A program made the position numbers and the translations under genes. From positions 1 to 64,000 of the IMG/VR virus record IMGVR_UViG_3300032293_001706: a stretch of DNA of 64,000 nt; one strand, 5' to 3'. The notes beneath the pieces were generated by a model. It was not told the origin of the DNA. It saw nothing but the letters and a program-made list of their open reading frames with translations, and searched no databases. This DNA comes from a virus. Shown in pieces: positions 1 through 64,000 of the stretch (within the stretch, counting starts at the first letter, position 1; the number at the start of each line of letters is the position of its first letter).

Positions 1-416
1 ACCTGATAAAATCCATATTTCAATCTGTCGGCATATTCTTTAACTTTGTTATAGAACTCATCAGGAATGTCTTTGAGTAATTCATTGATGTCACCACCAT
101 TAGATAAATGTTCCCAAACACCAGTGGTTGAGATATTGGTCATTATTTTATGAAGACGCAAGTATTCTTCGCCTTTGATTTTCATTCGGTCTCCGTTTGA
201 AAAACGAACAACAAATCCTTCAGCGTTTTGTTCAACTTTACCCTTTAACTCGGAATAATCCCGAACTCCGTCATATTTTTTGACAACATCGAAACCTTCT
301 AATGATTTAAGTTCTAAGTATGGAATTTCATTACCTGTTTCAGTGTTAAACGCACCAAGTAATACAAGACCCTCATAATCACCATAATCTACAACTATTC
401 TATTTTGACCTCCCAT
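1..416 (-). CDS. RNA ligase (T4 Rnl1 type), C-terminal fragment, runs off window
   Basis: Translation from ATG at 416 begins MGGQNRIVVDYGDYEGLVLL and continues off the left edge. It matches the part of T4 RNA ligase 1 after motif III (NRIV...Y...ILL), then motif IV (AEGFVVRF, like EGYVAVM in T4) and motif V (MKIKGEEY, like FKIKSDWY). The adenylated lysine is absent here; it lies in the ORF at 1178-1597. The two pieces together give one continuous ligase interrupted only by the GIY-YIG gene. This piece has its own ATG, so it may be a separately translated subunit. No Shine-Dalgarno sequence is visible. The family match is firm; function as a two-part enzyme is inference. Confidence 0.85.
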   Translation of the reverse strand, partial: MGGQNRIVVDYGDYEGLVLLGAFNTETGNEIPYLELKSLEGFDVVKKYDGVRDYSELKGKVEQNAEGFVVRFSNGDRMKIKGEEYLRLHKIMTNISTTGVWEHLSNGGDINELLKDIPDEFYNKVKEYADRLKYGFYQ

Positions 417-423
417 AATTTTT

Positions 424-1128
424 TTATTTATTTTTACAATTTTCAAAATGCCATCTATACATTAACCCTTCACCACCTTCTTTACCACAATATGGACAAA
501 TTATTTTTTTTCTTGGTATCCCTTTAGTTTTTGATGGTTTTCCTTTTTTCGATTCACTTATTTTTCTTTTTGTATTCTCACTTTTATTTTTACCTGGATT
601 GTTTTCAGTAAAATATTTTTTTCTATACTCCTTAAACTCATCACTACGTGTTTTTCCATACATAGGATTTAATTTGCCAACGTATTTACCTTTCATAGAT
701 TGACTTTGTTTTGGTCTTTTTTGACCCTTATTTGATTTACTAATTTTATCCCCAATTTCTTTGGCTCTTTTCTCACCAAATCGTTCAATGAAGGTTTTAT
801 TTGAATATAATTTTTTATATTTTTCTTTTATTTCCCCTGATGGGTTATTTAAACCATCACCTCCATCAGTCATATTAACTAAAATACCTTCATTCAAATC
901 TTTTCTACCATAAATTTTAATCCAATATTTTTCCCTTTCAGATGCGTCTTCCCAAGATAAATTATCTTCGATTATTTCAAATTTAAATCCAACTTTTTTA
1001 ACGATAAAATTCCAATACCTATTCCTACTTTTTTTATCAGATGCTCTTTTGTAATCAGTATCACTACCAATACCAACATAAAAAATCTGATTATTGTCAT
1101 TTCTTTTGTGGATATAAACGTACGCCAT
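424..1128 (-). CDS. GIY-YIG homing endonuclease inserted in the RNA ligase gene
   Basis: The N-terminus has the GIY-YIG pattern (VYIH at residues 4-7, FYVGIG about ten residues later), followed by an E/R-rich region (WEDASEREKYWIKIYG). The central and C-terminal parts carry NUMOD3-type DNA-binding motifs (GKLNPMYGKTRSDEFK; KISESKKGKPSK), and the protein ends in a zinc-finger-like CPYCGKE...HFENCK. This is the layout of I-TevI/Seg-type phage homing enzymes. It lies exactly between the two ligase pieces, with about 50 nt before and 7 nt after it, too little flank for a group I intron core outside the ORF. It is therefore more likely a free-standing gene that split its target. A late-type motif precedes its start. 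Confidence 0.9.
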   Translation of the reverse strand: MAYVYIHKRNDNNQIFYVGIGSDTDYKRASDKKSRNRYWNFIVKKVGFKFEIIEDNLSWEDASEREKYWIKIYGRKDLNEGILVNMTDGGDGLNNPSGEIKEKYKKLYSNKTFIERFGEKRAKEIGDKISKSNKGQKRPKQSQSMKGKYVGKLNPMYGKTRSDEFKEYRKKYFTENNPGKNKSENTKRKISESKKGKPSKTKGIPRKKIICPYCGKEGGEGLMYRWHFENCKNK

Positions 1129-1141
1129 AAAGGTGATTTAT

Positions 1142-1150
1142 TATAAATAT
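1142..1150 (-). promoter_or_regulatory. Candidate late promoter motif (ATATTTATA)
   Basis: On the - strand ATATTTATA lies 13 nt before the endonuclease ATG. It is the same motif seen before most virion genes in this window. It also means that the inserted endonuclease gene carries its own transcription signal inside the ligase locus. Confidence 0.5.
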
Positions 1151-1177
1151 CTTTTATAGTTAAAAACAATTCAATTA

Positions 1178-1597
1178 TTAGTAAATTATTTCAAAAAGGT
1201 ATGTGTTGTTTTTGTCTAAATTTTCTAATGGGTATTTTGAAGATAATTCTTTAGCTTTAATAGCTTGTTCAGACGTAAAAGAACCTCTAGTTGCGAATAT
1301 CCATTCATCGTTATAGTAAAATAATATGATACAACTACCATCCATCTTTTCAAAGACTTCAAATTCAGAAGTCGGAGTATGTTTACCTTCTTCAAGATTA
1401 AAAAACTTCTTGAAGGGTCTTGCAACTATATTTCCTTCATTATCAGTTACAAGACCACGACACATCAAAGTAATTTCATCCCACAATTCTTCATATTGAA
1501 CTTTAGGTGTATAGTTCCATATGGTTAAAGGCAACCTTGGGTGAGTCTGTTTATACAACAAACCAAGAGAATGATATTTTTCAAGAGTTTCCTTCAT
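1178..1597 (-). CDS. RNA ligase (T4 Rnl1 type), N-terminal catalytic fragment
   Basis: 139 residues that hold the nucleotidyltransferase motif I lysine (FEKMDGSCI, Lys84). Upstream is the typical CRGLVTD...ARPFKKFFN region of T4 Rnl1 (ECRGIMF...ASRPMEKFFNL), and it ends after motif IIIa (YLFEIIY). T4 Rnl1 continues with NRIV... at this point; here a stop codon follows, and the rest of the enzyme starts again at 416 beyond the GIY-YIG gene. Rnl1 seals broken tRNA using ATP. The neighbouring kinase and phosphoesterase supply the end-healing steps. Full-length Rnl1 proteins are around 370 residues, so this ORF alone is not a complete ligase. Confidence 0.88.
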   Translation of the reverse strand: MKETLEKYHSLGLLYKQTHPRLPLTIWNYTPKVQYEELWDEITLMCRGLVTDNEGNIVARPFKKFFNLEEGKHTPTSEFEVFEKMDGSCIILFYYNDEWIFATRGSFTSEQAIKAKELSSKYPLENLDKNNTYLFEIIY

Positions 1598-1601
1598 ACT
1601 A

Positions 1602-1632
1602 CAAAATTACAAAAAAAGATGGACATATCAAA
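1602..1632 (-). promoter_or_regulatory. Bacteroidota-type promoter for the ligase gene
   Basis: On the - strand TTTG (1629-1632) and TAATTTTG (1602-1609) are separated by 19 nt, matching the Bacteroidota sigma consensus TTTG-N19-TAnnTTTG. The -7 element ends about 5 nt before the ATG at 1597, implying an almost leaderless mRNA. Confidence 0.5.
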
Positions 1633-2029
1633 GAAGTTTAATTTGGAACCTGTCCTTCATCGCCTGTAGTTTTTCTTCAGGAACACCGTGTTGGTTTACA
1701 CCATCATGTCTTTTTTCAACAATTATGGAATGAACACGATATCCATACTTTTCCGCCAATTTGAAATAATCCTCCATTTCCCACTCTTGGGTGAAAGTAT
1801 TTGAAACAACAACTGTTGGATGTTCATTGCTCATTAAAAATTCAACCTCATCCTTACACCATTGATGTGCTTCTTTTAATTGGGATGGATTAAACTTATA
1901 TTCACCGTCCCTATTTAGAAAAAACATGTCAGCTTCTTTGTGACAATAATCTTTATCACCAACCAAAGATTTAGCTAATGTCGATTTTCCTGCCCCAGGA
2001 ATTGAGCGGATTAGATATAGGTTTTTCAT
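1628..2029 (-). CDS. P-loop polynucleotide kinase-like protein
   Basis: 133 residues with an N-terminal Walker A loop (SIPGAGKSTLAKSL, Lys15) and the general order of small AAA_33/Pnk-type kinases (SNTFTQEWEM then a strand ending IIVEKRHDGVNQHGVP). Proteins of this form phosphorylate nucleic-acid 5' ends. Its position directly between an RNA ligase and a metallophosphoesterase suggests that it makes the 5'-phosphate needed by the ligase. It is separated from the upstream phosphoesterase gene by 1 nt, so they share an mRNA. The substrate (RNA or DNA) cannot be read from the sequence. Confidence 0.75.
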   Translation of the reverse strand: MKNLYLIRSIPGAGKSTLAKSLVGDKDYCHKEADMFFLNRDGEYKFNPSQLKEAHQWCKDEVEFLMSNEHPTVVVSNTFTQEWEMEDYFKLAEKYGYRVHSIIVEKRHDGVNQHGVPEEKLQAMKDRFQIKLL

Positions 2030-2030
2030 A

Positions 2031-2681
2031 TTAGTTAATTCGTTTTTCGTGATGGTCTTTTGGAAGAGAAAGTTTTTTAATTGGTCGGTTCTTCATAATT
2101 GACATAATTTCTTCATAAGAAATCGGATACATATTATTTCCATCCACACCAACATCCATCGCCTTTCCATCTGCAATCCTCAAATGAGGTGGAAGATGAA
2201 CGTGACCATGAAGGTGAATTATTCCATCATTCATTCCGTCCCAACTTGCAACTGGATAATGCATACACACCATTGTCGTTTTTTCAACCACTTCTCCTTT
2301 TGGAATCCTGATATCAAGATGCAAATAATCTCTAGTTGAAGAAAACAATTCTTGACAATTTTGTTTATTCCTACGAATGTGGTGGTCGTGATTACCGAAT
2401 GTCAGGTGAATATTTTTACAAACAATTCGATTTCGGAATTCTTCAATCATTTCAAAACCACCAAAAGACCAATCTCCAAGGTGAATCAAAATATCATCCT
2501 GACCAACAACTTCGTTAATGTTGTTAACCAGTGTGGAATTCATTTGTTCAAGACTTTTAAAGTCACGAGTCACACTATCAGAATCCTTCCATTTTGTGGT
2601 TGCCCGACAAATATTTGAATGGGAATAGTGAGTATCACTTGTAAAAAACAATTTTCGACCTTTTTCCAAAATAAATTTCAT
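2031..2681 (-). CDS. Calcineurin-like metallophosphoesterase
   Basis: 216 residues with all metallophosphoesterase motifs in order: SDTHYSH (Asp16, His18), HLGDWSFGG, FGNHDHH, MHYPVASW and HLHGHVH. First gene of the RNA-repair cluster. In bacterial Pnkp the 3'-phosphatase/2',3'-phosphodiesterase domain belongs to this same superfamily and sits next to a kinase and a ligase. A role in healing RNA 3' ends is therefore a reasonable inference, although nucleotide or DNA phosphatase activity is also possible. A host-type promoter lies directly upstream. Confidence 0.85.
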   Translation of the reverse strand: MKFILEKGRKLFFTSDTHYSHSNICRATTKWKDSDSVTRDFKSLEQMNSTLVNNINEVVGQDDILIHLGDWSFGGFEMIEEFRNRIVCKNIHLTFGNHDHHIRRNKQNCQELFSSTRDYLHLDIRIPKGEVVEKTTMVCMHYPVASWDGMNDGIIHLHGHVHLPPHLRIADGKAMDVGVDGNNMYPISYEEIMSIMKNRPIKKLSLPKDHHEKRIN

Positions 2682-2685
2682 GAAG

Positions 2686-2716
2686 CAAAGATATAAAAAA
2701 TATTTGGACTTTCAAA
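2686..2716 (-). promoter_or_regulatory. Bacteroidota-type promoter for the phosphoesterase-kinase operon
   Basis: On the - strand TTTG (2713-2716), 19 nt, then TATCTTTG (2686-2693), only 4 nt before the ATG at 2681. It matches TTTG-N19-TAnnTTTG closely. Confidence 0.6.
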
Positions 2717-2723
2717 AATTATC

Positions 2724-3026
2724 TCACAACAATTCACAAGTCAGATTGCCGTCAATCATTGTTGCTGATAACACATTTCTATCCAAAAATACCGCATTTT
2801 GTTCACCAGCATATAAACCAAGAATGTTATAATCATAATATTCTTCAGCCTCTTCAGAAGTCATTTGATGTATTCCCATTAATTTGTTTAAGATTCTGTT
2901 TTTATCATATAACAACCTTTTTCCGTTTCCAAATTCTTCAACAACTCCGACAATACAATCTTCAAGTCCTGTTAAAATCACCGCACCTTCAGCATATGAA
3001 TCAATATCAATCGTAAATTTTTCCAT
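2724..3026 (-). CDS. Conserved-looking small phage protein, function unknown
   Basis: 100 residues, acidic, with a compact pattern (YAEGAVILTGLEDCIVGVV ... EEAEEYYDYNILGLYAGE) that looks like a small globular phage protein. No catalytic motif or membrane segment is visible. It is the first - strand gene facing the divergent virion gene at 3076, upstream of the RNA-repair operon. No function can be assigned. Confidence 0.65.
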   Translation of the reverse strand: MEKFTIDIDSYAEGAVILTGLEDCIVGVVEEFGNGKRLLYDKNRILNKLMGIHQMTSEEAEEYYDYNILGLYAGEQNAVFLDRNVLSATMIDGNLTCELL

Positions 3027-3062
3027 ATCAAATTATAATTATTAATATTTTCAATATCAACT

Positions 3063-3071
3063 ATATTTATA
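3063..3071 (+). promoter_or_regulatory. Candidate late promoter motif (ATATTTATA)
   Basis: Lies 4 nt before the ATG at 3076, the closest spacing of this motif to a start in the window. Confidence 0.5.
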
Positions 3072-3075
3072 TTGT

Positions 3076-3807
3076 ATGAGATACATGTTAAACATTTCGG
3101 ATGAAGAAAAACAGGCTTTATTAAGTCAACACCAACAACCTTATAATGGTTATCAAACAATGCAACTACCAAAACCTGATAATGTTCTTAGGGTTTATGA
3201 CGCAGCTGGTGATAAAAATGGAGTTCAGGTAACCGCAAACGGAAATGTTAGAACATATTCAAACGTAAACCTACGTGAATCAAAAGGAGAATTTTGTGAA
3301 TGTGGTGGTGTAATGTATGAAGGTGAATGTATGGAATGTGGAAGTATGTATGAAGGTGAAGAAGCAAAACTTCAAGACAAGTTTGATTACGTTGAGGAAA
3401 TGGATGAGGAGGTTTCAGCATCACTTCAAGAACCTTATTCTGATATTGATTTTGGTTCTTATGATTTTGATTCAGGTGGACCCGAACAATTCGGACCAGG
3501 TGATGAAAATGGTGACTATCCTTCATCAATGAAATCACAACAAGATATTCTTGATTATGTATCACAACACGATTCAGACCCAGATTCAAGAGCGATGTTG
3601 AATAAATTGGAAACTTCTATGGAAGATGAATACGATGGAAAAGAAAAAATGGGTGGAGAATGGGAACCATACGAATTTGATTCTGAAGGACCATTAAATA
3701 ATAGTGGTGTTTTCAGAGAAATGGAAGATGATGAACAAGTTAAACAAGTTAAGGAATCAATTAACGAAACCTTAAATTGGTTTAAGAGGTTTTCAAAGTT
3801 CAATTAA
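3076..3807 (+). CDS. Acidic virion-type protein with a CxCG zinc-like motif
   Basis: 243 residues, strongly acidic (many DE runs). N-terminal helix NISDEEKQALLSQHQQ, then a basic/Asn stretch and a four-cysteine segment (FCECGG...CMECGS, residues about 76-92) that could bind one zinc ion. The rest is low-complexity Asp/Glu/Ser/Gly, and the C-terminus returns to an amphipathic helix (INETLNWFKRFSKF). A late-type motif directly precedes it and virion-type genes follow, so a packaged or head-associated protein is likely. No known family is recognised. An in-frame ATG at 3085 is an alternative start. Confidence 0.7.
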   Translation: MRYMLNISDEEKQALLSQHQQPYNGYQTMQLPKPDNVLRVYDAAGDKNGVQVTANGNVRTYSNVNLRESKGEFCECGGVMYEGECMECGSMYEGEEAKLQDKFDYVEEMDEEVSASLQEPYSDIDFGSYDFDSGGPEQFGPGDENGDYPSSMKSQQDILDYVSQHDSDPDSRAMLNKLETSMEDEYDGKEKMGGEWEPYEFDSEGPLNNSGVFREMEDDEQVKQVKESINETLNWFKRFSKFN

Positions 3808-4003
3808 AGACTTCAGGAGTCTTTTCTCCCAACAACTTTTGCAAGTGACTGTAGGTCTTGTAATCGTTATACGTTGAATAAAATAAATCGGCATACTTTC
3901 TTGCATTTTTAAGTTGTTCATATGTTTTGCAAGAACCGATGACCAAACAAGCTTTCTGAAAAACTTTAACGTCAACTATGGATTTTTTCTTTTTAAATAA
4001 CAT
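3800..4003 (-). CDS. Small basic protein, function unknown
   Basis: 67 residues, lysine-rich N-terminus (MLFKKKKSIVDV) followed by predicted helices (CKTYEQLKNARKYADLFYST). It converges on the 3076 gene and overlaps its 3' end by 8 nt. A TATCTTTG box lies about 60 nt upstream of the start, without a clear -33 partner. Coding is supported by normal composition; the function is unknown. Confidence 0.5.
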   Translation of the reverse strand: MLFKKKKSIVDVKVFQKACLVIGSCKTYEQLKNARKYADLFYSTYNDYKTYSHLQKLLGEKTPEVFN

Positions 4004-4083
4004 TTTTTTAATTAGTTAATAACTTTTTTAATTTTTTGCGATATATGTAATGCAAAGATAAATAAAATAATCAAATAAAAAAA

Positions 4084-4377
4084 ATGGAAATTTTGGAAAT
4101 TATTTCACATCACCAGAGTGAAACCGTAACTGAGGTTATTTTTAGATTGGTGAATGATGATGAGGACGTGGTAAGAAAGGATGAAATTGAAAACACATAT
4201 TTTGATGAATTTGGATATGATTTTCTTTCACCAATTGCTGATTTCATGTTTGAAGATGAAACAGATGATAATAATGATGATTTTTGGCAATATATTGATG
4301 AGGATGATTTAAAATCATTCCTTAATGAATATTATGTTGTCTATCCTGAAAAACTACCAAAACCTGAATTTGAATAA
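4084..4377 (+). CDS. Small acidic protein, function unknown
   Basis: 97 residues with a very acidic middle (FEDETDDNNDDFWQYIDEDD) and no cysteine or membrane segment. It starts in an A-rich leader. Such acidic proteins in phages can be nucleic-acid mimics or scaffold-like, but nothing here decides. Next gene 27 nt downstream with its own late motif. Confidence 0.6.
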   Translation: MEILEIISHHQSETVTEVIFRLVNDDEDVVRKDEIENTYFDEFGYDFLSPIADFMFEDETDDNNDDFWQYIDEDDLKSFLNEYYVVYPEKLPKPEFE

Positions 4378-4391
4378 TTCAATTGTAACAG

Positions 4392-4400
4392 ATATTTATA
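4392..4400 (+). promoter_or_regulatory. Candidate late promoter motif (ATATTTATA)
   Basis: Preceded by G, followed 4 nt later by the ATG at 4405. Confidence 0.5.
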
Positions 4401-4404
4401 AAAA

Positions 4405-4698
4405 ATGTTACACGAAGAAATTCAAAAGATTAAAAAGTTAATGTCTTTGGTTGACGAACAGGAAGCCGAAGCTCCTTCAGCTGGTGCAACAACATCAACA
4501 CCTTCAAGTGGGGGAGGAGAAAAAAAAGGTTATCCAACTGTTACAAAATGGGAAACAGGTTTAACAAGAGGAAAAGCAAACCCTATTGACCAAAAATCAA
4601 AATGGGATTCGGGTGTGACAAGAGGAAAAGCAAATCAGATTGCTGTTACAAAATGGGAATCTGGTGTTAAAAGGGGGAAAGGAAATACATTATTATGA
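4405..4698 (+). CDS. Small virion-type protein with three KWESG-RGKAN repeats
   Basis: 97 residues. The N-terminal helix MLHEEIQKIKKLMSLVDEQE resembles the leaders of the following genes. A Ser/Gly/Thr linker follows, then three copies of an 18-residue unit, T-KWE(S/T)G-(T/K)RGKAN. Repeats of this KW-SG-RG-AN type occur in proteins of T4-like phages, but their role is not known to me. The stop overlaps the start of the next gene (ATGA), so the two are translationally coupled. Confidence 0.7.
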   Translation: MLHEEIQKIKKLMSLVDEQEAEAPSAGATTSTPSSGGGEKKGYPTVTKWETGLTRGKANPIDQKSKWDSGVTRGKANQIAVTKWESGVKRGKGNTLL

Positions 4699-6725
4699 AA
4701 CAAACTCCACAAGATATTTTAAATGAAATACTTCTAAGGATGAATTATGATTCATCCAAGACGCTTTCTGAAAATAAGGAGTTGATATTTGAACAGGGTG
4801 GTTTATCGGCACAAAGAATTATGCCAACACCTCAACAATTCAGACAAAGATTTATTCCCACAACTGTTGAGAAATTACCAGGTAAACCATTGTACTATAA
4901 TACAAAAACAGGAAAAATTGCAACACTATTTGACAATAAAAATGATATTATTCCTGTTGAAACGGTTTATCCTGAAATAACAAACAACATATACCCCGCA
5001 AACGCAGATATTAATAAAATCAATACTGTTTTATCAACATCAAAAAATAAAACATCAAGTGTTGATTTTACCAATAGACCGAAAAATGAAAACGAAACAA
5101 AAATTTTTCAAGATTGGCTAGATTTTTATTATCCCACTTGGTACAAAGGTGGTAAATTAAATAAAGGTGTCGGATATGGTACTTTTGGTCCTAGAACTAC
5201 TTCAGCTTGGAATACTTATAAAACTAAATGGTCTGAGTTTGGTGGTGGTTTAATGTTGGGTTATAATAACATTTTAAAAAAATATGGTGTCACAAGTGAA
5301 AAAAATAATGATTTACCTGGTGAAGTTCAAAACGAGATGTTATCGGAAATTAGTAAATTTGGACAAAAATTTAAAAATCATTTTGGTGAAAACTTATATA
5401 CTCAATACTTTGCAGGGTTATCTAAGACATATAAAAAACCTTCAATTTCACCACTTCCTAAGATAGACCCACAATATAGAGATGCAACATCTCGAAATAA
5501 ACCAATAGGTCTTAATACTGATTTAGGTCTTGCAATTACCAAGACAAAAAAAATAAAGATAAACGGAACCAACGATTTTGAAATAGAAATACCTGAAAAC
5601 GCAACGGTTTATAGTTTTGACCTATTTGGTAACGATACCAAAAGTTTGGATAACTTTAAAAAGTCCGTAGTATTTAAAGGGGAATATGCTGTTTGGAATA
5701 CTTGGCAAACAATATTACCGACATTAAATTTAACAAATTTTGTCAAAGGGTTTTCATTTGAATATAGAGGAAAGACTTTAGATTTTAAAAGGGCGGTTAA
5801 TAGTGAAAGTTTATTAAATGAATTTGGTATTCAAACTCAAAATGGGTATCTGAAATATAACATACAAGATTATAAAACTTTGAGTTCTTGGGAGGAGTGG
5901 GGACCAACATTATTGAATTTGGCATCTATATCTGTTGCGGTTTTAGGTCCTGCAACGTGGCCGTTGTTGTTGGTGAGTGCAGGGATGGATTTAGCAGCTG
6001 CAGAAATGCAGTACAAACAAGGTGATAATGAAGGGGCTAAACTAAGTGCTTTATTAGCGTTTACACCATTTTTGGGTAAATTTGCAATAAAAGTACCGAA
6101 AGCGGCGGCAGATAATTTAGCTCAAAAATTTGTTAATGCAAAAACTAAAACTGAAATCGATAACATTGTTGCAACATTATCTAAAGAAGAATTAAACACG
6201 TTAAAATCATTACAAGAACTTGGAGATATTAGTAAAATTCAAAAAATGGTTTCAGACCCTGAAGTAAAAAAAGCGATTGTTAATTCGGCTAAAAAAGTTG
6301 AGTCTCTCGCAACGACTTCATTAAAGAAAGGTTTATTTGAGCTTGGAATAACAGGAGGATTATTATATAGTCAGTGGGAGAATTTAAAAAAAGAGTCATT
6401 ATCTGAAATGACACGTAAAGAATTATTAATACAAACGATTAAAATCGTATCAGATATGACTGAAGCTAAAGAAGATAAGGAAAAATTTGATGATTTGTCA
6501 AAAAGTGTTGGGGAAATGGCAACCGCTCAAATAATTAATAAGTTAGAAGAACTAATTAATGATGCCAAACAAAAAGAAAATAAAAAATTAAAAGAAGCCG
6601 ATAATGATATTAATAATGTTTTAGATTTTTTAAAACAACCAATACCTTTAGATAATAAGATAGGTTCAGACTCTACAAATATTATAAATAACATTAATAA
6701 TATTGGTGAAATAGGTTTAAAATAA
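4695..6725 (+). CDS. Large virion-type protein with PG-binding-like motif and hydrophobic core
   Basis: 676 residues. The N-terminal leader ends in ELIFE|QGG, an (I/L)xE site. At residues about 138-175 is a motif FQDWLDFYYPTWYKGG...GYGTFGPRTTSAW, shared with the protein at 8023 and similar in pattern to peptidoglycan-binding modules of phage proteins. A hydrophobic block near residues 410-440 (LNLASISVAVLGPATWPLLL) is followed by Ala-rich helices, compatible with membrane insertion. The C-terminus is charged helix. Likely a packaged protein acting at the cell envelope during entry; this is inference from the combination of motifs. Coupled to the 4405 gene by an overlap of 4 nt. Confidence 0.75.
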   Translation: MKQTPQDILNEILLRMNYDSSKTLSENKELIFEQGGLSAQRIMPTPQQFRQRFIPTTVEKLPGKPLYYNTKTGKIATLFDNKNDIIPVETVYPEITNNIYPANADINKINTVLSTSKNKTSSVDFTNRPKNENETKIFQDWLDFYYPTWYKGGKLNKGVGYGTFGPRTTSAWNTYKTKWSEFGGGLMLGYNNILKKYGVTSEKNNDLPGEVQNEMLSEISKFGQKFKNHFGENLYTQYFAGLSKTYKKPSISPLPKIDPQYRDATSRNKPIGLNTDLGLAITKTKKIKINGTNDFEIEIPENATVYSFDLFGNDTKSLDNFKKSVVFKGEYAVWNTWQTILPTLNLTNFVKGFSFEYRGKTLDFKRAVNSESLLNEFGIQTQNGYLKYNIQDYKTLSSWEEWGPTLLNLASISVAVLGPATWPLLLVSAGMDLAAAEMQYKQGDNEGAKLSALLAFTPFLGKFAIKVPKAAADNLAQKFVNAKTKTEIDNIVATLSKEELNTLKSLQELGDISKIQKMVSDPEVKKAIVNSAKKVESLATTSLKKGLFELGITGGLLYSQWENLKKESLSEMTRKELLIQTIKIVSDMTEAKEDKEKFDDLSKSVGEMATAQIINKLEELINDAKQKENKKLKEADNDINNVLDFLKQPIPLDNKIGSDSTNIINNINNIGEIGLK

Positions 6726-6734
6726 ATTACTAAT

Positions 6735-6742
6735 ATATTTAT
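6735..6742 (+). promoter_or_regulatory. Candidate late promoter motif (ATATTTAT)
   Basis: Embedded in TAATATATTTATTATATT immediately upstream of the ATG at 6749. Confidence 0.5.
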
Positions 6743-6748
6743 TATATT

Positions 6749-8020
6749 ATGACTATACTTAATGAATTACAGAGAATAAAAAGTTTAATGCTAATTAATG
6801 AGGCAAGTAACCCCATATTAAATATAATGCTAGAACCTTTTTTAAATAAATCATGGAAAGCGTTTAAAGAAGGTTTTGATAATTCATCATCAAGAATCGG
6901 TCAGCATTTAGATGATTACTTATCTGACACTTCAAAAGTTGCCATTAAAGACTTAGGTAGGATAAATGGAAATCAATATGCTGATACAATGAATATTATC
7001 GACATTGTTGAAGATTTATTAACTAAACCATTAACTGATAGTGAAATTTCAAGATTAATTAAAGAATTATCAACGTCTTCAAAATTCTCAGAAAAAGTAG
7101 TTGATGTGATATCCAACGACACATCATTTAAAAATGCCTTTAAAAATGCTATTGAATATGAAAGCCGTGGAGGAATAACCCCTCAACAAATTAAAAGCGT
7201 GTTAAGTGAGTATGTTGGTGACGCCAATGCGGAAAAAATTTATAAAAAGACAAAAATAAATATAAACCCGTCCGCAATTATTCCTACAGAATTATCGGAC
7301 GAGTTTGTTTTATCACCTGAAGTAATCGATGATTTGATTCTTGTTGCTAATAGTCAAAGTTTAAAAAAATCAATTAAAACAATATTAGAACCTACAACCC
7401 TTAAAACCATTTTGAAAAAAGCTGACGAGTTATCAAAAGGGGGAACTAAAATAGACTCTACTTGGTTTAAATTAGAATTCCAAAAAATTATAGATTCAAA
7501 CCCTTCTTTTTGGAGTCAAGTTAGACGAGCAGAAATAGGGACAATTTTACAAAAAATATATACAGATAGTAAAACAGGTAAATTTTCATTTGGTCAGGTT
7601 GGGAAAACTATAGGTTCGGCGGCAATATCATACGTGATATGTAGTTTAATTGCCGGTTTTTGGACTGCAAGCGATTTAATCAAAGCTTGGAGAGGGGATT
7701 GCATGAGTAAAAAGGGTTATACACCACAAAATTTGGAAAAAAGAAAAAAAGATAATTCAAATCAATATACCATAGACTTAGGTAATTGTGATGAGTATGT
7801 TAATTCTGAAGAAACAAAATACGATTTCAAGAAAATTCTATCGTGGTATAATTTATCAGGTCTTCTTGATAAAGAAGTTACTGATATTACACCTGAAGAT
7901 TTAAGTCAGTCAGTACAAAAACCAACAACGCCTCAACAACAAACTGCTCCTAAACAACAAACCGCCCCTAAACCTGCGGAAACTAAACCACAAAAATCAA
8001 ACGTACCCGCTGATTTATAA
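6749..8020 (+). CDS. Virion-type protein with LINE|A propeptide site
   Basis: 423 residues. The N-terminus MTILNELQRIKSLMLINE|AS ends in the same LINE|A sequence found at the presumed maturation site of the major capsid protein (LINE|AA), so removal of an 18-residue propeptide by the prohead protease is likely. The middle is helical without a recognised fold; a hydrophobic segment (IGSAAISYVICSLIAGFW) lies at residues about 288-306; the C-terminal tail is Pro/Gln/Lys low complexity (TAPKQQTAPKPAETKP). It sits between two proteins with PG-binding-like motifs. A role as an internal or ejected protein is inferred. Confidence 0.72.
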   Translation: MTILNELQRIKSLMLINEASNPILNIMLEPFLNKSWKAFKEGFDNSSSRIGQHLDDYLSDTSKVAIKDLGRINGNQYADTMNIIDIVEDLLTKPLTDSEISRLIKELSTSSKFSEKVVDVISNDTSFKNAFKNAIEYESRGGITPQQIKSVLSEYVGDANAEKIYKKTKININPSAIIPTELSDEFVLSPEVIDDLILVANSQSLKKSIKTILEPTTLKTILKKADELSKGGTKIDSTWFKLEFQKIIDSNPSFWSQVRRAEIGTILQKIYTDSKTGKFSFGQVGKTIGSAAISYVICSLIAGFWTASDLIKAWRGDCMSKKGYTPQNLEKRKKDNSNQYTIDLGNCDEYVNSEETKYDFKKILSWYNLSGLLDKEVTDITPEDLSQSVQKPTTPQQQTAPKQQTAPKPAETKPQKSNVPADL

Positions 8021-8022
8021 TT

Positions 8023-8988
8023 ATGAAAAAAAACTTAAACCAAATATTATTTGAACAGCAGAGTGGTGAATCCACTGAAATTGAAAGAGTAAAAAAATTC
8101 CAAGATTGGTTGGATGAAAATTACCCTACTTGGTATAAAGGCGGTAAACTTAGTAAAGGTAATGGATATGGTGCTTATGGTCCAAATACCAGAAGAATGT
8201 ATGAAAATAATGATGTTAAAGAAAAATATACAAATTGGAAAAAATCGGGAGGCGTAACACCACAAACCGCAACCAATATAGAATCAATAGATAAGGATAT
8301 TACGGATGTTGCAAAAAATGTCACTTTTTATGACACCGCAGGAAGATTAATAGAATGGTTAGATTTTAAAAGTAATGAGTCTTTTGATACTGACCCAAAC
8401 ATGGTTAAAATTGTAACATTAGCAAACAGAAGAAAAACTGGTGGAGATACTCCAATAATTGCATATATTAAGTCAGTTCTTTCTTATTTAAGGAAAAATG
8501 TAAGTGAGATAGACGTTGAGGACACATATAAAACAGATATTGATAGCTATATTAACTCCAAAACACCGTTGATTGAAAACACATACTTAAAACCCGTCAT
8601 AGGTTTAAGTAAAATATTATTAGATGAGACAAGAATTCGTTATCTAATAAAAAATGATGATGGTAAATTATTTATATCAGGTCAAAAAACATCAGTTAAT
8701 AGAGGTAATCTTGATTCTAGTTTTGTTATTAGTCAATATAAAAATAATAATGTAACTTACTTTAAGCCATTGTCATTGGTATCATCAAATAAATTACCTG
8801 ATGCCGCCCCATTGGTTGGCGAAGTTAAAATTAAATTAGATGCCGCTGATGGTAATAATGTATTTACACAAAACTTAAAAGATAAAATAATTAAATATAG
8901 AAAAGATAACAATATTGCCCACGCATATGATGAAGGAGATATTGACTTTTATCTAATTCAAAGTTTATTTGCTGATAAGTTTAAATAA
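8023..8988 (+). CDS. Virion-type protein with PG-binding-like motif
   Basis: 321 residues. Short leader MKKNLNQILFE|QQS with an (I/L)xE site, then at residues about 26-60 the motif FQDWLDENYPTWYKGG...GYGAYGPNTRRM, clearly homologous to the one in the 4695 protein. The rest (FYDTAGRLIEWLDF ... TYFKPLSL) has no recognised family. It starts 2 nt after the previous stop, so it is probably co-transcribed with 6749. The shared module suggests that both proteins bind the same envelope component. Confidence 0.7.
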   Translation: MKKNLNQILFEQQSGESTEIERVKKFQDWLDENYPTWYKGGKLSKGNGYGAYGPNTRRMYENNDVKEKYTNWKKSGGVTPQTATNIESIDKDITDVAKNVTFYDTAGRLIEWLDFKSNESFDTDPNMVKIVTLANRRKTGGDTPIIAYIKSVLSYLRKNVSEIDVEDTYKTDIDSYINSKTPLIENTYLKPVIGLSKILLDETRIRYLIKNDDGKLFISGQKTSVNRGNLDSSFVISQYKNNNVTYFKPLSLVSSNKLPDAAPLVGEVKIKLDAADGNNVFTQNLKDKIIKYRKDNNIAHAYDEGDIDFYLIQSLFADKFK

Positions 8989-9005
8989 AAAATCAGAATT
9001 TAAAG

Positions 9006-9014
9006 ATATTTATT
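9006..9014 (+). promoter_or_regulatory. Candidate late promoter motif (ATATTTATT)
   Basis: Ends 3 nt before the ATG at 9018. Confidence 0.5.
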
Positions 9015-9017
9015 GGT

Positions 9018-9665
9018 ATGAATCTTAAAAAGAAAATACATAACGAACTAATTAATGAAAGAGAAACAAAGAAACAATCTTTAATAATTGAAACAAGGAT
9101 TGTTAATTCTCAACTTAGAACATTGAAAAATTGTGTAACCTACGATTGTCTTATCGAGAATTTAATTAAGAAGGTATCGGTTTTTAAAGAAAGAAACTTT
9201 TCAGATGCGGTTATTACTGAATCAGTTTTTGATATTCTTACATCATTATTTGGTGAATTAGATGATTCGTTTTGGAATGAAACAAAATCAAGATTGGCCG
9301 ACCATCTTATTAATAATCTTAATATAGATGAAGACCTAAAAGATTGTGTTAAAGAAGAAATCTTAAAAACACCAAACGATGAAATTACAAAGTTAATGGG
9401 TGATGCTGATTTTGTTTCAGATAAAATTGCAACATCATATATTGAATGTTTCCAAAATAAGGTCCTTTCATCAGGAGTTGATAGAGAATTAGGACCTGTT
9501 GGAAAAGAATTAAGAGCCGCAATTTCAAATCTACTTAGTGATTCAGGATTCTTAGGCAATATTTCAGGTAAAATAAATTCACAAATTTCCGACACTCTCA
9601 CAAAAATCCAACAAAAGGATAAAGAAGTAGCCGATGAAATTAAATCTACCGTAATTGGTAGTTAA
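9018..9665 (+). CDS. Helical virion-type protein, function unknown
   Basis: 215 residues. Leader MNLKKKIHNELINE|RETKK again ends in LINE. It carries three cysteines in the first half (NCVTYDCLIEN; DCVKEE) and a long helical remainder ending in a Lys/Asp-rich coil (LTKIQQKDKEVADEIKS). No family recognised. Last gene of the first + strand block; a strong hairpin terminator follows 50 nt downstream. Confidence 0.68.
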   Translation: MNLKKKIHNELINERETKKQSLIIETRIVNSQLRTLKNCVTYDCLIENLIKKVSVFKERNFSDAVITESVFDILTSLFGELDDSFWNETKSRLADHLINNLNIDEDLKDCVKEEILKTPNDEITKLMGDADFVSDKIATSYIECFQNKVLSSGVDRELGPVGKELRAAISNLLSDSGFLGNISGKINSQISDTLTKIQQKDKEVADEIKSTVIGS

Positions 9666-9710
9666 TCATCGGATTAATCTTTAAAACAAGAGAGGAGGGG
9701 TCCTAAATCT

Positions 9711-9740
9711 AAAAAAGGTGTCGAGAGACACCTTTTTTTT
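9711..9740. terminator. Bidirectional hairpin terminator
   Basis: GGTGTC-gaga-GACACC (9717-9722 with 9727-9732) flanked by A6 on the left and T8 on the right. It can end both the + strand gene at 9018 and the - strand tRNA transcript. Confidence 0.85.
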
Positions 9741-9745
9741 ATTAG

Positions 9746-9830
9746 TACTCAGGATGGGACTCGAACCCACACGGACATCACTGTCCAACTGATTTTAAGT
9801 CAGTCTTGGCTACCTTTACAACACCTGAGC
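9746..9830 (-). tRNA. tRNA-Leu(UAA)
   Basis: 85 nt. On the - strand the acceptor stem GCTCAGG pairs with CCTGAGT (one G-U), the anticodon stem ACTGA/TCAGT closes the loop CTTAAAA with anticodon TAA, a long variable arm (GGACAGTGATGTCC) is typical of class II tRNA-Leu, and the T arm has GGGTTCGAGTCCC. CCA is not encoded. It would read UUA, a very common Leu codon in this AT-rich genome. Confidence 0.93.
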
Positions 9831-9834
9831 ATTT

Positions 9835-9925
9835 TAACAATTCATAATGTCTGAGTTAGGTGGGATATCGTCACCTCTATTCAGACCCCCGTTCACCAGT
9901 GATTCCTTTATGGGGTGAATTGTTA
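9835..9925 (-). ncRNA. Structured RNA with three-way junction, unknown family
   Basis: A 10-bp outer stem (TAACAATTCA at 9835-9844 with TGAATTGTTA at 9916-9925) closes two arms: arm A 9849-9886 (GTCTGA/TCAGAC plus an inner AGGTG/CACCT) and arm B 9887-9915 (CCCC/GGGG with a loop of about 21 nt). A host-type promoter on the - strand would start transcription near 9921, within the 5' strand of the outer stem, and the transcript would run on through tRNA-Leu. It has no tRNA T-arm signature and no ORF. Family unknown. Confidence 0.6.
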
Positions 9926-9927
9926 TA

Positions 9928-9959
9928 CAAATATACAAAACATATTTGAATTAATCAAA
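9928..9959 (-). promoter_or_regulatory. Bacteroidota-type promoter for the structured RNA and tRNA-Leu
   Basis: On the - strand TTTG (9956-9959), 20 nt, TATATTTG (9928-9935). It overlaps the last codons of the HNH gene and points at the structured RNA. Confidence 0.6.
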
Positions 9960-10448
9960 CATATTTTCCTTAAATTCTTCCCAAACTTTTGCAGCATTAC
10001 CAGCCACAAGTTCAGAAAATACTGAAGGTGTATATGGTTTAAATTTCATATGCATGTTTGCTTCTTGGGGTGTTCTATTACCTTTCCTTGAGTTGCAATC
10101 AAAACAACACGTCACCATATTTTCCCAACTATTACCTCCACCCCTTGATTTGGGAATTACGTGGTCAATTGTTAGTTTTTTATGTGTACCACAATACACA
10201 CAAGAATAATTATCTCTTTGATAAATTCTTCCCCTTGAAATCTTGATGTCTCTTTTTCTTCTAAAAGAAATGTATTTCAAAAGTCTGATAATCAGGGGGC
10301 GTACAAAATTGCCAACGGCGGTAATAATCGGAGTTTCAGATTTTTTCAAAACTTCCGCTTTTCCCTTGTCAACCAAAATAAACCCCCTTTTAAGAGATGT
10401 TACATTTAATGGTGTATAATCATAATTTAATACCAATACAGTTTCCAT
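9951..10448 (-). CDS. HNH endonuclease
   Basis: 165 residues. The C-terminal half has a complete HNH zinc motif: CVYC, then LTIDHVIPKSRGGGNSWEN (the DH catalytic pair), then CCFDCNSRKGN. The N-terminal part (METVLVLNYDYTPLNVTS...) is the usual partner region of a widespread stand-alone HNH family. In phages such enzymes act in packaging or as mobile or defence nucleases. Because it stands alone in a DNA-repair-like block, its role is open. TATATTTG lies upstream without a good -33 element. Confidence 0.88.
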   Translation of the reverse strand: METVLVLNYDYTPLNVTSLKRGFILVDKGKAEVLKKSETPIITAVGNFVRPLIIRLLKYISFRRKRDIKISRGRIYQRDNYSCVYCGTHKKLTIDHVIPKSRGGGNSWENMVTCCFDCNSRKGNRTPQEANMHMKFKPYTPSVFSELVAGNAAKVWEEFKENMFD

Positions 10449-10483
10449 AATTTATCCAATAATAAGTATCATATATTTAATAA

Positions 10484-10957
10484 TCAAATATATATCCGTT
10501 CTTTTGTATTTGCGGTTTGTTTATACCATAATTTTTTTTCATCTTGCCAAACATAAGGGTCATTTTTATCTTCAACCCAACCTTGTTTTTTGTAAAACTC
10601 AAAATCTTTTCTTAACAAATTTGCCCGATGTGAGGAATGGAATGGTTCAAAAAACAACCAGTTGGGAAGTACCACATCACCAATATAATCTTCCTTAACC
10701 ATGTTGTTTTTGAAACCTCTTTCCACCCAAACATCGATGCTATCGTTAAAATACATTTGAAGGGCGGGAACATAATCTTTCCACATAACCGAACAAGGAT
10801 GATTTGTCCACCCCTTATAAGGGCGACCATCCTTTTTTGGTCGCCCCAAGATTGCGTTAATTATCTGATATGCCTCAACCCTTTGTTTTCCAAGTCTTTT
10901 GTTGTCCAAAGACCTCAAACTTTCTTTAAAGTCGGGATATGGAAGAAAAGTTTGCAT
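10484..10957 (-). CDS. Pyrimidine-dimer DNA glycosylase-like protein
   Basis: 157 residues beginning MQTFLPYPDFKESLRSLDNKRLGKQR, the hallmark of the MSMEG_6728/pyrimidine-dimer glycosylase-like family, followed by RVEAYQIINAILGRP and the conserved HPCSVMWKDY. T4 endonuclease V (DenV) also carries out pyrimidine-dimer excision, but this protein belongs to the distinct bacterial-type group. Probably DNA repair or base excision. It lies 4 nt downstream of the 10962 gene, so they share a promoter. Confidence 0.75.
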   Translation of the reverse strand: MQTFLPYPDFKESLRSLDNKRLGKQRVEAYQIINAILGRPKKDGRPYKGWTNHPCSVMWKDYVPALQMYFNDSIDVWVERGFKNNMVKEDYIGDVVLPNWLFFEPFHSSHRANLLRKDFEFYKKQGWVEDKNDPYVWQDEKKLWYKQTANTKERIYI

Positions 10958-10961
10958 GTTA

Positions 10962-11699
10962 TTAGAATTTCAAAATGATTGAGGAAACTCCATTCCAAAC
11001 TTTAATTTGACTTTTTGGAACCCAAAACTCCATTTCACCAATTTCTTCAATCTTCTTTTCCATATCTTCATTGAATCGGGCGACTTCAGATTTGTCTTTG
11101 ATGTATTGAACACCCATGTTATTTGCACAAATCTTTCCGTAACCAGTCAGTTTGGAAAAATCATCGGTGAGGGTTCTTGCACAACATTTGCAAACACCAC
11201 CCATCTTTTTGGTAAGTTTTCCCTTGAGTTTGACCGCCTTTTCGCTGATGGTTACAATCTCGGTAACATCAATCAACATCGGGTTAAACTTCAAACCATG
11301 TTTAAGTTTCAAACCTTCACCTGTTTTGCGTTTCAACAACACGGTCTCACCAACAATATTAATATTTACATCGAATTTCTTTGTGGGATTTTCTTCTTTT
11401 GAAATTGTCTTGTTTGCCGCATTGATTTGATTGGTGGTCAAAGTCCCATATTTTTCAAACTTTGATTTAATATCCAAAACAAAGGTGTTTGCACCTTTAT
11501 ATTCAACAATCTTTTTTATTTCTGCGGGAAGGTTTTCTTTGTTAACCTGTGGTTGAGAGAAAAGAGTTTTTTCAACAACTTGGGCTTGTTTTTCGGTCAA
11601 ATGACCATATTTGCTGATAACATCTTTCATCTTAACAATGAAGGAATTTGTTCCTTGGTAATTCCTTACTTTTTCGTTGAATTTGGTCGTGGTGTTCAT
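10962..11699 (-). CDS. Zinc-motif protein (DUF6011-like C-terminus)
   Basis: 245 residues. Two copies of a helical unit in the N-terminal half (FIVKMKDVISKYGHLTEKQA; FVLDIKSKFEKYGTLTTNQ) are followed by a basic region and a cysteine motif CKCCARTLTD...SKLTGYGKICA, typical of DUF6011-like domains. The repeated units may bind nucleic acid or protein. First gene of the operon 11699 to 10484, read from a near-perfect host-type promoter. Function unknown. Confidence 0.72.
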   Translation of the reverse strand: MNTTTKFNEKVRNYQGTNSFIVKMKDVISKYGHLTEKQAQVVEKTLFSQPQVNKENLPAEIKKIVEYKGANTFVLDIKSKFEKYGTLTTNQINAANKTISKEENPTKKFDVNINIVGETVLLKRKTGEGLKLKHGLKFNPMLIDVTEIVTISEKAVKLKGKLTKKMGGVCKCCARTLTDDFSKLTGYGKICANNMGVQYIKDKSEVARFNEDMEKKIEEIGEMEFWVPKSQIKVWNGVSSIILKF

Positions 11700-11719
11700 A
11701 ATATTGGTGATTTGTTATA

Positions 11720-11750
11720 CAAATATATAACGAATTATTGAAACGGCAAA
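11720..11750 (-). promoter_or_regulatory. Bacteroidota-type promoter
   Basis: On the - strand TTTG (11747-11750), 19 nt, TATATTTG (11720-11727); drives the 11699 gene. Confidence 0.62.
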
Positions 11751-11784
11751 AAAAAGGCCGAAATAATTTTCGACCTTTTAAATT

Positions 11785-12170
11785 TGGTGGAGACGCTCGG
11801 CATCGAACCGAGGTCTTATCCGCCCTAACCAATAGAGCCTACACGTTTAGGACAACATTTGTTAATGTTCCGAAATTCACAATTCCCTTATTTTATAGTG
11901 GTTCGGTTTACTGAGAACTAATCCTCCACTTGTTTCTTTTTGGATAGAAACCACACCCTAAAAGGACTTCTGTTCCTAGGTTAATGTCCTCCCGACCCGA
12001 AGTGTTGTATCAATTAAGCTACAACAGCAGCTTCTTCACGGATAAGTCCGCAAGCAGCCATTTTGTTGAAAACGTTGCCGTTTGTTTGTTTAAATCAGTT
12101 TTTGATGAGTTAATTCAGCTCATACGTGCCTCCATTGACTAAAAACGTTAATCAATTCCAATTCGTCCCC
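11785..12170 (-). ncRNA. ssrA: tmRNA (transfer-messenger RNA)
   Basis: 386 nt. The 5' end GGGGACG pairs fully (one G-U) with 3' CGTCTCC, followed by an encoded ACCA. The tRNA-like 3' part has a T arm CTCGG-TTCGATG-CCGAG. The 5' part GGAATTGATTAACG is the tmRNA D-loop region. In the middle an open tag frame ends GCT TAA at 12014-12019. Starting at the GGC resume codon usual in Bacteroidota (12077-12079), it encodes 21 residues, beginning GNVFNK and ending EEAAVVA. Host-type tags are about 9 residues ending ALAA, so this tag is unusually long with a different end. It would rescue stalled ribosomes and tag their products. Confidence 0.88.
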
Positions 12171-12192
12171 ATATGTTCAAAGAACTTGTTTA

Positions 12193-12224
12193 CAAAGATA
12201 TGAATATTTTTTCATTTGTCAAAA
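12193..12224 (-). promoter_or_regulatory. Bacteroidota-type promoter for tmRNA
   Basis: On the - strand TTTTG (12220-12224), 19 nt, TATCTTTG (12193-12200), leaving a 22-nt leader before the mature tmRNA 5' end. Confidence 0.6.
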
Positions 12225-12230
12225 TCAATG

Positions 12231-12238
12231 TATTTATA
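12231..12238 (+). promoter_or_regulatory. Candidate late promoter motif (TATTTATA)
   Basis: Ends 3 nt before the ATG at 12242; supports that start over an upstream in-frame ATG at 12173. Confidence 0.5.
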
Positions 12239-12241
12239 AAT

Positions 12242-14083
12242 ATGGATAAAAAAATAATTAACCAATTAATGAAATCATTAATAACTGAAGGTAAAAAAGA
12301 AAACCTTTATGATATATTTTTAAATAAAAGCGATATTTCTTTTGAAGAGTATTCAACAGAAGATAAAAATTTAATATTCAATTCTCTTTGGGATATGGAT
12401 AAAACACCAAGTAAAAAAATGTTAACTTGGTATTTAAGAGTTATTAAAGATATTGGAAAAGTCCATCCTGATACATTAATACCCACTTTTAATAGGGTGA
12501 TTGATAATTTTAAAAGAATTGAATCTTCAATAAATGAAAAACTTATTGACGGTTTTAAAGAAGAAATTGTATCTTATTTTACATCCGATAAATTAAGAGA
12601 TAAATATTTAAAAATCTTAGAATCCCCAAAAGACATTAATGTATATCCCGATATTTCATCATTACGTGAACTATCTTTATATATAAAAAATGAAACTTTT
12701 TCAAAAGAACAAAAAAGAAGGGCAAAAAAAGAAAGTATTAAATTATATGAAGATTCAAAATATTTGGTAATTAGACCATTATCATATGACGCTTCCTGTG
12801 TTTATGGTAAAGGAACAAAATGGTGTATTTCGTCAAAAGAATCAAGCGCACATTTCAATGACTATATTCAAGAAAATAATTTTATTTTCGTAATTGATAA
12901 ACAAAGTAATGATAGAAAATATTCTAAATTTGCAATACAAATACCAAAAAAATCAAAGTCAGAGGTCGTTGCTTGGGACCAACAAGATATATCTACAACG
13001 TTGGATACGGTATATGAAAAAATGCCAGGAATGGAAGAAATTCTTACAAGTATTTTAAAGGTGGTTGATTCAGAATATCAAATTCTATTAGACATTAAAA
13101 AAGGTAAAATCATTTCTCGTTCAGCGTTTATTGGTCATAAAAATATAGATGTAATCAAAAACGATGTTTATATAACTTTTGATGGTTTTGACGAATATAT
13201 GCGTAAGATATTTAAACAAGTACTTGGTAGTGAAAGTGTTAATATGTTATCATATATGACAAGTAGTTATCGTGAATTCGAATTTGTTGATTATTATACA
13301 GTAAAAGACGATTTTGAAGAAGGTTACGCTTTAAGGGATTTGAGCGATGATGGGATGCAGATGTTGAGTAAAATTATTAGATTCTTAAATCCGTCACTTT
13401 ATGAAAAGTCAAAAAAAGATAATATGGATTCTTTAACATATTTTAGTGAGGCGGCGAAAACATTAAAGAATCATAATAAATATTATGACCATTTGATTAC
13501 CGAATATAGTATGGCTAAAGATTTAGGATACTCGTCTGGTGTTGAAAACGCTATTCCTAAAGAATATTGTGATACCTTAAAACTTTTAAATGTCGAGATG
13601 GTTGAATGTTTTAGTAAATATAAAACAACGATTGATAATCTGTTATCTCTTTATGAGGAATCAGGTAATAAATCCTTACCAATTATAAGATTATTAGCCG
13701 AAGAATTGGATAAATATTCGGTTGATGATATTTCAGAAAATTATTATGAATATTTTGATGATAATGAATATATAAGTCAATGGCATAAAGAATCTGACTA
13801 TATTTTAGAAAAATATGTAGATTTATTGGAAGAAGAAAATGAAGAGTTTTCAAGTAGTGAGTATCAAAATATCGTTGATTACATCATTAATAATTTTGGT
13901 TTTAATGTAAAAAAAGAGATTCCAACACAAAAAGGGACTTATTTTTCAATTATTAGTGTAGAAACCGATTCAAGGATTTTGGTGGAAATCACCAAACAAG
14001 ATGGTGATAAAAAAAGAATATTTTTAACTTTAGAACAACTTGAAGGTTTACTAAAAAATTATAAGTTGTTTGACGTTGTATAA
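12242..14083 (+). CDS. Virion-type protein with YGxGTKWC domain
   Basis: 613 residues from ATG 12242, chosen because the late motif lies just upstream and the upstream ATG at 12173 would begin beside the tmRNA 5' end. Leader MDKKIINQLMKSLITE|GKK carries an (I/L)xE site. At residues about 172-225 is a domain YEDSKYLVIRPLSYDASC-YGKGTKWC, followed by FIFVIDK, also present in the 38926 protein. The conserved Gly, Lys, Trp and Cys suggest an active or binding site, but I do not know the activity. The rest is helical and acidic. Likely a packaged protein. Confidence 0.72.
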   Translation: MDKKIINQLMKSLITEGKKENLYDIFLNKSDISFEEYSTEDKNLIFNSLWDMDKTPSKKMLTWYLRVIKDIGKVHPDTLIPTFNRVIDNFKRIESSINEKLIDGFKEEIVSYFTSDKLRDKYLKILESPKDINVYPDISSLRELSLYIKNETFSKEQKRRAKKESIKLYEDSKYLVIRPLSYDASCVYGKGTKWCISSKESSAHFNDYIQENNFIFVIDKQSNDRKYSKFAIQIPKKSKSEVVAWDQQDISTTLDTVYEKMPGMEEILTSILKVVDSEYQILLDIKKGKIISRSAFIGHKNIDVIKNDVYITFDGFDEYMRKIFKQVLGSESVNMLSYMTSSYREFEFVDYYTVKDDFEEGYALRDLSDDGMQMLSKIIRFLNPSLYEKSKKDNMDSLTYFSEAAKTLKNHNKYYDHLITEYSMAKDLGYSSGVENAIPKEYCDTLKLLNVEMVECFSKYKTTIDNLLSLYEESGNKSLPIIRLLAEELDKYSVDDISENYYEYFDDNEYISQWHKESDYILEKYVDLLEEENEEFSSSEYQNIVDYIINNFGFNVKKEIPTQKGTYFSIISVETDSRILVEITKQDGDKKRIFLTLEQLEGLLKNYKLFDVV

Positions 14084-14099
14084 TTTTTTTGTATATTTG
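14069..14099 (+). promoter_or_regulatory. Bacteroidota-type promoter for the peptidase gene
   Basis: TTTG (14069-14072), 19 nt, TATATTTG (14092-14099). The ATG at 14107 is 7 nt downstream, so the mRNA is nearly leaderless and the upstream ATG at 14089 cannot be used from this promoter. Confidence 0.6.
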
Positions 14100-14106
14100 T
14101 CGTGAG

Positions 14107-14928
14107 ATGAATACGCAAAAAATTGAACACCTTAAAGAGGTATTAGGTATACCAACAAAAACCTATCAAGAGGATTTGATGATTGAATATTTGGTAAATT
14201 ATTTAAAATCAAAAAATTACAATTACACTCTTCAAGAAAATGGTAATATCTATATAACAAAAGGAGAAGCGGAATTTTACCCTTGTGTTATAGCACATAC
14301 CGACACCGTGCATTCCATAACGGAGATGGTAGTTAAAGAAGAAATGCTTCCAAATTATGATGGTGAACTAAAACCTTCATTAAAGGCATACCATAAAGTT
14401 ACGGGTAAACCAACAGGAATTGGTGGTGACGATAAATGTGGGGTATATGCTTGTTTGGATTTACTTGAACAACTACCTGTTCTTAAAGTTGCGTTTTTTG
14501 TTTCCGAAGAAACTGGTTGTCATGGTTCAAGAAAGGCGGACCCCAAATTCTTTGAAAACGTAGGGTATGGTATTCAGTTTGATGGTCCTGAAAACTATAT
14601 GGTTACGGAATATTGTTGGGGTGTAAGATTGTTTGAAAGAGAATCAGATTTCTTTGACATTTCAGGTCCAATCTTGGAACAATACTTCGGTAAAAATAAG
14701 GAACTTATGAAGCATCCTTATACCGACGTTTCACAAATCACGTCAAGATTTAATATATCTTGTTTGAACGTGTCTTGTGGTTATTATAACTACCATACCG
14801 CACAAGAATATGTGGTAATTGAAGACCTGTTTAACGCAATCGAAATGGGAAAGGCGTTGATTGAAAGTTTGGGTTATCGAAAATATGAAACCTTTCAAAA
14901 AGTACAAAGATGGATGTTGTTCGATTAA
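14107..14928 (+). CDS. M20-like zinc aminopeptidase
   Basis: 273 residues. The metal-ligand motifs of the M20/M28-type peptidase fold are visible in order: VIAHTDTVH (His, Asp), GIGGDDKCGVYA (bridging Asp), SEETGCHGS (catalytic Glu, metal Glu), a later FDGPE, and YHTAQEYV (C-terminal His). Close in form to bacterial tripeptidase-like proteins but shorter, so the lid/dimerisation domain is reduced. A phage peptidase beside a Clp ATPase and a tmRNA may recycle peptides or process a substrate; this link is speculative. Expressed from a host-type promoter and ended by the hairpin at 14960. Confidence 0.85.
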   Translation: MNTQKIEHLKEVLGIPTKTYQEDLMIEYLVNYLKSKNYNYTLQENGNIYITKGEAEFYPCVIAHTDTVHSITEMVVKEEMLPNYDGELKPSLKAYHKVTGKPTGIGGDDKCGVYACLDLLEQLPVLKVAFFVSEETGCHGSRKADPKFFENVGYGIQFDGPENYMVTEYCWGVRLFERESDFFDISGPILEQYFGKNKELMKHPYTDVSQITSRFNISCLNVSCGYYNYHTAQEYVVIEDLFNAIEMGKALIESLGYRKYETFQKVQRWMLFD

Positions 14929-14959
14929 TTTTTTTTTTATTTTATGTTTAAATTAAAAA

Positions 14960-14976
14960 GGGGTCAATTTGACCCC
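14960..14976. terminator. Bidirectional hairpin terminator
   Basis: GGGGTCA-att-TGACCCC flanked by A and T runs, between the convergent peptidase and ClpC-like genes. Confidence 0.85.
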
Positions 14977-14981
14977 TTTTT

Positions 14982-17210
14982 TCATTCACCCTTTTTTCTT
15001 CTTGTCTTTTTAGGCGGTGTTACGATTTCTTCAAAGGTAACTTTGTCATCCATATAGTTTAACATATATGGTTTATCAGTAACAATATTATTCCTCAAGA
15101 TTTCATCAGAAATAAAGTCTTCGATTTGAGATTGGATTGCTCTTTTGATTGGTCTAGCTCCAAATTTCTCATCATAACCAATATGTGATATATGTGAAAT
15201 CAAAGATTCTGAAACTTCAAAGAAATATTTCATACTTTCCAAACGCTTACACAATTTGTTAAGTTCAATTTTAACAATCTGTGAAATTTCATTTTCTTTC
15301 AGAGGATTAAAATGGATGATGTCATCAACACGATTGATAAATTCGGGAGGGAAGAACTTTTTAAGTTCATCTTCAACCACCATCTTTTTCATTTCAATCT
15401 CTTTTTGGATTCTTGTTTCTGTTCCAAAACCAACACCTGTTCCAAAATCTTGGATTTTTCTTGCTCCAAGGTTTGATGTCATAATAATAAGGGTATTTTT
15501 GAAATTGATTTTTCTACCCAAACTATCTGTTAGATATCCCTCATCCAATGTTTGAAGAAGTAGAGTAAAAATGTCCTTGTGAGCCTTTTCTATTTCATCA
15601 AATAGAATTACAGAATAAGGTTTATTTTTAACTTGTTCGGTGAGTTGACCTCCTTCATTATAACCGACGTAGCCAGGGGGTGAACCAATCAAACGGGACA
15701 TTGCAAATTTTTCTTGGTATTCAGACATATCAACCCTAATCAATGCGTCTGAATCACCAAAGATTTCTTTCGCAAGTTGTTTTGTGATGTGTGTCTTACC
15801 AATTCCTGTTGGACCTAGGAAGATGAAGGAACCAATTGGTTTATTAGGTTCTTTAATTCCAACCCTATTCCTTCTAATCGCTTTTGCAATTTTTGAAACC
15901 GCTTCTTCTTGACCAATAACAGTAGTTTTTAAACTCTGTTCTAAATTTAATAAAGATTCGGATTCACTTTGAGATAATTTACTTACAGGGATTTTGGTCA
16001 TTGATGCAACCACTTCATATACCATTTCTTCGGTTACTTCTTTTTTGTCCACATTCCTACTTTGTTCAAACTTTTGTTTTTCTTCCTCAAGTTTCAACAA
16101 TAATTTTCTCTCCCTATCTCTCAACTCAGCAGCTTCTTCAAACCTCTGATTTCTAACAACTTCCAACTTTAACTCTTTAAGTTTGGTGGCTTCCTCTTTA
16201 AGCTGTTCGATAATTTCAGGAATTTTGGTATTAATCTGACTTCTTGCTCCGACTTCATCCATAATGTCGATAGCTTTATCGGGGAATTCTCTATCTGTAA
16301 TGTACCTATCTGCCAAATAAACACAAGACTTTAATGCCGCATCTGTAAAAAATACCTTATGATATTTTTCATAATTAATCTTGGCTCTTTCCAAAATCTT
16401 TAATGTGTCGGTAATTGATGTTGGCTCAACAATAACTTTCTGAAACCTTCTTTCTAATGCGCCATCTTTTTCAATATGTTCCCGATATTCGTCCAAGGTG
16501 GTGGCTCCAATACATTGTAGTTCTCCGCGAGCAAGGGCGGGTTTAAATATATTGGAAGCGTCCAGTGAGCCTGAAGAATTTCCCGCCCCGATAATAGTAT
16601 GAATTTCATCAATGAATATAATTACATCATGATTGTCACGTAATTCATCAATAATCACTTTCATTCTTTCTTCAAATTGACCTCTATATTTTGTTCCAGC
16701 AACAATTGAAGTCATATCCAAACTAACGATTCGTTTATCTAATAAATTTACAGGACAATCACCTTCATATATTTTCATCGCTAAACCCTCAACAATTGCC
16801 GTTTTTCCGCAATTGTGAGAAATAATACCATTTGACACATATTTTCTCTCTGAATCAAGTACCTCCAAATCATATGTATCATGAACACCGATTTCTTCCC
16901 ACTCTATTACTTCAGCTAACTCATTGTTTTCACACCAAACTAGTTCACCCTCCGTAATATTACCCAAGGCAACCCAATAGGAATTGTTTTCAAATTGAAC
17001 GGTTGGATTAATGGATGTCTCTGGTACTTCAACAAAATGTGTGTCAGAACCTGATAACTCCAATCCATTAGATAGTTTAATTCTTATGCAATTTTTATCC
17101 TTTTTTTGGTATAAATTACCTATTAACTTAAAACCTGAAGGCGTTTTTATTTTATAGGTTCCACCATCTTTTTCGACTAATTCAAAGAAGTCTTTTATTG
17201 TTATTTTCAT
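14982..17210 (-). CDS. C-intein plus ClpC-like AAA+ ATPase, second part
   Basis: 742 residues. Residues 1-133 are the larger part of a split intein: block B-like GSDTHFVEV, block [18 protein letters not shown] and block G NGIISHN, followed by Cys134 as +1 residue. The extein then begins [11 protein letters not shown], the second half of Walker A, and continues with Walker B ([11 protein letters not shown]), a UVR-like coiled-coil ([17 protein letters not shown]) as in ClpC, and a full second AAA+ module ([38 protein letters not shown]). A VGF tripeptide after TSNLGAR matches the ClpP-docking loop of ClpC. Spliced product is about 685 residues, lacking the Clp N-domain. Likely an unfoldase that could engage host ClpP. 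Confidence 0.9.
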
Positions 17211-17217
17211 TTTTTTA

Positions 17218-17520
17218 TTACATTATTTCTATTTTATGTGAATCGTCGTTAGAAATTTTTTCAATTTCAATTATAGTATCACCTAACACACATCCAGGCT
17301 CACCTACCAATATAGGGTTATTCTTCTTTCTTCTTGAAATAATCTGTGCCAATCTTGTGATTTCAGAATCTCTTCCAACCACAGGGTCCAACTTTCCTTC
17401 TTTAGCCAACTTAATAAGGTCACGTGAAAAATTATCCAATACTGGTGTATTTGATTTTGTTTCACCTCTTGTAGGTTTTTTCTCGTTGTTTTTTTCGTTA
17501 CGGTCTTCTGCTTCTATCAT
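17218..17520 (-). CDS. ClpC-like AAA+ ATPase N-terminal part plus 24-residue N-intein
   Basis: 100 residues. Residues 1-76 are the start of the first ATPase module ([48 protein letters not shown]), stopping in the middle of Walker A. Residues 77-100 start with [11 protein letters not shown], a standard intein block A, and end IEIM before two stop codons. The next ORF starts 7 nt further on in another frame with the rest of the intein. This short N-part/long C-part division is the atypical split known from AceL-TerL and VidaL-type phage inteins. Protein trans-splicing would restore GEPG-CGKTA. Confidence 0.88.
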
Positions 17521-17557
17521 GTTAAAAATATAATTTTTAATTAAAAAAAATCAAATG

Positions 17558-17590
17558 TGACAAAATGTCAATTTGTCTGACATTATGTCA
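17558..17590. promoter_or_regulatory. Paired palindromic operator between divergent Clp and UVR genes
   Basis: Two perfect palindromes of the same form, TGACAAAATGTCA (17558-17570) and TGACATTATGTCA (17578-17590), with centres 20 bp apart (two helical turns) in the 143-bp intergenic region. A dimeric regulator could control both divergent genes. The regulator is not identified. Confidence 0.55.
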
Positions 17591-17663
17591 ATCTTTCTTT
17601 ATTTGGTATTATTTTTTATAATTGAACTACAAAAATAAACAAAAATAATAATATAAAAAAACT

Positions 17664-18134
17664 ATGTTCGATTTATTTGGAAAAAACAGAAAAAGTTTAA
17701 TTGAAGATTTCCTACGTGAAATGGATGAAATGAGAAAGAGTTTTGAAAACAAAAGTCTTTTCGACCTAAAACCAACCGATATTGAATCGGAAACTGAAAA
17801 AGGTTCTAACGAATACGGTGATTGGACTAAAACTACTTATTCATCACCTAACGGGACATTTAAGTATGTTATCACCACAACAAACATTAATGGTTTAAAA
17901 GGAAAAAACAAACCTCAAAGAAATGAAATTCAAAAGTTAAGGGATGAAATGGAGTTGTATGTTGAAAAACAAGAATTTGAAAAAGCCGCTGAAATCAGAG
18001 ACAGAATCAAAAAAATGGAAAAAAATAATCAAGAAATAAATGACCTACAACGTCAACTTGATGATTCAATTTCCAAACAAGATTTTGAATCGGCAATTAA
18101 ATTGAGAGATAAAATCAACAAATTAAAATCTTAA
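17664..18134 (+). CDS. UVR-motif protein, possible Clp adaptor
   Basis: 156 residues. After an N-terminal region of unknown fold (DLFGKNRKSLIEDFLREMDE; a beta-like segment WTKTTYSSPNGTFKYVITTT) there are two UVR motifs: LRDEMELYVEKQEFEKAAEI-RDRIKKM and LQRQLDDSISKQDFESAIKL-RDKINKL. UVR motifs are known from UvrB/UvrC and from McsA, which works with ClpC. Because it is divergent to the phage ClpC-like gene and shares its operator region, an adaptor role for that ATPase is a reasonable inference. The hairpin at 18150 ends it. Confidence 0.8.
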   Translation: MFDLFGKNRKSLIEDFLREMDEMRKSFENKSLFDLKPTDIESETEKGSNEYGDWTKTTYSSPNGTFKYVITTTNINGLKGKNKPQRNEIQKLRDEMELYVEKQEFEKAAEIRDRIKKMEKNNQEINDLQRQLDDSISKQDFESAIKLRDKINKLKS

Positions 18135-18149
18135 AAACTAAATTTTATG

Positions 18150-18176
18150 AAAACCCCTACACAATGTGGGGGTTTT
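18150..18176 (+). terminator. Hairpin terminator
   Basis: AACCCCTAC-acaat-GTGGGGGTT (one G-U pair) followed by TTT, 16 nt after the UVR gene stop. Confidence 0.75.
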
Positions 18177-18179
18177 TAG

Positions 18180-18187
18180 TATTTATT
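18180..18187 (+). promoter_or_regulatory. Candidate late promoter motif (TATTTATT)
   Basis: Lies 3 nt before the ATG at 18191 and fixes that start for the KTSC gene. Confidence 0.5.
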
Positions 18188-18190
18188 AAT

Positions 18191-18433
18191 ATGGCAATAT
18201 TAAGAGAAGAAATTAAGGGTTCAGTTATTTACAACATTGTTAAGTCATCAAATATTATTGAAAGCGCATATAATGTTGATACAAAGAAAATGACAGTAAA
18301 ATTTAATAATGGTATGGAGTATGAATATAATGAAGTACCACACGAGATGTATGTCCAATTCAGATTGGCCGAATCCCAAGGAAAATTTTTTTCGTCAAAA
18401 ATAAGTAAAAATTATGAATATAAGAAATTATGA
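18191..18433 (+). CDS. KTSC domain protein
   Basis: 80 residues from ATG 18191, chosen over the upstream ATG at 18164, which lies within the preceding terminator hairpin. Residues about 19-78 form a KTSC domain (SSNIIESAYNVDTKKMTVKF, YEYNEVPHEMYVQF, ESQGKFFSSKI). KTSC domains are common in phages and bacteria and are often fused to RNA-related enzymes; the stand-alone form has no established role. A late-type motif precedes it and the array-bearing gene follows 21 nt later. Confidence 0.82.
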   Translation: MAILREEIKGSVIYNIVKSSNIIESAYNVDTKKMTVKFNNGMEYEYNEVPHEMYVQFRLAESQGKFFSSKISKNYEYKKL

Positions 18434-18443
18434 AAATTTCAAG

Positions 18444-18451
18444 TATTTATA
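18444..18451 (+). promoter_or_regulatory. Candidate late promoter motif (TATTTATA)
   Basis: Lies 3 nt before a GTG start at 18455; no ATG is near, so the motif supports the GTG. Confidence 0.5.
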
Positions 18452-18454
18452 ATT

Positions 18455-20611
18455 GTGATTGAACAGGAAAAACTTGATTTGGTATTTGAATTATTAGATG
18501 ATTTTACATCTGATGGGAAACTATATTATGATGATGAATCGGAATCCATATGGATGATAAATCCAGATACAAAAGAATGGATATTTGAATTAACAAAAAC
18601 AGGTCGTTTATGGTATTATAATCCGATTTTTAGTGAAATTTTTAAATACGTTTTTATAGAATATCCTGATTTTAAACCGTATATAACAAAGTGGGTTGAA
18701 AGAATCCTTCAAAAAGAGGTTAAATACACCGATGTGGATTCTCATCAGTTGCGCAATCGAGTTGAAAGAATCCTTCAAAAAGAGGTTAAATACACCGATG
18801 ACGTTTCCGTAACGCACCACGGAAAAGTTGAAAGAATCCTTCGACGAGATAATAATTCGGATTCAGAAGAAAACATCAATGAAAGTGAAGAACCGTCATC
18901 AGTTGATGAGGATTTGGTATTTGAGTTATTAGATGATTTTACATCTGGCGGAAAGTTATATTATGAAGATGAAACGGAAACCATATGGATGATAAATCCA
19001 GATACAAAAGAATGGATATTTGAATTCGAAAAATCAGGAGATTTATGGTATCATTATAAAGTTTTTGAAAGTATTTTTAAATACGTTTTGATGAAACATA
19101 CTGAATTTTTTCCATATATAACAAAGTGGGTTGAAAGAATCCTTCAAAAGGATATTGAAGATATCGGTTTCGTTTCCCAAATGCGCCACCAGAAAGTTGA
19201 AAGAATCCTTCAATCAGGAACCGAATTAAATTCAGAAGAAAACATTAATGAAAGCGAAGAACCATCATCAGTTGATGAAGATTTGATATTCGAATTATTG
19301 GATGACTTTACATCTGATGGAAAGTTATATTATGATGATGAATATGACTCCATATGGATGATAAATCCAGATACAAAACAATGGATATTTGAATTCAAAA
19401 AATCAGGAAATTTATGGTATTATTATCCAGTTTTCGTTAAAATTTTTAAATACGTATCGATGGAATACCCTGATTTTAACCCGTATATAACAAAGTGGGT
19501 TGAAAGAATCCTTCAAAAGGAGGTTAAAGACACCCAAAGCCTGCGCATTCCTGTGATTGGCATTGTTGAAAGAATCCTTCAAAAGGAGGTTAAAGACACC
19601 TATCGATTTCGATTCCGAAATGAAGCGTATGTTGAAAGAATCCTTCAAAAGGAGGTTAAAGACACCAAAACGCGTAATGGAATACACCGAAGTACAGTTG
19701 AAAGAATCCTTCAAAAGGAGGTTAAAGACACCACAGAGCTGGAAGACCTTTCCATCAAATACGTTGAAAGAATCCTTCAATCAGGAACCGAATTAAATTC
19801 AGAAGAAAACATTAATGAAAGTGAGAAAATGAAAAAAACAAATTTAATGGGTACAATACTAAAAAGTTTTGAGATTAGAGATTCTTTACCTTCAGAAATT
19901 TGGTACAACCCTGATGGAAAATCCGTTAAAGATAGTAATGCTGGTGATTTAAAATTAAAACCTGAAATTAGACAACGTTTACTTGAAATTGCCGAGTTAT
20001 TTGTTGATTATATAAAATTGGACATGTTTGTCAATGATATTGTTATTACAGGTTCCTTACTTAATTATAATTGGTCCGACTATTCAGATTTTGATTTACA
20101 CGTTATAACATCATTAAGTAATTATCAAGAAAATGAAGAAATTTATAAAGAATTTTTTAAATTAAAGAAAAACTCATTTAATTTAAAACACGACATAACT
20201 GTGAAAGGGTATGATGTTGAAGTTTATGTTGAAGATAGTGATAATGAAAGATTTTCTTCAGGGGTTTATTCAATAATAAATGATAAATGGGTGAATGTTC
20301 CGAAAAAAGAAAAAGCAACGATAGATTTAAACAAAATTAAAGAAAAAACAAATCAATGGATGGAATTAATTGATAATTTAATTGATACCGCAAACGATGA
20401 AGATATCTATGTTGTAAAATCTTTATTTGACAAATATGGTGAAAAATTAAAAAATTTTAGGACTGCAGGACTAAAAAAAGGTGGAGAATATTCATATGAA
20501 AACTTGGTTTTCAAGGTTTTAAGAAGGAATGGTTATTTAGATAAATTCAGAAATGCTGCTGATAAAATCATAGATAAACAATTAACCTTAAAAGAAAGTG
20601 AAATATTTTAA
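18455..20611 (+). CDS. Array-bearing ORF 1: triplicated domain with CRISPR-like inserts and nucleotidyltransferase C-terminus
   Basis: 718 residues from GTG. Three copies of an 80-residue domain (FELLDDFTSDGKLYY, SIWMINPDTKEWIFE, FKYV, PYITKWVER) each run straight into a CRISPR-like array translated as VERILQKEVKDT plus ten variable residues. Each array ends in VERILQSGTELN or VERILRRD, followed by an acidic linker ENINESEE to the next copy. From residue about 460 a different domain begins: VITGSLLNYNWSDYSDFDLH at 531-549 is the GS-x10-D-x-D signature of the nucleotidyltransferase superfamily, followed by DVEVYVED (third acidic residue). INE sites could be cut by the prohead protease. Paralogue at 40054 on the other strand. 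Confidence 0.75.
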   Translation: MIEQEKLDLVFELLDDFTSDGKLYYDDESESIWMINPDTKEWIFELTKTGRLWYYNPIFSEIFKYVFIEYPDFKPYITKWVERILQKEVKYTDVDSHQLRNRVERILQKEVKYTDDVSVTHHGKVERILRRDNNSDSEENINESEEPSSVDEDLVFELLDDFTSGGKLYYEDETETIWMINPDTKEWIFEFEKSGDLWYHYKVFESIFKYVLMKHTEFFPYITKWVERILQKDIEDIGFVSQMRHQKVERILQSGTELNSEENINESEEPSSVDEDLIFELLDDFTSDGKLYYDDEYDSIWMINPDTKQWIFEFKKSGNLWYYYPVFVKIFKYVSMEYPDFNPYITKWVERILQKEVKDTQSLRIPVIGIVERILQKEVKDTYRFRFRNEAYVERILQKEVKDTKTRNGIHRSTVERILQKEVKDTTELEDLSIKYVERILQSGTELNSEENINESEKMKKTNLMGTILKSFEIRDSLPSEIWYNPDGKSVKDSNAGDLKLKPEIRQRLLEIAELFVDYIKLDMFVNDIVITGSLLNYNWSDYSDFDLHVITSLSNYQENEEIYKEFFKLKKNSFNLKHDITVKGYDVEVYVEDSDNERFSSGVYSIINDKWVNVPKKEKATIDLNKIKEKTNQWMELIDNLIDTANDEDIYVVKSLFDKYGEKLKNFRTAGLKKGGEYSYENLVFKVLRRNGYLDKFRNAADKIIDKQLTLKESEIF
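18695..18842 (+). CRISPR. CRISPR-like array 1A inside ORF 1 (2 full repeats, 2 spacers, truncated end repeat)
   Basis: Repeats at 18695-18730 and 18761-18796 are identical 36-mers starting GTTGAAAGAATCCTTC and ending AAATACACC. Spacers at 18731-18760 and 18797-18826 are each exactly 30 bp, 47% and 50% G+C. The end repeat at 18827 keeps only its first 16 bases. Compared with array 1C the repeat differs at positions 21 and 31 in both copies, so repeats are homogeneous within the array. No cas gene lies in the window. Confidence 0.6.
19130..19213 (+). CRISPR. CRISPR-like array 1B inside ORF 1 (1 repeat, 1 spacer, truncated end repeat)
   Basis: The repeat at 19130-19165 is conserved for its first 23 bases and diverged at the 3' end. 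The 30-bp spacer at 19166-19195 is 50% G+C. The end repeat at 19196-19213 keeps 18 bases and then enters the linker. The spacer is about two-thirds identical to the second spacer of array 1A. Confidence 0.5.
19499..19780 (+). CRISPR. CRISPR-like array 1C inside ORF 1 (4 identical repeats, 4 spacers, truncated end repeat)
   Basis: Four perfect 36-bp repeats at 19499, 19565, 19631 and 19697; four unrelated 30-bp spacers at 19535-19564, 19601-19630, 19667-19696 and 19733-19762; the end repeat at 19763-19780 keeps only 18 bases. The repeat contains the hairpin TCCTT-caa-AAGGA. The 66-bp period keeps the frame. The 36/30 geometry, GTTG start and ACACC end resemble class 2 arrays of Bacteroidota (type VI-B repeats run GTTG...ACAAC), but the type cannot be assigned. 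Confidence 0.68.
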
Positions 20612-20620
20612 TATAGTGAT

Positions 20621-20629
20621 ATATTTATA
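20621..20629 (+). promoter_or_regulatory. Candidate late promoter motif (ATATTTATA)
   Basis: Lies 15 nt upstream of the ATG at 20645, after the stop of ORF 1. Confidence 0.5.
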
Positions 20630-20644
20630 AAGAAAAATATATAA

Positions 20645-20845
20645 ATGGCAACAACAGCTTGTACTTCATATTATACCGTTAACTTGGTTGGTTATATACC
20701 AGGTTCAGGTAGCACTGTAGGTGTTGTAACTCAATTTAACACACCTAAACCTGTTTGGACAGATACAGATTATACCAATCCAACACAAGTTGCATTACAG
20801 TGTAGTGCAGTTGCTATTGGAGGATTTAACGGACTAAACTCATAA
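20645..20845 (+). CDS. Small hydrophilic virion-type protein, function unknown
   Basis: 66 residues rich in Thr, Ser, Gly and Val (TACTSYYTVNLVGYIPGSGS), a composition typical of small beta-rich capsid or decoration-like proteins. Strong late motif upstream and a structural operon downstream. No family recognised. Confidence 0.6.
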   Translation: MATTACTSYYTVNLVGYIPGSGSTVGVVTQFNTPKPVWTDTDYTNPTQVALQCSAVAIGGFNGLNS

Positions 20846-20868
20846 AAAAAAGAAAAAAACATATTAAA

Positions 20869-22101
20869 ATGGCAGATTTAAAACCAATAGGTAGCGAAAA
20901 ACTTCAAGGAGCCGATAAAATTGCACGTATCATGGAAATTGCTAGATATCGTGAAACTCCAAAAGAAGAAATTAATTTAAACGAAACTCTTTCTTACACA
21001 AGAATGTTAGCAGACGGAAATGTGTATGGAATAGTAAAAGAAAGAAATGGATACATAGTTAAAAAAGGTGTAAATGAATCCACATTGGATTATATTGAAC
21101 CTATGAAAAATAGAAAATACTATAGTTCATATTCACAAGCGTTAAAAAGATTTAATTTGTTGGCTGGTGAAATAAACAGATTAACAGAAAATACAACAGG
21201 TGTTGAATTATTCGGTGAACAAAAGAAGTTTGTTTTGAAAAAATCTGGACAACAAAATGCAACACCAACACCCTCCCCTGAACCATCTGTTTCCACACCT
21301 CCGCCAGCACCTGAAATGACAACAACACCAACTGAAGAACCAGCACCTGAAATGACAGATATGGGTTCTGAACCTATGGGTGATACATCAACAGAACCAA
21401 CTGATGATATGTCAATGGACATGGGTATGGATATGGATGCAAATGCTGAAGATAGTGAAGAAGTTACATTTAAAACTATTCAAAAACTTACAGGTAAATT
21501 AGGACAAAAATTAAGAACTTTTGAGCAGGATAATGAAATGAGCCCTGAAGACGTTAAATATGTCCTAAATTCTGTTTTATCAGCTCTTGACTTGTCAGTT
21601 CTTGAAGATACAGATATTGAAGAAATTATCGGAAAATTGGAGGGTGAAGAAGGTGGTGAAGACGCTAATGATATGTCAGCACCAGCAATGGAACCAACAC
21701 AAGATGAAGTTCCTTTGGATTTAGGTTCTGATGGGTCAAGTGAAGTAACAACACAACCTGAAGTCGGTGAATCACAAAACCCACATAAATTTTTGGATAA
21801 AATATTTTCAGAATCAAAAGTTGAAAAAATCCTTTCAAAATATTTTGTAATCACAGAAGAAGAAAAAAAACAAGAAGGAACAAAAAAAGTTCAAACTTTT
21901 ATTAAGAAAAAAATAAATAAAGTAAGTGTTGTTGATGAAATCAAAAGATTATCTGAAACAATCGAACAAGAACTAACCGCTGATTTTATTTTGAGTGAAA
22001 ACGAAAATGTGAAATTCATAGGAAAGACAAATTTAAAAAATTTGGTTTTTGAAAGTGAAGGAAAACAAATTAAAGTTTCACCAAAAGGTATGATTTTATG
22101 A
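20869..22101 (+). CDS. Structural protein with conserved N-terminus and acidic linker
   Basis: 410 residues. The N-terminal part (LKPIGSEKLQGADKIARIME, then VYGIVKERNGYIVKKG and YYSSYSQALKRFNLLAGEI) looks globular and conserved. A long Pro/Thr/Glu/Met low-complexity linker follows at about 130-195, then a helical block (TGKLGQKLRTFEQDNEMSPE), a second acidic linker and a C-terminal basic/beta part. The stop overlaps the next ATG by 4 nt. The position, five genes before the terminase, suggests a head or neck component; function unknown. Confidence 0.7.
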   Translation: MADLKPIGSEKLQGADKIARIMEIARYRETPKEEINLNETLSYTRMLADGNVYGIVKERNGYIVKKGVNESTLDYIEPMKNRKYYSSYSQALKRFNLLAGEINRLTENTTGVELFGEQKKFVLKKSGQQNATPTPSPEPSVSTPPPAPEMTTTPTEEPAPEMTDMGSEPMGDTSTEPTDDMSMDMGMDMDANAEDSEEVTFKTIQKLTGKLGQKLRTFEQDNEMSPEDVKYVLNSVLSALDLSVLEDTDIEEIIGKLEGEEGGEDANDMSAPAMEPTQDEVPLDLGSDGSSEVTTQPEVGESQNPHKFLDKIFSESKVEKILSKYFVITEEEKKQEGTKKVQTFIKKKINKVSVVDEIKRLSETIEQELTADFILSENENVKFIGKTNLKNLVFESEGKQIKVSPKGMIL

Positions 22102-22502
22102 ATAAATTAGTTTTTGTTAATGAATTAGGTCCGAATTTTAAAGGTGATAACCTTTATGAGTTTATATTTTCAAATTATTCTGATGTTGATGGTGAAGGTT
22201 GGGACTCAGTTCCAGCAGGAGGAAATCCACAACCACCACATATTGATTTTATATCCAAAGTAGGAATTTTGAAAAATGATAAAGTTAAACTCAATGTAAT
22301 TCAAAACTCTGATTTTTTCTCAATTTACGATGCGGTTGATAATGTAATCGCATTGGCTTGGGAAGATAACGAAAATGAATATTATGATGATAATAAAACA
22401 AGATTGGTTTTTCACTATGGTGATTCAGAGGAAAAAGTAATCGATAAACTATATGAAAGAGATATAGTATTAAAAATTGAAAAAGAATTAACAAATGTCT
22501 AA
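22098..22502 (+). CDS. Structural-operon protein, function unknown
   Basis: 134 residues with a compact sequence (GPNFKGDNLYEFIFSNYSD, WDSVPAGGNPQPPHIDFI). Coupled to the genes on both sides (4-nt overlap before, 8-nt overlap after), so made in proportion with them. No motif identifies it. Confidence 0.7.
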   Translation: MNKLVFVNELGPNFKGDNLYEFIFSNYSDVDGEGWDSVPAGGNPQPPHIDFISKVGILKNDKVKLNVIQNSDFFSIYDAVDNVIALAWEDNENEYYDDNKTRLVFHYGDSEEKVIDKLYERDIVLKIEKELTNV

Positions 22503-23373
22503 CATAGGTTCAAAAATAGAAAAACTAATAGCTGATGGATTCAGTTATAATACACTAAGAGGGTTATCTGAAGCTCAAGTTAATTTGTTGTATAATAGAT
22601 TGGTTGAGCAAACAGCACCACCAAATACAGAAATTATTAAGAAAAATACAACAACATATAAAGTAAAACCAAATGCCAAGACAATGATTGGTAATTTGGA
22701 GATTGACACGACAGGTGGGTCGACAAAAGTTACTCCAATGGAAGAAGAAACTTTGAATGTTGTTGATGACCCAGACGCAACTGAAGATGGCATGGGGATG
22801 TTTGAATCTGAAATTTCAGAAAAATTTGAATCTAAAAAACAACAAAAATATTTTTGGTGGAAATGTAATAGTTCAAAAAGTGAAAAGGCAAAGAAAAAAT
22901 GGTGTAAATGGGCTGAAGAGTTTTCAAAAGACACTAATTTCAAAAAACTTCCAGAAAAGAAAAGAGATGTTAAAAAGATTGAAGAGAGCTTGACAAAGTT
23001 AATTGAAAATCGTATACCTCAATCTATAACAAAAAAGAATCTTATGGATTTAATTGAATCATCAACAAGAACTAAGGAAGCACCGACAAAAACTCCAACC
23101 AAGACTCCGACAAAAAGTCCTGGAAAAGGAAATCCTTTTAAGATTCCAACACCAGCTCAGAAACCAGGTCCAAAGGCTGAGGTTAAAGAAGGAGGTTCAA
23201 GCGCACCTGCAAAAGCACCGACAAAAACTCCAACCAAGACTCCGACAAAAAGTCCTGGAAAAGGAAATCCTTTTAAGATTCCAACACCAGCTCAGAAACC
23301 AGGTCCAAAAATGAAGGCACCAAGTTGGTTAAGTTATAACGCATTTATTAACTCAGGTTACAAATTAATATAA
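22495..23373 (+). CDS. Structural-operon protein with duplicated Lys/Pro/Thr-rich tail
   Basis: 292 residues. A helical start (GFSYNTLRGLSEAQVNLLYN) is followed by a beta-like segment, a Trp/Cys/Lys-rich helix (FWWKCNSSKSEKAKKKWCKW) and a basic Pro/Thr/Lys tail containing two copies of KAPTKTPTKTPTKSPGKGNP and the bases that follow (97-bp perfect DNA repeat). The tail may bind DNA or act as a flexible tether. Overlaps its neighbours, so part of one translational unit. Confidence 0.68.
   Translation: MSNIGSKIEKLIADGFSYNTLRGLSEAQVNLLYNRLVEQTAPPNTEIIKKNTTTYKVKPNAKTMIGNLEIDTTGGSTKVTPMEEETLNVVDDPDATEDGMGMFESEISEKFESKKQQKYFWWKCNSSKSEKAKKKWCKWAEEFSKDTNFKKLPEKKRDVKKIEESLTKLIENRIPQSITKKNLMDLIESSTRTKEAPTKTPTKTPTKSPGKGNPFKIPTPAQKPGPKAEVKEGGSSAPAKAPTKTPTKTPTKSPGKGNPFKIPTPAQKPGPKMKAPSWLSYNAFINSGYKLI
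23078..23309 (+). repeat. 97-bp perfect direct repeat inside the 22495 gene
   Basis: Copies at 23078-23174 and 23213-23309, offset 135 bp, in frame. Identity without synonymous drift points to a recent duplication. Confidence 0.9.
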
Positions 23374-24704
23374 TGAGAAACAAAAGAAATATATTTGAGG
23401 CTCCAATTGATGAGCCAGAAGGTTATAGGATGAATCCTGAACTAAGAAGACGAATTGAAAGGGGTGAAACTCCTTATTCTGACAGTCCGTTCTTTCCAAA
23501 AAAGAAACAAGGTGAAAATCAAAGTTTTGAAGAAAAAGCCGCAAGTAAAAGATTTGCCGATGTTGTTGAAAAATTGGAAAGATACATTGGAAGAAATGTT
23601 CCAAATAACTTACAAGGTTTGCAAATGCTTTTAATGACTTTGTTTAGTCAAATAAAATCATTTGAAAATGGTAAAGAAAGACAACTTGAAAATTTGGCGG
23701 TTGAAATAGCCGAAAATGAACTAATTGATGAAAAGTATAAAGGGTTTATTAAGTTTGAAGCTGAGTTTATGAATTTTGGTGACCAACCAAGAGGTGAATT
23801 TAAATCAGAATCAGAAGATTTCTCAGATGAAGATATTGAAATGGCTTTCGAACAAAATGGTGAAGATTTGGATGAATTCTTAAATGCTTTCGAAAACTTT
23901 GATTATTTGGTTGCAAGAAGAAGGTTCTTTAATGCAATTGTTCAAGGATTTGCAAAAAAAGGACATTATATGTTTGAATTGGTTAGAGACAGGTTAGAAG
24001 AAATGCAACCTGGAATTACCGACAAATATGGTGCATTGATGGCGTTAAATGATTATCTGTATTGGATGTTACCTCCAAGTATGCTTGAACAACTATTTGC
24101 AAGTGGACAATCTTTAGGTGGTGAAGAAGAAGTTGAATTTGAAACCGATGAAGAAGGTAATCAAACAGGAAACTTAATTGTTAAGGCAAGAGGAGCGATG
24201 TTTCCATTTATTTTACACGAACTATTAAAAGGATATCAAGATATTATAATGGCACCTTCAATACCTGAAGACCCTGTACAGGCTCAAATGGTGAAGGCTA
24301 AAGCTGATGTATCCGTTAATGAATTGTTTGATATTATTGTTGGAGCTTATTTGTGGGAAAAATTATTGGAATCAATTCCTGAGAAAGTATTGACTGACGA
24401 AGAAAATTCTAAAGTGATTCAATCACTCATTTTTAGAGAAATGATTAAGTTACCAAAAAGAATGTTTGTTTCTTTAGCACAGAGAATAAACAGTGGGGAC
24501 CAATCAGCATATAAAGATATGGAAAAAATTGCGGACAACATTATCGACTCACTAAATAAACAAAATTTAGAAGAACTTTTAGGTGATTTTGAATCTTATG
24601 AGGAAGAAGATGATGATTATCCAACATTACCACCTAGTGACGATGATGACGATGATGTTGATTTAAGTTTCTTAAAAGATTTTGGTATAGATAAACCTGA
24701 TTGA
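23373..24704 (+). CDS. Conserved-type structural protein upstream of terminase
   Basis: 443 residues, mostly helical, with a well-ordered middle (FENFDYLVARRRFFNAIVQG, YMFELVRDRLEEMQPGITDK, MFPFILHELLKGYQDI) and an acidic tail DDDDDDVDLSFLKDFGI. No membrane segment. Last gene of the 20645-24704 block. The helical fold and position fit an internal head or neck protein, but I cannot name it. Confidence 0.7.
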   Translation: MRNKRNIFEAPIDEPEGYRMNPELRRRIERGETPYSDSPFFPKKKQGENQSFEEKAASKRFADVVEKLERYIGRNVPNNLQGLQMLLMTLFSQIKSFENGKERQLENLAVEIAENELIDEKYKGFIKFEAEFMNFGDQPRGEFKSESEDFSDEDIEMAFEQNGEDLDEFLNAFENFDYLVARRRFFNAIVQGFAKKGHYMFELVRDRLEEMQPGITDKYGALMALNDYLYWMLPPSMLEQLFASGQSLGGEEEVEFETDEEGNQTGNLIVKARGAMFPFILHELLKGYQDIIMAPSIPEDPVQAQMVKAKADVSVNELFDIIVGAYLWEKLLESIPEKVLTDEENSKVIQSLIFREMIKLPKRMFVSLAQRINSGDQSAYKDMEKIADNIIDSLNKQNLEELLGDFESYEEEDDDYPTLPPSDDDDDDVDLSFLKDFGIDKPD

Positions 24705-24730
24705 AAATATTAATCTTAAACCTATTTATT

Positions 24731-24758
24731 ATCTCGAATGATTTGTTTCATTCGAGAT
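24731..24758 (+). terminator. Hairpin, probable terminator
   Basis: ATCTCGAATGA (24731-24741) pairs with TCATTCGAGAT (24748-24758), 11 bp with a 6-nt loop, followed by a T-rich stretch that doubles as a late motif. Confidence 0.6.
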
Positions 24759-24765
24759 ATTTATT
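24757..24765 (+). promoter_or_regulatory. Candidate late promoter motif (ATATTTATT)
   Basis: Overlaps the foot of the preceding hairpin, so termination and re-initiation share bases; ATG at 24777. Confidence 0.45.
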
Positions 24766-24776
24766 TTAATAGATAT

Positions 24777-25472
24777 ATGGAAATTAAATTAACTGAATCA
24801 CAATTTGCCAATATTGTTAAAAGAATATTAAAAGAACAAACCGAGGAAGTTCTTGAACTTCCAGCAATTAAGTTTTTTTTTAATGATTGGAATGAGGTTA
24901 TAAAATATGTTGAAGAAGAAGGAAATCCATTGTTTTCGATGCAAGGAAATCTTGATTTTAGAAATGTTTGTCCTGAAACTCTTGGAAGATTATATTCGGT
25001 TGAAGATTTTTTGGGTTTATTTGCATGTGAAAACATAACATCTCTTGGAAATCTAACACATGTTGGGGGGTATTTGGATTTAAGGTTCACAAAAGTTACA
25101 TCTCTTGGAAATCTAACACATGTTGGGAATAACTTGGAATTATTTGGATGTAAAAACCTAACATCTCTTGGAAATTTAAGAGATGTTGGTAAAAATTTGG
25201 TTTTATATGGATGTAAAAACCTAAAATCTCTTGGAAACTTAACACATGTAAAGGGGGATTTGGATTTAAGGGGTACAAATATAACATCTCTTGGAAGTCT
25301 AACACATGTTGAAGGTTTTTTGGATTTATTTAACTGTGAAAAACTAACATATCTTGGAAGTCTAACACATGTTGGGGGGTTTTTGGATTTAAGATACACA
25401 CCAATTGCTGAAAAATATTCCAGAGAAGAAATAAGAAAAATGGTTAATGTTGAAGGTGATATTTATTTATAA
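24777..25472 (+). CDS. LRR-like repeat protein 1
   Basis: 231 residues from ATG 24777 (the upstream ATG at 24738 lies in the terminator hairpin). Leader MEIKLTESQFANIVKRILKE|QTEE ends in an (I/L)xE site. From residue about 80 it is built of 20-residue units of the form TSLGNLTHVGG-LDLR-T, a BspA/LRR-like solenoid. Such solenoids bind proteins or glycans. The next gene is a tandem paralogue, and a third copy survives only as a stub. A packaged effector or a host-surface binder are both possible. Confidence 0.75.
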   Translation: MEIKLTESQFANIVKRILKEQTEEVLELPAIKFFFNDWNEVIKYVEEEGNPLFSMQGNLDFRNVCPETLGRLYSVEDFLGLFACENITSLGNLTHVGGYLDLRFTKVTSLGNLTHVGNNLELFGCKNLTSLGNLRDVGKNLVLYGCKNLKSLGNLTHVKGDLDLRGTNITSLGSLTHVEGFLDLFNCEKLTYLGSLTHVGGFLDLRYTPIAEKYSREEIRKMVNVEGDIYL

Positions 25473-25816
25473 TGAAAGAACTAATTAAAAGAATATTAAA
25501 AGAGGAAACCGAGGAAGTTCTTGAACTTCCATCAATCAAATATTTCTTTGATGATTGGAACAAGGTTATTAAATTTGTCGAAAGTGAAGGAAATCCATTG
25601 TTTTCGATGCAAGGAAATCTTGACTTACAAGATGTTTGTCCTGAAACTCTTGGAAGATTATATTCGGTTGAAGGTTATTTGGATTTAGAAGAGTGTGAAA
25701 ACCTAACATCTCTTGGAAGTCTAACACATGTTGAAGGTTTTTTGGATTTATTTAACTGTGAAAAACTAACATATCTTGGAAGTCTAACACATGTTGGGGG
25801 GTTTTTGGATTTAAGA
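25282..25816 (+). repeat. 113-bp perfect repeat shared by tandem LRR-like genes
   Basis: Identical 113-bp blocks at 25282-25394 and 25704-25816 in the two paralogues, surrounded by diverged sequence; indicates recent gene conversion or duplication. Confidence 0.88.
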
Positions 25817-26077
25817 GGTGCAAATATAACATCTCTTGGAAATTTAAAACATGTTGGGGGTCTTTTGTATTTAAATAAATGTGAAAACCTTACATCTCTT
25901 GGAAATCTACAATATGTTGGGGGGAGTTTGGATTTAAGAGGTACAAATGTATCATCTCTTGGAAGTCTACAACATGTTGGGGGATATTTGGATTTAAGAG
26001 GTACACCAATGGATAATGAATATTCCGAAGAAGAAATACGAAAAATGGTTAATGTTGAAGGAAATATTTATCTATAA
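25472..26077 (+). CDS. LRR-like repeat protein 2 (tandem paralogue)
   Basis: 201 residues, ATG overlapping the previous stop (TAATG). Leader MKELIKRILKE|ETEEVLELP is a shortened version of that in the upstream gene. It has the same solenoid units (SLGSLTHVEGFLDL, SLGNLQYVGGSLDL) and the same C-terminal cap (SEEEIRKMVNVEGNIYL). It lacks one or two repeat units compared with its neighbour. The pair is the kind of locus that changes unit number by recombination. Confidence 0.75.
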   Translation: MKELIKRILKEETEEVLELPSIKYFFDDWNKVIKFVESEGNPLFSMQGNLDLQDVCPETLGRLYSVEGYLDLEECENLTSLGSLTHVEGFLDLFNCEKLTYLGSLTHVGGFLDLRGANITSLGNLKHVGGLLYLNKCENLTSLGNLQYVGGSLDLRGTNVSSLGSLQHVGGYLDLRGTPMDNEYSEEEIRKMVNVEGNIYL

Positions 26078-26103
26078 TGAAAGAACTGGTTAAAAAAATA
26101 TAA
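26077..26103 (+). pseudogene. Stub of a third LRR-like paralogue
   Basis: After the stop of the second copy, TAATG again starts a frame MKELVKKI that stops after 8 codons. It matches the leader MKELIKRI of the preceding gene, so it is the remnant (or junction scar) of a third tandem copy. Confidence 0.6.
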
Positions 26104-26111
26104 TATATCAG

Positions 26112-26120
26112 ATATTTATG
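26112..26120 (+). promoter_or_regulatory. Candidate late promoter motif (ATATTTATG)
   Basis: Lies 42 nt upstream of the terminase ATG, the longest leader among these sites. Confidence 0.45.
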
Positions 26121-26162
26121 TTTAGGGGTTAACTAATTTAAATAACCATAAAAAAAAACATA

Positions 26163-27938
26163 ATGTCAATAACAAGAGAACAAGCGTTAATTGAATACGT
26201 AAAATGTGTTAAAAACACACCATATGCTTTAAGGACATATCTTCAAACTTACGACAATACAGTTCAAAAATATGTCCCGTTGGATTTATTCTCAGACCAA
26301 TTATCGTTGGTTGATGATTATGATAATTACGAAGAAAATATTGCTTTAAAATACAGACAAGCTGGTGTATCAACAGTTACAGCCGCTTGGGTTTCAAAAA
26401 AGATTGCGTTTGCAAAAAAAGAAAAACCCGAAAAAATTCTAATCATTGCAAACAAATTAGATACTTCTGTTGAATTTGCAAATAAAATTAAACAATTTAC
26501 CGAACAATGGCCATCTTGGGTTGGTATTGACTTTTCCCCCGAAAAGAATGCCGCCCGACATTGGAAATTAACAAATGGTTGTGAAGTAAAAGCCGTTGCA
26601 ACATCAAACGACGCATTAAGAGGTTATACCCCGACTGTATTGATTTTTGACGAAGCCGCATATATTGAAGCTGGTGATGATTTTTGGGCGGCTTGTATGG
26701 CATCACTTTCAACGGGTGGTAAAGTTATTGTTATTTCAACACCAAATGGTTTTGACGCGATTTATTATCCAATCTATGACCAATCAATTAAGGGTTTAAA
26801 TAATTTCAAAGTCACCGAAATGTTTTGGTGGAGAGACCCAAGATATACAAAAGATTTGGAATTTATCAAAGTAAAAGATATAATACATTATTACTTAAAT
26901 AGGGATGAATATAAAGACGTTGAAAAAATATCTTTTGATGGTGTCCCACAAAATGAAAGAAGTATAGAAGAGTTTAAAAAACTAATTAATGACGGATACA
27001 AACCACATTCAAGTTGGTTTGAAAAAATGGCCAAGAAGTTAAAGTTCGATAGACGTAAAATATCACAAGAACTTGAGTGTAATTTTTTGGGGTCGGGTGA
27101 TAACGTAATTGACAATAAAATAATTGAAATTATCAGGACCGATATGGTTAGACCTCCTGAAACAAAAATGGTTCAAAATCAATTATGGATTTGGAAAGAA
27201 CCACAGGCGGGTCATAGATATATTATGGGTGTTGATGTTAGTCGGGGAGATAGTGAAGATTATACATCAATAGAAATTATAGATTTCGATGAAAGGGAAC
27301 AAGTGGCAGAATACCTTGGAAAGATTCCCCCTGATGTTGCCGCCGAAATTGCCTATAAGTGGGGGGTTTATTATGATGCTTTCATTGTTATTGATATTAC
27401 GGGAGGTATGGGAGTTTCAACATCAAGAAAACTACAAGAAATGGGTTATAAAAATTTATATATTGATGGTGTTAATTATGCAAATGTTTGGAACTATGAC
27501 CCAAAAGCAATGGAAAAGATTCCAGGTATAAATTTCAACTCAAAAAGAGTTCAAATAATATCGGCATTTGAGGAAGGACTAAGACACGGATTCAAAGTTT
27601 ATTCATCAAGGTTACTCAGTGAATTAAATACATTTGTATATATAAATGGAAGACCTGACCATATGAAAGGACATCATGATGATTTAATTATGGCAATTTC
27701 AATGGCTCTATATGTTGGTCAAAATTCATATAATCAATTAGAAAGGGTTACAGAACAAACAAAAGCAATGTTAGATTCTTGGAGCTTACATACAAGTGAG
27801 GTATCAAAATCCGTAACTGAATTTAATCCTGGATTACCTGTAATGTCACCATCATCATATGGAGATAAATTTATGTCAAACCCAACAAGAAGTGATTATG
27901 AAAAATATTCGTGGTTGTTCGGAGGTAGAAGAATGTAA
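26163..27938 (+). CDS. Terminase large subunit (T4 gp17 type)
   Basis: 591 residues. ATPase domain: adenine-binding FSDQLSLVDDY, Walker A-like KYRQAGVSTVTAAW, Walker B VLIFDEAAYIEAGD, coupling motif VISTPNGF. Nuclease domain: GVDVSRGDSEDYT (first Asp), FIVIDITGGMGVS (second acidic) and HHDDLIMAISMAL (final Asp pair). This is the packaging motor that cuts and translocates DNA into the prohead. Length fits gp17 (about 600). It is followed 37 nt later by the portal gene. No small terminase gene was recognised in the window. Confidence 0.96.
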   Translation: MSITREQALIEYVKCVKNTPYALRTYLQTYDNTVQKYVPLDLFSDQLSLVDDYDNYEENIALKYRQAGVSTVTAAWVSKKIAFAKKEKPEKILIIANKLDTSVEFANKIKQFTEQWPSWVGIDFSPEKNAARHWKLTNGCEVKAVATSNDALRGYTPTVLIFDEAAYIEAGDDFWAACMASLSTGGKVIVISTPNGFDAIYYPIYDQSIKGLNNFKVTEMFWWRDPRYTKDLEFIKVKDIIHYYLNRDEYKDVEKISFDGVPQNERSIEEFKKLINDGYKPHSSWFEKMAKKLKFDRRKISQELECNFLGSGDNVIDNKIIEIIRTDMVRPPETKMVQNQLWIWKEPQAGHRYIMGVDVSRGDSEDYTSIEIIDFDEREQVAEYLGKIPPDVAAEIAYKWGVYYDAFIVIDITGGMGVSTSRKLQEMGYKNLYIDGVNYANVWNYDPKAMEKIPGINFNSKRVQIISAFEEGLRHGFKVYSSRLLSELNTFVYINGRPDHMKGHHDDLIMAISMALYVGQNSYNQLERVTEQTKAMLDSWSLHTSEVSKSVTEFNPGLPVMSPSSYGDKFMSNPTRSDYEKYSWLFGGRRM

Positions 27939-27963
27939 ACTACACAAATAAATGAATTAAAAT

Positions 27964-27972
27964 ATATTTATT
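27964..27972 (+). promoter_or_regulatory. Candidate late promoter motif (ATATTTATT)
   Basis: Ends 3 nt before the portal ATG at 27976. Confidence 0.5.
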
Positions 27973-27975
27973 ATA

Positions 27976-30972
27976 ATGGCAGATAATTATACAATATGGC
28001 AAAGACTTACAAGGGTTTTTGGTCCTGATTCAACATTAGGTCAACAACCTCCTGTATATAAGTTTGATAAAAAAGAACTTCTTAAAACAACTGACAAACA
28101 AGAATATGAAAAAGAGAAGTTACAAGCACAACAAAGTTACTATTTAGGTCAACAGTGGGCAAAGATTGAAAACAATTTATATACCCAAGCAATATATTAT
28201 GAACCAACAAGATTAGCGTCATATTATGATTACGAATCGATGGAGTTTTCGATTGCTGGGGATACAAAAATTGCAACACCTGATGGTTTTATAACAATAA
28301 AAGAGTTGGCGGATAAGGGTAGAGATTATGAATTTGTAACTTACGCTTATGACCACAACTTAAATAAAGTGGTTCCCGCAAAAGCAAGAAACGCCCACTA
28401 TACAAGAGATGAGATGACTTATAAAATAACATTTGACGATGGTAGTCATATTATTGCGACATATGGTCATAGATTTTTGAAACGTGATGGTGTGTTTTGT
28501 GAAGTTGAAAATTTGAAACCCGGAGATTCAATGATGCCATTTTATAGAAAATCATTCTATGCAAATGAAAAGTATAATTGGGTTTATACTTGTAATAAAA
28601 ATGAAGGTCATAATGGATGGATTAGTGAACATAATTTAATAGCTGAGTGGTTCTATGATAAGAAAGTATTAGAAGATGAAGAAGTTCATCATATAGACTT
28701 TAATGGTAAAAATAACTTACCTGAAAATTTACAAATAATGAAAATTTCAAAACATAGAGCATATCATGCTAGATTAAACAATGAAAAACTTTGGTCGAAT
28801 CCTGAATATAGACAAAAAATGTCTGAAACGGCAAGACGTAAAGGTAAGTTAAAATGGGACGGAAAAAGAAAAGGTCAAAATAATCCTTCATATATTAAAT
28901 TGTCATTTAACTTATTAGTTAATACCGCAAAAGAATATAGGACTTTAGAAAAAACGTCAAAAGTTTTAGGGGTATCAATCAAAAAAATACAAAATGAATT
29001 AAGATTTAATGGGTTCAAATGTTGGGATGACTTTTTAAAATTTTATAATCTTAAAAAATATCATAAAAATACTGAAAATTATGAATTATTAGATTTTAAA
29101 CTAATACCTTGGGACTTACTTATTGATACCGCAAAGAAGGGAAAAACAATGCAAAATGTTTGTGATACTTTAGGAATTACTTTTGGTAAATTAAGGTCGA
29201 CAATAAGACAAGGAGGGTATAGAAATTGGACAACATTTATGGATGCGTATGGTTTAGAATATGGTAAAGTTGGTAGAAAAAAACCAGTTGAATCTAATTT
29301 ATTAAATCATAAAATAGTATCTATTGAACCTTATGGCGTTGTACCTGTTTATGATTTAACAGTTCCTGGATACAAAAATTTTGCAACCGATACCATCTTT
29401 TCACACAATACTCCTGAAATATCAACTGCTTTAGATATTTACGCTGAAGAATCTACAACAACAAATGAAGATGGATACATATTACAAATATATTCAGAGT
29501 CTTCACGTATAAAAGGAGTTTTGGCTGATTTATTTAATAATAGGTTAGATATTAATACTAACCTACCAATGTGGACTAGAAACACCTGTAAATATGGTGA
29601 CAATTTTGTATACTTAAAACTTGACCCTGAAAAAGGAATTGTAGGTTGTCAACAACTACCAAATATTGAAATTGAGCGTTTGGAAAGGGGTATGAAGATA
29701 AAACCTTCACATAGTACATCTGAAGATGCAAAATCCTTAAAATTTGTATGGAAAGTTAAGGATATGGAGTTTAATACTTGGGAAATTGCCCACTTTAGAT
29801 TATTGGGTGATGACAGAAAACTTCCGTATGGAACAAGTATGTTGGAAAAAGCAAGAAGAACTTGGAAACAACTATTACTTTCTGAAGATGCAATGTTAAT
29901 TTATAGAACATCAAGAGCACCTGAAAGAAGAGTATTTAAAATATTTGTTGGAAATATGGATGATAAAGATGTTGAACCATATATCCAAAGAATTGCAAAT
30001 AAATTCAAACGTGACCAAGTTGTTGACCCAAAAAGTGGTAATGTTGATTTACGTATGAATCAAATGGCTGTTGACCAAGATTTCTTTATTCCTGTCCGTG
30101 ATGCCGCACAAACAAGTCCAATCGAAACATTACAGGGAGCACAAAATCTGTCTGAAATTGCCGATATCGAATACATTCAAAAGAAATTACTAACAGCATT
30201 ACGTGTTCCAAAAGCGTTTTTAGGTTTTGAAGAAGTTGTTGGTGATGGTAAAAACTTGGCATTACAAGACATTCGTTTTGCAAGAACAATCAATAGAATC
30301 CAAAAATCAATGATTCAAGAGTTAAATAAGATTGCAATTATTCACTTGTTCATATTAGGGTTTGAGGATGAATTAACAAACTTTACATTGGGTCTAACAA
30401 ATCCATCAACACAGGCAGATTTGTTAAAAATTGACACTTGGAAAGAAAAAATCACTTTATATAAAGACGCAGTATCCGACCCAGGTCTTGGAATACAACC
30501 AGTTTCCGCAACTTGGGCAAAGAAACATATTCTTGGATTTTCTGATGAAGAAATTAAGTTGGATATTCAACAACAAAGAATTGAAAGAGCGGTAGGCGCC
30601 GAACTTCAAAAAACCGCTGAGGTTATTATTCATACAGGCTTGTTTGATAATATTGATAAGTTATATGGTAAAAAACCTGGTGAAGCGGCTGGAGAAGCAC
30701 CTCCGACAGGTGGTGAACCATCAGATATGGGTGGTGGACCTCCCGATATTGGTGGTGGTGGACCTCCCGATATTGGTGGTCCTGAAGGAATGGAAATGCC
30801 AAGCGCTCCAACAGGAGGACCTGAATTGGCACCTGAATCAAAACTTGAAAAAGATATGAATTTAATTCTTGAAGATAATATGATAACAGGTGTTGATGAG
30901 ATTGATTTATCAAAAGGAAGGAAATCTTTATTGGAGATTGAAAATAAATTAGATGATTTATTAAATAAATAA
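27976..30972 (+). CDS. Portal protein (T4 gp20 type) with intein
   Basis: 998 residues, of which 92-478 are an intein; the spliced portal is about 611 residues. Extein parts: LGQQWAKIENNLYTQAIYYE upstream and TPEISTALDIYAEE downstream, which join to the gp20-like SMEF-TPEIS-ALDIYA region, then APERRVFKIFVGNMDDKDVE, the stem and crown part, and a Gly/Pro-rich tail (GGGPPDIGGGGPPDIGG) before a short acidic C-terminus. The portal is the twelve-fold ring at the packaging vertex. The tail repeat is longer than in T4 and may interact with scaffold. Confidence 0.94.
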   Translation: MADNYTIWQRLTRVFGPDSTLGQQPPVYKFDKKELLKTTDKQEYEKEKLQAQQSYYLGQQWAKIENNLYTQAIYYEPTRLASYYDYESMEFSIAGDTKIATPDGFITIKELADKGRDYEFVTYAYDHNLNKVVPAKARNAHYTRDEMTYKITFDDGSHIIATYGHRFLKRDGVFCEVENLKPGDSMMPFYRKSFYANEKYNWVYTCNKNEGHNGWISEHNLIAEWFYDKKVLEDEEVHHIDFNGKNNLPENLQIMKISKHRAYHARLNNEKLWSNPEYRQKMSETARRKGKLKWDGKRKGQNNPSYIKLSFNLLVNTAKEYRTLEKTSKVLGVSIKKIQNELRFNGFKCWDDFLKFYNLKKYHKNTENYELLDFKLIPWDLLIDTAKKGKTMQNVCDTLGITFGKLRSTIRQGGYRNWTTFMDAYGLEYGKVGRKKPVESNLLNHKIVSIEPYGVVPVYDLTVPGYKNFATDTIFSHNTPEISTALDIYAEESTTTNEDGYILQIYSESSRIKGVLADLFNNRLDINTNLPMWTRNTCKYGDNFVYLKLDPEKGIVGCQQLPNIEIERLERGMKIKPSHSTSEDAKSLKFVWKVKDMEFNTWEIAHFRLLGDDRKLPYGTSMLEKARRTWKQLLLSEDAMLIYRTSRAPERRVFKIFVGNMDDKDVEPYIQRIANKFKRDQVVDPKSGNVDLRMNQMAVDQDFFIPVRDAAQTSPIETLQGAQNLSEIADIEYIQKKLLTALRVPKAFLGFEEVVGDGKNLALQDIRFARTINRIQKSMIQELNKIAIIHLFILGFEDELTNFTLGLTNPSTQADLLKIDTWKEKITLYKDAVSDPGLGIQPVSATWAKKHILGFSDEEIKLDIQQQRIERAVGAELQKTAEVIIHTGLFDNIDKLYGKKPGEAAGEAPPTGGEPSDMGGGPPDIGGGGPPDIGGPEGMEMPSAPTGGPELAPESKLEKDMNLILEDNMITGVDEIDLSKGRKSLLEIENKLDDLLNK
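28249..29409 (+). mobile_element. Intein with HNH homing endonuclease in portal gene
   Basis: 387 residues beginning SIAGDTKIATPDGF (Ser1, block A), with block B TYGHRFL, block F VVPVYDLTVPGYKNFA and ending TIFSHN before Thr+1. The centre holds an HNH-type endonuclease (SEHNLIAEWFYD, VHHIDFNGKNNLPENL, ISKHRAYH) and two helix-turn-helix-like repeats (LLVNTAKEYRTLEKTSKVLG; LLIDTAKKGKTMQNVCDTLG). It is inserted in the most conserved part of the portal, as usual for phage inteins. Ser1 and Thr+1 instead of Cys should still splice. Confidence 0.92.
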
Positions 30973-30973
30973 T

Positions 30974-30982
30974 ATATTTATT
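30974..30982 (+). promoter_or_regulatory. Candidate late promoter motif (ATATTTATT)
   Basis: Overlaps the portal stop region, 3 nt before ATG 30986. Confidence 0.5.
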
Positions 30983-30985
30983 AAT

Positions 30986-31714
30986 ATGAGAAACTTTGGA
31001 AAATTAAAAAGCATCGTTGAAAACGCTTTGGTTGAAAATTATAAAAAACCAGAATTTAAAACTATTATTAAAGAATTTAATGAACTAATAAAAAACAATA
31101 AATCTGTTGGTAGGGTTTATTTGAATTATGGTTCAATAATGAAAATAAATAATCTATCTGAAAATATTGCAAACGAATTTTTGGATATTTCAATTCAAGA
31201 TATTAAAACCACGATTAAAGAAAATAAAAAAGAATTTGTTGAATTTGACGCTTGGGTTGAAACCTTAGATGAAAATGTTGAAAATAAATATCAATTATTG
31301 GATGATTTAGTTTTCGCAAAAACCGCAGAAGATTTTATTAAACTTTTGGAATCAAAAAACAAATTAAGAAAGATGTTAACTGAATCCAAAAAAGAAGAAA
31401 AACAATTGACGGAAACAATTAACATACCTATTGACAGCATGTTTAATGTGGCAGCAGATACTTTTTCAAAAGAATATTCAAGTTTAAGTGAATCACAATT
31501 ATTTGAATTAAAATCAATTTTGAGATTAACCGAAGACGAATTGAAAGAGGGTATTGAAAGATTAAAAAATGAAATACTCAATAAGTTGAATACTGTTTCT
31601 ATTTCAGATGAAGAAACAAAAAATAAGATTGAAGAAACAAAAGAAAAAGTAAAAAATACTATTGTTGATTCGATTTCTTATTACAAACTCAAGAAACTTT
31701 CAGAAGGTATTTAA
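30986..31714 (+). CDS. Helical head-module protein, function unknown
   Basis: 242 residues, almost all helix and strongly charged (FKTIIKEFNELIKNNKSVGR ... EETKEKVKNTIVDSISYYKL), between the portal and the protease. In T4 this interval holds small core proteins (gp67, gp68); a core or assembly role is possible by position only. It converges on and overlaps by 4 nt the holin-like gene on the other strand. Confidence 0.65.
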   Translation: MRNFGKLKSIVENALVENYKKPEFKTIIKEFNELIKNNKSVGRVYLNYGSIMKINNLSENIANEFLDISIQDIKTTIKENKKEFVEFDAWVETLDENVENKYQLLDDLVFAKTAEDFIKLLESKNKLRKMLTESKKEEKQLTETINIPIDSMFNVAADTFSKEYSSLSESQLFELKSILRLTEDELKEGIERLKNEILNKLNTVSISDEETKNKIEETKEKVKNTIVDSISYYKLKKLSEGI

Positions 31715-31959
31715 ACTGAGGTTGTATCGGATGATTTTCTTTTTGTGAAAATTGCTTCAATTGAAGTAAATCCGAAAAAACTACCACAAAGAAAAGATAA
31801 TGCATCGTACATATATTCGGGACATATTCCGTCTTTTCTTGATGCAACATAAGCCAAGATTATTAAATTCACTAAGGTAACTATTCCGACAAATCTTTTT
31901 GAAGATACATCGGTATTACTTCCCAACAATTTTTTTATAAAATCTTTTAATGATTCCAT
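31711..31959 (-). CDS. Small two-TM membrane protein, holin-like
   Basis: 82 residues with two hydrophobic segments (FVGIVTLVNLIILAYVA at about 23-39; YDALSFLCGSFFGFTSIEAI at about 50-70) joined by a short charged loop, and charged ends. This fits a class II holin or a small phage membrane protein. It is grouped with rpsU on the - strand inside the + strand head module. A holin role is inference from topology and size; no endolysin was recognised next to it. Confidence 0.55.
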   Translation of the reverse strand: MESLKDFIKKLLGSNTDVSSKRFVGIVTLVNLIILAYVASRKDGICPEYMYDALSFLCGSFFGFTSIEAIFTKRKSSDTTSV

Positions 31960-31960
31960 A

Positions 31961-32155
31961 TTATTTTGATTCTAAATCTTGTTTATATTGTTTATATTTT
32001 GCTTTCCTAATCTTTTCTCTTTTTAATGTTGATTTTTTAACGTGCTCTTTCCGTCTTTTTAATTCCTCAATTTGTCCACTGGTAATCACTTTAGATTTAT
32101 ATTTTTTAAGTGCCTTATCCAAATTTTCACTTTTTTCTACTTTTATTATAATCAT
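31961..32155 (-). CDS. rpsU: Ribosomal protein bS21
   Basis: 64 residues from ATG 32155. The pattern MIIIKVEKSENLDKALKKYK then SGQIEELKRRKEHVKKSTLK then REKIRKAKYKQYKQ is that of bS21, closest in form to the Bacteroidota version (start M-I-I-x-V, short basic C-terminus). bS21 sits near the anti-Shine-Dalgarno region of the 30S subunit and in Bacteroidota helps keep it masked. A phage copy may exchange into host ribosomes and favour phage mRNAs. An AGGA lies 3 nt before the ATG, too close to act as a normal Shine-Dalgarno. Confidence 0.88.
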   Translation of the reverse strand: MIIIKVEKSENLDKALKKYKSKVITSGQIEELKRRKEHVKKSTLKREKIRKAKYKQYKQDLESK

Positions 32156-32274
32156 ATTTCCTATTTTATCAGATAAATATAACAATTTTTTTATTATGAA
32201 ACTTATAATTTGTTTAATAATTTATTTTTTATTATATTACGAGAAAATAAACAATAATAAAATGAAAAAGTTAG

Positions 32275-32724
32275 GTGATGAAAAAAGGGAAAACGTCCAA
32301 ATTGGACTTATACAATGAATGTAAATGTTATTATGGTAGCGTAGATACAACAGAATTAAAATCAATTTATTTGGTATTACAAACGTGGGTAACACCAACT
32401 GTCGAAAAAGAAAATTGGAACACAACGGTGGGTTCAATAACAAGGACAATAAAACATAAAATATATGAACTCTTAAATCGAGAAATGTTTAGAGACCGAT
32501 TTATAGTTGATTTGGATTTAAGGACCAGCGGATTAAAAACATCAAAATCATCATTTTTAAATTTGGAAATAACTTTCTTTACAAAAGAAAATATCGAATT
32601 TAAATCAAATAAATTATGTGATGAATTAAAGAAAATTACCGAAGAAATATATCATGATGTATTATCAAATTCAAAATATTTTACAATTCAATACTCAAAA
32701 ACAAGAGAAAAAGTAAAACTTTGA
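32275..32724 (+). CDS. Phage head-module protein, function unknown
   Basis: 149 residues, globular (YLVLQTWVTPTVEKENWNTT, GSITRTIKHKIYELLNREMF, DRFIVDLDLRTSGLKTSKSS). It looks like a conserved small protein of T4-like phages but I cannot name a function. The start at 32275 is the first ATG of the conserved part. It lies between the helical protein and the prohead protease. Confidence 0.65.
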   Translation: MMKKGKTSKLDLYNECKCYYGSVDTTELKSIYLVLQTWVTPTVEKENWNTTVGSITRTIKHKIYELLNREMFRDRFIVDLDLRTSGLKTSKSSFLNLEITFFTKENIEFKSNKLCDELKKITEEIYHDVLSNSKYFTIQYSKTREKVKL

Positions 32725-32733
32725 CATTCTATT

Positions 32734-32742
32734 ATATTTATA
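32734..32742 (+). promoter_or_regulatory. Candidate late promoter motif (ATATTTATA)
   Basis: Lies 16 nt before the protease ATG at 32759. Confidence 0.5.
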
Positions 32743-32758
32743 GTGAAAAGAAATTATA

Positions 32759-33478
32759 ATGGAAAGACAACACAGACTAAATGACGGTAGATATCTCTTA
32801 ATTGAGTATGATGCAGGCAGCGTAAGTTGGAAAGATTCCTTAACTGAAAATTTTCATTCTGCAGGTAAAACTCAACTCGAACATTCAAAACCATTTATAT
32901 TTTATGCAACATTACAAAAATATGGTGTTCCTAATAGAAATGGAAGAATTTATCCTGAAAGGATATTAAAAAGAGAAGCTGACAAATATAAGATGTTGAT
33001 TGAAAAAGGATTATCAACATCTGAATTAAATCACCCTGAATCATCATTAATTGACTTGGACAGGGTTTCACATATCATTGATGATATTTGGTGGGACGAT
33101 AACGTCTTAATGGGTAAATTAAGACTATTAACATCGCCAGGTTTCCACGAAAGAGGTGTCGTATCAACAAAAGGTGACATCGCAGCAAACTTAATGAGAC
33201 AAGGTGTAAGGATGGGTATATCTTCAAGAGGGGTAGGTTCTTTGGAAAAAAGAGGTGAATACAACGAAGTGAAAGATGATTATGAATTTATTTGTTTTGA
33301 CTTGGTTATGAATCCTTCAACACCTGGAGCGTATCTTTATCTTAATAAAGATGATAGAAAATTATATGATGAAAATTTGGAGTCAGATAAAAAAACAATT
33401 CAAACAACAAATTATGGTGGTTTAGATAAATCACTTGACTTAATGACAAAATTAAACGATTTTTTGGGATATAGATAA
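32759..33478 (+). CDS. Prohead maturation protease (T4 gp21 type)
   Basis: 239 residues. The protease core shows YGVPNRNGRIYPERIL, then STSELNHPESSLID (catalytic His) and MRQGVRMGISSRGVGSLE (catalytic Ser) followed by FICFDLVMNPSTPGAYL, the order of the gp21/U9 family. It cleaves scaffold, capsid and internal proteins, in T4 after (I/L)xE. The same motif occurs at residue 60 of the capsid protein here and at the N-termini of several other products in this window. Confidence 0.93.
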   Translation: MERQHRLNDGRYLLIEYDAGSVSWKDSLTENFHSAGKTQLEHSKPFIFYATLQKYGVPNRNGRIYPERILKREADKYKMLIEKGLSTSELNHPESSLIDLDRVSHIIDDIWWDDNVLMGKLRLLTSPGFHERGVVSTKGDIAANLMRQGVRMGISSRGVGSLEKRGEYNEVKDDYEFICFDLVMNPSTPGAYLYLNKDDRKLYDENLESDKKTIQTTNYGGLDKSLDLMTKLNDFLGYR

Positions 33479-33489
33479 AATTAATTATT

Positions 33490-33696
33490 ATGGACCAAAA
33501 ATTCTTTGTAGCAAAAATTCAGTATGACCTGATTGATGATTCAGGTAAATTAAAAAAAGTAAGGGAAGAAAAACTTGTTAAGGGGTATTCTGTTACCGAT
33601 GTGGAAGCTAAAGTCACAGAAAAATTTAAAGGGTTTCAGCACGATTGGAGAATAACCGCAGTTGCTGAAAGCAAGATTGACGAAGTGTTTGAATAA
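33490..33696 (+). CDS. DUF4494-like small protein
   Basis: 68 residues (FFVAKIQYDLIDDSGKLKKV, YSVTDVEAKVTEKFKGF) with the beta-alpha-beta pattern of DUF4494-like proteins, found in Bacteroidota and their phages. Function unknown. Inserted between the protease and scaffold genes and followed by a strong terminator. Confidence 0.65.
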   Translation: MDQKFFVAKIQYDLIDDSGKLKKVREEKLVKGYSVTDVEAKVTEKFKGFQHDWRITAVAESKIDEVFE

Positions 33697-33719
33697 TATT
33701 TTATTACTTTTTTTTGAGA

Positions 33720-33747
33720 AAAACCCGATTTTTATCGGGTTTTTTTA
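33720..33747 (+). terminator. Hairpin terminator
   Basis: AAACCCGAT-tttt-ATCGGGTTT followed by TTTTT; separates the protease unit from the scaffold-capsid unit. Confidence 0.88.
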
Positions 33748-33787
33748 TTTTTATCCCATCCCAACTTAACTTTTTTGCAATATGTAC

Positions 33788-33796
33788 ATATTTATA
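33788..33796 (+). promoter_or_regulatory. Candidate late promoter motif (ATATTTATA)
   Basis: Follows the terminator; the scaffold ATG at 33827 is 30 nt downstream. Confidence 0.5.
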
Positions 33797-33826
33797 TGAA
33801 AAATAAAGAAAATTTATTGCTAAAAA

Positions 33827-35128
33827 ATGAGTACAGAAAAAAAATCATTAGTTGAAGAAGCTTTACTACAAATGAAAAATTTGCAGAATGTAGTTTCTGA
33901 AAATGCAAAAGGAATACTTTCTTCTACAATGAAGGAAGAAATCGAAGAGTTGGTAAAAGAGTCTTTGGAAGAAGAGACTGAAGATGAAATAATGGGTAGT
34001 GAGTCTTACACAGAAGAAGGTCCCGAAGGGATGGAAGGTGAAGAAGAAGATTCTATGACCATTGATATGTCAAACACAGACATGGGTGATGATTCGGAAG
34101 AAATTACAATGTCAAATGTTGACATGACAGACGATGAAATCGAACCTTTGGACATGACAAATGCATCAGATGATGAATTGTTGAAGATTGTTTTGGGTAT
34201 GGGTGATGAGGATAGACTTATCGTTCAAAAATCAGGAGACAATATTCAAGCTGACATGTTGACCAAAACTGATTCAATGTCTTTCCCAGCACAAGGTGAA
34301 CTTGAAATGGGTGATGAATCTGAAATTGACTATGAAAATGAAATGGGTGACGATTCTGAGGAATCAGAAGAAATTGTCTATGAAATCGAAATGGAAGATG
34401 ATGAAGATGAAATGGAAGATGATGAAGATGAAAAAGAAGGTATGATGGAGTCAAAAGGTAAAACTTATCTTGGTGTAGGTATGGGTAAAGGACCTAAAAA
34501 AGATGTTTTCAAAAAAGGTGAAAACATGGGTAAAGGATTCAATGATGATAAAAAATTCGCACCTGAAGCTAAAAAGTTTGTTAAAGGTGAATTTAAAGAA
34601 TCCGCAATCGAAGAAATTGAAGAGGAATCCAATGAAGGAGAAATGGAAGAAGCTGCAAGAACTTTGGGTAATGGTAAAAGAAATTTCCCAAAAAGGCATG
34701 GTCTTCCAAAAATGAAAGTTGTAACCAACAGTGCTTTAGAAGAAGAAGTTAGAGTTTTAAGGTTGAAAAATGAAGAATACAGAAAAGCTCTTAACATCTT
34801 CAGAGAAAAACTTAATGAGGTTGCAGTTTTCAATTCAAATTTGGCTTACGCTACAAGATTGTTCACTGAACACACAACTACAAAACAAGAAAAAATAAAC
34901 ATCATGAGACGTTTTGATAACGTCGAAACAATCAAGGAATCTAAAAACCTTTATAGTCTAATTAAAGACGAATTGGGTTCTAAGAGTAATAACGTTGTGA
35001 AAGAATCTATCGTTGAAAACATCGATAGAACACCTTCAAACGGTTCTACAAACTTGATTGAAAGTAAGACATATGAAAATCCACAATTCCTAAGAATGAA
35101 GGATTTAATGTCAAAATTAAACAAATAA
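33827..35128 (+). CDS. Prohead core/scaffold protein (gp22 position)
   Basis: 433 residues. Long acidic low-complexity N-terminal half (EDSMTIDMSNTDMGDDSEEI, EMEDDEDEMEDDEDEKEG), a basic Gly/Lys middle, and a C-terminal coiled coil (EEEVRVLRLKNEEYRKALNI ... FREKLNEVAVFNSNLAYATR). The order protease-scaffold-capsid and the coiled-coil C-terminus match T4 gp22, although similarity is structural rather than at sequence level. It is expected to be degraded by the gp21-like protease; VEEALL and SLEEE offer (I/L)xE-like sites. Confidence 0.8.
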   Translation: MSTEKKSLVEEALLQMKNLQNVVSENAKGILSSTMKEEIEELVKESLEEETEDEIMGSESYTEEGPEGMEGEEEDSMTIDMSNTDMGDDSEEITMSNVDMTDDEIEPLDMTNASDDELLKIVLGMGDEDRLIVQKSGDNIQADMLTKTDSMSFPAQGELEMGDESEIDYENEMGDDSEESEEIVYEIEMEDDEDEMEDDEDEKEGMMESKGKTYLGVGMGKGPKKDVFKKGENMGKGFNDDKKFAPEAKKFVKGEFKESAIEEIEEESNEGEMEEAARTLGNGKRNFPKRHGLPKMKVVTNSALEEEVRVLRLKNEEYRKALNIFREKLNEVAVFNSNLAYATRLFTEHTTTKQEKINIMRRFDNVETIKESKNLYSLIKDELGSKSNNVVKESIVENIDRTPSNGSTNLIESKTYENPQFLRMKDLMSKLNK

Positions 35129-35159
35129 ACTAAACTAAACAAATTAATAAAAAACTAAA

Positions 35160-36965
35160 ATGGGAGCATTATTAGAATCAGGTCTTGTTGGTAACATCGG
35201 TCTTAAACACCTAAAAGTTATCAAAGAAGATACAATTAACAAATGGGACAGACTTGGGTTCCTAGAAGGGTTGAAAGGACATGTTAAAGAAAACATCGCT
35301 CAACTTTATGAAAACCAAGCATCACACTTAATAAACGAAGCTGCTAGCACATCTTCAGACGGTTCTTTCGAAACGGTTGTATTCCCAATCGTAAGAAGAG
35401 TTTTCTCTAAGTTGTTGGCTAACGACATCGTTTCTGTACAAGCAATGAACTTACCTATCGGTAAATTGTTCTACTTCGTACCTAAAATTCAGGGTTATAC
35501 TACAGGTCAAGACCCAACTGCTGGTGGAAACCATTATGCACCTTTCGGAGCCCCTAATGGTCCTGCATCACCTGATACAGGTTACGCATCAACAGATAAA
35601 AACTTGTATGACAGATTCTATGAAGGTAATGAAGCGACTTTGGACCCTCCTGGATTGTTTGATTACTCAAAAGGTGCATTCAGTTCTGTTACCGCAAGTG
35701 TAACAACAGTTGCATGGTCTTCAGGTTCTTTAGTGGCGTCAGGTTATGGTGCTGGTGAGTACAGAAAAGTATTGTTGGCAATGTCAGGTTTCGCATCTGG
35801 CGGAGCTGGTAAACTTATCGGTCCTGACGGTCAAGTAATGGATAACGAATCTTTCTTGGGAGACTTAACTGTTAAGGCGGTAACAACTGCAGGTGGAGCT
35901 TTCTCAGGATTAGGTGGAAATGCGTTGTTATTTAGAGTTGTTACTCAGAAATACGGTAAAGGTATCGTTCAATACGGAACATCATCTACATTAGCGTTCC
36001 CAACTGGAGGTGGAAACGGCGGTGAGTATGATAACCTTTGTGACGCAAATGGTATTATCTATTTGGAAGTTGATGCACAAGTTCCATGTTCTATAGGAGC
36101 TGGTTCATTGGATGGTTATTCTGGATTAACTACTACTATTGCAGGTGATTCCGGTATTAATACTGAATTTGTATGTACATACAGAGCGTATAAAGAAATG
36201 GAATTCGAAGACCAAATTGGCGAAGTTTCTTTCGACTTGGAATCAGTAACTGTTTCTGTAACTGAAAGAAAACTAAGAGCACAATGGTCTCCTGAATTGG
36301 CTCAGGACGTTGCAGCGTTCCATAACATTGACGCAGAAGCTGAATTGACAGCGTTGTTATCAGAACAGGTAGCAGCTGAAATCGACAGAGAAATCTTGAG
36401 AGACTTGAGAAAAGCGGCAGCTTGGACATTGAGATGGGATTACAACGGTTGGAAAAGAGGCACTGCATCAAATCCATTAACACAATACACTCAGAAAGAT
36501 TGGAACCAAACATTGATTACCGCAATCAACCAAATTTCTGCTCAAATCCACAAATCAACACTTCGTGGTGGTGCTAACTGGATTGTTGTATCTTCTGAAA
36601 TCAGTGCAATCTTTGATGACTTGGAATACTTCCACGTATCAAACGCATCTCCTGAACAGGACCAATACAACATGGGTATCGAAAGAGTTGGTACATTGGC
36701 AGGTAGATATCAAGTGTATAGAGACCCTTACTTCCCACCAAACACAGTATTGATGGGTCACAAAGGTAGTTCTCTATTGGACACTGGATATGTATACGCT
36801 CCATATGTTCCTCTACAGTTGACTCCAACAATGTATAACCCATTCAATTTCACACCTATCAAGGGTATAATGACAAGATACGCTAAGAAGGTAGTAAACA
36901 ACCGTTTCTACGGTAAAATTACAGTTGATGGTGTTAGAACATTTGATTTGAGAGAATTGAGATAA
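35160..36965 (+). CDS. Major capsid protein (T4 gp23 type)
   Basis: 601 residues. The N-terminal delta region (WDRLGFLEGLKGHVKENIAQ, YENQASHLINE|AAST) ends in a maturation site after Glu60. Then FPIVRRVFSKLLANDIVSVQ and PIGKLFYFVPKIQGY, the conserved core of gp23-like proteins, and later RKLRAQWSPELAQDVAAFHN and the C-terminal GYVYAPYVPLQLTPTMYNPF. Codon use is richer in G and C at third positions than in neighbours, as expected for the most strongly expressed gene. A strong terminator follows. Confidence 0.95.
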   Translation: MGALLESGLVGNIGLKHLKVIKEDTINKWDRLGFLEGLKGHVKENIAQLYENQASHLINEAASTSSDGSFETVVFPIVRRVFSKLLANDIVSVQAMNLPIGKLFYFVPKIQGYTTGQDPTAGGNHYAPFGAPNGPASPDTGYASTDKNLYDRFYEGNEATLDPPGLFDYSKGAFSSVTASVTTVAWSSGSLVASGYGAGEYRKVLLAMSGFASGGAGKLIGPDGQVMDNESFLGDLTVKAVTTAGGAFSGLGGNALLFRVVTQKYGKGIVQYGTSSTLAFPTGGGNGGEYDNLCDANGIIYLEVDAQVPCSIGAGSLDGYSGLTTTIAGDSGINTEFVCTYRAYKEMEFEDQIGEVSFDLESVTVSVTERKLRAQWSPELAQDVAAFHNIDAEAELTALLSEQVAAEIDREILRDLRKAAAWTLRWDYNGWKRGTASNPLTQYTQKDWNQTLITAINQISAQIHKSTLRGGANWIVVSSEISAIFDDLEYFHVSNASPEQDQYNMGIERVGTLAGRYQVYRDPYFPPNTVLMGHKGSSLLDTGYVYAPYVPLQLTPTMYNPFNFTPIKGIMTRYAKKVVNNRFYGKITVDGVRTFDLRELR

Positions 36966-36984
36966 TCTAACTCAACCTAATATA

Positions 36985-37013
36985 AAAAGGGACGATTTAT
37001 TCGTCCCTTTTTT
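36985..37013. terminator. Bidirectional hairpin terminator
   Basis: GGGACGA-tttat-TCGTCCC with A5 before and T6 after, between the capsid gene and the convergent endonuclease gene. Confidence 0.88.
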
Positions 37014-38628
37014 ATTTTAAAACCATTTCATATTTTAAATTCCCTGTATCCCATATTTTATCATAACCCAATTCAATCATGATTTGATTTTCGGTTTTAT
37101 TTGAATCGTGTCCCATTTTAACTAAAACATCTTTTCTAAAATTAAATCGATAATATCTATGTATATAGTTTTTTGTGTAATAATAATTTGGTTTTGTTAT
37201 ACCAATAAAATTAAAACCCACTTTACCATAAAAACAATACTCATCAGACGGGGACCAATTTCTGTCGGCATATGTAATAATTCTATTGGGTTTATGTTCT
37301 TTAATAAAATGGTTCAATAATTTGGTGAACCCTCCAATAACATTTAAACTACAATATCTGTATATTTCATAATCCTTTAGTTTTTCATTTTTATTACCTA
37401 ATGGTCTTCTCAAATTACCAAAAGTTAACAATGATACTATTTTATCATTGTACTTTAACGCATAAAAAATAGAAGACTTGTCATTCCCTTGTAGATGATT
37501 ATCGTCTAAAAATTTTTTCTTTTCAATTTTACTTATTTGTTCAATTGTACATTTCCTTGCGTATATTTTTTCATTTTTTATATTAGTTAAGTTTTTGAGT
37601 CGCTCTTTTATTATTTCTTTTTTGGATTCCCATTCATCGGAAAATATGTGAATAAGTCTAATTTTGTTATCTAAACATTTTATTGTTTTATCTATATGAT
37701 ATTTCTTAGTTTTTCCTTGTTTTTCAGAATGCCAATAAAGACCATTAAATTCTATTCCTATATTAAAATCAGGTAAAAAAATGTCTAATTCAGTACCATT
37801 TAAAATTTTTTTAGTATTTGTTTCATATTTAATACCCAACGTATCTAAAAAAGAACATATTTCAATTTCAGATTTACTTCTATACGTTATATTGTTATTC
37901 GAATTAATTAAATTTTGATTAAAGATATTGTTTAATTTTGTGGAAATTATATTATCTCCGTACAAAAGTTTGTATTTATCAACTGTTATATCGTGTAATT
38001 TTAAATAAGTATTCGATAAAATTTTTAATTTTTCATCACATATATTACAAATTATATAGTTTTCTTTATCATTAAATAATTCATTACGTTCCTCAAATTG
38101 TTTAAAAGTGTTAAAGTAATTAATATATTGTGGGTACTGTTCAATAAAATCGGATACTGATACATGTTCCTTTTCAATATGTTTTGTAAACGACCCACTC
38201 TTATTTTTTAAATCAGTTGTTTCCCAATTACATATCGGACAAATTAATTGAGGTAATTCAATAACTTCTATTTTATTAAAGAATTCATTATGAAAATGAA
38301 CTCCATGTTCTTTAAAAAACATTCTACGTTTAAAAGAGGACGGGATGTCAACGTCAGGATAACATTCTTTAATGTGGGTAGTTATTGAACCACTTTTATT
38401 TTCATAATCGTTGAACTTTTTAGAACACTTTTTACATTCTAAAATGTGTGGTGTTATTATAATATTTTTATTGTTCGTGTATTTTACTTTACCACCGACT
38501 TTTTTGATAGGTATATTATTATTTTTTAGTATGGTTTTTAATTTTAATTTACCTATTTTATATTCTTTACATATCTTATCAAGAGATGAATCTGCTTCTA
38601 AATATTTTTTAATTATTTCATGTTCCAT
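37012..38628 (-). CDS. EDxHD (Vsr-like) homing endonuclease with zinc fingers
   Basis: 538 residues. An N-terminal helix-turn-helix-like part (KICKEYKIGKLKLKTILKNN) is followed by two zinc-finger-like units (CKKCSKKF...HIKEC; CPICNW...HIEKEH) and a third half-finger (CNICDEK). The nuclease core is GTELDIFLPDFNIGIEFNGL, YWHSE and IRLIHIFSDEWESK, i.e. the E/D/H pattern of Vsr-like EDxHD homing enzymes (I-Bth0305I type). The C-terminal half is a DNA-recognition-like domain. It stands directly behind the capsid gene, on the opposite strand, which suggests homing into the conserved capsid locus. Confidence 0.82.
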   Translation of the reverse strand: MEHEIIKKYLEADSSLDKICKEYKIGKLKLKTILKNNNIPIKKVGGKVKYTNNKNIIITPHILECKKCSKKFNDYENKSGSITTHIKECYPDVDIPSSFKRRMFFKEHGVHFHNEFFNKIEVIELPQLICPICNWETTDLKNKSGSFTKHIEKEHVSVSDFIEQYPQYINYFNTFKQFEERNELFNDKENYIICNICDEKLKILSNTYLKLHDITVDKYKLLYGDNIISTKLNNIFNQNLINSNNNITYRSKSEIEICSFLDTLGIKYETNTKKILNGTELDIFLPDFNIGIEFNGLYWHSEKQGKTKKYHIDKTIKCLDNKIRLIHIFSDEWESKKEIIKERLKNLTNIKNEKIYARKCTIEQISKIEKKKFLDDNHLQGNDKSSIFYALKYNDKIVSLLTFGNLRRPLGNKNEKLKDYEIYRYCSLNVIGGFTKLLNHFIKEHKPNRIITYADRNWSPSDEYCFYGKVGFNFIGITKPNYYYTKNYIHRYYRFNFRKDVLVKMGHDSNKTENQIMIELGYDKIWDTGNLKYEMVLK

Positions 38629-38669
38629 TATTATAAGTATACGTAATAACGGAATAAAGTCAAACAGTT

Positions 38670-38888
38670 TTAATTTTCGTTTACATCATTTTGTGGTAGG
38701 TATAGTTTCCTAATTGATTTTGAAATAATTTCAGATTCATTTAATGTAAACACACCTTGTGTATAAGCGTATTTTATACCTTCTTTAAGAAAGAAAATTG
38801 CCTGTTCATGAGTTATAGATGAAATAAGTTTTTCAAACTCTTCATCATTATTAAATTTTAACGTACCAAAAATATTGTAATTATTCAT
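38670..38888 (-). CDS. Small protein, function unknown
   Basis: 72 residues (FGTLKFNNDEEFEKLISSIT, EQAIFFLKEGIKYAYTQGVF), probably a small helical domain. It is divergent from the 38926 gene; the 37 bp between them hold a late motif that is close to a palindrome and could serve both directions. No family recognised. Confidence 0.6.
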   Translation of the reverse strand: MNNYNIFGTLKFNNDEEFEKLISSITHEQAIFFLKEGIKYAYTQGVFTLNESEIISKSIRKLYLPQNDVNEN

Positions 38889-38897
38889 TTGTGTAGA

Positions 38898-38906
38898 TAT
38901 TTATAT
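38898..38906 (+). promoter_or_regulatory. Candidate late promoter motif (ATATTTATA), possibly bidirectional
   Basis: In the short divergent region; ATG at 38926 is 19 nt downstream. Confidence 0.5.
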
Positions 38907-38925
38907 GGTATAAAATAAATAATTA

Positions 38926-40053
38926 ATGTCAAAAGATAAAGATTCTTTTCTTAAAATCATTAAGGAAACAACAAATACTGGTGGTTCAGGTTCATATAGA
39001 CCACCAATTAGTCCAGGTTTAAAATTATGGGATAAATCATCATTAGGACCATTTACAGACCCTGTATCTAACTATGTTAGTTCAGAGCTTCAATATGATA
39101 GTTATGACGGTATAATAGATAGTAAAGACATTAAAACAAAGGAACATAAAGCAAGAAAAATTTCACAAGAATTGAAAAGAAAACAACAAAATCAAGACGA
39201 TGATGGTTTAGGAGCTGGAAGACTTAGCGGAACAGGAATCGGTGGAGATATATCTGAACAATTAGAAAAAATTCAAAAGATATTAGCCGAAGATTTAGCC
39301 GTATGGTTTGGGACCAAGAAAAAACCTAAAGGTAGTAAACAACCAAAAGGTCCTTGGGTTAATATTTGTAGAAAAGATAAAAATGGTAAACACCCTCCTT
39401 GTGGGAGGTCCGATACATCAAAAGACGCATATCCAAAATGTAGAGCAGCCGGTGTTGCAGGAAAAATGACAGATTCCCAAAAGAAATCTGCCTGTGCTCA
39501 AAAAAGAAGAGCCGAGAAAAAGGACACACAAACAGGTAAGGGTCAAAAACCTGTATATACATCATATAAACCAAAAAAAGAAAGTATAATACCTAAAGAA
39601 GTATTATTAGAAAAGTTTAAAGTAGAACCTCACGAATATGAAAAATTATATGAAGATGATAATTTTTTATTGGTAATTCCATTAACTTTTGAAGCGTCTT
39701 GTAAGTATGGCGCAGGAACTAAATGGTGTACAACATCAAAAGATAAAGACGATATGTTTGAGAAACATTTTAAAATGGGTTCACTAGGTTATCTTATAGT
39801 TAAAAATAAAAACTTACAAGATAAATTGCAATCAACAAAATATGGTTTATTTGCTAATAGACCTAATAAGAACTTTTTGGGTGGGAATTATCCTGCTCCA
39901 CAAGGTATAATTGTTTATGACGATAAAAATAATATTATCGATAACAATAAGATAATTAATCTATTTGACCGTGTAGATTTGTATGATACTTTAAGAAAGA
40001 TTATTCGTCAATTTACTTTATATAGTGAAGACAAGTTTAAAAAAATTAACTAA
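38926..40053 (+). CDS. Virion-type protein: DUF5872-like basic module plus YGxGTKWC domain
   Basis: 375 residues. An N-terminal region with Gly/Ser/Pro (TGGSGSYRPPISPGLKLWDK) is followed at residues about 125-210 by a basic Cys-containing module (VWFGTKKKPKGSKQPKGPWV, CRKDKNGKHPPCGRSD, CRAAGVAGKMTDSQKKSACA) like DUF5872-type phage domains. Residues about 240-300 carry YEDDNFLLVIPLTFEASCKY then GAGTKWCTTSKDKDDM, homologous to the 12242 protein. Likely a packaged protein. The module K-S-A-C-A-x-K-R may bind DNA. It ends directly against the convergent ORF 2 without a gap. Confidence 0.72.
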   Translation: MSKDKDSFLKIIKETTNTGGSGSYRPPISPGLKLWDKSSLGPFTDPVSNYVSSELQYDSYDGIIDSKDIKTKEHKARKISQELKRKQQNQDDDGLGAGRLSGTGIGGDISEQLEKIQKILAEDLAVWFGTKKKPKGSKQPKGPWVNICRKDKNGKHPPCGRSDTSKDAYPKCRAAGVAGKMTDSQKKSACAQKRRAEKKDTQTGKGQKPVYTSYKPKKESIIPKEVLLEKFKVEPHEYEKLYEDDNFLLVIPLTFEASCKYGAGTKWCTTSKDKDDMFEKHFKMGSLGYLIVKNKNLQDKLQSTKYGLFANRPNKNFLGGNYPAPQGIIVYDDKNNIIDNNKIINLFDRVDLYDTLRKIIRQFTLYSEDKFKKIN

Positions 40054-41976
40054 TTAACAATATGGTGGTGAACACCTTTTTTTACCATCCAATCCTTTAA
40101 TTTTACCTTTACATACTTGTACGGCGAAACCATTTGCATATGCAGAGGGGTAAACGTCAAATTTTGCTTTTGCTGCCGACTTTCCTCTTGAACATAATTT
40201 TGTTCCTGTTTTCTTTTTTCCTTCACTTATTTGAGGTAAAACTTTATCCAATACAGTTTCAGGGTCTTTATATGTATTTAATTTCTTTTTCATTTCACCA
40301 ATATCTTTGATTGCCGCCAAATAAGGAACCATAGAATCTTTAACTTTATCACTGAAAGGTAAAACTTTACTAAGTTCGTCCAATACAGATTCTAAAGATA
40401 ATGATGTTAAAATTGGCATCCCAAAAACATTAAAAATTTTAAACCCTGGAATTGCCATTTCACCAGCCGATTGTAACATATCAATAAAATCAACCTTTAA
40501 TTCATCTTCAACTTTATCAAATTCTTCCAATAAATTTTCAATTTCTTCACCACTTTCAAATTTCTTCTTTAAATCATAATATTTTTCCATATCATCATTT
40601 AATTCAGAATAATTTAAAATTATTGATGCCGCACCGACAGGAACATTTAAACCAGGTATTGAACCTAAAGTTGCTCTTACTTTATCACCAACTATGTTTG
40701 AGAGAATACCTCTCCAATCAAAATCTTCATTTATATTTCTCATATCATCTTTATTTAATTTTATTTCTTTTTCTATTTGAATAGATTTATTGTCGTACCA
40801 ATTACTAAAAAATTCAGAAACGTTGTTGATTTCATCACTTCTGTTAACAGCCATTTGGATTGCGAATGGGGAACTAAATGTATCTCTTCGGGCTTTCTTA
40901 ATAGGTCTTTTAATAATACTTTCTACCCATTTTTTTATATAAGGAACATACTTAGGACTTTCCATTAAAAAATATTTAAAAAGAGTATCAAAAAAAGTAA
41001 TATTATAATCTAATACACCTGATTTTTGTAATATAAAAATCCATTCATTTTTTTCAGGGATTATCATCCATATTATTTCCGATGACTTATCATAATATAT
41101 TTTTCCTTCAGATGTATAAAATTTAATAAATTCAAGTATTAAATCTCCACTAATTTTTGGTAATTTATCTTCATTTATATTTCCCATATCATCTTTATTT
41201 AATTTTATTTCTTTACCTAATTTAAGGATATTATTAACATTCACAATTTCGGGAAGAGTTGGCCAAACAATATCTTTAACCTCCTTTTGAAGGGTTTTTT
41301 CAACCCACTTTTTTACATACGGAACAAAATCAGGGTATTCCATCGAAACGTATCTGAAAATACTCTTAAAAACTCTTAAAGAACACCATAGATTACCTGA
41401 ATCATATAACGCAAATACCCATTGATTTTTTTCAGGGTTTATCATATATATTGTGTCGTTGCTATAGTTAGAATATAGTTTTGTATCAGATGTAAAATCA
41501 TCTAATAATTCGAATATAATTTCTTCATCGACTAATCGTGATTCTTCACTTTCATTAATATTTTCTTCTGAATTTAATTCGGTTCCTGATTGAAGGATTC
41601 TTTCAACCGATAAATTGTTATCTTTAAGATTTTCATAAGTGTATTTAATCCCTTTTTGAAGGGTTCTTTCAACCGCATGGATGCCGCGTATTCCGAGAGG
41701 TTCGGCGTAGTTAACCTCCTTTTGAAGGATTCTTTCAACCCACTTTTTGATATACGGGTTAAAATCAGGGTATTCCATCGATACGTATTTAAAAATTTTA
41801 ACGAAAACTGAATAATAATACAATAAACGACCTGTTTTTGTTAATTCAAATATCCATTTTTTTGTTTTTGGGTTTATCATCCATATGGATTCCGTTTCAT
41901 CATCATAATATAACTTTCCATCAGATGTAAAATCATCTAATAATTCAAATATTAAATCTTCATTGATTTTTTCCAT
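40054..41976 (-). CDS. Array-bearing ORF 2: paralogue of ORF 1 with basic phage C-terminal module
   Basis: 640 residues. Three copies of the same 80-residue domain as in ORF 1 (FELLDDFTSDGKLYYDDETE, IWMINPKTKKWIFEL, KWVER). The first copy is followed by a CRISPR-like array with two spacers, the second by one repeat and one spacer, and the third by a decayed unit (VESIIKRPIKKA). Then comes a hydrophobic-helical region (VPVGAASIILNY, MAIPGFKIFNVFGMPILTSL). The C-terminus, LCSRGKSAAKAKFDVYPSAY then ANGFAVQVCKGKI, is a basic module seen in phage virion proteins. INE sites follow each linker. It differs from ORF 1 in its C-terminal domain, so the domain-array units have been combined with different effectors. 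Confidence 0.75.
   Translation of the reverse strand: MEKINEDLIFELLDDFTSDGKLYYDDETESIWMINPKTKKWIFELTKTGRLLYYYSVFVKIFKYVSMEYPDFNPYIKKWVERILQKEVNYAEPLGIRGIHAVERTLQKGIKYTYENLKDNNLSVERILQSGTELNSEENINESEESRLVDEEIIFELLDDFTSDTKLYSNYSNDTIYMINPEKNQWVFALYDSGNLWCSLRVFKSIFRYVSMEYPDFVPYVKKWVEKTLQKEVKDIVWPTLPEIVNVNNILKLGKEIKLNKDDMGNINEDKLPKISGDLILEFIKFYTSEGKIYYDKSSEIIWMIIPEKNEWIFILQKSGVLDYNITFFDTLFKYFLMESPKYVPYIKKWVESIIKRPIKKARRDTFSSPFAIQMAVNRSDEINNVSEFFSNWYDNKSIQIEKEIKLNKDDMRNINEDFDWRGILSNIVGDKVRATLGSIPGLNVPVGAASIILNYSELNDDMEKYYDLKKKFESGEEIENLLEEFDKVEDELKVDFIDMLQSAGEMAIPGFKIFNVFGMPILTSLSLESVLDELSKVLPFSDKVKDSMVPYLAAIKDIGEMKKKLNTYKDPETVLDKVLPQISEGKKKTGTKLCSRGKSAAKAKFDVYPSAYANGFAVQVCKGKIKGLDGKKRCSPPYC
41239..41304 (-). 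CRISPR. CRISPR-like unit 2B inside ORF 2 (1 repeat, 1 spacer)
   Basis: On the - strand a 36-bp repeat variant at 41269-41304 (GTTGAAAAAACCCTTC ... GATATT) is followed by a 30-bp spacer at 41239-41268 (43% G+C) and then a very degenerate end repeat (GTTAATAATATCCTTAAA). Confidence 0.42.
41590..41739 (-). CRISPR. CRISPR-like array 2A inside ORF 2 (2 repeats, 2 spacers, truncated end repeat)
   Basis: On the - strand repeats at 41704-41739 (first 29 bases identical to array 1C, different last 7) and 41638-41673 (several changes); 30-bp spacers at 41674-41703 (60% G+C) and 41608-41637 (20% G+C); end repeat of 18 bases at 41590-41607. The geometry is the same as in ORF 1, on the opposite strand 22 kb away. 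Confidence 0.52.
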
Positions 41977-41984
41977 AATGAACT

Positions 41985-43484
41985 TTACTTATTATCGACA
42001 ATTTGAAATTTTAGTTGTCTTTTATAAGTATCAACCTCATCAGAAGTTAATACTTTAATATCAACAAAATATTCATTAGGTACTTTATCTTTTGTATCAA
42101 ACACAAAATAATATTCATTGGGTGTTTGATTGATTCTTGTCCAATCCTGAACTATAACTTCAGTAGGTCCTTCTGTTACATAAATTCTATAATAACACTT
42201 AAACTGAGGTAGTATTACATTTGATGAATATGCTTGTTTTACGGTAACAACAACTTTTCTAATATCAGTGTTTAATATTTTTTCATCTTGTCTAATTCCA
42301 CTAAAAGTAAACCCATATTCAACAGGGTCTTTAGCTAAAGTGCTTATTTGATAATATTCATTTGAAGGTCTTAGAATTAAATCATTTTCAATATTAGATA
42401 TTGTGACACCGTTTATTGTAATTCCCTTCCAAGTGTCTGTAAATTGACAAGGTGTTGAATATCCTGTTATTGGTGGTATTGTTACCTCATATACCCCTTG
42501 AGTTCTTAAAATGGTTGTTAATCCTGTAAACCCTGACATTAAATCTCCGTTTGAGTCAGAAATATCAACGGTAGGATTTGAATCAAAATTTGTTGGGACA
42601 CCTTGAATGTATGAGTACAAATAAAGCTTGTTTTCTTTATTTTCAAAAAACGCATTTCTATCGTCCAATATCAAATCATCATATGTTGTTTCAAGATATG
42701 GTTCATAAAATGTTTGTGTGTGTCTTGTAAAAAACCCAACGGAATAATTTTCGGTTAATCCTGAAAGATTTTCTAATGATGGAGAATAAGCGATTATCCA
42801 ACCAGTAATACCCGTTGTTGCACCTGTAAGATAATTATTTATCTCATCTGTCATATCAAATTCGATATTTTCATTACCATATTCAAAATGTTGCGTATCA
42901 ACTAAAGTGAGGGCTGAATAATTTATTTGTGTCCCTACACCTGAGTTATTATTAATATAAATTCCTGGTGTCGACCAACCACTCAATGTAGTTGCTCTAA
43001 ACCAATTCGAAGGTCTTGATGAATAACTTTGGTCAGAATCTCTATTTGGTTTATACGCTAAACTCGCATTACTTATACTAACATTATCCGTATCGTAATA
43101 ATCGTATCCAACACCTTCATCCCAATTTTGTGTTGCTCCCGTTAATCCACTTTTAGGTATTCTATATAAATTTAAATCAAAAGAGGTTGCTCTTCTTCTA
43201 CCTTCACTTGTTGTTGCATTCAATAAATCATAATTGAACATTATTGTATTGGTCATCTTTAACTTGTGACTTATTGGACTTCCTGTATATACAATACCAT
43301 TAGAAATCTTTTGTTGAAGTTGTGAAAGGTCAATATTGAAAATAAACCTCGAATACCCTGGAGGTGTTAATGTATTATCTACTCTACCGAAAAATAATTC
43401 AGTTACAGGATTTAATCCTGTGTTTCCCGAACTATTATAAATAATCGTGTTGTTTCTACTGAAATATGACTTATGAATTGACAT
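41985..43484 (-). CDS. Tail/fibre-type structural protein, beta-rich
   Basis: 499 residues rich in Tyr, Asn, Thr and Ser with beta-strand patterns (YSRFIFNIDLSQLQQKI; FDMTDEINNYLTGATTGITG; YEPYLETTYDDLILDDRNAF), resembling DNRLRE/fibre-like structural proteins. The C-terminus has two Ig-like strands (DIRKVVVTVKQAY; NEYFVDIKVLTSDEVDTYKR). It follows the baseplate hub-like gene in an operon. Probably a distal tail or fibre component; exact role unknown. Confidence 0.65.
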   Translation of the reverse strand: MSIHKSYFSRNNTIIYNSSGNTGLNPVTELFFGRVDNTLTPPGYSRFIFNIDLSQLQQKISNGIVYTGSPISHKLKMTNTIMFNYDLLNATTSEGRRRATSFDLNLYRIPKSGLTGATQNWDEGVGYDYYDTDNVSISNASLAYKPNRDSDQSYSSRPSNWFRATTLSGWSTPGIYINNNSGVGTQINYSALTLVDTQHFEYGNENIEFDMTDEINNYLTGATTGITGWIIAYSPSLENLSGLTENYSVGFFTRHTQTFYEPYLETTYDDLILDDRNAFFENKENKLYLYSYIQGVPTNFDSNPTVDISDSNGDLMSGFTGLTTILRTQGVYEVTIPPITGYSTPCQFTDTWKGITINGVTISNIENDLILRPSNEYYQISTLAKDPVEYGFTFSGIRQDEKILNTDIRKVVVTVKQAYSSNVILPQFKCYYRIYVTEGPTEVIVQDWTRINQTPNEYYFVFDTKDKVPNEYFVDIKVLTSDEVDTYKRQLKFQIVDNK

Positions 43485-43488
43485 TATA

Positions 43489-43497
43489 TATAAATAT
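43489..43497 (-). promoter_or_regulatory. Candidate late promoter motif (ATATTTATA)
   Basis: On the - strand, 4 nt before the ATG at 43484; overlaps the stop region of the upstream gene. Confidence 0.5.
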
Positions 43498-45026
43498 CAA
43501 TTAATCCTTAACTTTTCATTCAAAATGTTTTGATATCCATTAAAAATTTCAGTCAATATTTGTTGTGAAGTTGTTTGGTCTTTTGCAACAGGGTTTGGAG
43601 GCATATTATGATATGGGTGAACGTGGTTTAATAAGTATTTAACAATCAATTCTAATAGATTTAAAAGTTTTTCACCTCTTACCATTGAGTTGGTATTTGG
43701 ATATATATTATCCCAAATAAAGTCCTGTGGTAGAATATTGTCATTATATTCTTTAACGTCTTGGAAATTTATTGATAAAAGCCCGGGTATTTCAGATTCG
43801 TGTGATAATAAGAATATAAAATCCGAAGCGGTCATACCTATCGCTGTTGAGGTATTATTTATGTTAGGTCTTAATGTTGTTATTTCACGAGCCTCTTTTA
43901 ACGGACCTAAAGTATTTTTTTCTGAAACGAGCCCATAACCTCTGGTTGTATCAGTTTCATTTAAAAAAACATTTCGTATAAACTTATTTGCATTTAAGTT
44001 TTCAACCCCTATTGAATTAATTGATTTATCATAGAGTTGTTTACTAGGCTGAAATACGAATGGGAATTGTTTTAATGTACTACTTACAATATTATCTTTC
44101 AATCCTATTTTACCGTTGTTAAGATTAATGATGAGTTCTTTAATCCCGTCCGTAATTGTTTTAAAACTTTCGTTTAAATAGTCTTTTCTAAAAATAGGGC
44201 CTATTTTTGAATCATCTGAAACTTCAAAATATTTAGATTCTGTAAATGCTGAGGTATTAATCGAATTAAATGGTGATATACTATAAAGTTCTATATACCC
44301 TGAAAAATTACCATCTTCAGTTCCTAAGCCACCATATACATTATATTCTATTAAATAATTTAAATTTTGATAAACACTTATAGTAGCGGTACTGGTTTCA
44401 ACAGTAGAATCAGTTTTCCTATTTTCATAATGTTGAAGCATGGTAAAACTATTTCTTTTATTAAATGTTACCCCTTCATTAGTTCTAAATTCTTTATTTA
44501 CACGTGCAATGAATCCATTTTTTGGTAACATTACATCAGAATTATTTCTACCTAATAAAGATACTGTTGAAGGCACTGGATATAGTCCTTGATTGTTTGG
44601 TTTTGTTGGTATTGATGTTTGAGGGATAATTTTACCTTGAGTAGGTTTATTTCTTTCACCTAATGCTAATCCATTAACCATTGAGTTAAATGTATCGTTG
44701 TCTAAATTATCGATGCTTGAGAAATTTCCTTGAATGTAAAATCTGTTATTTTCAGGATATTTTTTATCGTAGAAAATAATGTGAACAAATTCTTTTTCTT
44801 TGGGAACTTGATATAAAAATATTGGAAGTAGAGGATAAACAAGAAATGGGTCTTTTAATGTCCATTTATCATTTATATTGTCTAATTCTCCTACAGGTAA
44901 AGCTCTGTTATATGATTGAACTTGCCAATCTTTTGGAACACATCTAATTCTACCTAAATTTAAGGGGTCATTTACATCAATAACTTCACCATAATAAATC
45001 GTTCTATTAACATCAAGACCATTCAT
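43497..45026 (-). CDS. Baseplate hub/spike protein with gp5-like OB domain
   Basis: 509 residues. The N-terminus has IYYGEVIDVNDPLNLGRIRC-VPKDW, the OB-fold start of gp5/phage base V proteins, followed by YPLLPIFLYQVPKEKEFVHI. The long middle has no known fold, and the C-terminus ends with a conserved-looking VKYLLNHVHPYHNMPPNPVA. No lysozyme domain as in T4 gp5 is visible. Likely the central baseplate spike or hub adaptor. Overlaps by 4 nt the small coiled-coil gene before it. Confidence 0.75.
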   Translation of the reverse strand: MNGLDVNRTIYYGEVIDVNDPLNLGRIRCVPKDWQVQSYNRALPVGELDNINDKWTLKDPFLVYPLLPIFLYQVPKEKEFVHIIFYDKKYPENNRFYIQGNFSSIDNLDNDTFNSMVNGLALGERNKPTQGKIIPQTSIPTKPNNQGLYPVPSTVSLLGRNNSDVMLPKNGFIARVNKEFRTNEGVTFNKRNSFTMLQHYENRKTDSTVETSTATISVYQNLNYLIEYNVYGGLGTEDGNFSGYIELYSISPFNSINTSAFTESKYFEVSDDSKIGPIFRKDYLNESFKTITDGIKELIINLNNGKIGLKDNIVSSTLKQFPFVFQPSKQLYDKSINSIGVENLNANKFIRNVFLNETDTTRGYGLVSEKNTLGPLKEAREITTLRPNINNTSTAIGMTASDFIFLLSHESEIPGLLSINFQDVKEYNDNILPQDFIWDNIYPNTNSMVRGEKLLNLLELIVKYLLNHVHPYHNMPPNPVAKDQTTSQQILTEIFNGYQNILNEKLRIN

Positions 45027-45223
45027 TTTTTAATTCTTTTCTTATATTCTTCCAAAAGTTTATTATAGTCAGATTCTATATTATCTAAATCGTAAGTTAA
45101 ATCAATTATTAATTTTTTTGTTTCATCATGTTTTTCAGATAAAAAATCCAAAGAAGATAAAATTTCATTATTGGATTTATTATTTCTATCTTTAACTATT
45201 TCTTCGATTATTTTCTTATTCAT
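45023..45223 (-). CDS. Small coiled-coil protein
   Basis: 66 residues, nearly all coiled coil (EILSSLDFLSEKHDETKKLI ... NIESDYNKLLEEYKKRIKK). It sits between two baseplate-type genes with a 4-nt overlap downstream. Possibly an assembly chaperone; not recognised. Confidence 0.6.
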   Translation of the reverse strand: MNKKIIEEIVKDRNNKSNNEILSSLDFLSEKHDETKKLIIDLTYDLDNIESDYNKLLEEYKKRIKK

Positions 45224-45224
45224 A

Positions 45225-47198
45225 TTATTCTAAATTACCAAATAAGTTAATTATTGGTTTTGTACCTGTTGATAACGCTGCAACATCTAAAGAACTAATA
45301 CCAACGCTCACTTTGCCGTTTTCTGCAACTTCATCAATGATAGTTTGATAAATACTTCTTTGTACAAGTATTCCTGTATTAGGAGAACCATCAGGCATGT
45401 CACCAGTATCTACACCATTTTTTTCCAATTCTTCGATGTATCTTGTTAATAATGAAGTTGTTGACATGCCTGGTTTAACAGAAGATAAAGTATTCCATAG
45501 AGGGTTATTACCCCCTGTCGTTAACCTTAATAACCTTTGAGACAATGAAAGTAGTCTTTGAAGTTCGTCAATTACGTTTTGACATCTCCTGTAGTCTTCA
45601 ATACCCTGTATAATACTTAAACCAATATTGATGCCATCTAATATTGCTTTTACGTTTTTCTTTTTTTTAATTAAAATCTCATTAAGTTGTTGATTTACTA
45701 AATCATTAACAATTCTCTTATAATTCTTTTTTATTTCTTTCACCAATTCTTCAACAAAAATTGTACTTATTTTTGATACAATATTCATTAAAAATTTCTT
45801 ATATATTCTTACAAACCCATCAATCGAATCTGCCGATAATTCATTAGGTTTTAACGCCTTTTGCATTACAATAAATGGGAAGATATGTTTAGGCGATAAA
45901 ATAGTATTAACAACCGAAAGAATAACTACCTTTAAAAATTCTTTATTAATTGTTACATCTAAACCCGTTTGTATTTTTGCTTTCCACTCAGGATTATTAG
46001 ATAAACTATTAATCATGTTTTCAGCTAAGAAATCAGGGTCATTTGTGATTAAATTTTGGTCATTAAAAGGGTCTAATAAATTAAGAATTAATGAATTATT
46101 TACATTTAATTTAATATTGGCACAATCCGAAAACTCAATAACCCCTTCATTAAAATTTTTTACTTTTTGTTCGATTTCTAAATTGTCAATATCATTAAGT
46201 AATATTAAATTTGTATCCGCTTGGTCTAATTGGTCTAATTTACCAACACCTGAAACATCAATTTCTTGTTTATTGTCAAAACACATACCCAAAAGTCTTT
46301 GGATTAGTATCTCCCATTTAAATTGTTCTCTAGATTGGTTATCCGCAAATTTCTTATTTATTGATATAACGCCTGTTAAAGCATTAAGAACATTAGTATA
46401 AACTTCTTTTATATTAACAACATCGATGGTTAAATAGTAGTCACCTAAAAATTCAACAACCTTATTACCGTTAAAACGAGGTTGTAATTCTACTTTAAAG
46501 AAATCCCCATCAACATTATTGTTATCTTTGGTAACATATGTTATATTAAATAAGTTTTGATTTGTCTTGCCTCTGAAAAGAGTGTTATATTCATCTAAAT
46601 AACTAACACCTTTTTTTTGTATTCTATTGTGTAGTTCTCGATTAAAAGAATATGGTGTTACAAACGGATTAAAATCCAAATTTTCATATAAATATTGTCC
46701 AGGTTTTTCAGTTGGACTATATTGTAACATATTACCGAATATGTCAATTGAGCTGACGGGTATATATAAAATTTCTGATTTAAATTCTTGTTCTTGTGAA
46801 CATCCTAAAGAGGAAATAATCTCATCCTGTAATATATTTTGTATACGACCTCTAGTTGTACGTATAGTACGAATAAATAATTGTTTAATTTCATTTAAAG
46901 TATTACTATCACCATTATTACTTATCGAATTAATTGCTAAATCAATTAAAGAATCTATCTGTGTTTTACCTTGATTTTGAAAGTTTTTTACATTGTTCTT
47001 GGTCCCTGAAAGAAAAGATTCATATTTTGCCTTATATGACGCTTCTTTATTATCTAAATTATCAGAATATACTGAAACACCACTATTTATTCTTTTGCGT
47101 AATTCTGATTGCTGAGCATTTATTTTATTTGCTGTTTTAAAGGCAGAATACTTCTTTTGAATATTTTGATATTGTTCACCTTGTGATTGTTCCGGCAT
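45225..47198 (-). CDS. Large baseplate/tail structural protein
   Basis: 657 residues with a helical coiled-coil start (YQNIQKKYSAFKTANKINAQ), a globular middle (PVSSIDIFGNMLQYSPTEKP; YLYENLDFNPFVTPYSFNRE), a helical part with hydrophobic stretches (FLKVVILSVVNTILSPKHIF) and a beta C-terminus. Size and neighbours (gp5-like protein, late sigma) suggest a baseplate wedge or hub component. No specific T4 homologue could be named. Confidence 0.65.
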   Translation of the reverse strand: MPEQSQGEQYQNIQKKYSAFKTANKINAQQSELRKRINSGVSVYSDNLDNKEASYKAKYESFLSGTKNNVKNFQNQGKTQIDSLIDLAINSISNNGDSNTLNEIKQLFIRTIRTTRGRIQNILQDEIISSLGCSQEQEFKSEILYIPVSSIDIFGNMLQYSPTEKPGQYLYENLDFNPFVTPYSFNRELHNRIQKKGVSYLDEYNTLFRGKTNQNLFNITYVTKDNNNVDGDFFKVELQPRFNGNKVVEFLGDYYLTIDVVNIKEVYTNVLNALTGVISINKKFADNQSREQFKWEILIQRLLGMCFDNKQEIDVSGVGKLDQLDQADTNLILLNDIDNLEIEQKVKNFNEGVIEFSDCANIKLNVNNSLILNLLDPFNDQNLITNDPDFLAENMINSLSNNPEWKAKIQTGLDVTINKEFLKVVILSVVNTILSPKHIFPFIVMQKALKPNELSADSIDGFVRIYKKFLMNIVSKISTIFVEELVKEIKKNYKRIVNDLVNQQLNEILIKKKKNVKAILDGINIGLSIIQGIEDYRRCQNVIDELQRLLSLSQRLLRLTTGGNNPLWNTLSSVKPGMSTTSLLTRYIEELEKNGVDTGDMPDGSPNTGILVQRSIYQTIIDEVAENGKVSVGISSLDVAALSTGTKPIINLFGNLE

Positions 47199-47207
47199 AG
47201 TAAATTA

Positions 47208-47585
47208 TTACTTATTTAATTTATACTGACCGTCACCACCAGTTTGTTCTATATCTTTTTTAAGTAGGTCTTGTATTAAGTTATCATCAATATCAGAAAA
47301 AGAAAAATCTTCAGCAATTTTATTTTGTGATTTTTCCCAAATGTTGGACTGTAATTTAGATAATGTTAATTTCTTTTCTACAGTATCATTTATAATTTTC
47401 TGTTGTTCTTTAATTATAGGTCCAATTATTGCCATGTCGGAAGAATCCTTCATCATTGACAACATTTTGTTTTGAATTCTTATTGCGGTTGCTCTTTGTT
47501 CAACAAGTTCATTATATATTTCTTGCATTAAAGCTAAAACCGATTCTTTATTTAACGATATTTCTTTTTTCTTAGGTCTTGTCAT
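47208..47585 (-). CDS. Helical structural-operon protein
   Basis: 125 residues, helical (LMQEIYNELVEQRATAIRIQ; IIKEQQKIINDTVEKKLTLS), ending in a short acidic part. It starts just downstream of a late motif and is followed by the 657-residue structural protein. Function unknown. Confidence 0.62.
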   Translation of the reverse strand: MTRPKKKEISLNKESVLALMQEIYNELVEQRATAIRIQNKMLSMMKDSSDMAIIGPIIKEQQKIINDTVEKKLTLSKLQSNIWEKSQNKIAEDFSFSDIDDNLIQDLLKKDIEQTGGDGQYKLNK

Positions 47586-47588
47586 ACC

Positions 47589-47597
47589 TATAAATAT
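47589..47597 (-). promoter_or_regulatory. Candidate late promoter motif (ATATTTATA)
   Basis: On the - strand, 3 nt before ATG 47585 and just after the sigma-factor gene stop; it would drive the tail operon 47585-40054. Confidence 0.55.
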
Positions 47598-47611
47598 TTG
47601 TTATTCGGTTT

Positions 47612-48367
47612 TTACCTATTATCTATCTTTTTAACAAATTCGAAATAAAGTTTTTTAAATTTTTTCATACTTACTCTTATTTCTTTTGTTGAAAGATTCG
47701 TCATCTCCCTCAAAGAGAGCAAAACTATATTCTTGTTAAATTTTTTATTGTCTGTACCAACAAAAATGTTTTCATAGTTTTCAAATAAATCAATCAATGA
47801 TTGACCTAACCTTTGTTCATTTTCATTCAAATTATGGGTAATGATAAAGGTTTTTAGATTATTTCTATAATCTGTAATTATTTTTTCAGAGTCAACAACC
47901 TCTCTATCAATATAGTAGACCATATCAGGTCTATTTTCTAAATCGCTTGAAATGTCTTCGTATGATATTTTTCTATTTGTATCTTTTTGGTCTTTAATTA
48001 TTTGACCCATTAGATAATTTTTGCAAATTGTACCAAAATAAGAATAAGCCTTTTTATTTTTATCTGGTATAAATCTGTCTGATTTTGTAATTAAGAATGA
48101 ATGTGTGTCATTTAAAATCTCTTCGAAAGTCATGTCTTTACGAAATAACTTATACCTTCTAATAATTGAGGACACCATTTTTTCAATTGGTGCCCTCAAA
48201 AATTCATTGTAGATAAGATTTCTTTCTTCTATTGTATCCGCTTGTAAAAATAATATTACAGCGTTTTCTTCCCGTTCATCAAAATAATTTGATGTTGGTT
48301 TAGGCTTTCTACCTCTTTTGTTTTCGTTGGTATAATTTGTACCAGAATATGATTCTGCTGCTGGCAT
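47612..48367 (-). CDS. Late-transcription sigma factor (T4 gp55-like)
   Basis: 251 residues. After a basic N-terminus (ENKRGRKPKPTSNYF) comes a region 2-like core: RNLIYNEFLRAPIEKMVSSI-IRRYKLF, EEILNDTHSFLITKSDRFIP, KKAYSYFGTICKNYLMGQII, where sigma factors bind the RNA polymerase clamp and melt the -10 region. A helix-turn-helix-like C-terminus (LLSLREMTNLSTKEIRVSMK) may act as a region 4-like part. T4 gp55 is about 185 residues and lacks a normal region 4. It is the natural candidate to read the ATATTTAT(A/T) motif. Overlaps by 1 nt the glycosyltransferase before it. Confidence 0.82.
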   Translation of the reverse strand: MPAAESYSGTNYTNENKRGRKPKPTSNYFDEREENAVILFLQADTIEERNLIYNEFLRAPIEKMVSSIIRRYKLFRKDMTFEEILNDTHSFLITKSDRFIPDKNKKAYSYFGTICKNYLMGQIIKDQKDTNRKISYEDISSDLENRPDMVYYIDREVVDSEKIITDYRNNLKTFIITHNLNENEQRLGQSLIDLFENYENIFVGTDNKKFNKNIVLLSLREMTNLSTKEIRVSMKKFKKLYFEFVKKIDNR

Positions 48368-49167
48368 TAACCATTGGTTTCTTCATATTTTATATTTCTA
48401 TCACTTGTAAAGAAATATTCTTTTTTTGCCGAATCAATCCAAAACTTCGCCTCATTTTCGGTAATTTTGTTTTGCCCAAACTTGTAATTCCAAAATATTG
48501 AGGATTCTCTAAGATTAACATGTTTGTATCCGATTCTTGGAATAGTCATAATTCTTACAGAATTATATGTCATCCTCAACAAGAATTCATAGACAAATGT
48601 GAGTTTCATTGATTTTTTAAATCCTCCAAAATCTTGAAATTTTGATTTTCTTAAAACCATACCACTAGATTGGAAATTTTGATATTCATTTAATAATTCA
48701 TTGGTTAAAATTCCAATTTCGGGATTAAACGATGCTGCAAAAGTTGCCTCATTTGTATATCCCGCAAATGAACCTTTTTCATCAACATCAACAACCAAGG
48801 GTAAAAAACCATCACATTCAGGGTGTGCGTTGATATAATTCCTAACATTTTTAAACCATATAGATGAATATTCATCGTCAAATTCAAAGATTGAAATCCA
48901 TTCTGAGGATGAGTTTTCAACACCTAAATTAATCTGTGACTGAAAATCAGTGTCACTTGATGTGTTTACAACTTTAATAACATTCAAGTCACCAAAATCA
49001 AATTCGTTTATAAATGTTGTTAATTTTTCATCATCAGTGTGAACTAATACTAATTCATCTACCTTTGATTGTTGTCTTTGTATAGATTCAATACTTTTTG
49101 TAAAGAATTCTGTAAAATCTCTTGAATGAGTTGATGATACAGGTAATATAACTGATATTGTTGACAT
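48367..49167 (-). CDS. Glycosyltransferase, GT2-like
   Basis: 266 residues. GT-A fold start ISVILPVSSTHSRDFTEFFT, SIESIQRQQSKVDELVLVHT, then SSSEWISIFEFDDEYSSIWF containing the metal-binding acidic motif (DDE). The C-terminal part (GMVLRKSKFQDFGGFKKSM) is the usual acceptor region. It transfers a sugar from a nucleotide donor. Its gene abuts the late sigma gene, so the glycan cluster may be co-transcribed with late functions. Confidence 0.8.
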   Translation of the reverse strand: MSTISVILPVSSTHSRDFTEFFTKSIESIQRQQSKVDELVLVHTDDEKLTTFINEFDFGDLNVIKVVNTSSDTDFQSQINLGVENSSSEWISIFEFDDEYSSIWFKNVRNYINAHPECDGFLPLVVDVDEKGSFAGYTNEATFAASFNPEIGILTNELLNEYQNFQSSGMVLRKSKFQDFGGFKKSMKLTFVYEFLLRMTYNSVRIMTIPRIGYKHVNLRESSIFWNYKFGQNKITENEAKFWIDSAKKEYFFTSDRNIKYEETNG

Positions 49168-49172
49168 AATTA

Positions 49173-50231
49173 TTAATTTTCTTCGTTAATTTTATTTAAT
49201 TGAGTTTCAAATATTTCCAATCTTTTACTGTTAAAATCACTAAATAAGTTGACAGTTTTATTTTCAAAAGATTCAAAATCTGAATATTTTTCAGCGGTAC
49301 TTAACCCTGATTCATATAGTTTTTCAGCAATGTTGTCTTCAAGCCAATTTTGAATAAATTCGGCCAAAATATCGACAATAGCATTAGTGTTATTTGTCCA
49401 TATTCCATTATCTTCGTTCATCCATTCTGGTTTAATATTTGGTATTTTACCAATGACAGGTGTATTTGTCCTCATAGATTCCAATGGGAATGTACCAAAT
49501 CCTGAAATATCATCAACCCATACAGAAACAAATGAATCTTTTAGTAATTCTGAAAATTCAAGTTGACTAACACCCCTCATATCTCTAAAAGTAATCCATC
49601 TAAATTGAGGATATTTTAGATAAAAAGTTTTAATGATTTTCATTGTGTCCCGTTGGTCTCTAGTATGTACGGACACTATCGGTTTTGCAGGTATTGTTTT
49701 TTTCTGAAATGACTCAGGTATTACAGGTGAAACAACGTCAAAAGAAATATTTTTCATTACTTCTGATATGTATTTCACTTGTTCTTCAGAAGTTGTGATA
49801 CATTTTAAGAAACCATATTGTGACCAGCTTGCACCAGGTGGTAGAGTTTCCATCATATAATCATATGATTGACACAATACAATTTTTCCACAAGCATATT
49901 TTCCTAATTGCTCAATAACGTGACCATACAACTCAGGAACTACCAATATATCTTCAGGTGAAATTTCCAAATTCTGACCTTCAATTGCCTTATGTGGAAT
50001 TTCCATGTATTTATCATCCAACCAAGAACCAACTCCTTTATAGTCGTTTTGTTCGTGAATTACTATTACATTTAAACCTCTTTTAAATAACACATATGAC
50101 ATCTCATAGATATACCTAATAGATGCTTTCGCATTACCTTTTGTATCCTGTACAAGAAAATAAATTCTATTTTTGTTTTCTTTAAGGATGTTAATTGAAT
50201 TTTGTAGTTTTTCTTTAAAATCAGTATTCAT
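49173..50231 (-). CDS. Glycosyltransferase, GT-B type
   Basis: 352 residues. Rossmann-like N-terminal half (RIYFLVQDTKGNAKASIRYI, KRGLNVIVIHEQND) and a C-terminal donor-binding half (VSVWVDDISGFGTFPLESMR, NTPVIGKIPNIKPEWM) with the E at the GT4-like EX-type position. Probably uses a UDP-sugar. Target unknown: virion protein, DNA or cell-surface glycan. Confidence 0.72.
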   Translation of the reverse strand: MNTDFKEKLQNSINILKENKNRIYFLVQDTKGNAKASIRYIYEMSYVLFKRGLNVIVIHEQNDYKGVGSWLDDKYMEIPHKAIEGQNLEISPEDILVVPELYGHVIEQLGKYACGKIVLCQSYDYMMETLPPGASWSQYGFLKCITTSEEQVKYISEVMKNISFDVVSPVIPESFQKKTIPAKPIVSVHTRDQRDTMKIIKTFYLKYPQFRWITFRDMRGVSQLEFSELLKDSFVSVWVDDISGFGTFPLESMRTNTPVIGKIPNIKPEWMNEDNGIWTNNTNAIVDILAEFIQNWLEDNIAEKLYESGLSTAEKYSDFESFENKTVNLFSDFNSKRLEIFETQLNKINEEN

Positions 50232-50232
50232 A

Positions 50233-50502
50233 TTAAAATTTTGTAATTATTTTATTTGCAAATAATGTATTGAACGCAAATTTAAAGGGTAAACTCATGT
50301 CTTTAACAGAATGAGCTCCCAAGGTAGTATCAACGACCTCATTTTCACTCATAATAACATCTATCATTGTTTTTACCAATTCAAATTTAACAATACTCAT
50401 GTTTTGTTCTGAATCTCCACTAACTGTTCCAGGTAGAGAGATTATTTCTTGAACCTTATCAATATCGATAAAGTAATTTTCGTCAAATATTTCAATCATC
50501 AT
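50233..50502 (-). CDS. Small protein, function unknown
   Basis: 89 residues from ATG 50502 (a start at 50547 would overlap the upstream gene by 35 nt). Sequence IEIFDENYFIDIDKVQEIIS, SIVKFELVKTMIDVIMSENE. It looks like a regulatory or assembly protein without known motif. Confidence 0.6.
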   Translation of the reverse strand: MMIEIFDENYFIDIDKVQEIISLPGTVSGDSEQNMSIVKFELVKTMIDVIMSENEVVDTTLGAHSVKDMSLPFKFAFNTLFANKIITKF

Positions 50503-50512
50503 ATTATTATAA

Positions 50513-51109
50513 TCATAACGATTTATATACCGAAGTAAAATCTTCAATACTTTTTATTGTGAAATCAGCATCAATATTTTCATTATAACAAGTTTCAACC
50601 TTTATTGAAGTTTTCTTTTCTGGTTTAGATAATAATAAATCAGGATTTGCGGTAACAATAACATCAAATTTACTCCACATCTTTTTAAATGTTGTTTTAT
50701 TGTAAAACAATATTTCATCTGTTTCCAAACCATATTTTGAAAGGAAAAATAAAGTTGCGGGTTTTTGTTTTGCAACTCCTTTAGAGATAACACTAATCGT
50801 ATCTTTCTTTTTTAGAACATTTTTTTGTATTTCACTAAACACATTAAATGTATTTGCAGATACCGCCGGTGCATGTCCGTTTATACTCATTGGAAAATCT
50901 ATGTACATAAAATTTACATAGTCGCCTTCAGTTGGAAACTTAAAAAAGTCAACAAAATAATGTGATGTAATAGGTTCAATAATTTCATAATTAAACTTTT
51001 CTTCACCTTCTTCATAGACATAATCTTCAATAAAGAATTTTTCATAAACCGCCTTAGTTTTATCCAAGGTGGCTCTTAAAACTTCATCAACATCAAAAGC
51101 GAACTTCAT
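50513..51109 (-). CDS. HAD-like phosphatase/nucleotidase
   Basis: 198 residues beginning MKFAFDVDEVLRATL, the HAD motif I DxDxxLR, followed by a small cap and KKDTISVISKGVAKQKPATL (motif II/III region). The final acidic motif is VETCYNENIDADF. Similar small HAD proteins act on nucleotides or sugar phosphates. Overlaps the PhoH gene by 17 nt. Confidence 0.7.
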   Translation of the reverse strand: MKFAFDVDEVLRATLDKTKAVYEKFFIEDYVYEEGEEKFNYEIIEPITSHYFVDFFKFPTEGDYVNFMYIDFPMSINGHAPAVSANTFNVFSEIQKNVLKKKDTISVISKGVAKQKPATLFFLSKYGLETDEILFYNKTTFKKMWSKFDVIVTANPDLLLSKPEKKTSIKVETCYNENIDADFTIKSIEDFTSVYKSL

Positions 51110-51839
51110 CTTCGTATTTCTTTAATATTTTAGTAATTAATGGATTTCTAACAATATCCTGTTCACCAAATTCAAATACACCGATGTCTTCCATATCTCT
51201 GAATTTGGATATTGCATCCCATAATCCTGAGTGTGTTTTGTCTTTGTATCTATCAGTTTGTTCTAAATCCCCTGATATGAAAAATTTACTATTAAAACCA
51301 ATTCTTGTCAATAGAAGTTTCATTTGTTTAGGGGTACTATTTTGAGCTTCTTCAAATATTAAAATGGTGTTATCAATATTCCATCCTCTAATGTATGCTA
51401 ACGCTTGAACTTCAATTAAATCGTTTTCAATTAATTTCTCACGATTTTCTTTTCCGATTAGTTTATTCAGAAGATAATAAGATGGACTGATATATGGGTC
51501 CAATTTTTCTTCTAACGCTCCCGGTAAAGAACCCAATTTTTCTTCAGCTTCAACTGCCGGTCTTACAATCATAATTTTTTCATATGAATTAGATGGGTCT
51601 TGTAATAAATCAACAGCGGCTTTCATTGCGATATATGACTTACCAACACCCGCAGGACCTGAACAAATGGTTATCTGATTTGATTTTAATATATCGTAAT
51701 ATACTCTTTGGTTTTCGGTAAGGAATTTTTCCTTAGTTTGTTTTTTAATAAACTGTGAAATAATTTCTTTTTTTGATTTATATGTAAGTTGGCCGTCAAT
51801 AGGTAATACAGTCTTTTTTCTCGTTTGCTTTTTTTCCAT
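51093..51839 (-). CDS. phoH: PhoH-like ATPase
   Basis: 248 residues from ATG 51839. Walker A CSGPAGVGKSYIAMKAAVDL (GPAGVGKS at 61-68), Walker B TILIFEEAQNSTPKQMKLLL, sensor-like FISGDLEQTDR and an arginine finger-type C-terminus. PhoH-like proteins are frequent in large phages, and bacterial members are linked to RNA metabolism. The start was chosen at MEKKQTRKK because the upstream 16 residues are low-complexity aromatic and an A/T leader precedes this ATG. Confidence 0.9.
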   Translation of the reverse strand: MEKKQTRKKTVLPIDGQLTYKSKKEIISQFIKKQTKEKFLTENQRVYYDILKSNQITICSGPAGVGKSYIAMKAAVDLLQDPSNSYEKIMIVRPAVEAEEKLGSLPGALEEKLDPYISPSYYLLNKLIGKENREKLIENDLIEVQALAYIRGWNIDNTILIFEEAQNSTPKQMKLLLTRIGFNSKFFISGDLEQTDRYKDKTHSGLWDAISKFRDMEDIGVFEFGEQDIVRNPLITKILKKYEDEVRF

Positions 51840-51894
51840 ATATTTTTTATAAAAATAATAATTTTTAACTTTAAGTAAAATAATCACTTATTTT

Positions 51895-53451
51895 TTAGTT
51901 TTTAAAAAAATCATACCAATAATTATATGTCTTTAAATCATTAGGTGTCCCCCAACATATGTAATTTTCGACTTCAAAAACTTTAACTTTTAATCCTGTC
52001 TCAACACATCTATTTATAACATCGTCAACATAAAATTCATTATTAGTCTTTTTATTATCGGACTTATTTAGTAATAATCCATCTAAAAAATATTTACTTT
52101 TTCTAAAAAACATGGTTCCAACAATTGCATGTGTTTTTAATGGATTATCGTATATAAATTTTTTACACGATACTGATTTTATAAAATTATCAGAATCAAC
52201 TTCTAACCAAGCATAATCATTTGGGTTTTGTTTACTTGATTGATTATTTCTGAATGACCAAACAATAACATCTATATTTATATCGTCTAATAATGTTTGT
52301 AATTTTTTAGAATCGTAATAAATTCCATTGTCACTTGCGGATATTAAAATAGGTAAATCCGGATTTAAATTATTTTCATTAATACCTATTTCACAAGTAA
52401 TTGCTTGACCTTCGGTTACCCCTGATATTGTTGTTATTTTAACATTATCAAAATAGTTTGGTATTATTTTATCAATTTTATACTTATCAAAATGTTCTTT
52501 TTGACATATAAAAATTTTATTATTTGTTTTTGGTAAACATTTTACAGCTTCAACCACCATAAAAGAATCATTTACTGATAATAGTGGTTTAGGCGTTTCA
52601 TAACCATTTATAAAAAATCTACTACCTAAACCCGCCATCGGTAAAATTAGTGTGGTATTTATTGGACAAATTGATGGTTCAAAAATCTGTTTTACTTTTT
52701 TAAAATAGTTTGACCATCCCTTGTAAATTTCTAAATCATATGGTGTTCCCCATTGTAGCATCTTTTCAATTTCAAAAACGCCAACATTAAGACCGTCTCG
52801 TATCATTAAATTATAAACTAAACTAACATAATATTCACCATTTATATTTATGTTAGAATCAATTAATTCTTGGAAATACTTTTTTACGAGTTTACCTGAC
52901 TTAAAATAATATGTACCATTTGATGCGAATTCATTCATTCTATTATTAGTAAATGGTTGCTTTTCTCTAATTTCTGTAACTAAATTATTTTCCACATTAC
53001 AAAATGCATAATTATCAGAACCTAACATATGAGGGTGAAATCCAATATAACAAGGTATTAAACCATCATAAATTTTTGTTTCACTTATAAATTTTTTAAA
53101 ATCCCAAACAGTTCCATAATCACAATAACTTAGAATTATTTCTTTATTTTCATCAATTTCATCAAATATTTTAGACACACTAAAAACGGGACCTTTTTTT
53201 AAATTATCAGGTATTTCTATAATTTTTGAAGTCGGACATATTCTCTTTAAAATTTGAGACATGTCTGTTGTCTCTAAATGAGTTTTATTACAAATAAAAA
53301 TTACATCTGTAATTCCTGGGAATAAGTTTAAAACATGTTCAATAATTGGTTTACCATCGACCTCAATCAGAGGTTTCGGTTCACTATATCCACCATCTAA
53401 GAATCTTTTACCAATACCTGACATAGGTATTATTAATTGTATGTTTTTCAT
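51895..53451 (-). CDS. Tandem sugar-phosphate nucleotidyltransferase-like protein
   Basis: 518 residues made of two homologous halves. Half 1 starts LIIPMSGIGKRFLDGGYSEP-KPLIEVDGKP; half 2 (about residue 260) starts LILPMAGLGSRFFINGYETP-KPLLSVND. Each has the G-x-G-x-R and P-K-P signature of NTP_transferase (GlmU/RmlA-like) enzymes and ends YICWGTPNDL or MLQWGTPYDL. It would make a nucleotide-activated sugar or alditol. The duplication in one chain is uncommon and suggests either two substrates or a built-in dimer. Confidence 0.8.
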   Translation of the reverse strand: MKNIQLIIPMSGIGKRFLDGGYSEPKPLIEVDGKPIIEHVLNLFPGITDVIFICNKTHLETTDMSQILKRICPTSKIIEIPDNLKKGPVFSVSKIFDEIDENKEIILSYCDYGTVWDFKKFISETKIYDGLIPCYIGFHPHMLGSDNYAFCNVENNLVTEIREKQPFTNNRMNEFASNGTYYFKSGKLVKKYFQELIDSNININGEYYVSLVYNLMIRDGLNVGVFEIEKMLQWGTPYDLEIYKGWSNYFKKVKQIFEPSICPINTTLILPMAGLGSRFFINGYETPKPLLSVNDSFMVVEAVKCLPKTNNKIFICQKEHFDKYKIDKIIPNYFDNVKITTISGVTEGQAITCEIGINENNLNPDLPILISASDNGIYYDSKKLQTLLDDINIDVIVWSFRNNQSSKQNPNDYAWLEVDSDNFIKSVSCKKFIYDNPLKTHAIVGTMFFRKSKYFLDGLLLNKSDNKKTNNEFYVDDVINRCVETGLKVKVFEVENYICWGTPNDLKTYNYWYDFFKN

Positions 53452-53912
53452 TAATCTTTATTTTTTTCTATTTCAAATATAAAATCTGTACAGACACCAT
53501 AAACATTATTTAATAAATCGGTGTTTATATCGGATAAATTAATCATTGGTATGATATCGTTTTTTGTTAGATTTGATTTTAAGTTATGAACCCATAAATG
53601 ATGAGTACTTGTCAATGTAAAATCGTCACCATTATGACAAAAAAATTTGAAATTACTGTTTATTTTATTCAGATTATTAGCAGATTCTTTGTTTTTACAA
53701 TGAAACCAAATATATTCCGCTCGTTTTAACATCCAACTAAGTTCAATTTTATATTGTGGAAAATCATGACCTAGCCAAAATTCACCATTAATAAATCTAA
53801 TATCGGCTTCAACTTCATACCCTAATTGAATTGCACAATCAATGTAACTAGGTCTATTTTCTTTTTCAGGTATTGGTCCGTTTACATTACCTCTATGGGA
53901 TATTATTTTCAT
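53451..53912 (-). CDS. GDPD-like (glycerophosphodiester phosphodiesterase fold) short protein
   Basis: 153 residues. Start MKIISHRGNVNGPIPEKENR and GYEVEADIRFINGEFWLGHD contain the HR...E-x-D...H-D active-site pattern of GDPD enzymes, but the chain is shorter than usual (about 240). The C-terminal barrel part appears reduced. Such short GDPD-like proteins occur in capsule and glycan clusters. It overlaps the HAD gene before it by 4 nt. Confidence 0.72.
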   Translation of the reverse strand: MKIISHRGNVNGPIPEKENRPSYIDCAIQLGYEVEADIRFINGEFWLGHDFPQYKIELSWMLKRAEYIWFHCKNKESANNLNKINSNFKFFCHNGDDFTLTSTHHLWVHNLKSNLTKNDIIPMINLSDINTDLLNNVYGVCTDFIFEIEKNKD

Positions 53913-54208
53913 ATTTCCTCGATTCTAATTGTTTTATCATCAATAAATAAGTCATAATAGGGTTTATCAACCCTCAATTCATGAAATTTAACACCCCATT
54001 CATTTAATTGTTTATAGGTTAAATCATACCAATCAATTTGTTTTCTACTACCTCTTGCGGTCCAATAAACTATTGTATGTCCTTCATCATATAATTGATT
54101 TATTTTTTCTATATTCTTATATATCGGTGAGGCGTTTTCATATTTTCGGTCTTTAGATGTTTCACAAATAGTTTCATCTATATCAACGTAGATTACCTTT
54201 AAATTCAT
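53909..54208 (-). CDS. Small HAD phosphatase
   Basis: 99 residues: VIYVDIDETICETSKDRKYE (motif I DxDxT) and HTIVYWTARGSRKQIDWYDL (motif II, W-T-A-R), KPYYDLFIDDKTI (motif IV DD). Matches the small capsule-biosynthesis phosphatase type. It probably removes a phosphate from a sugar or polyol phosphate in the cluster's pathway. Confidence 0.82.
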   Translation of the reverse strand: MNLKVIYVDIDETICETSKDRKYENASPIYKNIEKINQLYDEGHTIVYWTARGSRKQIDWYDLTYKQLNEWGVKFHELRVDKPYYDLFIDDKTIRIEEI

Positions 54209-54924
54209 ATTATTTTTATGTTTTCATTTATATCACCAAATAAGTTATTGAACTCTACATAATACCTATCAATTTCTTCTCGATGATTTTTTTGATTAAT
54301 ACCCATATAATTTAAATAATCTGTTTCATAATTAATACCACCATCTATTGTACAATTTTTGAGATGTCCTATATTATTATTTGTAAATCTTGATATTGTG
54401 TGTATTTTAAATTTTAAATTTGGATATTTTTCTTTTATAATATCTTGTAACTCATATGGTATTGAATTATAACGTACTAGAATAAAGTCAATAAAATTAT
54501 CACCATTTAGATAATTTCTGAAACTATTAATTCTTGTATTATATCTTTGTATGAAATTATTAAAATTATTTTCAACAAAATGAAAAGGATTGGACCACCG
54601 TTCATTTAAATATAAATTACCGTGATATGGGGATTCATGGTTAAATACAAAATTATAATACGTATTATAAATCCATACTTCATCATCTTTTTGATTGGGA
54701 ATATGTATCCCCATTTTAGGAGCTGAACGTAATTCCAAATAATTAGGATTACAAAAATATTCAAAATCATCTTTAATACATTCACAAAGACCAATGTAAT
54801 TCGATATCATCATGTCAAATGGACAAGTATTATACCCATCAGATTTATTTTTTCTTAAACCCAATAATAATCCTTCCTGAGCCGCAGAACAATTCCAACC
54901 TAAACTTATTCCAACTTTATTCAT
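54205..54924 (-). CDS. DUF1796-like putative cysteine peptidase
   Basis: 239 residues. ISLGWNCSAAQEGLLLG and TCPFDMMISNYIGLCECIKD match the pattern SLG-x-C-x-A ... PFD-W/M-x-x-S of DUF1796 papain-like proteins, commonly found in polysaccharide clusters. The probable active-site Cys is in WNCS. Substrate unknown. Overlaps its neighbours by 4 nt on both sides. Confidence 0.72.
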   Translation of the reverse strand: MNKVGISLGWNCSAAQEGLLLGLRKNKSDGYNTCPFDMMISNYIGLCECIKDDFEYFCNPNYLELRSAPKMGIHIPNQKDDEVWIYNTYYNFVFNHESPYHGNLYLNERWSNPFHFVENNFNNFIQRYNTRINSFRNYLNGDNFIDFILVRYNSIPYELQDIIKEKYPNLKFKIHTISRFTNNNIGHLKNCTIDGGINYETDYLNYMGINQKNHREEIDRYYVEFNNLFGDINENIKII

Positions 54925-55592
54925 ATTAATGATTTCCTATATTTTTCTTTTTCATCGTTTAATAGACTTTTTATGTCTTTATCAGTGAGAAAATTTATTC
55001 CTGATGTGCTTAAATATATTTCTGCTGATTTTTCACAAATGTCTGATACTATTGAGCATTCTTCAATTGTTGAACCACAGGCAATAATACCATGATTTTG
55101 TAATAAAATTAATTTTGGAAAAGTATTATTTTCATTAATGAATTGATTTACTTGTTTTTGAATTAATTGAGTTAATTCGTCACCGGGTTTTGCATAAGGT
55201 ACAACACATGACTTTTCTCCATTAAAAATTACTTGGTCTGGAAATATACGTTTATTTGCAAATTCCAAAAAATTACTACTTGAAAGGATTGAAAGTGTTT
55301 TAGTTGGATGAGTATGTGAAATAAAATTTATGTTTCTGTGTTTTAATAAAAAAATATGAAAACCTAACTCCATACTACCTCTTTTTTCTAAATTATCTAT
55401 TTGATTTCCGTTGAAGTCGAATTTTACTAAATCATTTGAAGTTAAATTATAGAGACATTTGCCACTCGCTTTAATATAAAAGGTTTCTCCGTCTTTCCCT
55501 GAAATATTACCCTCCATACCAACACAATATTTACTTACCCGTTTAGATAGTTTAAGTAGTTTTATAATTATATTATCTTTAACTGTTTTCAT
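54921..55592 (-). CDS. Class II aldolase/adducin-like protein
   Basis: 223 residues from ATG 55592; the longer frame from 55667 would add 25 very hydrophobic residues and overlap the upstream gene by 47 nt. EGNISGKDGETFYIKASGKC, FISHTHPTKTLSIL (zinc His pair) and LILLQNHGIIACGSTIEEC (third His) are the class II aldolase signatures. It may cleave or form a sugar phosphate such as fuculose- or rhamnulose-phosphate. Confidence 0.82.
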   Translation of the reverse strand: MKTVKDNIIIKLLKLSKRVSKYCVGMEGNISGKDGETFYIKASGKCLYNLTSNDLVKFDFNGNQIDNLEKRGSMELGFHIFLLKHRNINFISHTHPTKTLSILSSSNFLEFANKRIFPDQVIFNGEKSCVVPYAKPGDELTQLIQKQVNQFINENNTFPKLILLQNHGIIACGSTIEECSIVSDICEKSAEIYLSTSGINFLTDKDIKSLLNDEKEKYRKSLI

Positions 55593-55620
55593 TTTTATAT
55601 GAAAAAATAAGAAAAAAAAA

Positions 55621-57075
55621 TTAATCAGTAAAGTTGATATGAAAAATAAAATAAAGTATATAATCATAAAAACTTTTTGTTTTATTATCCTTTAAAAAGT
55701 CGTTATTTTCAAAATTAAGGTCTGTGTATTCATCAAAAATAATACTTGTAAATTTATAATCTTTATTTATAGTATAATTTATGTTTGATGTGTTAAAAAC
55801 ATCCATAACCGTTTTTAAGTTTTTACAATCTGACCTAATTAATAACTCTAAACTTAATGATTCTTGATTATATAAATCAGTAAAATCTATTGTATTTTTA
55901 CTAAAAAATCGTACTATGATGTCAGCATTTTCTTTTTGAGGCTTAATATAATCATTAAAATCTTTTTGTCTTTTTTTAATGTTTTCCAATACTTTATTAG
56001 GACTATACCCTCTTTCTAAAACATCGCGCTTAATCTTCCACTTTTTTTTCAAATTTTCATCAGTATCCATAAAAATTTTCAAGTCGTAAAGATTGGTATT
56101 ACCATACAAACTATGTAACCCACATACAATTAGATTATCTGACGGGTTAATTAATTTCTTTTCGGTAAACTTACCACTGTGGTGGTCATAATCTACTTGA
56201 TATATATCATTACCTAATTTTAAATTGAAAATATCTTCTTCCATTTTAGTAATATAATTTGATTTTGGATTTAAATGAGTGGTTTGTTCCCAATTTTTAT
56301 TATTCCTTTCCCATTTATGGTATCTATCACACTCCAAAGTAAAAGAATTATTATAACAATTTTTTAATAACCTACTTAATGTTGATTTTCCAGACCCCGA
56401 ATCACCACAAATTGCAAAAATATTACACTTAGATAGTAGAAAATTATATTCTATATCCAATTTTTTAAATGATATGTTTGTTTTTTTTAAATACTCAAAT
56501 AATGATGTTTCAGATACGGGTAAAAAGAAATTACCATAAAATTTATAAATATCAAAATATTTATCCATAATTTTTGACTTACCAAAGGCAAATGCGTCAC
56601 AAAGATAACCATCATTGGAATTTGTAAGTCTGAATTTATCCATTTTAGCATCTGACGGTATATAAATTATATTGTCTTCGACTACAATATCAAAAATATT
56701 TTTAGTTAATATGTTTAAATCTAATCTATATCTTATTACTAAATCATATTCAGATGATTCAGATTCTCTTATAGTTTTTATTTCATTAAGTTTGTATAAC
56801 TTAGCCCAAAGATTAATAACGTTATTAATTTTATTATCACTAACATATGTTTGATTGTTTTCAACAATTGTTGTTATTGGATTAAGAATGTCTACTATTT
56901 TTTTTATATCAGAATCTTCTATTTGATTTAAATATTTATCATCGGTATTTTCACTTTTTGTGATATGTAAATAAACATCAACAGTTTTAAATTTTTTTAC
57001 AATTTCATTTACTATGAATTCAATACTTTTTTCGTAGTTCCTTAAATATCCAGCAATTAATAATGCAACTCTCAT
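55621..57075 (-). CDS. Glycosyltransferase-like domain fused to uridine-kinase-like P-loop domain
   Basis: 484 residues. The N-terminal 210 residues (MRVALLIAGYLRNYEKSIEF, YDLVIRYRLDLNILTKNIFD, YLCDAFAFGKSKIMDKYFDI) look like the nucleotide-sugar-dependent family common in capsule clusters. From residue about 221 a P-loop kinase starts: NIFAICGDSGSGKSTLSRLL, then ECDRYHKWER and YQVDYDHHSGKFTEKKL, and VCGLHSLYG, the order of uridine kinase/phosphoribulokinase enzymes. The fusion of these two activities is unusual and suggests coupled sugar phosphorylation and transfer. Confidence 0.75.
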   Translation of the reverse strand: MRVALLIAGYLRNYEKSIEFIVNEIVKKFKTVDVYLHITKSENTDDKYLNQIEDSDIKKIVDILNPITTIVENNQTYVSDNKINNVINLWAKLYKLNEIKTIRESESSEYDLVIRYRLDLNILTKNIFDIVVEDNIIYIPSDAKMDKFRLTNSNDGYLCDAFAFGKSKIMDKYFDIYKFYGNFFLPVSETSLFEYLKKTNISFKKLDIEYNFLLSKCNIFAICGDSGSGKSTLSRLLKNCYNNSFTLECDRYHKWERNNKNWEQTTHLNPKSNYITKMEEDIFNLKLGNDIYQVDYDHHSGKFTEKKLINPSDNLIVCGLHSLYGNTNLYDLKIFMDTDENLKKKWKIKRDVLERGYSPNKVLENIKKRQKDFNDYIKPQKENADIIVRFFSKNTIDFTDLYNQESLSLELLIRSDCKNLKTVMDVFNTSNINYTINKDYKFTSIIFDEYTDLNFENNDFLKDNKTKSFYDYILYFIFHINFTD

Positions 57076-57078
57076 AAA

Positions 57079-57966
57079 TTAAATTCCTTCGAATACATTT
57101 TGATTTTTACTTATCATATCATTTAATATATTTATAAGTTTTGAATTATTAAATATTTTATTGTAAAAATAATCATAATTGTTAATAACATCAAGAGTTT
57201 TAGTCGGTATTTCGTTGTAATCTGCCCAAATTATGAACTCGTTATATGGTATCTTTTCTTTTAACGGAACATCTTCGCTAACAATAATAACTCCATTACT
57301 TAATGCTGGTAAAACCCGCAGTTCTTCAAAAGTATGATGATGGTCTGTCTGATGTATATTAACCATAATTTTTGTTTTACTATATAAATCTAATAAACAC
57401 TCATTTGAAAAACAATTAGTAATTGTTGTGTTATTAACACCTAACTCATTTATTTGTGATAAAATATTCTTACGCCTAATGTTAGAACTCGTATCAAATA
57501 ATGTTATTACTTTAGATTTTTCACCATTAAATTTAGGGTCATATATTGTTGGTGATATATAAAGTACTTTTGATAGAAAGTTTTGAAACTTACCACATGA
57601 TTTTATATTTTCAATATTAGGTAAACTATATTCTATGATATAATCTAATGAATTAAGATAGTTAAATTTATCAATTCGTACTAAATAATAACTATCTTTA
57701 TTTTTTATGTTGCCGTAAATTTTATCGTTTACGGACCGACCACCTTCTTTTACGAGAGTATGTTCACATTGTATGTCAATTTTTAATGTTTTGTTATTAT
57801 TTTTAAAATCAAAAAAGTAATCACCAAAAATAATATTAAAACTTTCATCACATTCTGATAACCAATTTTTTAATAATTTAACAATATAGTTATAATATTC
57901 CCTAGTATGAATAACTTGGTTATCGGTGTAGAGTAAAAAACTTTTATTAATTTTCTCAATTATCAT
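57079..57966 (-). CDS. Glycosyltransferase, GT-B-like
   Basis: 295 residues. The C-terminal half has a donor site typical of GT4-like enzymes (VNIHQTDHHHTFEELRVLPA followed by LSNGVIIVSEDVPL). The N-terminal half is less conserved (SCGKFQNFLSKVLYISPTIY). Overlaps the next gene by 4 nt. Specificity unknown. Confidence 0.68.
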   Translation of the reverse strand: MIIEKINKSFLLYTDNQVIHTREYYNYIVKLLKNWLSECDESFNIIFGDYFFDFKNNNKTLKIDIQCEHTLVKEGGRSVNDKIYGNIKNKDSYYLVRIDKFNYLNSLDYIIEYSLPNIENIKSCGKFQNFLSKVLYISPTIYDPKFNGEKSKVITLFDTSSNIRRKNILSQINELGVNNTTITNCFSNECLLDLYSKTKIMVNIHQTDHHHTFEELRVLPALSNGVIIVSEDVPLKEKIPYNEFIIWADYNEIPTKTLDVINNYDYFYNKIFNNSKLINILNDMISKNQNVFEGI

Positions 57967-58754
57967 CTATCTACAGTTCGTTCCGTTTTTTGCTGTGCTC
58001 TTTTAACAAAGAAAGTTTTAATATTATCATCAAAAGGATTTACTGAATGACAATCATATTTTGGGTCTGGATTAGGGTTATTATTCCACATATAACCTAA
58101 GTATCTTATATCGCCATCAATATCATAATTCTTATGGTCATTCAATTCCCATATAATTCTAGCTAAATATCTTTCCGCTGCGCAACTTTGAGTTCTATTT
58201 GTTATCACAATCTGTTTAAAATAATCATAAGTCCTTTCAACGTTTAATGATGATATTATAAAACTACAACACCAACAAAAAGTACATTTATCTAAATTAT
58301 CTAATAGCCCCAATTTTAATAAAATTTCATTGGATATGTCTTGTAACATGCCGTCTTGAAAGTATGAATTAATTGTACAAGCTTTAATGTTTTCATTATA
58401 GAGAGTGTTAAAATCCAATTTATTTTTTAAAATAAATGTATCTTGTGTTAATACAATGTAAGAATATTCATTTATTAATGAATTATCTATTAAAAATTTC
58501 AAACCGATTTGATAAGCCCCAATTTCAAATTTACATTCTATATCATTTTCTAATAACACGACATTTTTATATTTTCTTAAATTTGCAAATATATCCTCTT
58601 TATACGTTGAATTATTATCTACGAAAATAATAAGTGCGTCTTCGTAGAATTTTTGTATAGTCTGCACATAATATTCACTATATGAATCATATCCTCTATA
58701 GTATTTATGAGCGATTATAAAAACTGGTTTGTTGATATTTTTAATTATTTCCAT
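57963..58754 (-). CDS. Glycosyltransferase-like protein
   Basis: 263 residues. PVFIIAHKYYRGYDSYSEYY, ALIIFVDNNSTYKEDIFANL, EYSYIVLTQDTFILKNKLDF (acidic QD motif) and CSFIISSLNVERTYDYFKQI suggest a GT-A fold acting on a surface glycan. The cysteine-rich TFCWCC is unusual for a cytoplasmic transferase. Confidence 0.62.
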   Translation of the reverse strand: MEIIKNINKPVFIIAHKYYRGYDSYSEYYVQTIQKFYEDALIIFVDNNSTYKEDIFANLRKYKNVVLLENDIECKFEIGAYQIGLKFLIDNSLINEYSYIVLTQDTFILKNKLDFNTLYNENIKACTINSYFQDGMLQDISNEILLKLGLLDNLDKCTFCWCCSFIISSLNVERTYDYFKQIVITNRTQSCAAERYLARIIWELNDHKNYDIDGDIRYLGYMWNNNPNPDPKYDCHSVNPFDDNIKTFFVKRAQQKTERTVDR

Positions 58755-59554
58755 TTACTTGAATTTTTTAAATTATATTTATTTACTATTTTTTCGTATT
58801 CATATTTTATATCATCACACGAACCAATAGGTAACGTTTCAATGTTTAAATATTTTTGACTGTGTGTTATGTGAATGTACCTAAATGGTTCCAAACAAAT
58901 AAAATAACCACATTTAAATTTATTTTTTGAAAAAAGTTTAAAGATATTAAAGTTAACTGCATATTTCTGTGTATCAGGGTGTTCGATTGTTCTATAATCT
59001 CTGAAACCAAATTTTTCCATAATATCGATTAACGTCTCTTTCTTCCAAATCGATGGATTAACATTATATGGGTATCCTTTATTTTCAGTATCTATATTTG
59101 ATGATTTTATGTAATATAAATCATTATCATTTATTTCGTGACTCTTAATACTATCAAAATCGTAGGCTAATTGAAAATCAACTCTGTCGTAATTATTTTC
59201 ACGTAAAAAGTTAAACATACTTTTAATTTTTTCTTTATCAATATAAAATACAATATCATTATCATGTATGAAAATAAAATAATCATACGGAACGTCTTTA
59301 ATTGTATTTAGTAATCTATATCCATACGGTAACGAATCATCGTAAAAAATAACTTTTTCAAAATTATTATAAATACCACTAAGGTCATCGTCATTTTTAT
59401 TTATGATTAAAATCATCTCCCCACAATCTTTCAAATAATCAATTTGTATTTTTAATACTTCTAAGAAAGAAGAATGACTATAAATAACAATCTTTAAATT
59501 ATTATCAAGCGGTTTATCAGACAATTCAAATTTTTTTATATCAAATGTTATCAT
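58745..59554 (-). CDS. Glycosyltransferase-like protein A (paralogue of 60476)
   Basis: 269 residues. LKIVIYSHSSFLEVLKIQID, VIFYDDSLPYGYRLLNTIKD, DYFIFIHDNDIVFYIDKEKI with the DxD motif, and YPYNVNPSIWKKETLIDIME. Shares these blocks with the protein at 60476, so the two arose by duplication and are separated by an exostosin-like gene. Probably add related sugars in sequence. Confidence 0.72.
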   Translation of the reverse strand: MITFDIKKFELSDKPLDNNLKIVIYSHSSFLEVLKIQIDYLKDCGEMILIINKNDDDLSGIYNNFEKVIFYDDSLPYGYRLLNTIKDVPYDYFIFIHDNDIVFYIDKEKIKSMFNFLRENNYDRVDFQLAYDFDSIKSHEINDNDLYYIKSSNIDTENKGYPYNVNPSIWKKETLIDIMEKFGFRDYRTIEHPDTQKYAVNFNIFKLFSKNKFKCGYFICLEPFRYIHITHSQKYLNIETLPIGSCDDIKYEYEKIVNKYNLKNSSKWK

Positions 59555-60474
59555 TTTTGGTAAGTAGTGTTACGGATTTTATCAACCCAATATTTTAGGG
59601 TAATTCGTTCATAGTTAAATTCTTTATTTTTAAAGTCATCAATTGTCTTGTTCAATAACTCTTGAGTAATTTCGCTCCAATCATTTACTATTAGTACAGG
59701 TAAATCTTTATATAAAGTATCTAATTGGGACTTCTTTACAATCACAATTGTTCCTAACATTAATGCTTCCCATGTTCTGTGACAATCCATACCGTGGCCC
59801 ATTGGCGAAACTGTAAACGCATAATCCGCATTTTTTTTCCAAGTAGATTCTCTATCTACTAATGATGGTTCATAATAAATTAAATCTTTGGGTATTTTAT
59901 TAATTGCGTCTTGCCTTGGGTTACCAAATTCTGAATAGGTAACAAAATGAAAATTAGAATAACATTTAGGTAGTCTTTGATAAAATTCTCCCGCATTTTT
60001 TCTAATGTTGGTTAACATATTTTCCTGTTCTTTTGGTGTCATTGCTTGATTGCTCCATCCGCAAAACTCACCAAACGTTAAAGAATGAAAATTTACACCA
60101 ATTGGAATTAATGAAAATTTATTATGATAGTTTTCATTACAATTCACAGAATACCAATGAATTATTCTATCATCGTTAATTAGATTATTAAAAGTGTGTA
60201 AATCTATTAAATCGTCAGGCATTGTTTCATCCCCATCACCAGTAATTAAAATAAATTTATAATTCAAGTAAGGAAATACTTGATGTATAAATTGTCTAAA
60301 AAAAGCAAATTTAATATAAATACAATCACCATCTTTACCTTTTAGTAGTTTATTGAAGTCATGAGTAATTTTATATGGTTCTTTGTGATACGTTATTATA
60401 TTATTTTCGTCTAAAGATAATAACATTCCGACACTGGATATGTATTCACATTCTTTTAATTGTTCTAAGCTCAT
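59551..60474 (-). CDS. Exostosin-like glycosyltransferase
   Basis: 307 residues. KCYSNFHFVTYSEFGNPRQD, WKKNADYAFTVSPMGHGMDC-HRTWEALMLGTIVIVK and LPVLIVNDWSEITQELLNKT match the exostosin/GT47-like donor-binding pattern (SP-G-G-DCHR-WEAL). Four-nt overlaps with both neighbours or close spacing indicate one operon. Confidence 0.78.
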   Translation of the reverse strand: MSLEQLKECEYISSVGMLLSLDENNIITYHKEPYKITHDFNKLLKGKDGDCIYIKFAFFRQFIHQVFPYLNYKFILITGDGDETMPDDLIDLHTFNNLINDDRIIHWYSVNCNENYHNKFSLIPIGVNFHSLTFGEFCGWSNQAMTPKEQENMLTNIRKNAGEFYQRLPKCYSNFHFVTYSEFGNPRQDAINKIPKDLIYYEPSLVDRESTWKKNADYAFTVSPMGHGMDCHRTWEALMLGTIVIVKKSQLDTLYKDLPVLIVNDWSEITQELLNKTIDDFKNKEFNYERITLKYWVDKIRNTTYQK

Positions 60475-60475
60475 A

Positions 60476-61240
60476 TTATTTGTACCATTTATTTGAATTT
60501 ATTAAATTATATTTTTTTACTATTTTCATATATTCATTACTTATATCGGCATAGGATTGGTTATAAACAGTAACAAAATTTACGTTTAAAGGTAAAAGTT
60601 TACCATTATGACTAATGTGTAGAAATTTATATTGTTGAATACAGTTAAAATATCCGCATCGTAAAAAATCATTAGTATTAATTTTAAAAATTTTATATTT
60701 TTTACAAAAAGACTGGACAGCATAATCTTCAATTGTTCTATAATTTCTATCTTTGAATTTGTCCATAATTTCAATCAAAGTTTCTTTTTTCCAAATCGAT
60801 GGGTTCACATTATATATATAATCTTTTTCATTTGTTTCCCTAACTAATTTAATATTATCAGAATAGTTAATAATATCTTTATCTATAATGTTATCGGTAT
60901 ATTTCAAATCGATTCTATCAAAATTTTTATCTATCATAAACTCTAATATTTGCTCTAAAAATTCTAAATTTACATCTAACAATATATCTATATCGTGAGA
61001 AAATAAAAAATAGTCAAACTTATAAAGTTTTAAACATTCTAAAAGTCTTTCAGCATATGGTAAACCATCATCGTAAAAAATTATTTCATCGTAAAATTTA
61101 TATATGTCATTTAAATTTTGATTGTTATTATTAATGAATAAAACTTTATTGACAAAATCTTTTTCTTTAATAAAATCTGTTTGTATTTTTAATATATCAT
61201 GGTATGATGAATGTGTGTAAATAATGATAGGTACTTTCAT
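60476..61240 (-). CDS. Glycosyltransferase-like protein B (paralogue of 58745)
   Basis: 254 residues: VPIIIYTHSSYHDILKIQTD, IIFYDDGLPYAERLLECLKL, DYFLFSHDIDILLDVNLEFL (DxD), YIYNVNPSIWKKETLIEIMD. Same block order as the 58745 product with moderate divergence. The N-terminal THSS and the YNVNPSIWKKETL block are shared almost exactly. Confidence 0.72.
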   Translation of the reverse strand: MKVPIIIYTHSSYHDILKIQTDFIKEKDFVNKVLFINNNNQNLNDIYKFYDEIIFYDDGLPYAERLLECLKLYKFDYFLFSHDIDILLDVNLEFLEQILEFMIDKNFDRIDLKYTDNIIDKDIINYSDNIKLVRETNEKDYIYNVNPSIWKKETLIEIMDKFKDRNYRTIEDYAVQSFCKKYKIFKINTNDFLRCGYFNCIQQYKFLHISHNGKLLPLNVNFVTVYNQSYADISNEYMKIVKKYNLINSNKWYK

Positions 61241-62451
61241 AAGGGTTTAATTTTTTTTTCAAATTTTTTTATGTTTAAAATCCAAGGGGAATTTAAACCA
61301 TTGTCTAATTTTTTACAATGTTTAGCATTTTCCGTTTTAACTTCAAATTTAGATTCTTTATTCCATCCTGATACAAAATCACTGGAATATATTATTTTTA
61401 ATTGATTATTGTTAATTTCAATAATTTCACCGATAACATCCCCGCATTTTACTCTCATATTAGATTTAAATTTAGTTTTTTCGTAGTGTTTGGTTTCTTC
61501 AAAGAAAGTTGTGATAACATTACTAAAACAGTATGTAAATCTTTTATTTATTTTTAAAAATTCTGGAGAATTAATAGAAATTAAATTAGTTTCTTTTTTA
61601 CTAAAAAGAACATTACATAATCCTCCACCAATTGCACCTATAACATTTTCGGCTTTTGAAAACATAAGTATTTTTTCTTTAGTTGTTAAAAGTTCTGTAA
61701 ATACTTCAGTATACCCTTTATTTTCTAAAAAGGAAACTAATTCGTCCTCATTTATTAGCTTTCTTCTATCAGTATAATTAGTACCTATATTTAAATAGTT
61801 ACCATGTTTATGGCTCCTTCTAGAAACATATATGTTTTTAGGTCTATCAATATTATCATCAACAACACTTTCTACTATTCTACTATAAAAATGATATATT
61901 TCTTTTCTTGGGGGTAAATTAGAATCAATACCATGTGTGTAAGAATCAGAGATATATATTTCAGAGTATTGAGTGTTTGGTTTAATTAAAACAATATCTT
62001 CTTTTGTTATTCCTAATATTTCTAAAAATTCACAAACAAAAGGATAAAAATGATTTTTATCCTTATTTGGATAATTCATTAATAACTTCAGGTTAGGTAT
62101 GTTATTTTTTAATTGAAAAAATGAAATTAAATATGGTAGTGTATCATAAATGAAATGGAAGTAATTATCAGTATTATATACAAAAAAAAATACAGGATTT
62201 GTATATACTTCATCCTGTTTAATAATTTCCGTATTTATTTTGAAATAATCATTTATTTTTTGTAAAGACATTATTTTTTCGTTTATGGGATTAATGTGAC
62301 CATTACTCTCCGAATAGAATCTAATATTTGGATAAAATAAATTATATCCAGCGGATGTCAAATTTTCAAATCTAAAGATTGAAATCTCTCTATTATTTTC
62401 ATCCTTTTCAAAAATAGTTTTATATTTAGTAAACGTATCGTATTTTTTCAT
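61237..62451 (-). CDS. Glycosyltransferase family 61-like protein
   Basis: 404 residues. The GT61 (DUF563) core is seen as KNIYVSRRSHKHGNYLNIGT, ENKGYTEVFTELLTTKEKIL and KAENVIGAIGGGLCNVLFSK, followed by ETNLISINSPEF. The C-terminal 80 residues (MRVKCGDVIGEIIEINNNQL, KIIYSSDFVSGWNKESKFEV) look like an added SH3-like beta domain. Confidence 0.78.
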   Translation of the reverse strand: MKKYDTFTKYKTIFEKDENNREISIFRFENLTSAGYNLFYPNIRFYSESNGHINPINEKIMSLQKINDYFKINTEIIKQDEVYTNPVFFFVYNTDNYFHFIYDTLPYLISFFQLKNNIPNLKLLMNYPNKDKNHFYPFVCEFLEILGITKEDIVLIKPNTQYSEIYISDSYTHGIDSNLPPRKEIYHFYSRIVESVVDDNIDRPKNIYVSRRSHKHGNYLNIGTNYTDRRKLINEDELVSFLENKGYTEVFTELLTTKEKILMFSKAENVIGAIGGGLCNVLFSKKETNLISINSPEFLKINKRFTYCFSNVITTFFEETKHYEKTKFKSNMRVKCGDVIGEIIEINNNQLKIIYSSDFVSGWNKESKFEVKTENAKHCKKLDNGLNSPWILNIKKFEKKIKPL

Positions 62452-63188
62452 AAATTTAATTTATTTTTTTCAAAAAAAGATTCGTATGGATAGCAATTAA
62501 CATCTTCAATTATTTGTTCCATATAGTTATCAAATATACCTCTATAATTACTATTATTATCTAATACATATTTTTGATTATATATAAAATCTCTATTAAA
62601 TAATGAATATTTTCCAATACCTGATTTAATATGGTCATGTCTTAAATCTGAAATTATATTAGTTATTCCTTCCAAATATAAATCATTAATTTTATATCCT
62701 TTTTTTAAACATCTAAATATAATATCACCATCTTCTTCACCAAAACCTAAAAGTCTTTCATCAAAATAACCGATTGAATCTAAAAAACTTTTGGATATTA
62801 AAAAATGAGAAAATGAATTATTAATTCTTGTTATACCTGAAAAATTAACATTTTCAATGTAGTTTGAAATTTTCAAAAAAAAGTCATTAGAGTTAATATC
62901 TAAATCATCATTTAACATTAGTATATTATTTTCATTTGAATGGACTGCGATTGTATTCCACATTTTTGACAACCCTCTTGTTTCTGTGAAAAAAATAGGA
63001 TAAATATTAAGATTGGTCATACATAAATTAAGTATTTTTAATCTATACTCTTCAGAAAAATTACCTGATTCTTCACCGTTTATACATAGAAATATCCTAT
63101 TACTATTAAATTTTCTAATTTTTCTTACTAAATTTTCTAAAAGACTAAACCTTTTAGAAAAAGTTGTTATACCTATAGCATATTTCAT
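62448..63188 (-). CDS. Glycosyltransferase, GT2-like
   Basis: 246 residues: YAIGITTFSKRFSLLENLVR, IFLCINGEESGNFSEEYRLK, ILMLNDDLDINSNDFFLKIS (DD-x-D metal motif), LLGFGEEDGDIIFRCLKKGY (typical ED acceptor motif of GT2 chain-forming enzymes). Overlaps neighbours by 4 nt and 1 nt. Confidence 0.8.
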   Translation of the reverse strand: MKYAIGITTFSKRFSLLENLVRKIRKFNSNRIFLCINGEESGNFSEEYRLKILNLCMTNLNIYPIFFTETRGLSKMWNTIAVHSNENNILMLNDDLDINSNDFFLKISNYIENVNFSGITRINNSFSHFLISKSFLDSIGYFDERLLGFGEEDGDIIFRCLKKGYKINDLYLEGITNIISDLRHDHIKSGIGKYSLFNRDFIYNQKYVLDNNSNYRGIFDNYMEQIIEDVNCYPYESFFEKNKLNL

Positions 63189-63991
63189 TATAAATACTCC
63201 TCCCCAAATGTTACAAGATTTTTATTGTAGTGTTTTTTAATAAACTCAACATAACCCTTTTTTTCCGCTAAAGAATCAAAAAATGACAAATCTATATTAA
63301 TACCATTAATTAAGCTGTCATTCATTTTTTGAGGACTGAAATTTAGATTATTTACAACACTATCATATCTTTGATTTATTGTTTGTATACTATGATTATA
63401 ATTTACCAATTCATAGTGTTTATACCATAATTGTTTTAAAGCGTAAAATTTACGATTACAAGATTGTAAATGTATTATACCAATATCCTTGGTTTGTAGT
63501 TTTGGTAAATTTACGGTTGGGGTTCGCGGAGTGTGGTATTTCCAAGCTGAAATATCCATATTTGAAATTTTTGACGTAGGTAAAACAAAAGAACGATAAT
63601 TATTTGTATATGCGTTATCGGTTCTATAATACTCTAAAGAGTTTACACAATTATACCAATAAAGCCAAACATCTGAAGACTGAAATAAGTTTAAATACAT
63701 ATTAAAGTCTTTGATAAAATTACTTGTCATCAATTCATCAGAGTCTAATGATACTATATAATCAACCTTATGTTTTTTTGATATATCTATCATTCTTTGT
63801 CTTTGGAACCCTTCATTAAATTTATTTAATTTATCATTAATTATTATTATTTTTTCATTATCTAAATGATTCTTAATTACTTGAATTGTGGAATCCGTTG
63901 AATTATCATCATAAAATATGAAAAGGTCTATCGGGTAATTCTTCCAAATGGGTAAAACATTATCTAATAATATTTCTTCATTTTTTACCAT
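63188..63991 (-). CDS. Glycosyltransferase, GT2-like, probably 5'-truncated by the window
   Basis: 267 residues from ATG 63991. MVKNEEILLDNVLPIWKNYP, DLFIFYDDNSTDSTIQVIKN and VDYIVSLDSDELMTSNFIKD (DSD metal motif) are GT2 signatures. In this family the VKNEE block usually lies about ten residues inside the protein, and the frame stays open to the window edge (I-N-C before the Met), so the true start is probably outside. Confidence 0.78.
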   Translation of the reverse strand: MVKNEEILLDNVLPIWKNYPIDLFIFYDDNSTDSTIQVIKNHLDNEKIIIINDKLNKFNEGFQRQRMIDISKKHKVDYIVSLDSDELMTSNFIKDFNMYLNLFQSSDVWLYWYNCVNSLEYYRTDNAYTNNYRSFVLPTSKISNMDISAWKYHTPRTPTVNLPKLQTKDIGIIHLQSCNRKFYALKQLWYKHYELVNYNHSIQTINQRYDSVVNNLNFSPQKMNDSLINGINIDLSFFDSLAEKKGYVEFIKKHYNKNLVTFGEEYL

Positions 63992-64000
63992 ACAATTTAT

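What the first reader, a model, noticed from the sequence alone, without database searches (positions are those of the whole stretch)
1..1597. RNA ligase in pieces, split by a GIY-YIG endonuclease gene
Motif I (EKMDGS) and IIIa lie in the ORF at 1178-1597; motifs IV and V lie in a separate ORF beginning at its own ATG at 416; a 235-codon GIY-YIG gene fills the gap with only about 57 extra nt. There is not enough non-coding sequence for a usual group I intron. The layout resembles the homing-gene-split ribonucleotide reductase of Aeromonas phage Aeh1, where both halves assemble into an active enzyme.
Basis: partly seen in the sequence, partly recalled or inferred. Interest (0 to 1): 0.78.

Follow-up and report, generated by a model that had tools for sequence, protein, structure and literature searches.

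The report
Phage RNA ligase split by endonuclease cassette
A phage gene for an RNA-repair enzyme is cut in two by a selfish DNA-cutting gene that appears to carry its own stop, promoter and new start, and about nine other versions of this split, with three kinds of endonuclease, lie at exactly the same spot in other phages, which suggests that genes can be stably split without any splicing element.

Summary
On the minus strand, a T4 Rnl1-type RNA ligase is broken after motif IIIa (FEIIY-stop, 1597-1178). A GIY-YIG/NUMOD3 endonuclease (1128-424) fills the gap, and the C-half restarts at its own ATG (416, MGGQNRIVVDYGD...) and runs off the contig end. No group I intron, intein or bypass element was detected. 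Over 100 viral contigs carry the ligase uninterrupted. Besides the window, about nine other split alleles sit at exactly the same codon, with three endonuclease architectures (two GIY-YIG catalytic domains sharing one DNA-binding tail, and a Vsr-like enzyme). They are scattered over the ligase tree (at least 6 changes forced). Both halves keep the catalytic motifs and are under purifying selection. The insert behaves as a cassette: stop codon, degenerate copy of the downstream target (GIY-YIG alleles), the phage's own GATATTTATA promoter-like element, endonuclease, then (A/G)TG-GGN-GGN fused to exon 2. The target-like leader is better conserved than fourfold sites of the endonuclease, which suggests an operator like that of I-TevI. 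Assembly into an active ligase remains inferred.

The parts
1178..1597 (-). RNA ligase N-half (motifs I, IIIa), ends FEIIY-TAA; stop codon 1178-1180 is the first part of the insert
   Evidence: ORF; Pfam PF09511 E 6e-13; 51-82% identity to N-parts of uninterrupted ligases
1129..1180 (-). 52-nt leader of the insert: stop codon, operator-like target copy, promoter-like element
   Evidence: leader alignments and shuffles
1156..1172 (-). operator-like core GAATTGTTTTTAACTAT, degenerate form of target GAATAGTTGTTGATTAT
   Evidence: matches leaders of L127, L130, L163, L129 at p<=0.001; direct match to the target only p=0.08 for this allele; cores of 7 alleles 84% alike versus 50% at fourfold sites of the endonuclease
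1142..1151 (-). GATATTTATA promoter-like element of this phage
   Evidence: ATATTTAT, GATATTTA and TATTTATA are the three most over-represented 8-mers upstream of 64 window genes (14, 7 and 10 genes; about 9-10x)
424..1128 (-). GIY-YIG/NUMOD3 endonuclease gene (234 aa) with C-terminal zinc-finger-like CPYC...HFENC
   Evidence: Pfam PF01541 and PF07460; C-terminal part 46-58% identical to endonucleases of other split alleles
3..416 (-). RNA ligase C-half (motifs IV, V), own start ATG-GGA-GGT-CAA; incomplete at contig end
   Evidence: up to 86-87% identity to C-part of uninterrupted ligases; same MGG[QK]NRIVVDYGD start in the other split alleles, VGG in one lineage
1628..2029 (-). P-loop kinase (AAA_33), upstream neighbour, possible RNA-repair partner
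   Evidence: Pfam PF13671 E 3e-12
2031..2681 (-). metallophosphoesterase, upstream neighbour
   Evidence: Pfam PF00149 E 6e-5

Best explanation
The ligase gene has been invaded by a mobile homing-endonuclease cassette that splits it permanently into two separately translated halves. The cassette brings a stop codon that ends the N-half at motif IIIa, a leader resembling the endonuclease's own target, the phage's promoter-like element, the endonuclease, and a new ATG-GGN-GGN start for the C-half, whose translation is probably coupled to the stop of the preceding ORF. The N-half (motifs I, IIIa) and C-half (motifs IV, V) then assemble into a working Rnl1-type ligase. The endonuclease cuts uninterrupted ligase genes of co-infecting phages near the same site, and repair copies the cassette with short flanking exon stretches. 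In GIY-YIG cassettes the target-like leader probably serves as an operator at which the endonuclease represses its own promoter. Shown by sequence: split, cassette parts, recurrence at one site, absence of a detectable intron or intein, purifying selection. Inferred: cutting, homing, repression, coupling, assembly of active ligase.
For: Over 100 uninterrupted relatives and about nine other split alleles at the same codon. Split label needs 7 changes on the N-half tree (6 forced by supported branches) and 8 on the C-half quick tree (6 forced). dN/dS 0.09-0.32 (N) and 0.11-0.55 (C) between split alleles; motifs I, IIIa and IV kept in all, V in all but possibly L163. First 36 nt of the C-half 78-100% identical between split alleles, falling beyond; shared codons next to the insert exceed permutations (p 0.006 exon 2, 0.002 exon 1). 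Preceding ORF ends -22 to +11 nt from the C-half start. Promoter-like element found de novo. Leader conserved above fourfold sites in 21 of 21 pairs; I-TevI has such an operator (PMC2988022). Endonuclease-split nrdA and gene 43 are active (PMC2988022).
Against: No experiment shows ligase activity, association of halves or endonuclease cutting. The window C-half is cut off by the contig end, so this allele's completeness is unproved. In this window the leader's match to the target is not significant alone (p 0.08-0.38), only to the leaders of relatives. C-half dN/dS among L129/L134/L135 is higher (0.29-0.55). L163 has a GTG start and its motif V did not match the search pattern.
Confidence: 0.85

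Rival explanations
1. The insert is a group I intron (or degenerate one) with an endonuclease ORF, spliced from the mRNA to restore one ligase.
For: GIY-YIG/NUMOD3 endonucleases often live in group I introns; insertion at a conserved motif is typical (general knowledge; for the domains).
Against: Only 59 non-ORF nt in the window and little more in most other alleles; no Rfam group I match at lenient or gathering thresholds; no unusual leader fold (z -0.19); C-half has its own ATG followed by cassette-derived GG codons in place of P-E.
Confidence: 0.04
2. The split kills the ligase; the halves are decaying remnants kept by chance.
For: C-half dN/dS up to 0.55 in some pairs; phages may do without a ligase.
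Against: No stop or frameshift in the halves of any split allele; most dN/dS values like those of uninterrupted genes; catalytic motifs conserved; start codon of the C-half kept.
Confidence: 0.08
3. The target-like leader is only an inherited scar of the original insertion, without operator function (this concerns the operator step alone).
For: A duplicated exon end is what an imprecise insertion would leave; the substitutions are shared, as by descent.
Against: 84% identity of the core against 50% at fourfold sites of the same endonucleases, 21 of 21 pairs; 33-nt version 10 of 10 pairs; it lies next to the promoter-like element; absent from the cassette with an unrelated endonuclease, L070. 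Pairs are not independent and the region is AT-rich.
Confidence: 0.35
4. Ribosomes bypass the insert, as in T4 gene 60, to make one protein.
For: T4 gene 60 bypass is linked to an endonuclease insertion (PMC5009743).
Against: Insert is 764-1680 nt and contains one or more ORFs; C-half has its own start codon.
Confidence: 0.01

Closest known systems
Aeh1 nrdA split by mobE (genes-in-pieces ribonucleotide reductase; Friedrich et al. 2007, as described in PMC2988022)
   Same: Homing endonuclease gene inside a conserved enzyme gene, no intron or intein, two separate polypeptides
   Different: There one phage, an HNH enzyme and proven activity; here a T4 Rnl1-type RNA ligase, about ten alleles at one codon, three endonuclease architectures, cassette with stop, promoter-like element and start
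Aeromonas phage gene 43 split (seg43 in phage 25, IC-UTS in 44RR; PMC2988022)
   Same: Gene split with a seg-type endonuclease between halves; halves copurify and are active
   Different: DNA polymerase; the related phage 44RR carries an untranslated spacer without endonuclease
Fractured genes with split inteins (Dassa et al. 2009; paper not held, from my own knowledge)
   Same: N-half, endonuclease, C-half; Vsr-like endonucleases related (29-34%) to that of L070 lie between split-intein halves in L236 and L237
   Different: No intein pieces in the split RNA ligase
T4 I-TevI autorepression operator (PMC2988022)
   Same: Degenerate homing site upstream of a GIY-YIG gene next to its promoter
   Different: Here outside an intron; binding untested
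T4 mobA / gene 39-60 (PMC5009743, PMC2988022)
   Same: Endonuclease insertion splitting a subunit gene
   Different: No bypass element seen here

Membership tests
Homing-endonuclease-split gene (genes-in-pieces, Aeh1 nrdA type) | Relatives carry the same gene uninterrupted at that point | tested here: met
   over 100 loci with no insert
Homing-endonuclease-split gene (genes-in-pieces, Aeh1 nrdA type) | Known endonuclease family gene in the gap | tested here: met
   GIY-YIG and NUMOD3 above Pfam cut-offs
Homing-endonuclease-split gene (genes-in-pieces, Aeh1 nrdA type) | No self-splicing intron or intein | tested here: met
   ends of halves
Homing-endonuclease-split gene (genes-in-pieces, Aeh1 nrdA type) | Both halves keep their catalytic residues under selection | tested here: met
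   motif V of L163 not matched by pattern; window C-half truncated by contig end
Homing-endonuclease-split gene (genes-in-pieces, Aeh1 nrdA type) | Halves assemble into an active enzyme | not testable with these tools
Group I intron with homing endonuclease | Group I catalytic core | tested here: not met
   no Rfam match; 59 non-ORF nt
Split-intein fractured gene | Intein fragments fused to both halves | tested here: not met
   N-half ends FEIIY-stop, C-half starts MGG; contrast L236, L237
T4 RNA ligase 1 family (PF09511) | Sequence match and motifs I, IIIa, IV, V | tested here: met
   N-half above cut-off; C-half alone below it (13 bits) but up to 86-87% identical to C-part of uninterrupted members; uninterrupted member L049 matches T4 Rnl1 2c5u E 6e-15
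I-TevI-type autorepressor operator | Degenerate homing site next to the endonuclease promoter | tested here: met
   significant in 6 of 7 GIY-YIG lineages, window only through relatives; the homing site itself is inferred from the insertion point
I-TevI-type autorepressor operator | Endonuclease binds and represses | not testable with these tools
   needs binding and reporter assays

The most novel reading that the evidence does not exclude
A class of intron-less, intein-less mobile elements that move as portable gene-fission cassettes: stop codon, self-repressing operator and promoter, endonuclease, new start codon. The punctuation stays fixed while the endonuclease is exchanged, and the host gene's C-half becomes dependent on the selfish gene's transcript.
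Probability: 0.55. Interest if true: 0.75.

Novelty: new variant of a known kind. Interest (0 to 1): 0.64.

Why it matters
The cases of a gene split by a homing endonuclease that the literature search returned are few and single (nrdA, gene 39/60, gene 43). Here one site in one enzyme has been split in many phage lineages with a reusable set of punctuation signals, so the evolution, cost and retention of gene fission can be studied comparatively, and split Rnl1-type ligases become natural candidates for two-part RNA-joining tools. It also suggests a third way, besides introns and inteins, for an endonuclease to live inside a conserved gene.

Tried and rejected
Group I intron by Rfam at lenient and gathering thresholds: none. 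Leader RNA fold: ordinary. Close DNA or protein relatives in isolated phages: none; ligases at most 46%, endonucleases below 60% in 184 records. Split alleles in bacterial genome contigs by the RTGGGNGGN... pattern: 65 matches, none a ligase by tblastn; L357 and L358 from a last viral scan are chance matches. The remainder of the C-half at the other contig end: not found. Papers: no held paper found reporting a split RNA ligase of this kind; most subscription journals are not held, and the Friedrich 2007 and Dassa 2009 papers could not be read.

Full report
Check. The window is G000:C1:1-64000 of a 190,552-nt viral contig with T4-like terminase and portal genes. All coordinates of the finding hold. 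On the minus strand a T4 Rnl1-type RNA ligase is interrupted: N-half 1597-1178 ending FEIIY-TAA, GIY-YIG/NUMOD3 endonuclease 1128-424, C-half from ATG 416 to the contig end. The N-half is the only PF09511 match in the contig, and the missing last part of the C-half is not at the other end.

Relatives. tblastn of both halves over fetched viral contigs gave 135 entries with both halves; 21 of these, reducing to about ten lineages with the window, are split. Patterns for the cassette's right and left borders added L124-L138 and L151, L152, L163. Several alleles recur in separate contigs (L131/L132/L135/L137; L126/L138; L151/L152/L163), which speaks against assembly error. Every split lies after the Y of FEIIY, where alignment of an uninterrupted homologue to 2c5u puts the T4 Rnl1 sequence FEFVAPTNRIV, and every C-half restarts MGG[QK]NRIVVDYGD (VGG in L163).

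What is in the insert. The first bases are always a stop codon. In GIY-YIG alleles a degenerate copy of the downstream exon follows; in L125 it is still readable in frame as IYPQNSVVLDYD behind the stop. Then comes GATATTTATA or a near form. Counting 8-mers upstream of 64 window genes without prior choice, ATATTTAT (14 genes), GATATTTA (7) and TATTTATA (10) are the top three, so this is probably a phage promoter; over the whole contig the 8-mer itself is not in excess. The endonuclease follows, in some alleles with small ORFs (MKTAM...), and the last ORF stops within -22 to +11 nt of the C-half start.

Three endonuclease architectures use the site: GIY-YIG type A (window, L127), GIY-YIG type B (L125, L130, L124, L126, L129, L134, L135, L163) and a Vsr-like enzyme (L070, L133; the label Vsr-like rests on my reading of its motifs and its relatives, Pfam gives only DUF7487). 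Types A and B differ in the catalytic domain but share the C-terminal region (46-58% identity); L130 has a different last segment. Relatives of the Vsr-like enzyme sit between split-intein halves of other ligase genes (L236, L237), so an endonuclease of one family occurs with inteins there and without them here.

Spread and function. Split and uninterrupted alleles are mixed in the trees: 7 changes on the N-half tree with 6 forced, 8 and 6 on the C-half quick tree; several rows have long branches. In the window the N-half is nearest to L060 (81%) and the C-half to L046 (87%), while L046's N-part is only 54% identical. The 36 nt at the start of the C-half are much more alike between split alleles than what follows, and codon sharing on both sides of the insert exceeds permutations: co-conversion, as expected of homing. 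dN/dS between split alleles is low in both halves and the catalytic motifs persist.

Leader. The leaders of the seven GIY-YIG lineages are related to each other (the window to L127, L130, L163 and L129 at p<=0.001) and to the uninterrupted target (not significant for the window alone, p 0.08; an earlier test with the whole leader gave 0.38). L070's leader resembles neither. The 17-nt core is 84% identical on average, the fourfold sites of the same endonucleases 50%, higher in 21 of 21 pairs. All cores share two changes from the target, A to T at position 5 and G to T or C at position 9. I-TevI represses itself at a degenerate homing site over its late promoter (PMC2988022); the leader here has that arrangement, and I take it as the likeliest role, untested. 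The core was chosen as the best-aligned stretch, the pairs are not independent, and the region is AT-rich; the unselected 33-nt comparison in type B alleles still exceeds fourfold sites in 10 of 10 pairs.

Comparison and verdict. By anatomy this belongs with genes split by homing endonucleases (nrdA of Aeh1, gene 43 of Aeromonas phages, T4 gene 39/60; PMC2988022, PMC5009743). Tested and not met: group I intron, split intein. What is new, as far as the held papers show, is the host gene, the recurrence at one codon with exchanged endonucleases, and a cassette carrying its own punctuation and a likely operator. Activity of the assembled ligase and of the endonuclease remains to be shown.

Noticed in passing
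window 27976-30972 (+): T4-like portal protein (PF07230) of 998 aa interrupted in frame by an intein (PF14890, residues 106-478) with an HNH region: the same genome tolerates a second endonuclease insertion by protein splicing.
   Followed up: partly
L070 5852-6333 (+), 7893-8285 (-): GOLLD RNA (325 bits) directly followed by a tRNA, and a tmRNA on the other strand, in a contig with a split ligase.
   Followed up: no
L127 N-half ORF, upstream part: Ligase N-half fused in frame behind a DNA methylase domain (PF01555), 491 aa in all.
   Followed up: partly
L134 and L124, between endonuclease and C-half: Small ORFs MKTAM...YYNQTYNQNK (69-79 aa; two in L134), the one tested without Pfam match, inside the cassette.
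   Followed up: partly
L235 4418-6542 (+): A different, HNH-fused RNA-ligase-like gene broken right at motif I (VVLEKLL-stop) by a Vsr-like endonuclease gene, with an apparent frameshift at the C-part start; the related gene in L236 has a split intein there.
   Followed up: partly
L126/L138 N-half: An extra stretch of some 40 residues between motif I and the RGSF motif; N-parts of L034-L037 are longer by about the same length.
   Followed up: no

Follow-up and report, generated by a model that had tools for sequence, protein, structure and literature searches.

Gene 1, at positions 18455 to 20611 of the analysed DNA, belongs to a previously undescribed family of array genes carried by large, mostly uncultured phages. 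The family is best explained as one of protein-coding, CRISPR-like arrays, in which a translated peptide array is fed by CRISPR-like insertion of units, a reading to which we assign a probability of roughly 0.6. It is neither a CRISPR array serving Cas proteins nor an ordinary tandem-repeat protein. Translated repeat-spacer arrays were not found described in the literature, the coverage of which was thin for subscription journals, and an earlier description is possible.

The window, i.e. the whole stretch of 64,000 nucleotides that was analysed, corresponds to bases 1-64000 of a virus record with a length of 190,552 bp. The record is that of a T4-like myovirus, as a terminase, a T4-type portal and a major head protein are present. 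The portal gene (T4 gp20 type, window 27976-30972) harbors an intein with a splicing domain at about residues 106-478 and an HNH endonuclease. A small ORF with a KTSC domain is located immediately 5' of gene 1 (window 18189-18433). The array family is represented in this record by the following features:

Gene 1, 18455..20611, + strand: 718 aa, GTG start; three tandem blocks of module and array, then a C-terminal nucleotidyltransferase-like domain
Module 1A, 18476..18694, + strand: profile match at 18476-18730, E 8.6e-37
Array 1A, 18695..18844, + strand: units 18695-18760 and 18761-18826, then a terminal 16-18-bp repeat
Module 1B, 18908..19129, + strand: profile match, E 4.7e-33
Array 1B, 19130..19213, + strand: single unit with a partly degenerate repeat, terminal 18-bp repeat
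Module 1C, 19277..19498, + strand: profile match, E 3.2e-38
Array 1C, 19499..19780, + strand: four units with identical 36-bp repeats, terminal 18-bp repeat
Nucleotidyltransferase-like domain fused to the arrays, 19952..20590, + strand: phrog_36119, E 1.1e-37; weak NTP_transf_2
Gene 2, 40054..41976, - strand: 640 aa, three modules; C-terminal domain matching phrog_27331
Family genes of the same 190,552-bp record outside the window: 155007-156203; 156455-157525; ~189747-190552

The preliminary description of gene 1 had reported 36-bp repeats with 30-bp spacers, and this geometry was recovered with 30 bp in 7/7 spacers. The perfect repeats that it had counted, two in array 1A (18695-18730 and 18761-18796) and four in array 1C (starting at 19499, 19565, 19631 and 19697), agree with the coordinates, and the two sets differ at two fixed positions, 21 and 31. 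Array 1C harbors its inserts at 19535-19564, 19601-19630, 19667-19696 and 19733-19762, whereas the single repeat of array 1B spans 19130-19165. At the array ends the repeat is indeed kept only over its first 16-18 bases: the third copy in 1A, at 18827, has degenerated beyond its first 16 bp, and 18-bp terminal copies are located at 19196 in 1B and at 19763 in 1C. Hand counts of spacer G+C match the sequence (14, 15, 15, 15, 11, 12 and 13 of 30), and the inserts are higher in G+C than the surrounding gene, as had been stated. The arrays also lie in frame within a larger protein, the frame being open from 18455 to 20611. Gene 1 alone provides a sample of just seven inserts.

Gene 2, although inside the same window, and the three further family genes of the record were absent from the preliminary description. 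The units of gene 2 are located at 41739-41674, 41673-41608 and 41304-41239, with terminal repeats at 41607 and 41238. The gene at ~189747-190552 contains perfect VEDTIQNGVKNT units and extends past the record end. Together, the five genes hold eleven module copies. The repeat start of gene 1 recurs elsewhere in the 190,552-bp record; within the window, its first 16 bases occur 18 times with up to 3 mismatches, whereas 1.4 occurrences are expected and none of 100 shuffles gave more than 5. In a proline/threonine/lysine-rich ORF of the window, a 97-bp sequence occurs as two identical direct copies at a distance of 135 bp (window 23078-23174 and 23213-23309).

Profile and pattern searches of IMG/VR yielded 27, 73 and at least 119 stretches on contigs of up to 322 kb. 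The parsed family comprises 111 distinct array proteins with 1,109 units and a maximum of 29 units per protein. Units take the form VEDTIQNGVKxT followed by 10 residues, and the 36-bp family consensus repeat is GTTGAAGAYACCATTCAAAATGGGGTGAARNACACC. One 633-aa array was found in 15 records in two near-identical versions, which argues against assembly artefacts. Common to the whole family is an N-terminal module of about 73 residues that ends in YITKW and has no family match in Pfam, PHROG or cultured phages. An AlphaFold2 model, computed for the module from another gene in the window's phage, shows with confidence a helix, four strands and two helices (pLDDT 92), and had no match below E 0.3 in the PDB. 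The array itself was modelled as strands (pLDDT 70), whereas the first repeat is partly helical in the module model. The arrays of the window's phage are parts of fusions with other phage proteins, and those of relatives frequently stand alone. The linkers after each array in the array genes of G000 contain (I/L)xE-S motifs (NINESEE, LNESSP), which we take to resemble T4-type prohead protease sites. These motifs hint at a possible release of the module blocks by cleavage, or at their targeting to the capsid. In 55 related loci, e.g. at L133:1842-2141, an ORF close to the array encodes a protein of about 100 aa (..LQQLCKYIYDSSVMSYNGKTNPTKQ..) that lacks a Pfam match. This ORF is frequently adjacent to the array, at a median of 6 bases among distinct copies, and its product is a candidate partner and a first candidate for a linked inserting enzyme.

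In relatives, the consensus repeat has 635 matches, of which 635 lie in frame within coding sequence, including two that are truncated at contig ends. The inserts show signs of selection at the protein level. Shared 30-mers have a pN/pS of 0.43 in the coding frame compared to 1.10 and 1.01 in the other frames, with a null value of 0.93. No in-frame stop occurs in 281 singleton inserts, whereas the other forward frames contain 101 and 152. This indicates that the inserts that remain are kept as peptides. Among arrays with 85-100% identical modules, whole units have been gained, lost, duplicated and swapped, with breakpoints within the repeats. In the orthologous arrays of L164 and L183, the inserts FKSWNNNITS and RRTRLNNITS have a common 3' half and thus a breakpoint inside the insert. 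Certain older inserts are longer conserved cassettes, one of which resembles part of the module (DVYHHKG). Recurring longer cassettes in L047, L105, L193 and others (TPSGYLGSIEMKGKIVHQIESPKQNNE, QPLPAQDGNRDWGNYYHR.., KTPGDGDIEST..) are conserved across phages.

The preliminary description had offered three options, and that of a hypervariable protein repeat was right. The other two, a functional mini-array that uses host Cas proteins or a decoy, are unsupported, as all arrays are coding and their inserts are selected as peptides, and neither Cas1, nor a CRISPR match in Rfam, nor a protospacer was found. It is accordingly very improbable that the arrays act as RNA like a virus-borne mini-CRISPR with host Cas proteins, or as a repeat decoy (Racr), with translation being incidental. 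Such elements exist and likewise consist of repeat-spacer units on viruses without cas genes, and the repeat geometry is consistent with them, as is a stem of five pairs in which the repeat types show two compensatory differences. However, virus-borne mini-CRISPR arrays have leaders and spacers against related viruses (PMC6858448), and Racrs are solitary repeats that give rise to non-coding RNAs (PMC10651486), whereas the phage arrays are long and coding, without a leader and without targets found.

Selection on peptides would also be expected of an ordinary tandem-repeat protein with disordered, hypervariable linkers, which arises by unit duplication, linker mutation and unequal recombination and in which protein selection alone keeps the 22-residue spacing. 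The conserved 12-residue motif, a pN/pS below 1 and the shuffling and duplication of units are in agreement with this explanation, and coding tandem repeats are known to yield false CRISPRs (PMC5294841), which share the repeat-spacer appearance within a reading frame. These false CRISPRs lack spacer diversity, whereas the phage array inserts are fully diverse and foreign-like. In addition, the way in which units appear to be born makes this explanation distinctly unlikely. Identity between neighbouring repeats was used as a proxy for unit age, on which all statistics for new units depend. Neighbours with 36/36 identity are exactly 66 bp (22 aa) apart in 48/48 cases, whereas neighbours below 27/36 identity show the 22-aa spacing in only 263/431 (Fisher p 3e-10). 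The newest units thus show the strictest spacing, and divergence hardly yields identical 36-bp repeats around unrelated 30-mers. Identity to the next repeat declines outward from the module in 80/95 arrays (p 3e-13); novel units are also found in mid-array, a departure from strict insertion at a leader end.

The DNA of the repeat is conserved beyond its protein motif. Codon use was compared between 37 distinct active repeats from 49 arrays and the modules as background. The active repeats use GGG for Gly8 at a frequency of 0.90 (background 0.13) and ACC for Thr4 and Thr12 at 1.00 (background 0.34), i.e. their synonymous sites are nearly fixed on codons that are rare in the modules. In old repeats this bias is gone and codon use has drifted to background. 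The repeat also contains a palindrome with a five-pair stem and a CAA loop, in which 4.81 of 5 pairs are formed compared to at most 4.16 under synonymous recoding. In the window-type repeat the stem is kept via two double, compensatory changes that alter the protein, whereas one stem pair is broken in its 1A variant. The YITKW codons just upstream of the first repeat vary freely, and a DNA leader at this position was rejected due to the lack of synonymous constraint. An alternative to recognition by an enzyme is that fresh units circulate in a shared pool, which could also explain why the synonymous sites are frozen. Divergence of an ordinary repeat protein does not account for the spacing ruler, the frozen codons and the frame-blind nature of the inserts.

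The last of these points follows from the composition of the new inserts, which have a G+C content of 0.43-0.47, genome-like dinucleotides and little likeness to the phage. Their G+C of 0.43 contrasts with 0.31 for 30-mers from their own phage (maximum 0.347 of 1000), and the values for TA (0.62) and AA (1.23) are genome-like and outside random expectation. A flat codon-position G+C does not in itself prove that the inserts are foreign, as the coding DNA in a genome with 45% G+C would show a similar pattern. Due to this ambiguity, a frame-blind amino-acid test was used in its place. In 103 new inserts the coding frame and the remaining five frames hardly differ in amino-acid composition (chi2 30, p 0.047), whereas the difference is strong in old inserts sampled at equal n (median chi2 205). 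The simplest reading is that new 30-mers would represent fixed-length foreign DNA captured irrespective of frame or strand. An origin of the inserts from their own phage genome was rejected, as no match occurs in 190 kb and the composition differs, and so was an origin from the non-array DNA of relatives, which gave no convincing match in 2 Mb.

With regard to the 36-bp repeat, the uniform and unique 30-bp inserts, the palindromic repeat core, the position of the newest units towards one end and the degenerate last repeat, the arrays resemble CRISPR arrays. They differ in being wholly translated, with inserts retained as peptides, in lacking a DNA leader and, in the phages tested, Cas1, and in an exchange of units that also occurs in mid-array. 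No Cas1 was detected above the cut-off in 16 records including that of the window, and Rfam showed no CRISPR match above the curated score. A host CRISPR with the same 36-bp repeat might nevertheless donate units by homologous recombination, or host Cas1-Cas2 might insert spacers into the phage repeat, in which case the inserts would be true immune spacers that are incidentally translated. This would account for the 36+30 geometry, the palindromic stem, the polarity, the frozen repeat and the frame-blind foreign inserts, and would make a phage Cas1 unnecessary. However, the first 20 bases of the window's repeat, a variant and not the consensus, gave just three single matches in 84,980 bacterial and archaeal species genomes, and the matches to the consensus in plasmids are all partial and due to chance. 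Searches for protospacers were negative in cultured phages, with 54 inserts, and in exact scans of IMG/VR, with three inserts of the window; about fifty new inserts gave two chance matches only in plasmids, and no array was found outside a reading frame. A host CRISPR as the source of true spacers is therefore unlikely. The likeness to CRISPR arrays pointed out in the preliminary description holds for geometry, and it extends in relatives to polarity, the spacing ruler, a frozen repeat with a short palindrome and frame-blind, foreign-looking inserts, but it gives no support for a service to Cas proteins. The coding status and the absence of a leader and of Cas1 place the family outside CRISPR, yet it works like CRISPR at the birth of its units.

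For the translated array fed by unit insertion, the following course is proposed. A new 66-bp unit would form when foreign genomic DNA, in a piece with a fixed length of 30 bp, is inserted beside a duplicated 36-bp repeat, by an activity that would recognise the repeat DNA and act mainly near the module-proximal (5') end. This step, which the anatomy of the arrays renders probable, would resemble spacer acquisition by Cas1-Cas2. As the phages tested lack Cas1, insertion may be carried out in trans by an enzyme of the host, or else by a phage enzyme that has escaped recognition. A GIY-YIG endonuclease was rejected as break-maker: its ORFs adjoin some arrays, yet half of the 16 records are without this family. 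A GIY-YIG endonuclease domain is located at window 901-1128. Since 36+30 is a multiple of three, each insertion would preserve the frame unless the 30-mer contains a stop. Recombination within repeats then causes loss, duplication and exchange of units between phages, a turnover demonstrated by comparison of array sequences. In the third step, which is likewise demonstrated, the arrays are open throughout and persisting 30-mers are under selection as 10-residue peptides; the repeats later drift in DNA, with much of the protein motif maintained. The product would be a scaffold in which as many as about 29 10-mers vary. This renewable repertoire of peptides is tentatively suggested to bind or distract proteins of the host or of rival phages.

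Other known systems show partial likeness. Diversity-generating retroelements, which also occur in phages, likewise diversify peptides in a fixed scaffold. In the arrays, however, diversity consists of whole 30-bp inserts instead of point changes, and the inserts are unrelated to each other instead of being variants of one template. This candidate was rejected, as a reverse transcriptase (PF00078) is absent from 16 large records. Repeats of 22 residues are also known from large viruses in the form of FNIP/FGxxFN leucine-rich repeats, e.g. Crov588 (PMC9525666). The array matches an FNIP-type profile only weakly, over scattered stretches of about 20 bits, designed repeat proteins match too, and the LxxLxFGxxFN-type consensus would lie in the variable 10-mer. 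The match is thus a coincidence of period, and membership in the leucine-rich or armadillo repeats based on PDB profile matches was rejected on the same grounds. VIPR systems are also phage-encoded tandem repeats with variable parts, but their arrays make RNA with alternating GGY/NN motifs (PMC13142463), an architecture unlike that of the phage peptide arrays.

The chances are about even that the arrays store a fixed-length uptake of foreign DNA as a translated, heritable and exchangeable peptide repertoire, possibly via diverted host spacer-acquisition enzymes. CRISPR finders will misread such coding array genes. If the proposed reading is true, spacer-like DNA capture would extend beyond RNA-guided immunity, and the same geometry could invent protein sequence. 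Captured DNA could be read from the arrays as from a record, and it would become testable from where the 30-mers originate, by which enzyme they are inserted and to what the peptides bind. Phages would thus possess a fast route of protein diversification besides mutation and retroelement-driven hypermutation.
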